From: a virus
Virus record (IMG/VR): IMGVR_UViG_3300032241_000870
Coordinates: 1-20,097 of that record
Reading direction: 5' to 3' (one strand)
DNA length: 20,097 nucleotides
Shown one piece after another: positions 1-20,097 of this stretch; position 1 is the stretch's first letter, and each line of letters begins with the position of its first letter. Below the pieces are notes generated by a model. It searched no databases. It saw nothing but the letters and a program-made list of their open reading frames with translations, and had not been told where the DNA came from. The position numbers were made by a program, and so were the translations under genes.

Positions 1-14
1 AGCTCACGCCATGA
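1..14 (+). CDS. 3' end of an upstream gene (partial)
   Basis: A TGA at 12-14 overlaps the ATG of the next gene as ATGA, the junction used all through this operon. The open frame before it reads Leu-Thr-Pro-stop. Only three sense codons are visible, so nothing can be said about the product. A holin or another lysis gene would fit the position next to Rz, but that is a guess from gene order only. Confidence 0.3.
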
Positions 15-466
15 TCTTGAAGATTGTGGGTTTATTGTTGGTTATATCAGGAGGTTACTATGTCTCAGATCATCACGGCTATGAAAGACGGGTTGCAGAA
101 GATAAAGCAGAAATTGAAAGACTTAATGGCGAAGCTCGGGCCAAAGAAGCCGAGTTAAATACAAAGTTGGCTAAGGCCAATACTCAACTCAAACAGGCTA
201 AAAATGCTATTCAGTCGAAACAAACTCTCCTTAATAGTCGCGTCGATGCTGGCCAGTTGCGCCTCCCCTCCACCTGTGGTGTACAAGCCAGTGCAGATGC
301 CTCCTCTCCCGCCAGAGATCCAGCCAATGAGTCCGATACTGAGCGACAGACTATCAAAGCTCTTATCGGTATCGCCGCAGACGGAGACACAGCCATCACC
401 CAACTCAACGCCTGCATCGCAACCTATAACCAAGTGATGCAAACGGTTAACGAGGGGGTCAAATGA
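11..466 (+). CDS. Rz: Rz-like inner-membrane spanin (i-spanin)
   Basis: This 151-residue protein has one N-terminal hydrophobic segment (about residues 2-18) followed by a long charged, coiled-coil-like stretch rich in Glu, Lys, Ala and Gln (about 25-75). That is the topology of Rz i-spanins: anchored in the inner membrane with a periplasmic helix. In the family, Rz pairs with an outer-membrane lipoprotein to fuse the two membranes in the last step of Gram-negative lysis. Its partner Rz1 is nested in the +1 frame at 204-437, and an endolysin starts within its stop codon (ATGA at 463-466). The C-terminal half has two Cys residues (in STCGV and NACIA). The identification rests on topology, the nested partner and the neighbouring lysin rather than on a sequence motif. 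Confidence 0.85.
   Translation: MILKIVGLLLVISGGYYVSDHHGYERRVAEDKAEIERLNGEARAKEAELNTKLAKANTQLKQAKNAIQSKQTLLNSRVDAGQLRLPSTCGVQASADASSPARDPANESDTERQTIKALIGIAADGDTAITQLNACIATYNQVMQTVNEGVK
204..437 (+). CDS. Rz1: Rz1-like outer-membrane lipoprotein spanin, nested inside Rz
   Basis: This 77-residue protein is encoded entirely within Rz in the +1 frame. It starts with a short basic n-region, a hydrophobic stretch and a lipobox, Leu16-Ala17-Ser18-Cys19, so signal peptidase II should cleave before Cys19 and leave a lipoprotein. The mature part is Pro-rich (SPPPVVYKP, PPLPPEIQP), the hallmark of Rz1 o-spanins. An AGG at 195-197 lies a few bases before the ATG at 204 and can act as its ribosome binding site. 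In the family the o-spanin sits in the outer membrane and binds the periplasmic end of Rz. The full nesting matches the lambda arrangement. The lipobox and proline content make this a confident call, although it is a complete overlap in another frame. Confidence 0.88.
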   Translation: MLFSRNKLSLIVASMLASCASPPPVVYKPVQMPPLPPEIQPMSPILSDRLSKLLSVSPQTETQPSPNSTPASQPITK

Positions 467-1062
467 TCAATGCTGAACAACTGAGCCAAATGGACATTGG
501 TCCTCAGTGGCTAGACCCTCTCAATGAGACGTTTGACCGATGGGGGATTGATGCCGCTGAAGAGCAGGCTTGCTTTATAGGCCAGTTTTCCTATGAATCC
601 AATCATTTCAAGGATTTGAGCGAAAACCTGAACTATAAGCCTGAAACGCTGATGAAGTTATGGCCTAAACGCTTCCCAACCATGCAGGAAGCTTTAATCT
701 ATGCTCACCAACCAGAAAAGATAGCTAACCACATCTATTCCAATAGAATGGGAAACCGAGACGAAAAGTCTGAGGACGGATGGAGATTCAGGGGGTCAGC
801 AATCTGTCAACTCACAGGTCATGATAACTTTTGGCACGCAGGCCAAGCTTTGGGTATTGACTTGGTCCATAACCCAGATTTGGCCCGTACACCCAAGTAT
901 GCGGCTCCAATTGGGGGTTGGTACTGGAAAACCCACAAATGCAACGAATTGGCCCAAGCAAAGAACTATCTTGCTCTGACAAGAGTCGTCAATGGTGGTG
1001 AATTTGGCGCACAACAGCGAGAAGACTTGACACACAAGTACGAACGCATATTGAATGCTTGA
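463..1062 (+). CDS. Endolysin, glycoside hydrolase family 19 (chitinase-like lysozyme)
   Basis: This 199-residue protein matches phage GH19 lysins throughout. FIGQFSYESNHF followed by SENLNY carries the two family acids (Glu45 as the general acid, Glu54 as the second catalytic acid), then comes the usual KPETL...LWPKRFPT segment. FRGSAICQLTGHDNF (about 110-124) corresponds to the GRGLIQLTGRDNY substrate-cleft motif of the family. The family cuts the glycan backbone of peptidoglycan. There is no signal peptide or N-terminal membrane segment, so export through a holin pore is expected, although no holin lies in the window. The start is ATG 463, preceded by GAGGGGG and overlapping the Rz stop. 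The length is normal for a single-domain phage GH19 lysin without a cell-wall-binding module. Confidence 0.9.
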   Translation: MINAEQLSQMDIGPQWLDPLNETFDRWGIDAAEEQACFIGQFSYESNHFKDLSENLNYKPETLMKLWPKRFPTMQEALIYAHQPEKIANHIYSNRMGNRDEKSEDGWRFRGSAICQLTGHDNFWHAGQALGIDLVHNPDLARTPKYAAPIGGWYWKTHKCNELAQAKNYLALTRVVNGGEFGAQQREDLTHKYERILNA

Positions 1063-1085
1063 TTAGAAGGGTATAGGGGACTAAA

Positions 1086-1112
1086 ATGAGCAAAAGACTG
1101 GGTAAATCATGA
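1086..1112 (+). other. Possible 8-codon minicistron before the adaptor gene
   Basis: In the 46-base gap after the lysin, an AGGGGA Shine-Dalgarno-like sequence (1075-1080) sits six bases upstream of ATG 1086. That ATG opens a frame of only eight codons (MSKRLGKS), and its TGA overlaps the ATG of the adaptor gene at 1109. The adaptor's own upstream sequence (GGGTAAATC) is a poorer ribosome site, so the minicistron may load ribosomes by termination-reinitiation. It could equally be a chance frame or the remnant of a deleted gene. Confidence 0.25.
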
Positions 1113-1753
1113 CCACGACCACAACACCATCATTCGTTCTGACGTACGACAGCCTAGTTACTACTGTAACCCAGTATCTAGAGCGTAATGATACTGCTAC
1201 TGTCAATCAAATTCCAACATTTATCACGATGTGTGAGTTTGAGATAGCCCAAGAGATTAAAACCCTTGGACAGTTGCAAGTTGTGACAGCTACCATGAAC
1301 GTAGGAAACAACGTCATTGCCAAGCCTGCTAGATGGCGTAAGACCGTTTCTTTTAACCTGACCAATGGTACGTCTAGGCAACCTGTGTATTTAAGGAAAT
1401 ACGAGTATTTAAAGGCTTATGCTCCTGACAATACTGCTACAGGAACACCTGTCTACTATGCTGACTATAACTACGATAACTGGTTAGTTGCCCCAACTCC
1501 TGACCAAAACTATTCTTTTGAAGTGCTGTTTTACGAAAGACTACAGCCTTTGTCGAGCACCAATCAGACTAACTGGTTGACTCAAAACGCACCTAACGCC
1601 ATGTTATTTGGTACTCTTTTGCAGGCCATGCCTTTTTTAAAGAACGATCAAAGAACGATTTTTCAACAAAAGTACGATTTAGCTCTCCAAGCCCTCAAAG
1701 CTGAAGATACAACTCGTATGGCAGACAGACAAGCAATTGCATTGGATTCATAA
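1109..1753 (+). CDS. Head-tail adaptor protein (phage SU10-type adaptor family)
   Basis: This 214-residue protein begins with a short Thr run and a YDSLVTTVTQYLERND helix, a usual opening for podovirus adaptors. The central and C-terminal blocks also fit: W..AP.PD..YSFEVLFYERLQPLS, then TNWLTQNAPNAMLFGTLLQAMPFLKND and a final helical region (about 180-214). These blocks are characteristic of the SU10 adaptor family, whose members form the ring under the portal that joins head to tail. Portal, capsid and terminase genes are not in the window and presumably lie to the left. A homing endonuclease gene begins one base after its stop. The assignment is from recalled family pattern, not from a search. 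Confidence 0.75.
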   Translation: MTTTTTPSFVLTYDSLVTTVTQYLERNDTATVNQIPTFITMCEFEIAQEIKTLGQLQVVTATMNVGNNVIAKPARWRKTVSFNLTNGTSRQPVYLRKYEYLKAYAPDNTATGTPVYYADYNYDNWLVAPTPDQNYSFEVLFYERLQPLSSTNQTNWLTQNAPNAMLFGTLLQAMPFLKNDQRTIFQQKYDLALQALKAEDTTRMADRQAIALDS

Positions 1754-1754
1754 A

Positions 1755-2390
1755 ATGTACGCCATTTACATAATTACAAATACTTTAAATGGAATGCAAT
1801 ATGTAGGCATTACAAATGATATTGCTCGTCGATGGAAAAGACATAAAAATGCCAATGAAAATCAATACTTATATAAAGCCATAAAAAAATATGGTTCAGA
1901 ATGTTTTGTTTTCACACATTTTGCTGATGCTTTTGATGTTTTAGCCGCTAAAGCAATTGAACGTATGTTGATATCTGAACATAACACTCTTGTGCCCAAT
2001 GGCTACAATTTAACTATGGGTGGAGATGGCACATTTGGCAGAAAACATACAGAAGAAGAAAAGAAAAAAATTCGTGAGACTAATAAATTAACTTGGTCAA
2101 ATCCTAAATTAAGAAAAACAAACGGTCAAAAAGTTAGTTTAATCAACACAGGAAAACCAAATGGAAGAAAAGGGAAAACAACCAGCAAAAAAGGTGTTCC
2201 TCATTCTGAAAGTCATAGAGAAAATTTGGCAAAAGTGCTAAAAAGTCCTGAGTTTATTAAAAAATCTGTTGAATCTCGTAAAAAAACTTATGCCACCCCA
2301 GAGTGGAAAGCAAACCAAAGTGCAAAAATAAAAGCAAGTTGGGCAATTCGTAAAGCAAAAAAACTATCTGAATCTGGAGTTACAGCATGA
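1755..2390 (+). CDS. Free-standing GIY-YIG homing endonuclease with NUMOD3-like repeats
   Basis: This 211-residue protein starts at ATG 1755, one base after the adaptor stop. An in-frame TTG at 1737 would overlap the adaptor and is less likely. The GIY-YIG core is visible as Ala3-Ile-Tyr5 and Tyr16-Val-Gly18, with Arg25/Arg26, the catalytic Glu69 in AIERML, and the GYNLTMGGDG block near 85-95. The C-terminal half is very basic and holds two NUMOD3-like DNA-binding motifs (FGRKHTEEEKKKIRETNK and GVPHSESHRENLAKVLKS). These enzymes cut an intron-less or HEG-less allele and spread by recombinational repair. The gene is clearly more AT-rich than its flanks, supporting recent insertion. No intron or intein borders are seen, so it is free-standing. 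The next gene starts inside its stop (ATGA). Confidence 0.9.
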   Translation: MYAIYIITNTLNGMQYVGITNDIARRWKRHKNANENQYLYKAIKKYGSECFVFTHFADAFDVLAAKAIERMLISEHNTLVPNGYNLTMGGDGTFGRKHTEEEKKKIRETNKLTWSNPKLRKTNGQKVSLINTGKPNGRKGKTTSKKGVPHSESHRENLAKVLKSPEFIKKSVESRKKTYATPEWKANQSAKIKASWAIRKAKKLSESGVTA

Positions 2391-3664
2391 GTATAAATTA
2401 TCTTGATCCGTTTACAGGACAGACGATCTCCCCCTCGCAAACAGGGTACGAGTCATTAACACTGTCATCCAATACCACCCTTCAGTGGCCCATCAATGGC
2501 AACAACACAAATGTTGTGGCGACCATCATTGAGGTTACTGCTACAACCTCTAACTTATCGTTAGCGATGCCTCCAGCTTCTCAGGTGTCCACTGGTCAAT
2601 CAGTATTGATCAGGAACACTGGAAGCTTGGTTTTCAACGTCACTGACAATGCAGGAAACATACTTGCGACAGTTTTGTCAGGTATCTCTTGGTACATTTA
2701 TGTAACTAACAACTCCACTACAGCAGGCACTTGGAACTCTGTACAGTTTGGAGCTAGTGCAAGTAATGCCAACGCCACAACTTTGGCAGGTGCTGGTTTA
2801 GTATCTGCTGGTACAGCCATCAACCAGAACTACCCCATTCAGACCCTAAACTCTGGTACAACCCTAAACTCTGGCTACTTGGCTACAGTCGTGGTTTGGA
2901 CTGGTGGTGTAGGTAGTTTAACTTTGCCTTCTGCATCCTCTTTGGGTAATGGATGGTTCACCATCATCAGAAACAGTGGAAGTGGTATTTTGACCATCTA
3001 CCCAAGTGGTTCAGATACGATCAATGGTAACTCTACCCAACAGCTTCAGTTGACAGAATCCTTGGTGATTGTCTCTGCTGGAACCAATACCATTGTGGTT
3101 GGTTCTACAACATATACAGGTTTCAGCACCTATGCTTATGGTAGGTCAAATCTCTTCCCCTATACCCAGTTAGCCATCAGCGTGACTGGTATTTCATCCT
3201 CTACTTACACCCTGACAGCTACTCAAGCGTCTAGCGTTATCCAAAGCTACAGTGGTGTTTTGAGCCAAAGTATCACAGTGATCCTTCCTCAGACTGTTCA
3301 GCTTTACTCCATGTCTAACCAGACAACTGGAAGCTATTCTTTGAGTTTTAAGACAAGTGCTTCAGGTGGAACGACATACACCTTAGCCCAAGGCAACTAT
3401 GTGATGTTGGTTTCTGATGGAACAAACGTCTACAACGCTCAGTCTGCTTCAGTGGCGTTGGCAGGAACAGCTCTATTTAACTCAGGTACTGCGACTGCAC
3501 CTTCTTTGGCCTTTACGTCTGACAATACGACTGGGCTGTATTTGGCAGGAACGGGCATCTTTGGCGTGGCCGCAGGTGGTGCACAGGGCATCTTGGTGGG
3601 TTCGAGTTCGAGTGCTAGCCCCGGGTTGACCGTACCCCTAGGCATCTCTGGAGGCACATTTTGA
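2387..3664 (+). CDS. Putative tail fibre/tail structural protein with repeated beta domains
   Basis: This 425-residue protein is rich in Ser, Thr, Asn, Gly and Val with few charges, typical of trimeric beta-structured tail proteins. Three related stretches can be read, at about residues 20-125, 150-245 and 258-350. Each has an LPxAS-like strand, an 'IRN(T/S)GS' or comparable turn, and a hydrophobic 'V.V..G.N' ending. The C-terminal 60 residues ([19 protein letters not shown]..., ...[11 protein letters not shown]) resemble the 'TGLY...G' segment before the C-terminus of many phage tail-fibre proteins. It lies between the homing endonuclease and the large 653-residue tail protein, whose TTG start overlaps its stop (TTGA). 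Receptor binding is possible but not shown. Confidence 0.55.
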
Positions 3665-5622
3665 CAGCCAACGTCGTCAACCTACTCATCCCTGCTGGTA
3701 TACAGAGGGATGGAACGCAATTCGATGCTCCATGCTATGTGGATGGGCAGTGGGTGCGTTTTCAGCGTGGGAGACCTCGTAAGATTGGTGGGTACAACGG
3801 GTTGTTTTTGAATAGCCCGGGGATCTCACGTGGGATGCTCCAAAACTCCTACAACGGACTGAACTACATCTACTCAGGCTATAACACTGGCCTCTACTAC
3901 TGGCAGACCAATGACGTCAATGGCGTAGGCTTTGGCCCTCAAGCCATTACGATGCCCTCCAATTTCACGTCTAGCAACAACAATTTGTGGCAGTTTGACA
4001 TTGGATACAACGCCTATGGAACAGGCCAACTGGAGTTGATTGCTCATGCTGGGCAGAATTTGGCTGACATAAGCTCGACAACGAATACGCCAGTGTTTCA
4101 GGGCCAGTTCCCCGGTGGCTCTCTCTCCAGCGTAGGCGTCTTCACAGCCACAGGTACACCCTCTGGCACTCAAATTACCATCACTGGCCTTAATTACAAA
4201 ATCAACACAGGCCAATTGGTGACAGGGACAGGTATCCCTGCAAATACTACTGTGACTGCAGTTACATTCTCCACCAATACGGTCGTGATGGTCAACAACT
4301 CCATCACTGGAACCTCACCCATAACAGTTACTTTTGACAATCAAATATCTGTGAGTGGTGGGGCTTGTATGCTCTACCCTTATCTTTTTGTTTATGGCAA
4401 CAATGGATTGATCCAGAACTGTGCCGCTGGTGACTTCACCAACTGGGTATCTGCTGACGCCAACGCCAACAACGTATCTGCTACAAAAGTAGTCAAGGGT
4501 ATGCCTCTTAGGGGTGGTACAACCTCTCCAGCAGGCTTGTTTTGGTCCTTAGACCAGCTCACTCGTGTCTCTTACGCTCCTCAGACTGTAGGAACGAGCA
4601 CCCTTTATTGGCGTTATGACATCATTTCTAGCCAAACCTCCATCATGTCCTCTAACTGCGTGATTGAGTACGATGGAATCTACTATTGGTGTGGAACTGA
4701 CCGTTTCTTGATGTACAACGGTGTTGTTCAAGAGATGGACAACAAAACAAACTTAAATTGGTTCTTTGATAACCTGAACTACTCTCAGAGACAAAAGGTC
4801 TGGGTGAGCAAAGTTCCTCGTTGGGGTGAGATTTGGTGGTTCTACCCAAGGGGTACAGCTACTGAGTGCACAGATGCCATCATTTATAACGTCAGAGAGA
4901 AGACTTGGTACGATGCAGGCCAAGCCATGGGAGCCAATCGCTCTGCTGGAACCTTTTCTGAGGTGTTTAGATACCCTGTTTGGGCAGGAAATACCTCTTT
5001 GAACAGTGCTTTGTTCACTGGTTCTATCTCTGGTACGACTTTGACAGTCAGTTCCATGGCTTCTGGGCAGATTTTTGCTGGTGAAGTGTTATTGGGTACA
5101 GGAATAGCCACAGGAACCGTTGTAACGGCTTTTGTGAGTGGAACAGGAGGCACTGGTACCTACACTGTGTCTATCTCTCAAACCGTCTCTAGCACCCAAA
5201 TAACAGCTCAGAGCTATACCATTTGGCAACACGAGATTGGTACAGATGCCATCCTACTGAACAACGTGGATGCCATCGATTCTTATATCGAGACCAACAG
5301 TATTGGATGGGTCAATGGTGGAGCTGGTCAAAAGGCTACTTTGGGAACCAATAAGTGGGTGAGATTAGAGCGTGTTGAGCCTAACTTTAACCAGACTGGA
5401 CCCATGAATATGTATGTCACTGGTAAGAGCTATGCTGATGGCACAGATGTGGTGTCTCAAGCATATGAGTTTGACCCAACAACGTCTAAAATCGACCTTA
5501 GAGAGCAACGTCGTGAGATGAGACTCAAGTTTGAGAGCAACGTCACTGGTGGAAACTACGAAATGGGTAACCTCATATTGAGCGTTGACATTGGTGACGA
5601 ACGTGGTACGGGTAACCCATAA
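3661..5622 (+). CDS. Large tail structural protein, possible tail nozzle/tubular protein
   Basis: This 653-residue protein starts at TTG 3661 within the previous stop codon. No better ATG exists near the conserved-looking beginning [18 protein letters not shown], and residues 25-45 ([18 protein letters not shown]) are the type of opening I associate with podovirus tail proteins below the adaptor. Repeated W/Y-rich strands ([43 protein letters not shown]) suggest a beta-propeller-like core as in tail nozzles. The C-terminus ([20 protein letters not shown]) is also typical. Two related ~65-residue Gly/Thr-rich modules are inserted at about 161-225 and 452-516. By gene order and size it is the best nozzle candidate in the window. 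Analogy to T7 gp12 or P22 gp10 is inference. Confidence 0.6.
4141..4335 (+). repeat. Inserted ~65-residue Gly/Thr-rich module, copy 1 (in 653-aa tail protein)
   Basis: Residues 161-225 read as [16 protein letters not shown]..., with a [13 protein letters not shown] centre and an ITVTF end. The pattern (F-T-x-x-x-S-G-T-x-I/L-T-V, then G-x-x-V/L-x-G-T-G-I, then T-x-V-T-A) is shared with a second stretch at 5014-5208. Such modules are found as mobile surface decorations in many phage structural proteins. They probably fold as a small beta domain on the virion surface. Confidence 0.6.
5014..5208 (+). repeat. Inserted ~65-residue Gly/Thr-rich module, copy 2 (in 653-aa tail protein)
   Basis: Residues 452-516 begin [15 protein letters not shown] and continue through [26 protein letters not shown] and [11 protein letters not shown]. 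This is a nearly canonical form of a module I recall in many unrelated phage structural proteins. Copy 1 in the same protein is more diverged, so the two were probably gained separately or have aged differently. Confidence 0.65.
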
Positions 5623-5864
5623 TGGTTGTCTATGACCCTCGTGGGCTTACTTGGGACGAATGGTGTGCTCGTATGGCAGAGTTGTTTGCCTCTAACCAAC
5701 TGGGTACACTACCTGAAGATCAATGGCGTCTTTGGGCAGATGGTATGCAAGGAATTGGGTATTTTGTTCAATCAGCAGTTCCAGATCAGAGAGGATTTGA
5801 TCATTGGTACGATTGGGCAGAAACTTTGTGTGGAATTATGTCAATACAACCGAGTCAAACATGA
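5622..5864 (+). CDS. Small acidic protein of unknown function in the tail gene cluster
   Basis: This 80-residue protein is rich in Trp (six) and acidic residues: [22 protein letters not shown]..., then W..WADGMQGIGYFVQSAVPDQRGFDHWYDWAETLCGIM. It has no membrane segment or signal peptide. Its ATG shares one base with the upstream stop (TAATG), and its own stop overlaps the next ATG (ATGA at 5861-5864), so it should be made with the tail proteins. The Trp-rich helical pattern suggests a small virion or assembly factor. I do not recognise a family with a known function. Confidence 0.75.
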   Translation: MVVYDPRGLTWDEWCARMAELFASNQLGTLPEDQWRLWADGMQGIGYFVQSAVPDQRGFDHWYDWAETLCGIMSIQPSQT

Positions 5865-6262
5865 GTATTCCAGTTAACCACGTTAGTCAAATCATTAAAA
5901 ATCACATTCGTCACAATGGGATGGATGCAACTCATGATGACTTGATGAATGCTTTGGCTGAAAAAGTTAAAGAGGGATTTAAGATTGTTAAGTTTAATAA
6001 CGTCCTTTTTGCCTATCAGTTGCAAGGAAATCATCTTTTGTTAACTATTGTTAACGGAGATCATCCTCGTGGTTATTTATTGGCTTTGCGTAAATTTGTA
6101 AACTTTATGAGAAAGATTGGTGCAAAGTACTTGATGATGTATGTGCAGGATAAAGACTTGTCAGCCAAGATTGCATCTTCTTCAGGACTTGGAGATATCA
6201 CATTTAGAGATGCTGATCCAAACCAAGTTGATCCTTATCTAATGCTTGCGGAGGTGTCATAA
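5861..6262 (+). CDS. Unknown protein, possibly GNAT-like, between tail and ejection-protein genes
   Basis: The start is taken as ATG 5861 (133 residues), inside the previous stop codon. An in-frame GTG/ATG-type codon 57 bases upstream would overlap the previous gene deeply and is unlikely. The sequence has an N-terminal helical part (VSQIIKNHIRHNGMDATHDDLMNALAEKVKEG) followed by alternating strands and helices (FNNVLFAYQLQGNHLLLTIVNG, RGYLLALRKFVNFMRKIGAKYLMMYVQD). This layout recalls the GNAT-like fold of T7-type internal virion protein gp13, which occupies the same place after the tail tubular genes. That comparison is from position and pattern only. No acetyl-CoA-binding Q/RxxGxG/A motif is clear, so enzymatic activity is doubtful. 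Confidence 0.7.
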   Translation: MSIPVNHVSQIIKNHIRHNGMDATHDDLMNALAEKVKEGFKIVKFNNVLFAYQLQGNHLLLTIVNGDHPRGYLLALRKFVNFMRKIGAKYLMMYVQDKDLSAKIASSSGLGDITFRDADPNQVDPYLMLAEVS

Positions 6263-7383
6263 TGGGTTGCTGTGGTGGATTTGTTGGAGAGGTCCTTAAT
6301 AAACCTACAGAAGCTGTTAACAGTGCTGTTAATACTGCTTTGAAGAACCCGTTCCAGACTGCGGCCCTCGTAGCCACAGCTATCTATGCTCCTGAATTGA
6401 TTGATTCTTTGGGTAGTGGATCAGAATTGGGTGCAGACGTCATCCCTGCTTCAACTCCAAGTGTTGCCACCTCTGCGGCCGAGGCAGATCAGATGAGTGG
6501 ACTGACTGACTTGGGTTATGGTCAAACAGGAGCAGTCACTCCTAGTATGTATGCACCTACTGCTGGGAGCACAGGCATGACGTTGCCCGGATCAGTAAAC
6601 GCCTCAGGCCTATCAAATACCTATGGACTACAGATGGCTCCTTCTGGTGGTGCTGGTCTAAGCACTGCATCTTTGCCAACAGGTGCATCTTCTATTGCAA
6701 CTGGTGCAGGCTCTACCTTGGCTGGTATGAACCCTGCCACGATTGATGCGGCGGCTATGACTGCAGGCACTGGTACTACCCTTGCTGACGTCGCCAAGGC
6801 CGCATCTGGTATTGCCGCAGGTGCCTCCCTCCTCAACCAAGGCACTAGCTCAAGTGGAGGTGGCAGTAATTATGGTTTTGCCCAACCACAACAACTCAGT
6901 GGTACCGTTTCTGGTGGGAAAGCTGTCCAAGTAACTCCCTACAACGAGAATTTGCCTACACTTTCAGCTTACCATTCTCCCAATGTAACTCCTGTTAGCA
7001 CATATGGCATTGTTCCTAGCTATAGGTCTTTGTCTAGTCCAACGTATGCCAAAGAAGGTGGAGAGATTCACGACCACGAAGGGCATCCAGAATACCCTAA
7101 ATCACCCCTACAAACGGTTTTCAGTACTAGGGGTGGAACACACTATGTACAAGGCAAAGGAACAGGCCAAAGCGATGATATTGATGCAAAACTTGCAGAT
7201 GGAGAATATGTATTTGACGCTGACACTGTGGCCGCCCTCGGGGATGGGTCAAATAAAGCAGGTGCTCAAGCATTGGACAAGATGAGAGAATCCATCAGAG
7301 CACACAAAAGATCAGCTCCTGACAACAAAATACCACCCAAGGCAAAACAACCCTTTGCGTACCTTAAAGAAGGAAACAAATAA
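6262..7383 (+). CDS. Virion-associated protein with conserved 'LADGEYVFDADTVAALG' C-terminal domain
   Basis: This 373-residue protein starts MGCCGGFVGEVL, followed by a moderately hydrophobic segment (about 30-48) and a long low-complexity Gly/Ala/Ser/Thr region to about residue 250. The C-terminal third is different. It is charged and contains KEGGEIHDHEGHPEYP, GQSDDIDAKLADGEYVFDADTVAALGDGS and KAGAQALDKMRESIRAHK. That last block recurs at the C-termini of structural proteins in many uncultured phages and is usually labelled virion protein. The function is unknown, and a role as an internal or ejection protein follows only from gene order. It is linked to both neighbours by TAATG junctions. 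Confidence 0.7.
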   Translation: MGCCGGFVGEVLNKPTEAVNSAVNTALKNPFQTAALVATAIYAPELIDSLGSGSELGADVIPASTPSVATSAAEADQMSGLTDLGYGQTGAVTPSMYAPTAGSTGMTLPGSVNASGLSNTYGLQMAPSGGAGLSTASLPTGASSIATGAGSTLAGMNPATIDAAAMTAGTGTTLADVAKAASGIAAGASLLNQGTSSSGGGSNYGFAQPQQLSGTVSGGKAVQVTPYNENLPTLSAYHSPNVTPVSTYGIVPSYRSLSSPTYAKEGGEIHDHEGHPEYPKSPLQTVFSTRGGTHYVQGKGTGQSDDIDAKLADGEYVFDADTVAALGDGSNKAGAQALDKMRESIRAHKRSAPDNKIPPKAKQPFAYLKEGNK

Positions 7384-8726
7384 TGACAACGACAACAACT
7401 CCGAATAGCGCATCGCTGGCGCAAGGGGCTTTGAGTTCTCTAAACAACTTAGGTAGCTCAAGTGGTACAACATTGACCCAAGGTTCTGCACCTCCCAATA
7501 TCACCACTGCACAGACCACAGGCTCGTCACTTGATCCTTATTATGCACAACTGGAGCAGAACGCGGCTCAGATGGGCACAACAGGTGCTCAGGGTGCTCA
7601 GTTTGCTGGTCCTACTGCTAATCAAAACCTTGCCTTCAACAATGCTGAGAATTTGACTGGTTCACAAACCTATCAGCCTTACTTGAACCAAGCGACGACT
7701 GACTTGGCGAATGCGGCAAACCAGAGTGCGGCTGGGGCGGCCTCGGGGTACCTCTCCCAAGCCACAGGTACTAGCCCACTTTCTATGGCACAACCTTACT
7801 TGGCTCAAGGTGCTTCTGCTAACGACGTAGGTGCTTTTAATCCCTATGCACAACAGGCAGTGCAGAACACTGGACTGGCCGCCGCTTCTCCCTACCTTCA
7901 AGCAGGCACCCAAAGTGCCAGTGGATTGGTAAACCAATACATGAGTCCCTACATCAACGATGTGGTGAACCAAATTGGTCAATTAGGCCAAAACCAAATT
8001 GCTCAAAACTTGGCTCCTTCCACCACAGCAGGTATTGTTGGAGCTGGACAGTTTGGCTCTTCAAGGGGTGCACAAGCTCTTGGGCAGACCATAGCAAATG
8101 CAAATACAAATATTTTGGGACAACAGTCAACTGCACTTCAGGCAGGGTATGGACAGGCACTTACCGCCGCTCAACAACAACTTGCCAACCAACTCACTGC
8201 TGGTCAGACTGCAGGCACCCTACAGCAACAACAAGCTTCTAACTTAGCAAACTTGGGCCAAACTGCTGGTACATTGACCAACGCACAAGCTCAGAATGCC
8301 TTGACTGCTGGACAGAACATTGGAACTTTGCAGAATGCACAGAACCAAAACTTGCTGACTGCAGGTCAAACCACTGGTCAATTGACAGGAACAGACTTGG
8401 CAAGTCAGATTGCTCAAGCTCAAGCTCAACAGAACTTGGGTACAACCAATCAAGCTCTTGGGTACAACAACCTCAATACTTTGGCAACTTTGGGTGCTCA
8501 ACAGCAAACCATCAACCAAAATCAACAGTTGTTCCCCTTGCAAACAGCTCAGAGCTACGCAAACCTCCTTGGTTCTCTTACCAAGCCCACGTCTACCACA
8601 GCTCTTACAAACGCTCCTGCAAGCGTTTATGGACCATCTGGATTGGCTCAACTTGGTGCTCTTGCATCTACAACTGGTGGTGTTTTGAATTTAGTCAATC
8701 AAGCTAACAATTTAGCAAACGGGTAA
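7383..8726 (+). CDS. Gln/Ala/Asn-rich virion (probable ejection) protein with 18-residue repeats
   Basis: This 447-residue protein is made largely of Ala, Gln, Asn, Leu, Thr and Gly with almost no Lys or Arg. From about residue 190 (YINDVVNQIGQLGQNQIAQNL) it reads as a long amphipathic helix. A tandem 18-residue repeat occupies residues 269-340. Proteins of this kind are common just upstream of the end of podovirus late operons, where ejection proteins form extended helical tubes for DNA entry. That function is inferred from composition and position. It begins with MTTTTTP, like the adaptor, and shares a TAATG junction with the gene before. Dense Q/N content makes homology searches prone to false matches. 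Confidence 0.7.
   Translation: MTTTTTPNSASLAQGALSSLNNLGSSSGTTLTQGSAPPNITTAQTTGSSLDPYYAQLEQNAAQMGTTGAQGAQFAGPTANQNLAFNNAENLTGSQTYQPYLNQATTDLANAANQSAAGAASGYLSQATGTSPLSMAQPYLAQGASANDVGAFNPYAQQAVQNTGLAAASPYLQAGTQSASGLVNQYMSPYINDVVNQIGQLGQNQIAQNLAPSTTAGIVGAGQFGSSRGAQALGQTIANANTNILGQQSTALQAGYGQALTAAQQQLANQLTAGQTAGTLQQQQASNLANLGQTAGTLTNAQAQNALTAGQNIGTLQNAQNQNLLTAGQTTGQLTGTDLASQIAQAQAQQNLGTTNQALGYNNLNTLATLGAQQQTINQNQQLFPLQTAQSYANLLGSLTKPTSTTALTNAPASVYGPSGLAQLGALASTTGGVLNLVNQANNLANG
8187..8402 (+). repeat. Four tandem 18-residue repeats in the 447-aa virion protein
   Basis: Residues 269-286, 287-304, 305-322 and 323-340 share the pattern N-x-(L/A)-(T/N)-(A/L)-G-Q-x-x-G-(T/Q)-L-(x)6. Gly6, Gln7, Gly10 and Leu12 are kept in all four. 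Eighteen residues equal five alpha-helical turns, so a continuous helix would present one face per repeat. The DNA copies have diverged in third positions, so this is an old protein-level repeat and not a recent DNA expansion. Confidence 0.7.
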
Positions 8727-8732
8727 TTAAAC

Positions 8733-10490
8733 ATGGATACTTCATTAACCTCTACCCCAGAACCACAAGGTGCTTTAGCTCAAGCTCAAAGTGCTTATGA
8801 AAAGGCTCAAAATGAGTTGTTGGCTAAGATCGCATCTAGAGAAAGCAAAACAGACATCCCTTGGTTTGCCATCGCTGGTGCTTTACTGAAACCCACTAGA
8901 ACTGGTGCTTTTGGGGAAAGTTTGGGAAATGCTGGTGACGTCATGGGTCAGTGGCAAGAAAACCAAAAGAAAGAAGAGTTGACCAATGCTCAGATGAGAG
9001 CACAGATCACCAAATCTATTCTTGATAGTGCCTATGACAGAAATGCTAGCCAACAGTTATCTCAATTGAATGGTGGTCAAGCACCTACATTGGCATCTGT
9101 TATGCCAACCATGGCACCTCCAGTTAACCCAACTGCTCCTGCTGAAGCTACAACTGCTCCAGTGGCAACTCCAACTGCTGTCCAAGGAACACCTTTGGCT
9201 CCAGCAGAAACTCCTTCTAAACTTGATTTGTTGCAAAAAGCTTATCCTTCTATTGCTTTGTCTCAAAAGTTTGGCCCTATTGCCAAAAGCATGATTGAAT
9301 TTGAAAATCAAAACAGAAATGCTGAGAACGAAGCCAAAAAAATTAAATTACAAGAGCAAGACGTCAATGTCAAGTTGAGTGATCACGATGTTTCTGTATT
9401 GCAAAAATTAGAAAATTATGATTTAAGGAATCTTGACAATCTTCCATCTAGTGTAAAGGCAATGATTTATTCGTTGTCACCAGAAGCAAAACAAATACTA
9501 TTGCAAGCTCCTGTAGCTACATCAGTAAACACAACTTCTACTCCTGTAGTTTCTGGAGCAACCAATACCACTCCATTGCCATCTGGTCCTTTGCCCAATG
9601 GTATGGTACCTACTGCACCTAATTTAAGTCCTGCTGTTACTTCTGCATTAAATTCTGCAGGTGTAAATGTAGCTCCCAACAAGAGTCCTATGAGTGGATT
9701 TCACCCTGAGTTGCAACCCAATCAATCTACGATGACCCAACAAGGTGTATTTGCACCTCAAGGTCTTGGTACCAAACCTGTTTCTGAAGCACAACAAAAA
9801 TTGTTAGAAGAACAGCAAAAAACAGACATTGATAATGCAACTAAAAAAGCACAGTTTTATCTTGATCAAACTAGAGATGTAACTGATCAAAAAATTTCCC
9901 AAGCGCAAAGACTAGAAACACTTACCAAAAACCCAAAAATTTGGGGTGTTTTAAATAGCAAAGAAGGCGACAGCATAGTTGCCAAAGGTGCTAAGTTGGT
10001 TGGTCAACTGTTAGACGAAGGTGCTAACTTAAACTTGAATCAATTCACAGCACGACTTGGTTTGCCAGTAACTAACTTGTATAACAATGCAACGCTAGAC
10101 GATACTGACAAGCATCAATTGGCTGAGGCTGTAAGGATTTTGTCTGCCATGAGAGTTCAAACGGCAAAAGAAAAGCCATTTGGAGCGGCTCCATCTAACT
10201 TTGAAGATAAGATTCAGTTGGGTGCTATGCCTAGCACTTCAGACTTGCCTAAGACGGTGGCGGCTTATGCACGTGAGCAAAGATTGAATGCTGAATACAT
10301 AGCTGAGCACAACAAAGGTATTTATGCTGATAAAAAAGCATACGAAGAACAATTCAAATCACCGTATCCTTATAGATACTATTTTGATCCAAACAGAAAA
10401 GGTTCGCCTTTTAATGTGACGGAAGACGCATACAGGCAACATCGCCAAGCATTGTATGATTGGTTAGATAAACAATATCAATTGAGGTAA
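8733..10490 (+). CDS. Large probable internal virion/ejection protein
   Basis: This 585-residue protein has an N-terminal helix (ALAQAQSAYEKAQNELLAKIASRES), then PWFAIAGALLKPTRTGAFGESLGNAGDVMGQWQ (about 43-76), a recurrent phage virion-protein block. A Pro/Ala/Thr-rich linker follows (about 105-160), then a charged helix (190-230), a second Pro/Ser/Thr linker (about 250-330), a Gln/Lys-rich coiled coil (345-400) and a globular C-terminal part (400-585) with many Tyr and Arg. Flexible linkers between helical domains suit a protein packed in the head and threaded out during infection. I see no lytic transglycosylase motif or other enzyme signature. The ribosome site before ATG 8733 is weak (GGGTAATTAAAC). 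Confidence 0.7.
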   Translation: MDTSLTSTPEPQGALAQAQSAYEKAQNELLAKIASRESKTDIPWFAIAGALLKPTRTGAFGESLGNAGDVMGQWQENQKKEELTNAQMRAQITKSILDSAYDRNASQQLSQLNGGQAPTLASVMPTMAPPVNPTAPAEATTAPVATPTAVQGTPLAPAETPSKLDLLQKAYPSIALSQKFGPIAKSMIEFENQNRNAENEAKKIKLQEQDVNVKLSDHDVSVLQKLENYDLRNLDNLPSSVKAMIYSLSPEAKQILLQAPVATSVNTTSTPVVSGATNTTPLPSGPLPNGMVPTAPNLSPAVTSALNSAGVNVAPNKSPMSGFHPELQPNQSTMTQQGVFAPQGLGTKPVSEAQQKLLEEQQKTDIDNATKKAQFYLDQTRDVTDQKISQAQRLETLTKNPKIWGVLNSKEGDSIVAKGAKLVGQLLDEGANLNLNQFTARLGLPVTNLYNNATLDDTDKHQLAEAVRILSAMRVQTAKEKPFGAAPSNFEDKIQLGAMPSTSDLPKTVAAYAREQRLNAEYIAEHNKGIYADKKAYEEQFKSPYPYRYYFDPNRKGSPFNVTEDAYRQHRQALYDWLDKQYQLR

Positions 10491-10492
10491 TA

Positions 10493-11572
10493 ATGACTAC
10501 TACATTAAACCCAAGTTATGAATTACCGCTGGGCGAAATTCCTAAAGATGACTACAGTGCTTCTAGAGAGGCAAAGCCTTATTTGTTTGATCCTTTAGGG
10601 CCTGATACCTCTGCTCCACCTGCTCCCCCAGCACCACCTGTATCTACTGCTCAAATTGCAACTGATGTGGCAAAGCCTACGGGATCAGTTTTATCTTTTG
10701 TGGGTAATAAGCCACCATCTAAAGATTTTAGGCAGTCGCAAGCAACAAACATTACTGCTCCTAAAGTGGTAGCAGACATTCATGCAAAAAATGTATCTGA
10801 GTTGTTAGACCAAGACAAAATGCATAAAGCCAATGTGTCTGTGACTGGTAATCAGTTTAATGATGCTTTAAACAAAGCGTTAGAGTTGGATGCTATTCCT
10901 GAGAACCCTAAAGAAGTTGAAGGGTTATTCGGTAAAAAGTTTACCTACCCCGGTATGCTGGGCGCAGGTGCAGAACGACATGCAGACACCATGTCAGAGG
11001 TCAGACAGGCAAACAAAGTTCAGCGTGGTTTAGAGGGCGTAAAAGAGTTTGAGGGCGAGGGTTCATTGCCCGGTTACAAACGAGTATCACGCCTCATTGT
11101 AGGTTCCAATGTCAATCCACCCAACTTGTACACGCCTTCTCAAATTGAAGCTCAGAATGCTCTTCTGAAAGCTTATAACGAACATCAACAAGCAATAGAA
11201 AACCACGCCCAACATCAAGTTAATTTGGAAAAGGCTAACGAAAACTTAAAGAAAGCTACGCTGAATCAAGCTGAGAAGTCCGCAATTCATGGTGGTTTTG
11301 AGTCTCCACAAGCCATTAAACTTTTTAAAAATTTAGCTAGTAAAGCTGGAGGTGCTTTGTCTGCTCTGGATTTGTATGACGCTTTTGATAAATTGAAGAA
11401 AGGGGACTATACAGGTTTGGCAGATTTGAGTATGGGAGTAGGTGGTGCAATGATGGCGGTGCCCGGTCTCGAACCAATTGGTGCACTCACTGCGTTGCCC
11501 GGTGCTGGTTATACAGGATTGCAATCAGCTCAAGAACTTTACAACCGTTTTAACCCTAAACCATCTAAGTAA
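10493..11572 (+). CDS. Last late gene: virion protein with Gly/Ala-rich hydrophobic C-terminus
   Basis: This 359-residue protein starts MTTTLNPSYELP, two bases after the upstream stop with GAGGTAAT as ribosome site. A PAPPAPPAPPVST linker lies near residues 40-52 and a long helical coiled-coil-like part at about 215-262. The last 85 residues are a Gly/Ala/Leu-rich amphipathic region (ASKAGGALSALDLYDAFDKL, LSMGVGGAMMAVPGLEPIGAL, LPGAGYTGLQ) that resembles membrane-active segments of ejection or toxin-like proteins. The function is unknown, and a membrane-penetrating role in DNA delivery is inference. It ends 34 bases before the terminator that closes the operon. Confidence 0.7.
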   Translation: MTTTLNPSYELPLGEIPKDDYSASREAKPYLFDPLGPDTSAPPAPPAPPVSTAQIATDVAKPTGSVLSFVGNKPPSKDFRQSQATNITAPKVVADIHAKNVSELLDQDKMHKANVSVTGNQFNDALNKALELDAIPENPKEVEGLFGKKFTYPGMLGAGAERHADTMSEVRQANKVQRGLEGVKEFEGEGSLPGYKRVSRLIVGSNVNPPNLYTPSQIEAQNALLKAYNEHQQAIENHAQHQVNLEKANENLKKATLNQAEKSAIHGGFESPQAIKLFKNLASKAGGALSALDLYDAFDKLKKGDYTGLADLSMGVGGAMMAVPGLEPIGALTALPGAGYTGLQSAQELYNRFNPKPSK

Positions 11573-11605
11573 TCTTCTAGCAGTTGCCATTGCGAAGAAG
11601 CGTTT

Positions 11606-11632
11606 GGGGGGATTTCGGTCCCCCCTTTTTTT
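11606..11632 (+). terminator. Intrinsic terminator of the late operon
   Basis: GGGGGGA (11606-11612) pairs with TCCCCCC (11619-11625) around a TTTCGG loop. A T-G wobble inside it leaves a stable UUCG tetraloop. Seven T residues follow immediately (11626-11632). This is a textbook rho-independent terminator on the + strand. On the - strand the same hairpin is followed by AAACGC on the template and lacks a U-run, so it is not a symmetric bidirectional terminator. The T-run overlaps the last codons of the converging operon. Confidence 0.93.
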
Positions 11633-11852
11633 AAGCATTCCCCATGGTATGAGTCATGAGAAAGCCCATCTGCATACCCTGTTCTTCGATATCATCCATG
11701 GCACAGTTGTATCCCATTTCAAATATCAGGCCACAGACTTTGGCTTTGTATGATTCTTCTGAACGACAGCCACGGTCATAGGCATCTGCGAGGGCTTTGA
11801 TTTCCTCCCAGTTTGCCTCTAACTTACCATCAGTTATTTTCATTAAAATCAT
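11631..11852 (-). CDS. Small hypothetical protein, last gene of the leftward operon
   Basis: The frame is MILMKITDGKLEANWEEIKALADAYDRG..., about 73 residues. Its stop (TAA at 11633-11631) touches the late-operon terminator. The start is uncertain. ATG 11852 has a GGA about nine bases upstream and is chosen here. ATG 11843, ATG 11864, ATG 11876 and TTG 11879 are in frame. The C-terminal part (YKAKVCGLIFEMGYNCAMDDIEEQGMQMGF) is Met- and Cys-containing and helical. No family recognised. It overlaps the previous gene by about 23 bases, in line with the coupling seen along the operon. Confidence 0.6.
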   Translation of the reverse strand: MILMKITDGKLEANWEEIKALADAYDRGCRSEESYKAKVCGLIFEMGYNCAMDDIEEQGMQMGFLMTHTMGNA

Positions 11853-12063
11853 ATTGTTTGGCATCCAAAACGTCATCAAAATACTTCATTTCTAGCCTGT
11901 CCCTAGGATTATGATTGAAAGTTAATGGTTTGGCAAAATCCCTGATGAAGCTATACCTGTCAGCATCTTTGATAGAACGCTTCAGAAAGTCAAGGAAATG
12001 GGGTAGGACGTCTTCCTCCCACCCCTCTCCTAGAAGTTCTGTAACAACATCATCTGACGTCAC
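11830..12063 (-). CDS. Small acidic hypothetical protein
   Basis: This 77-residue protein starts at GTG 12063, which overlaps the upstream TGA as GTGA. It reads MTSDDVVTELLGEGWEEDVLPHFLDFLKRSIKDADRYSFIRDFAKPLTF..., with an acidic N-terminal helix and a more basic middle. It has no membrane segment, metal-binding motif or HTH that I can see. Phage early operons often carry such small acidic proteins that bind host enzymes, but nothing here identifies a target. Confidence 0.65.
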   Translation of the reverse strand: MTSDDVVTELLGEGWEEDVLPHFLDFLKRSIKDADRYSFIRDFAKPLTFNHNPRDRLEMKYFDDVLDAKQYDFNENN

Positions 12064-12284
12064 AGAGAGCCTCTTTTGTCTCGCAAAGCCTTAGCTACCT
12101 CAGTATTCAAAGACTCTACAAAGTCAATACACATTTCTCTTTCTGTTCGAGCAATATGAAAAGAAGCAAATAAAACTAGCTTGTCAGAAAATTCAGCAAG
12201 TTGGTCTAAGTCAAACTCACCATCTATGCCACTGGCAAAGAGTACTTGTTTGACGTCGTCTTCGTTAATCCATTTATTTTGCAT
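12060..12284 (-). CDS. Small helical hypothetical protein
   Basis: This 74-residue protein (MQNKWINEDDVKQVLFASGIDGEFDLDQLAEFSDKLVLFASFHIARTEREMCIDFVES...) is predicted mostly helical. It starts at ATG 12284 with AGGGGT about nine bases upstream and overlaps the AT-hook gene by 11 bases. Its stop overlaps the next GTG. The FHIARTEREMCIDFVE segment is a recurrent opening in small phage proteins of unknown role. No function can be given. Confidence 0.68.
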   Translation of the reverse strand: MQNKWINEDDVKQVLFASGIDGEFDLDQLAEFSDKLVLFASFHIARTEREMCIDFVESLNTEVAKALRDKRGSL

Positions 12285-12522
12285 ATTTACTACCCCTTGG
12301 TCTACCTACTTTTTTGGCTACTTTTTCGTGACCATGTTTTTCTACAAATTCAGCCAATGCAGTGTTGAATGAATCAATGTTTACGTCTTGAATTTCTTCA
12401 TTGCTATATTTTTCCATGACTGAATCAAGGTGATCGAGAAGAAGTTGTGCTCGATCAGCAATTGATCTTTTAATAAAAGTGAGATCATGGATATCGAGTT
12501 CCATTGTGATTAAATTTGCCAT
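12274..12522 (-). CDS. Small protein with C-terminal AT-hook-like motif
   Basis: This 82-residue protein has two charged helices (IHDLTFIKRSIADRAQLLLDHLDSVMEKYS, SFNTALAEFVEKHGHEKVAKK) and ends in GRPRGSKYAK, an AT-hook-like GRPRG core flanked by Lys. AT-hooks bind the minor groove of AT-rich DNA, so this may be a small DNA-binding or nucleoid-associated protein. The start is ATG 12522 with AGGAAAA upstream. It lies downstream of the exonuclease and a 49-residue membrane protein. The DNA-binding role is inferred from one short motif. Confidence 0.7.
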   Translation of the reverse strand: MANLITMELDIHDLTFIKRSIADRAQLLLDHLDSVMEKYSNEEIQDVNIDSFNTALAEFVEKHGHEKVAKKVGRPRGSKYAK

Positions 12523-12530
12523 TATTTTTC

Positions 12531-12680
12531 CTAGTTAAACCAAAGATAAAACCCATGGAGGATTCCAATGGGAAAGAAGATGGCTCCTGCAAGCAAGAAA
12601 CCCCATGCGGCATGACCAAAGCAAAAGAAAACGTGCGTCAGCCAAGCCCAAAAGCAAAAGAATGCAACAACATAACCCAT
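12531..12680 (-). CDS. 49-residue aromatic-rich membrane protein
   Basis: Reading the - strand gives MGYVVAFFCFWAWLTHVFFC, then FGHAAWGFLLAGAIFFPIGI and LHGFYLWFN-stop. It has two hydrophobic segments (about 3-22 and 24-48), 11 Phe and 4 Trp, and His at 16, 23 and 42. The frame begins three bases after the exonuclease stop with a good ribosome site (AGGTGATCT before ATG 12680), so it is clearly part of the operon. Very similar short membrane proteins recur in phages of Burkholderiales as far as I recall. Function unknown. Confidence 0.8.
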   Translation of the reverse strand: MGYVVAFFCFWAWLTHVFFCFGHAAWGFLLAGAIFFPIGILHGFYLWFN

Positions 12681-12683
12681 AGA

Positions 12684-13439
12684 TCACCTGTGTTTGTTTT
12701 TAGCTTGCCAATAATTGAGTAGGGATTGGAACATCACCCACCCACGCTGGAGGTCTTCTTCGGACCATTCGATGACCTTCACGAGACCGGGCTCGGTCAC
12801 AGAGACAAACACATTTGCACACCTCGCTGAAGCTATCCCTAACCCTACCCTGTAGGCTGAAAGTTGCATCAAGTGCTCGTCATAGGCTTCCACAGTGCTT
12901 GGGTCCTTGAACTCCTTTGTCTTGAAGTCCACCACCACACCTTGACCACTCGTGGAGTGCAAGTCCACCTTGCCTCCAAAGCCAAGCTCGTGGCAGAAGG
13001 ACTTCTCTGTTGACCACTCAGGAGTGCCAAAATCAGCTTGCATGGCCTTATCGACGCCTGTTTGGTAGTCCATGAAGTCTGCAAGGTAGATGCCCTCGTA
13101 GAAGCTTTCTAAAGCTCCGTGGATGGTGGTTCCTCGTTCGGCCGCCTGTCTAGCCTGTTCCTTCGAGTCCTTCACAATCCTCGTGATGAAGCTCTCCTCT
13201 GTCTCCCCTTCTACTCGTGGGAGTGTCAAGCAGGCATACATCATCTGGTTGAGTTTCCAAGCCTCCAAAGCAGGCTTAGAGGCACAACTGAGGATGGTTG
13301 TCACTGAGGGTACTAAGTTCAGCTTTCGAGCGTCTCTCAGCGTTGTAGGCCTTTGTAGGCCATTTTTAGCAGTCACTGAGTATGCAGGCTTTCCTTCCCT
13401 GTCATACCAATGCTGTGATTCAGATGCTCTTAGTATCAT
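12684..13439 (-). CDS. RecB-type PD-(D/E)XK exonuclease
   Basis: This 251-residue protein shows the whole RecB/Cas4-type nuclease signature in order: His107 in RGTTIHGALE, Glu145 in TEKSF, Asp159 in GFGGKVDLHS, the Asp171-x-Lys173 core in VVVDFKTKE, and the Gln192...Tyr196 motif in MQLSAYRVG. A 'VPSVTTIL' block near 43-50 is also typical of phage members. The family degrades DNA from ends with Mg2+, and phage versions work in recombination or host DNA breakdown. There is no Cys cluster for an Fe-S centre, so it is not Cas4-like in that respect. It overlaps the upstream winged-helix gene by 20 bases and lies in the same operon as an SSB-like protein, which suggests an exonuclease/annealing pair. 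Confidence 0.88.
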   Translation of the reverse strand: MILRASESQHWYDREGKPAYSVTAKNGLQRPTTLRDARKLNLVPSVTTILSCASKPALEAWKLNQMMYACLTLPRVEGETEESFITRIVKDSKEQARQAAERGTTIHGALESFYEGIYLADFMDYQTGVDKAMQADFGTPEWSTEKSFCHELGFGGKVDLHSTSGQGVVVDFKTKEFKDPSTVEAYDEHLMQLSAYRVGLGIASARCANVFVSVTEPGLVKVIEWSEEDLQRGWVMFQSLLNYWQAKNKHR

Positions 13440-13752
13440 AGATTGCCCTCATTACTCGTTGTGGTTTGCCTGAGCGACCGTTTCTGCGTTCGCCAGTGTC
13501 TTCAATTAACTTTTTAATCATCAAAGCCCTGTATCGAGCTGTGACGCTAGAGTAAGGAAGATGGTTAAATTTGGCTAAAAGGTCGTCACTGATACAACCT
13601 TTTTCACCATAACTCTGTATGGCCTCAAACACCTTTTGTTCAAGGCTTACTGTGTTCACAGACCTAGCTGATTCATGGCTAGTGTCTGGATCGTTTTTTC
13701 GGACAAGCTTTCTGATATCTGTCCCAAAGATAGGAAGTTTAGATAAGTCCAT
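13420..13752 (-). CDS. Winged-helix DNA-binding protein
   Basis: This 110-residue protein has a DPDTSHESARSV segment (about 22-33), a helix SLEQKVFEAIQSYGEKGCISDDLLAKF, a recognition-helix-like PYSSVTARYRALMIKKLI, and a basic wing (GERRNGRSGKPQRVMRAIY). That is the layout of small phage winged-helix proteins ('TS..AA', 'g.t..El...l....sv..R...L...g.i', 'R.t.sG....v'). It sits between the SSB-like gene (2-base gap) and the exonuclease (20-base overlap). A role as a regulator or as a DNA-binding partner of the nuclease is possible. Confidence 0.78.
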   Translation of the reverse strand: MDLSKLPIFGTDIRKLVRKNDPDTSHESARSVNTVSLEQKVFEAIQSYGEKGCISDDLLAKFNHLPYSSVTARYRALMIKKLIEDTGERRNGRSGKPQRVMRAIYDTKSI

Positions 13753-13754
13753 GA

Positions 13755-14396
13755 TCAGAAGGGCACATCGTCATTCATGTCATCAAAACCACTTGGTGCC
13801 TGAGTAACTTTTTTGCTATTCCTTCTTTGCCACTCAGGTGAAGATTCAATTTTGTGTCTTAAACCTTCTCCAAAAGTTTCAAACATTTTCATGTCTGGGT
13901 TAGAGATCATGAAGATTTGATTCTCGTTAACAGGCTTAGGAAGGCCTATTTGTTTGATCAAGTTAGGAACTTGTGTAATCGAATGTACATTTGCATAGAC
14001 GTTGTTTTCAGTAGCTTTGTGGACTACGTTGATCATGCAATATCCACCAATGATTGTTTTGACATCAAATTCTTCCAGTTCTTTGGCTGAAAATTCTTTG
14101 TCTTTCCATGACTGAAGGTCTTTTCTTAGGGTTGCACCATCAGCCCATGACATGGTGTAGTTCTTGAAAATAGCCATGGGTTTGCCATCGTCTGTGAGCA
14201 AAGGATTGCCTTTGTCATCTTCACCAAATAATTCCCAACCAATCATGATTTTTCGTTGTGCCTTCATTGCACCCATGTAGTCTGTCTTCTGGGTGCCAAG
14301 GTCTACCAAACGATAGCATCGTCCAAGGTGTGAACCTGTTGGTACTAACTTAAATTTACGTTCTGTGTTGTTACGTTTAACAATAAAATCATCCAT
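13755..14396 (-). CDS. Probable single-stranded DNA-binding (SSB-like) protein
   Basis: The 213-residue protein starts at ATG 14396 after a GGAGAAG ribosome site. Its N-terminal two thirds look like an OB-type fold family seen in phage replication modules: PTGSHLGRCYRLVDLGTQKTDYMG, RKIMIGWELFGED, KPMAIFKNYTMSWADGATLRKDLQSW, TIIGGYCMINVVH. The C-terminus is a disordered linker ending GFDDMNDDVPF, close to the acidic Phe-ended tail of bacterial SSB (DDDIPF) that recruits repair proteins. The function is inferred from this tail, the family pattern and the RecB-type exonuclease two genes downstream. It could also serve as the annealing protein of the pair, since no Erf, RecT or Sak-type gene is visible. 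Confidence 0.7.
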   Translation of the reverse strand: MDDFIVKRNNTERKFKLVPTGSHLGRCYRLVDLGTQKTDYMGAMKAQRKIMIGWELFGEDDKGNPLLTDDGKPMAIFKNYTMSWADGATLRKDLQSWKDKEFSAKELEEFDVKTIIGGYCMINVVHKATENNVYANVHSITQVPNLIKQIGLPKPVNENQIFMISNPDMKMFETFGEGLRHKIESSPEWQRRNSKKVTQAPSGFDDMNDDVPF

Positions 14397-14553
14397 TTAC
14401 TTCTCCAAAAATTTGTTTAAATTGACTAGTTAAATTTAATTCAACTTTCTTTGCTAACTGCTCTAACTCCCATAAGTCATACTCGCCTGTTTCTTCTACC
14501 TCCTTTTCCCATTCTTTAAACTCTTCTGCTTCAAAATATGTTCTGTTACTCAT
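14389..14553 (-). CDS. 54-residue acidic helical protein
   Basis: This short frame reads MSNRTYFEAEEFKEWEKEVE, then ETGEYDLWELEQLAKKVELN and LTSQFKQIFGEVNG-stop. It has 15 Glu/Asp and is predicted as one or two amphipathic helices. The start ATG 14553 overlaps the stop of the preceding 31-residue gene by one base (TAATG). A GGAG lies ten bases upstream, and its stop overlaps the SSB-like start by eight bases. The coupling on both sides argues that it is real although it is under 60 codons. Function unknown. Confidence 0.72.
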   Translation of the reverse strand: MSNRTYFEAEEFKEWEKEVEETGEYDLWELEQLAKKVELNLTSQFKQIFGEVNG

Positions 14554-14648
14554 TATGGTCTCCAAAAGGTCAGATCAAAAAATACAACAATCATTGCAAT
14601 CAAGAAAATTACTCTTGAAAATAATTCAAAAAATTTATGTTCATTCAT
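14553..14648 (-). CDS. 31-residue single-span membrane protein
   Basis: The frame is MNEHKFFELFSRVIFLIAMI then VVFFDLTFWRP-stop, with one hydrophobic span (about 13-28). Its ATG overlaps the stop of the upstream gene as ATGA (14648-14645) and its TAA overlaps the next ATG, so it fills the space between two genes exactly. Its size is near the lower limit for a gene and no ribosome site is needed if translation is coupled. It could be a small toxin-like or accessory membrane peptide, but no function is known. Confidence 0.6.
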   Translation of the reverse strand: MNEHKFFELFSRVIFLIAMIVVFFDLTFWRP

Positions 14649-14893
14649 GTTCGCACCCATGCCATCAAGATTGATACAAAAGTCATGACTGTGGAGCAAT
14701 AGACAGCAAACCAAAAGGTTCTGCGAAGTGACCAGTCATGCTCTATGCCTAACATGACTGCTTGGACACGCTCTTCGTCTCTGTTTAAGTTTCTAAGAGG
14801 TGGTGTGTAATAGGAACCAATCTTGATTCCTGTGCGAGTTGTATAAAAAATCTTTTCCAATTGAATCTCCAAATAAACGCCAAATCGACGCAA
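14645..14893 (-). CDS. Small membrane protein, first gene of the leftward operon
   Basis: The longest frame (82 residues) starts at TTG 14893. A second in-frame TTG at 14860 has GGAG six bases upstream and would give 71 residues (MEKIFYTTRTGIKIGSYYTPPLRNLNRDEERVQ...), and it fits better with a predicted promoter at 14898-14927. The C-terminal part FWFAVYCSTVMTFVSILMAWV is a single membrane span. The soluble N-terminal part is basic and Tyr-rich, so an N-in topology is expected. No ATG start exists upstream of residue 47. No family recognised. Confidence 0.6.
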   Translation of the reverse strand: MRRFGVYLEIQLEKIFYTTRTGIKIGSYYTPPLRNLNRDEERVQAVMLGIEHDWSLRRTFWFAVYCSTVMTFVSILMAWVRT

Positions 14894-14897
14894 ACAA

Positions 14898-14927
14898 ATA
14901 GTACCACGTTAATTAAAAGTAAAGCAA
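14898..14927 (-). promoter_or_regulatory. Candidate leftward promoter
   Basis: On the - strand TTGCTT (14927-14922) and TACTAT (14903-14898) are separated by 18 bp, 3/6 and 4/6 matches to sigma-70 boxes. Transcription would start near 14891, which favours TTG 14860 as the start of the first leftward gene. It is the only reasonable promoter before an eleven-gene operon, but the match is weak. Confidence 0.35.
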
Positions 14928-14951
14928 CATTTAACTCACAAATGTAGTTGC
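14924..14951. promoter_or_regulatory. Candidate operator between divergent promoters
   Basis: ACATTT (14927-14932 region) and AAATGT (14940-14945) form a palindrome with a short AT-rich spacer. The outer bases extend it imperfectly (GCAAC...GTTGC with two extra bases on the right). It overlaps the -35 boxes of both divergent promoters, where one bound dimer could control both directions. An 8-bp direct repeat, CACGTTAA, also flanks it at 14905-14912 and 14951-14958. Confidence 0.4.
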
Positions 14952-14977
14952 ACGTTAACAACAAGTTATGGTATGAT
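14948..14977 (+). promoter_or_regulatory. Candidate rightward early promoter
   Basis: TTGCAC (14948-14953) and TATGAT (14972-14977, 5/6 match to TATAAT) are separated by 18 bp. The predicted start near 14984 falls at the first bases of the closing stem of the structured leader at 14982-15066. It would drive the HTH gene and the replication operon. The degenerate TTAACA-N3-AGTTAT operator lies inside the spacer. Confidence 0.5.
14955..14969. promoter_or_regulatory. Operator candidate, degenerate copy of TTAACT-N3-AGTTAA
   Basis: TTAACA-ACA-AGTTAT matches the two perfect palindromes at 18072-18086 and 19746-19760 in 10 of 12 arm positions with the same 3-bp spacer. It lies between the -35 and -10 boxes of the rightward promoter, so binding should repress it. 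The HTH protein encoded just downstream is the obvious candidate ligand. Confidence 0.45.
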
Positions 14978-14981
14978 TTAA

Positions 14982-15066
14982 TTGTTGGCGAAACGGTTTA
15001 GCTCCGTGAGGGCAATTCTTAGAAGTGTTGTGCAACCTCGACACTGCTTTATGTGAACGCCAACAA
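14982..15066 (+). ncRNA. Predicted structured leader RNA 1 (multibranch fold)
   Basis: TTGTTGGCG (14982-14990) is the exact reverse complement of CGCCAACAA (15058-15066), closing an 85-nt domain with a 9-bp stem. Inside are hairpin ACGG/CCGT (14993-14996 with 15004-15007, 7-nt loop) and hairpin AGTGT/ACACT (15024-15028 with 15041-15045), within which GTTG/CAAC is an alternative. The domain begins at the predicted transcription start and ends 17 bases before the HTH start codon. It may be a 5' leader regulator, an antitermination element, or a small antisense RNA such as the phage C4 type. No known family is assigned. Confidence 0.45.
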
Positions 15067-15082
15067 CAACAGGATAAAAACA

Positions 15083-15286
15083 ATGACGTTAGACGAGTAT
15101 TTCAAAGAAGAACCCAAGGGAGCCATCATTGAAATGGCAACCTATTTAGGTGTAAGTTCGACATGGATGTCTCTGTTGATCCATGGTCACAAGGTGCCTT
15201 CTCCTAAGCTTGCAATGAAGATTGAACGTGCGACATCAGGGTTAGTCAGTAGAAAAGTCTTGCGTCCTGACATTTTTTTAGATTAA
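15083..15286 (+). CDS. Cro/YdaS-like helix-turn-helix regulator
   Basis: The start chosen is ATG 15083, with AGGA eight bases upstream. An in-frame GTG at 15053 would place the N-terminus inside the leader stem. The 67-residue protein has a helix-turn-helix of the Cro/YdaS type: IIEMATYLGVSSTWMSLLIHGHK-like spacing followed by VPSPKLAMKIERATSG, a family pattern in which the second helix reads DNA. It is the first gene on the right of the divergent region, the usual place of Cro. It is therefore the best candidate to bind the palindromes nearby. No CI-type partner is found in the window. Confidence 0.82.
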   Translation: MTLDEYFKEEPKGAIIEMATYLGVSSTWMSLLIHGHKVPSPKLAMKIERATSGLVSRKVLRPDIFLD

Positions 15287-15292
15287 GATTAC

Positions 15293-15380
15293 GGGAACAC
15301 GGCTAGGTTCGGACTAATTACCCAAACCGAAAAGACGATTCGTTACCGTCCGTCCTCTGTTCCCACCCTTTCAGTAACGA
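15293..15380 (+). ncRNA. Predicted structured leader RNA 2 with loop-tail pseudoknot
   Basis: GGGAACA (15293-15299) pairs with TGTTCCC (15358-15364) and closes a 72-nt domain in the gap between the HTH and replication genes. Inner helices are TTCGG/CCGAA (15308-15312 with 15327-15331) and GACG/CGTC (15334-15337 with 15347-15350). The loop of the last hairpin holds TCGTTAC (15340-15346), which is the exact complement of GTAACGA (15374-15380) downstream, a possible 7-bp pseudoknot 21 bases before ATG 15402. An extension of the outer stem (CGG 15300-15302 with CCG 15350-15352) would compete with the inner fold. A control role in translation or transcription of the replication genes is inferred. 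Confidence 0.5.
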
Positions 15381-15401
15381 CAACCAAGAACGTAAGGTTA
15401 T

Positions 15402-16130
15402 ATGCATTACTACCAATTCAATATTGGTGACTATCAAAGTCACACCTCCCATCTTTCAATTGAAGAAGATTTAGCCTATAGGCGTATGCTTGACTGGTGC
15501 TATTTGCATGAGCGTGCTTTGCCAAAAGATTCTAAGCAGATAGCAAGATTGATTCGTATGCCATCGCATAGCGAATGCATTGCGACTGTTTTGCAAGAGT
15601 TTTTTGTTGAATCAAACGATGGTTATGTTTCAACAAGGGTTGACCAAGAGATAAACAGGGTAAACGAGAAGGCTGAAAAAGCTCGTTGTTCTGCAAGGAA
15701 AAGATGGGATGCGAACGCATTGCAAACGCAATCCGAAAGCAATGCTACCCAAGACCCAATACCCAAGACCCATAACCCAATACCCAAAGAGAGTAAGAAG
15801 GCAACTAGCGTTGCCTGCCCACTCACTGTTGATGAACAAGTTTGGAACGATTGGTTGGTCATCAGGAAAGCCAAGAAACTCCCGATGACAGAGACTGCTT
15901 GGGTACAAATCCAAAACGAGTTCCGTAAGGCTAACCTGAGTGACCAAGAGGGAGTTAAGTATTGTTGCCTGAGCAACTGGGCTTCTTTCAAAGGTTCGTG
16001 GTACGAAAAACAAATGCAGGAACAGAATCCTAGTTTGACTAAACAAGGGCAAATGAATCAGCGTGTGATTTCTGGTTTAACTCGTGGATTGTTTAAAGGA
16101 GACGGAAGTGTCAAATTACTCGGAAAATAA
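15402..16130 (+). CDS. DUF1376 (YdaU-type) phage replication protein
   Basis: The first 95 residues match the DUF1376 pattern: YYQFNIGDYQSHTSHLSIEEDLAYRRMLDWCYLHERALP, then KQIARLIRM and a D..V...RVDQEI block, ending in a basic helix (NEKAEKARCSARKRWDAN). A Pro/Asn/Thr linker (TQDPIPK, THNPIPK) encoded by the 7-bp repeats joins it to a C-terminal domain (about 145-215: VWNDWLVIRKAKKLPMTETAWVQIQNEFRKA, NWASFKGSWY). Such proteins take the place of lambda O beside a P-like helicase loader, which is the next gene, and are thought to bind the origin. The predicted RNA leader and AAGG ribosome site precede ATG 15402. Confidence 0.85.
   Translation: MHYYQFNIGDYQSHTSHLSIEEDLAYRRMLDWCYLHERALPKDSKQIARLIRMPSHSECIATVLQEFFVESNDGYVSTRVDQEINRVNEKAEKARCSARKRWDANALQTQSESNATQDPIPKTHNPIPKESKKATSVACPLTVDEQVWNDWLVIRKAKKLPMTETAWVQIQNEFRKANLSDQEGVKYCCLSNWASFKGSWYEKQMQEQNPSLTKQGQMNQRVISGLTRGLFKGDGSVKLLGK
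15747..15788 (+). repeat. Six 7-bp iterons inside the replication gene, possible origin
   Basis: ACCC occurs at 15747, 15754, 15761, 15768, 15775 and 15782, exactly every seven bases. The units are ACCCAAG, ACCCAAT, ACCCAAG, ACCCATA, ACCCAAT and ACCCAAA. The 7-bp phase cycles through all three codon positions and encodes two 7-residue repeats ending in NPIPK/DPIPK. In lambdoid phages the origin iterons lie within the O gene in the same way. The array is therefore a candidate origin bound by this protein's own N-terminal domain. Confidence 0.6.
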
Positions 16131-16503
16131 TTTTTGCTCACAAGACGATGGCCTTGATTACATTTTCACCAAAATGAGTGCAATCTATGGTGCAACATTT
16201 ACAAGACATTTTGATGGTGTTGACTTGGCTGTTGTCAGAGAAGTTTGGAAAGAGCAGATTGGTGGCTTCCTCACTTACAAACCATCCATGGACTTTGCCA
16301 TTGACCACCTGAATTCTGAGTTTATCCCTTCAGCCATCAAGTTCAGAGAGATGTGTAATGCTGGACCATCTATCCCACAAAGGGGAGTTGTACAAATTGA
16401 ACATAATCCAACACCTGTTGACCCTAAAGAGATTGAAAGAGTTAAGCAAGAGGGCTTGAAAAAGTTAAGAGAGCTGAGAAACACTTACAAAGGAAGATTT
16501 TGA
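16108..16503 (+). CDS. Lambda P-like replication protein (probable helicase loader)
   Basis: The start is taken as GTG 16108, which has GGAG six bases upstream. An in-frame GTG at 16084 lacks a ribosome site. The 131-residue product has IFTKMSAIYGATFTRHFDGVDLAVVREVWKEQI, a helix-loop FLTYKPSMDFAIDHL and the block EFIPSAIKFREMCNAG that corresponds to the 'P...F...C' motif of P-type replication proteins. It ends in a long basic helix (KEIERVKQEGLKKLRELRN). The family delivers the replicative helicase to the origin complex. It overlaps the DUF1376 gene by 23 bases. It is shorter than lambda P, as usual in this subfamily. Confidence 0.7.
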   Translation: MSNYSENNFCSQDDGLDYIFTKMSAIYGATFTRHFDGVDLAVVREVWKEQIGGFLTYKPSMDFAIDHLNSEFIPSAIKFREMCNAGPSIPQRGVVQIEHNPTPVDPKEIERVKQEGLKKLRELRNTYKGRF

Positions 16504-16730
16504 TGTTGCCAAAAAATGAGTTAAGAGAGTTCGATGAGTCAAAGTTAATGTGTTCAGCCCATGGCTGTCCAAACAGATGGTCTGTGAACATGGGTAAACC
16601 TTTGTGCTCTGCCCATGCTTGGGCTGACCCTGAGCACTGGGGTGCTATCACTGCAAGGATTCTTGGCAGAAGACACTTGGGTGAGGAGCATGGTATTGCA
16701 AGCTACTACGAGCCAAAGGACGAATTTTGA
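16503..16730 (+). CDS. Small putative zinc-binding protein
   Basis: The start is ATG 16503, sharing a base with the upstream TGA and preceded by AAGGAAG. The product (75 residues) contains Cys17, His20, Cys22, Cys35 and His38 in C-SAH-G-C...LCSAH, a spacing that suits a single zinc site. The rest is WADPEHWGAITARILGRRHLGEEHGIASYYEPKDEF. Its position after the P-like gene suggests a role in replication or DNA metabolism, but the function is not known. Confidence 0.7.
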   Translation: MLPKNELREFDESKLMCSAHGCPNRWSVNMGKPLCSAHAWADPEHWGAITARILGRRHLGEEHGIASYYEPKDEF

Positions 16731-16978
16731 ACTACTACCAAGCCCAAGAACTTTTGACTGCTGTAAAACATGGACGACCAACCCCAATCCGAGACATCAA
16801 CTTGGCGTTATATCTCACGGGAGACTATTGTGGACCATTATGCGAAGATGGCCTTGAACATTGCTTCGATAGACCATGCAAGGTATCGAGTGAAGGAGAT
16901 GGAAAAGGACGAGACTGGTTTGTGGGTAGGACTTGGCAAGCTAGTAGCCCAGAGAATCAAGGAGCTGAAGGATGTTGA
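16727..16978 (+). CDS. Hypothetical protein with 'INLALYLTGDY' N-terminal motif
   Basis: The frame opens at TTG 16727 inside the upstream stop (TTGA). The first 35 residues (MNYYQAQELLTAVKHGRPTP, IRDINLALYLTGDY) match a pattern of small phage proteins in which 'LL..V..G..vp...i..AL..TGD' recurs. From about residue 40 the sequence loses this quality (Cys, Ser, Gly-rich), and another good-looking frame starts at 16770. Either the two genes truly overlap, or this N-terminal part and the other frame belong to one broken gene. It is the weaker of the two at the C-terminal half. Confidence 0.5.
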   Translation: MNYYQAQELLTAVKHGRPTPIRDINLALYLTGDYCGPLCEDGLEHCFDRPCKVSSEGDGKGRDWFVGRTWQASSPENQGAEGC

Positions 16979-16991
16979 TTTGCGGAATTGA
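16770..16991 (+). CDS. Small helical basic protein overlapping in another frame
   Basis: The frame from ATG 16770 gives 73 residues, but no ribosome site precedes it. GTG 16830 has GGGAG at a normal distance and would give 53 residues beginning MDHYAKMALNIASIDHARYR. The body (HARYRVKEMEKDETGLWVGLGKLVAQRIKELK) is a strongly amphipathic helical sequence of the type seen in small phage proteins. It runs into the resolvase gene, overlapping its start by 20 bases, as other neighbours here do. Composition favours this frame in 16830-16991. Confidence 0.55.
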   Translation: MDDQPQSETSTWRYISRETIVDHYAKMALNIASIDHARYRVKEMEKDETGLWVGLGKLVAQRIKELKDVDLRN

Positions 16992-17433
16992 CGCTGGTTT
17001 CTCAGGAGCATGGGGCATGATTGACCACAATGGCAAGTACTGGTCCTGTGGAGATATGCACACTTCCCCTGATGGCACCCTCGACTCTGAGCGAATCTGG
17101 GACGAGATGCGACAAGCAAGGGATGGTCAAGACCTAGTCGTTGTTGTGGAAAAAGTACATTCCATGCCCAGACAAGGCGTTGCATCCACCTTTAAATTTG
17201 GAACGGCCTTTGGAACGGCCCTATGCCTCGCCAAACGCTTCAAAACGACCATGGTAATGGTAACCCCTCAAGAATGGAAAAAATCGCTCAAAATCGATTC
17301 TAGTAAGTCTACAAGTTTGAATCTGGCAAGGCAAAAGTTCAGTGAAGCACCATTGAGACTGGTGAAGTATGGAGGAAGAGCAGAAGCTTTATTGATAGCA
17401 GAGTGGTACAGAGGAAGTTTAAAAAGGAGTTAA
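16972..17433 (+). CDS. RuvC-like Holliday junction resolvase
   Basis: The 153-residue protein starts at ATG 16972 after AAGGAG. Motif 1, CGIDAGFSGAWGMID, holds Asp7. Motif 2, VVVVEKVHSMPRQG with VASTFKFGTAFG, holds Glu60. The C-terminal KYGGRAEALLIAEWYR holds Glu138. These are the landmarks of phage RuvC-type endonucleases, which cut four-way junctions before packaging. In most relatives I recall, the last motif reads 'DGRAEA' or 'DHGRAEA' with an acidic residue just before GRAEA. Here the residues are Tyr-Gly-Gly-Arg-Ala-Glu. One metal ligand may therefore be missing or supplied by Glu138 or Glu144. Confidence 0.83.
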   Translation: MLICGIDAGFSGAWGMIDHNGKYWSCGDMHTSPDGTLDSERIWDEMRQARDGQDLVVVVEKVHSMPRQGVASTFKFGTAFGTALCLAKRFKTTMVMVTPQEWKKSLKIDSSKSTSLNLARQKFSEAPLRLVKYGGRAEALLIAEWYRGSLKRS

Positions 17434-17436
17434 AAA

Positions 17437-17781
17437 ATGAGTGAAAAGACAATAGACCCAAATGATGCAGTTGATTTTATGTACAGCCAAGCTGTGGTTT
17501 ATGCACAGGCAAAGGCAAATAGGTTCTACCTAGAAGAGTATCGCAAGACTCTGAAGGCAGAACTGATGAAGGATGCCTTGCAGACAGGTTTTGAGGCAGT
17601 GAATGCTCAAGAAAGGGAGGCATACAGCCATCCTACCTACAAAAACCATTTAAAGGCCATCAGAGAGGCCATGGAGCTGGAAGAGAAGCTCAGGTGGCAG
17701 TTGATATCAGCTCAGGCTCGTGTCGAGGTGTGGAGGTCTCAGGAAGCCTCCAATAGAGCCATGGATAGGATCGTCTCATGA
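17437..17781 (+). CDS. Conserved phage coiled-coil protein of unknown function
   Basis: This 114-residue protein is helical, with AVVYAQAKANRFYLEEYRKTLKAELM near the start and a second long charged helix (YKNHLKAIREAMELEEKLRWQLISAQARVEVWRSQEASNR). The arrangement is a two-helix hairpin that I recognise as recurrent in betaproteobacterial phages without a function. It begins three bases after the resolvase stop and ends within the ATGA that starts the Ref-like nuclease, so it is probably co-translated with them. It could be a scaffold for a nuclease or recombination protein. Confidence 0.72.
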   Translation: MSEKTIDPNDAVDFMYSQAVVYAQAKANRFYLEEYRKTLKAELMKDALQTGFEAVNAQEREAYSHPTYKNHLKAIREAMELEEKLRWQLISAQARVEVWRSQEASNRAMDRIVS

Positions 17782-18062
17782 ACAACAGTTTAACGACCGT
17801 TCAACGGGCGTACATTGAGCAAGTCAAGCTTCTGCCCTGCTCAGTGTGTGACGCTCCACCACCAAGCTCTGCCCACCACATCAAGCAAAGCTCCCAATAC
17901 ACAGTGGTAGCTCTATGCTGGGACTGCCACCAAGGTTCTAAGCTTGGATGGCATGGGGAAAAACGTATCTGGAAAATCAAAAAGATGGAAGAAATAGATG
18001 CACTTGATGTAACGATACAACGTCTTTACAAAAACTTTACACAAAATAAGGGTTTGCCCTAG
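17778..18062 (+). CDS. Ref/YbcO-like HNH nuclease
   Basis: This 94-residue protein has Cys21-x2-Cys24, His33-His34 in AHHIKQ, Cys47-x2-Cys50-His51 in LCWDCHQG, and His59 in GWHG. This is the zinc-bound HNH-type layout of the Ref family (phage P1 Ref), also seen in YbcO of lambdoid prophages. P1 Ref cuts DNA in a RecA-dependent way at D-loops, but the long N-terminal DNA-binding part of P1 Ref is absent, so only the catalytic core is present as in YbcO. It follows the RuvC-like gene and is likely to act on recombination intermediates. The start is the ATGA junction at 17778. Confidence 0.82.
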   Translation: MNNSLTTVQRAYIEQVKLLPCSVCDAPPPSSAHHIKQSSQYTVVALCWDCHQGSKLGWHGEKRIWKIKKMEEIDALDVTIQRLYKNFTQNKGLP

Positions 18063-18089
18063 TGTTTATCATTAACTTTAAGTTAAAGT
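18060..18089 (+). promoter_or_regulatory. Candidate promoter with perfect TTAACT-N3-AGTTAA operator (18072-18086)
   Basis: TTAACTT-T-AAGTTAA (18072-18086) is a perfect 7-bp-arm palindrome 45 bases before the 97-residue gene at 18132. A -10-like TAAAGT (18084-18089) overlaps its right arm, and the -35 position (TAGTGT, 18060-18065) is poor. The geometry is the same as in the better promoter at 19734-19763. It is one of the few gene gaps in the operon, so it should be an internal control point. Confidence 0.45.
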
Positions 18090-18095
18090 AGAGGT

Positions 18096-18109
18096 ACTGG
18101 ATGTCCAGT
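18096..18109. promoter_or_regulatory. Second palindrome in the 18063-18131 gap
   Basis: ACTGGA-TG-TCCAGT is a perfect 6-bp-arm palindrome near the predicted transcription start, 23 bases before ATG 18132. It may be a second operator for a different protein or a small mRNA hairpin. The sequence does not resemble the TTAACT-type sites, so the ligand would differ. Confidence 0.4.
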
Positions 18110-18131
18110 GTTATTTGAAAAGGAAATTATC

Positions 18132-18425
18132 ATGAAATCAAACGATCTTACCCTCAGCACAGTAGACACACTTGGCGAGTTACTCGCACAGATTGCAGAG
18201 TTAACCAAAAAAGCTGACGCAATCAAAGACAACATCAAAGACACAGCCTCTGCTGGTGGTCCTAAAGTTGTAGAAGGTGACTTTTTCAAAGCCACATACA
18301 TCGAAGCCAATCGCAAAGTTACAGACTGGAAAGCGATTGCAGAAATTTACAACATCCCTGACGAAGTGATCATTGACAACACCAAGGTCACAGCAGTGTT
18401 CTCAGTAAAAGTTACATCACGTTAA
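18132..18425 (+). CDS. Conserved phage protein of unknown function
   Basis: The start is ATG 18132, with AAGGAAA upstream; the in-frame GTG at 18108 is inside the palindrome and is not used. The 97 residues have an N-terminal helix (VDTLGELLAQIAELTKKADAIKDNIKDTA) and a strand-rich part (VVEGDFFKATYIEANRKVTDWKAIAEIYNIPDEVIIDNTKVTAVFSVKVTSR). The 'G..F.A...E...R..VDWKAI' pattern is common in phage early genes. Because it has its own operator-controlled promoter it may be needed at high level. Function unknown. Confidence 0.75.
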   Translation: MKSNDLTLSTVDTLGELLAQIAELTKKADAIKDNIKDTASAGGPKVVEGDFFKATYIEANRKVTDWKAIAEIYNIPDEVIIDNTKVTAVFSVKVTSR

Positions 18426-18429
18426 TCAA

Positions 18430-18447
18430 ATGCCCCTTCGGGGGCGT
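18430..18447 (+). other. Intercistronic UUCG hairpin
   Basis: GCCCC (18432-18436) pairs with GGGGC (18441-18445) around TTCG. A-T and T-G pairs extend the stem to seven. No T-run follows: GTAAAGGAATAAATT with the ribosome site of the next gene comes instead. It is therefore better read as an mRNA-stability or processing hairpin than as a terminator. The late-operon terminator uses the same tetraloop. Confidence 0.6.
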
Positions 18448-18460
18448 AAAGGAATAAATT

Positions 18461-18646
18461 ATGGAAGACTTACAAACAATTATTTATAACCATAGAAACG
18501 TCAGAGTATCAATTGACGATTTTGATGGAGGACTCTGGCTTAATCTTCAGGGTGACACTGCATCAATGTACACAACCTTCACTCGTGAAGAGGCAGAGGA
18601 ATTGTTACAAGGCTTACAAAAGATTTTGGCTAGAGAGGTAGTATGA
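18461..18646 (+). CDS. Small hypothetical protein upstream of the methyltransferase
   Basis: This 61-residue protein reads MEDLQTIIYNHRNVRVSIDD then FDGGLWLNLQGDTASMYTTF, followed by a final helix (TREEAEELLQGLQKILAREVV). The pattern of a short beta hairpin and a helix is shared by many phage proteins of this length. ATG 18461 follows AAAGGAAT, and its stop overlaps the methyltransferase start (ATGA at 18643). Function unknown. Confidence 0.7.
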   Translation: MEDLQTIIYNHRNVRVSIDDFDGGLWLNLQGDTASMYTTFTREEAEELLQGLQKILAREVV

Positions 18647-19725
18647 ACAAGATTGAATTTGGCGATAACAGAAAAACCATGAAAAGATGGGCTGAGGAGG
18701 GTGTCAAGGTTCAAACTTGCATCACCTCGCCCCCTTACTATGGGCTTAGAGACTATGGAACTGGAACATGGCTTGGAGGCGATTCAAATTGCTCTCACAA
18801 GCGTGATTCCAAGCACTCAGACAAAACCATTACTGGTCATGCCAATCCTGACCTTGTGGTTGGTGATGCCATTTACAAGTCAACTTGCTCCAAATGTGGG
18901 GCTGTAAGGGAAGACTTGCAACTTGGATTAGAAGATACTCCAGAAGAGTATGTTGCCAACATGGTAGACGTGTTCAGGCACGTGAGAGACATACTTGCTG
19001 ATGATGGAACTTTATGGGTAAACATTGGTGATAGTTACTACAACTACCGTGGAGGTTCACAAGCCTTTGTAAAGCAATCTGTAGCCAACACTGAACAAGA
19101 CCTACCTGACCATAGCCCAACAAGGAATAATGTGCTTGAGGGACTTAAAAACAAAGATTTGATTGGTATCCCATGGATGCTTGCATTTGCGCTTAGGGCA
19201 GATGGTTGGTATTTGAGACAGGACATCATTTGGCATAAGCCCAATCCTATGCCTGAGTCCGTTCAAGACCGTTGCACCAAAGCACACGAGTACATCTTCT
19301 TACTGAGCAAGTCAAAAAACTATTACTTTGATCATGAATCAATTAAAGAAATGGCTAATTCAAAAAGTGAGGGAGTTAGATTTGGTGGCAACAAATATGG
19401 TGATGATGGTGACCCGAAATATGCAACAAAGTCTGGCAACGTAAGTAAAGAATACGAAAAAGCAAATAAACGATCAGTTTGGACAGTAACAACTAAACCA
19501 TATTCAGGAGCGCATTTTGCAGTGTTCCCAAGCGATTTAATTGAGCCATGCATACTTGCAGGTGCACCAAGCGGTGGAATCGTCCTAGACCCGTTTATGG
19601 GATCAGGAACAACTGCACAAGTTGCACAACACTTGGGTAGACAGTACATGGGATGTGAATTAAATCTTGAATACAAAAAATTACAAGATCAAAGATTGGC
19701 ACAAAGTTCTTTTGTTTTTGAATAA
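18643..19725 (+). CDS. Orphan class-beta DNA methyltransferase (N6-adenine or N4-cytosine)
   Basis: The 360-residue protein carries the catalytic motif Ser29-Pro-Pro-Tyr32 near the N-terminus and the AdoMet-binding motif Asp316-Pro-Phe-Met-Gly-Ser-Gly near the C-terminus, the beta-class order. VWTVTTKPYSGAHFAVFP (about 278-295) is the usual block before it. An insert between motifs holds Cys50-x-His52 and Cys82-x2-Cys85, a zinc-ribbon-like element. SPPY is used by both N4-cytosine and N6-adenine enzymes, so the target base is open. No restriction enzyme is nearby. The gene probably protects phage DNA from host restriction or marks it for regulation. It starts in the stop of the preceding gene. 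Confidence 0.9.
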   Translation: MNKIEFGDNRKTMKRWAEEGVKVQTCITSPPYYGLRDYGTGTWLGGDSNCSHKRDSKHSDKTITGHANPDLVVGDAIYKSTCSKCGAVREDLQLGLEDTPEEYVANMVDVFRHVRDILADDGTLWVNIGDSYYNYRGGSQAFVKQSVANTEQDLPDHSPTRNNVLEGLKNKDLIGIPWMLAFALRADGWYLRQDIIWHKPNPMPESVQDRCTKAHEYIFLLSKSKNYYFDHESIKEMANSKSEGVRFGGNKYGDDGDPKYATKSGNVSKEYEKANKRSVWTVTTKPYSGAHFAVFPSDLIEPCILAGAPSGGIVLDPFMGSGTTAQVAQHLGRQYMGCELNLEYKKLQDQRLAQSSFVFE

Positions 19726-19733
19726 TCTTATTT

Positions 19734-19763
19734 TTGACAATACCATTAACTAATAGTTAAGAT
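19734..19763 (+). promoter_or_regulatory. Promoter with perfect TTAACT-N3-AGTTAA operator in its spacer
   Basis: A consensus -35, TTGACA (19734-19739), and a -10-like TAAGAT (19758-19763) are 18 bp apart. The palindrome TTAACTA-A-TAGTTAA (19746-19760) lies between them and overlaps the -10, so a bound protein should block RNA polymerase. The next gene starts at 19784 after AAAGGGGA. This is the strongest promoter-like sequence in the right-hand operon. Confidence 0.65.
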
Positions 19764-19783
19764 ACAGAAAAAGGGGAAACAAA

Positions 19784-19984
19784 ATGATTAGCACAGAATA
19801 TGACGATGGATTTGATGCAGGTGAGATGTTCATGGCTCATGCAATTGATGGGTTTGCCAAGAGGACTGGCAGAGACCTTTCTGAGCTTCTAGCCTACCTT
19901 GGGTACCAGTACAACGAAAAAAACGAACTGGAGGCCAATGATGACCGTTTAGGCCTACTTCCTGATGAGTTTGTAGACCAATGA
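19784..19984 (+). CDS. Small acidic hypothetical protein
   Basis: This 66-residue protein (MISTEYDDGFDAGEMFMAHA, IDGFAKRTGRDLSELLAYLG..., DDRLGLLPDEFVDQ) is acidic and helical. It is the first gene after the operator-controlled promoter at 19734-19763 and has a strong ribosome site (AAAGGGGA). Its stop overlaps the ATG of a membrane protein (ATGA). I recognise no family, and early expression is inferred only from the promoter. Confidence 0.7.
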   Translation: MISTEYDDGFDAGEMFMAHAIDGFAKRTGRDLSELLAYLGYQYNEKNELEANDDRLGLLPDEFVDQ

Positions 19985-20082
19985 CTATCTTAGTTTTTAT
20001 TGCACTCTTGTGTGCTGTATGTTCAACACTGGGTATGCTGTTGATCATATGGCTTATTTACTCGGTACTAAATCATGACTAA
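19981..20082 (+). CDS. 33-residue single-span membrane protein
   Basis: Reading on from the ATGA junction gives MTILVFIALLCAVCSTLGML then LIIWLIYSVLNHD-stop. Almost the whole chain (2-30) is hydrophobic, with two Cys, and would span the membrane once. Its stop overlaps the following gene by eight bases. Coupling on both sides supports it although it is very short. With the 31-, 49- and about 75-residue membrane proteins of the opposite operon, it makes this genome rich in such peptides. Function unknown. Confidence 0.65.
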   Translation: MTILVFIALLCAVCSTLGMLLIIWLIYSVLNHD

Positions 20083-20097
20083 AGAAGAAATCATAGA
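20075..20097 (+). CDS. 5' end of a gene cut by the window edge
   Basis: ATG 20075 overlaps the stop of the 33-residue membrane gene by eight bases and opens a frame MTKEEII that runs off the window. 'MTKEEII' or 'MTREEII' is a very common opening of small phage early proteins of unknown function. Too little is visible to say more. Confidence 0.5.

Follow-up and report, generated by a model that had tools for sequence, protein, structure and literature searches.

A divergent int-alpA RNA as a candidate translational switch in front of a phage DUF1376 gene

Described relatives and the position of the leader

The int-alpA RNA family (RF02996), said to stem from a 2017 paper, is a three-way junction in which a closing stem surrounds two hairpins connected by the junction strands UA, GAAAA and CU, and in which the loop of the second hairpin has a complement 3' of the closing stem. 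Rfam types the family as 'Gene; sRNA'. It was found above cut-off in 65 of 301 genomes of one surveyed bacterial family and was rarer in a surveyed bacterial class (6 of 289 genomes). A full-text literature search found int-alpA named in one paper, only as one among many predicted RNAs, and no paper in that search gave RF02996 by name; this known family is thus an orphan with respect to function. Other systems offer partial parallels. Plasmid repZ-type leaders (IncI/IncB) carry a hairpin loop that pairs just upstream of the Shine-Dalgarno of a replication gene and controls its translation, C4 antisense RNAs are phage leader RNAs located near replication or antirepressor genes, and in flavivirus exonuclease-resistant RNAs a hairpin loop of a three-way junction is paired 3' of the closing stem.

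Here we analysed a leader RNA in a 20,097-base virus record, IMGVR_UViG_3300032241_000870, the whole of which is referred to as the window. The leader (15293-15380, plus strand) occupies the gap between a YdaS-type HTH gene in a Cro-like position (15083-15286; Pfam PF15943, E 2e-9) and the gene it would control, which encodes a DUF1376-domain protein and is a putative replication gene (15402-16130; PF07120, E 3e-23), both on the plus strand. The initial annotation had placed the leader after a Cro-like gene and before replication genes. The integrase/alpA context implied by the name int-alpA was not found here, neither an integrase nor AlpA being among the ten window proteins scanned.

The leader resembles repZ-type leaders in that a loop is complementary to sequence upstream of a replication gene's Shine-Dalgarno, whereas the fold differs, and the leader peptide and antisense RNA belong to the repZ systems; to our knowledge, a two-site loop such as that reported below has not been described for them. 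C4 RNA shares the phage leader setting and has a different architecture. With the flavivirus RNAs the likeness is one of topology only, with no sequence relation. A second closed fold, presumably the leader RNA 1 of the initial annotation, precedes the HTH gene at 14982-15066, where GTTGGCG and CGCCAAC close around two hairpins; a terminator-like hairpin is listed within it (15024-15045), upstream of the leader studied here.

Fold, conservation and family membership

The core of the leader (15293-15364) is closed by a 7-bp outer P1 stem (15293-15299/15358-15364), inside which lies an inner P1 stem (15301-15303/15352-15354). Hairpin H1 (15306-15328) reads GGTTCGG ACTAATTAC CCAAACC and contains one C.A mismatch, and hairpin H2 (15334-15350) reads GACG ATTCGTTAC CGTC. 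The strand GAAAA between them (15329-15333) is invariant in our alignment A2, and the same letters stand in the Rfam int-alpA consensus. Within the H2 loop (15338-15346), the putative switch strand, TCGTTAC (15340-15346) is perfectly complementary to GTAACGA at 15374-15380, a segment ending 21 bases before the ATG at 15402. The closing stem, both inner hairpins and this complementarity had all been proposed from the sequence of the window, and its minimum-energy fold contains exactly these stems. The fold energy is no better than that of shuffled sequences (-21.3 versus a mean of -23.3, z +0.6, not significant), and a 7-nt complement to the H2 loop occurs by chance in 1.4% of shuffled tails. 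Evidence from the window alone is weak in both respects, so support has to come from relatives.

A protein search with the DUF1376 protein yielded 80 viral loci. A covariance model, R1, was built from 30 fetched loci, leaving out the window and its close relative L002, and with filters off it matches the window at 15293-15366 (32.4 bits, E 2e-9). Of the 80 DUF1376-type gene loci, 72 carry the element according to R1, some of them being part of the model; in nearly all 72 it lies directly upstream of that gene, L041 being the exception. When 86 matches (84 distinct sequences) were aligned, 94.7% of cells paired and double compensatory changes were seen in 18 of 19 pairs, although this alignment was fitted to R1 and is hence biased towards the model. 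The covariation score was 0.535, against 0.128 when shuffled and at most 0.094 with slid partners, and all four helices contribute to it. Individually, H1 has 93% of cells paired and double changes in six of seven pairs, while H2 has 99.6% paired and double changes in all three modelled pairs. The MAFFT alignment A2 agrees with this; an earlier one, A1, was left out of the counting, as its window row was off by one base. This abundance of compensatory change shows by comparison that the fold is a real, conserved RNA, and the family supplies many natural compensatory variants.

An extension of the outer stem (CGG/CCG) that would dissolve one hairpin had been suggested as an alternative fold. 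We reject it because the homologous stem, inner P1 (CGGC/GCCG), coexists with H2 across the family, with 98.2% of cells paired in inner P1 and 99.6% in H2.

In many uncultivated phages the element stands at the front of the replication operon. A BLASTN search of named phages with the leader gave no match, and no element was found in the eight named phages with DUF1376 homologues that were examined, so no cultured phage carrier has been identified.

At the default Rfam cut-off the window has no match. Under permissive settings int-alpA, the one plausible full-length candidate, aligns end to end (1-71) with 13.6 bits (E 4.5), far below the gathering cut-off of 35.8 bits. Near relatives do exceed that cut-off: L003, whose gene product is 80% identical to the window DUF1376 protein, scores 40.5 bits, L039 39.9 and L005 38.7. 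The leader of a DUF1376-type gene in a beta-proteobacterial MAG (L086) reaches 38.4 bits and is one of 17 passing loci among 19 scanned in bacterial genomes, these having been fetched by a DNA pattern derived from the phage leaders. R1 in turn matches Rfam-positive int-alpA loci of bacterial genomes, and one model thereby finds the window, its relatives and the Rfam-positive loci. The window has the int-alpA three-way junction, with its closing stem, two hairpins and the strands UA and GAAAA, as well as the complementarity between second hairpin loop and tail. Unlike the family description, its H1 is longer, a phage DUF1376 gene follows and the third junction strand, CU into the closing stem, is altered; in the window and L002 it reads CCGUC, against CCUGCC in most other members, and the outer stem of these two is longer than in the rest. 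Whereas Rfam types int-alpA as an sRNA, the window copy is a 5' leader with a second candidate pairing site close to the Shine-Dalgarno. Since near relatives pass the cut-off and R1 recovers Rfam-positive loci, the window leader is, on sequence comparison, a divergent member of the int-alpA family.

Two downstream sites complementary to the H2 loop

In most relatives two downstream segments are complementary to the H2 loop: PK1 just 3' of P1 and PK2 at the Shine-Dalgarno. In the window PK1 is the GTAACGA at 15374-15380, and PK2 with the Shine-Dalgarno spans 15389-15397, where AACG, which can pair with CGTT of the H2 loop, is followed by TAAGG. This window PK2 is only 4 bp, whereas many relatives have 5-9 bp; taken alone it is at chance level, and the argument for it comes from the family. 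L023, for example, carries GTGATAA in PK1 and repeats it in GTGATAAAGG, L025 has GGGTCT in PK1 plus GGGTCTAAA as PK2, and the same two-site pattern is seen with quite different sequences in L195, L182, L173 and L128. PK2 mostly starts 8-17 nt ahead of the start codon, and the spacing from PK1 to PK2 is mostly 9-17 nt.

We compared these complementarities with permutations in which loops were dealt to other tails, relatedness being handled through loop clustering only and start codons being picked by rule. The pairing of loop with PK1 beats all loop permutations, scoring 12.02 against 8.37 permuted for 50 clustered loops that differ by more than two letters. For the same 50 loops the Shine-Dalgarno region scored 13.64 against 9.49 +/- 0.32 (0 of 2000 permutations), the 17-nt region tested sometimes including PK1; with unique loops, the PK2 region scored 10.9 against 8.9 +/- 0.22. 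Two disjoint complementary sites were found for 93 of 115 loops, compared with 30.1 +/- 4.3 expected (maximum 44 in 1000 permutations), and a clean second site is absent in about a fifth of loops. Part of the PK2 complementarity is due to C-rich loops facing G-rich Shine-Dalgarnos, both of which the permutation test retains. An independent check came from 35 loci selected by the Rfam model alone, which is blind to PK2: 28 of them have two disjoint sites against 13.3 +/- 2.5 expected (maximum 22). Comparison of sequences thus shows PK1, and also that PK2 exists in the family as a whole. While the int-alpA family itself was already known, the two-site, start-codon-linked arrangement is new here.

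Of the same 35 loci, 22 have their Shine-Dalgarno in the loop of a separate small hairpin (e.g. L234, L239, L243 and L251), and inverted repeats occur in 28 against 15 expected. In members with such a hairpin a PK2 contact would be loop-loop. In the window such a hairpin is at most conjectural.

A possible switch and its alternatives

The arrangement favours, with reasonable though incomplete confidence, a reading of the leader as a cis-acting translational switch for the phage DUF1376 (replication) operon. The transcript probably starts from the leader's own promoter, with its 5' end at or near P1. A putative promoter on the plus strand (15260-15289) consists of TTGCGT (15260-15265), 18 nt and TAAGAT (15284-15289); it was not among the promoters listed by a generic scan. 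Across 85 distinct upstream sequences from relatives, the commonest position for a TAnnnT box is with its end 5 nt before P1, consistent with transcripts starting there. The RNA would fold into the three-way junction of P1, H1 and H2 with the conserved UA, GAAAA and CU-like strands, and the H2 loop would supply an internal anti-Shine-Dalgarno strand. When this loop pairs with PK1, the Shine-Dalgarno would stay accessible and the gene would be translated; when it pairs instead with PK2, overlapping or next to the Shine-Dalgarno, initiation would be blocked. The two pairings would be mutually exclusive, because a single loop faces two sites. The choice may be biased by a protein or metabolite that attaches to the conserved junction or reshapes it, or simply by folding time. 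In the folding-time version, which needs no ligand, PK1 would be made first, being transcribed first, and new mRNAs would be translated before refolding. The direction of the switch, its trigger and the promoter start are our inferences. The initial annotation had pictured a translational-control leader with a loop-to-tail pseudoknot and exclusive folds; the family comparison supports this picture well, except that the exclusive partner appears to be the Shine-Dalgarno region and not a stem extension. For the orphan int-alpA family this provides a function that can be tested: a switch linked to the start codon, in which two pseudoknots compete.

A broader version, in which int-alpA-type RNAs are a widespread decoy-versus-Shine-Dalgarno switch of phages and mobile elements and those of the phage branch also pair with each other through H1 homodimer kissing loops, is tentative. 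The H1 loops of this branch carry self-complementary cores, all in one register, as homodimer kissing loops would be expected to; the core is TAATTA in the window and CATG, AGCT, GATC, AATT, GGCC, CGCG or TGCA elsewhere. A 4-base palindrome occurs at one centre in 90% of 62 distinct 22-base H1 hairpins against 16% expected from column shuffles, a count inflated by descent since the 62 derive from only 16 loop strings. Many Rfam-selected int-alpA members have a GACG loop instead; the palindrome is therefore not a family feature, and family-wide H1 dimerisation was rejected. Within the phage branch dimerisation is offered as a hypothesis only, by which kissing-loop homodimers could sense transcript concentration.

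The switch might have a specific trigger, a small molecule that binds at the junction (UA, GAAAA, CU) and sets the balance of PK1 and PK2. We regard such a ligand-sensing riboswitch as possible, at about one chance in a few. The junction letters are near-invariant around freely varying helices, and riboswitches commonly use loop-to-tail pseudoknots and mask the Shine-Dalgarno, but the same junction could be bound by a protein. The genes downstream are moreover of several unrelated kinds, DUF1376 being one: 126 of 169 downstream proteins fall in one linked cluster of phage proteins, and the rest, named by eye from sequence, comprise putative nucleases, a methylase and unknown proteins, so no pathway points to a ligand.

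Before these unrelated genes the start codon keeps a near-fixed short distance, mostly about 30-43 nt after inner P1 and on the same strand. This spacing speaks against an H2 loop acting in trans, as an antisense-type sRNA on the ribosome-binding sites of other transcripts with the downstream complements as a self-target. The Rfam typing and the resemblance of the loops to anti-Shine-Dalgarno sequences would suit such an RNA, yet from lineage to lineage the loop changes in step with the segments downstream of it, and there is no terminator here that would delimit a small RNA, which leaves this reading improbable. The same spacing, like the second, Shine-Dalgarno-proximal complement, is left unexplained if the element is a fixed structural knot that protects the mRNA or blocks exonucleases without switching, as in viral exonuclease-resistant RNAs. 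A three-way junction whose hairpin loop pairs 3' of the closing stem has the right topology for this, and the promoter box close to P1 would put it at the 5' end; we consider it slightly less probable still than action in trans.

Lambdoid-style transcription control (antitermination, attenuation or a C4-like RNA), which a place between a YdaS/Cro-like gene and replication genes would suit and to which the initial annotation had likened this placement, is very unlikely, even though several leaders occupying this slot in other relatives end in terminator-like hairpins, because the leader has no intrinsic terminator on its sense strand (the scan listed only the upstream hairpin at 15024-15045 and another on the opposite strand), Rfam gave no C4 match in the window at the gathering cut-off or at E values up to 10, and the int-alpA relatives tie the RNA to a start codon.

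Those other leaders belong to the eight of 80 relatives in which the int-alpA-type leader is absent (L012, L013, L044, L045, L055, L056, L075 and L077). They are large and stable, and occupy the same slot about 135 bases before the DUF1376-type gene; six of them were tested against Rfam and gave no match. L044, L055 and L056 share an upstream TTGGCAG that is matched by CTGCCA inside a long hairpin that has a T run and resembles a terminator, and in L056 a Betaproteobacteria-1 RNA (RF02932, 103 bits) lies at 955-1071, upstream of the alternative leader. Three phage contigs (L036, L079 and L123) each carry two int-alpA-type elements, placed ahead of different genes; a single phage may thus employ the element repeatedly.
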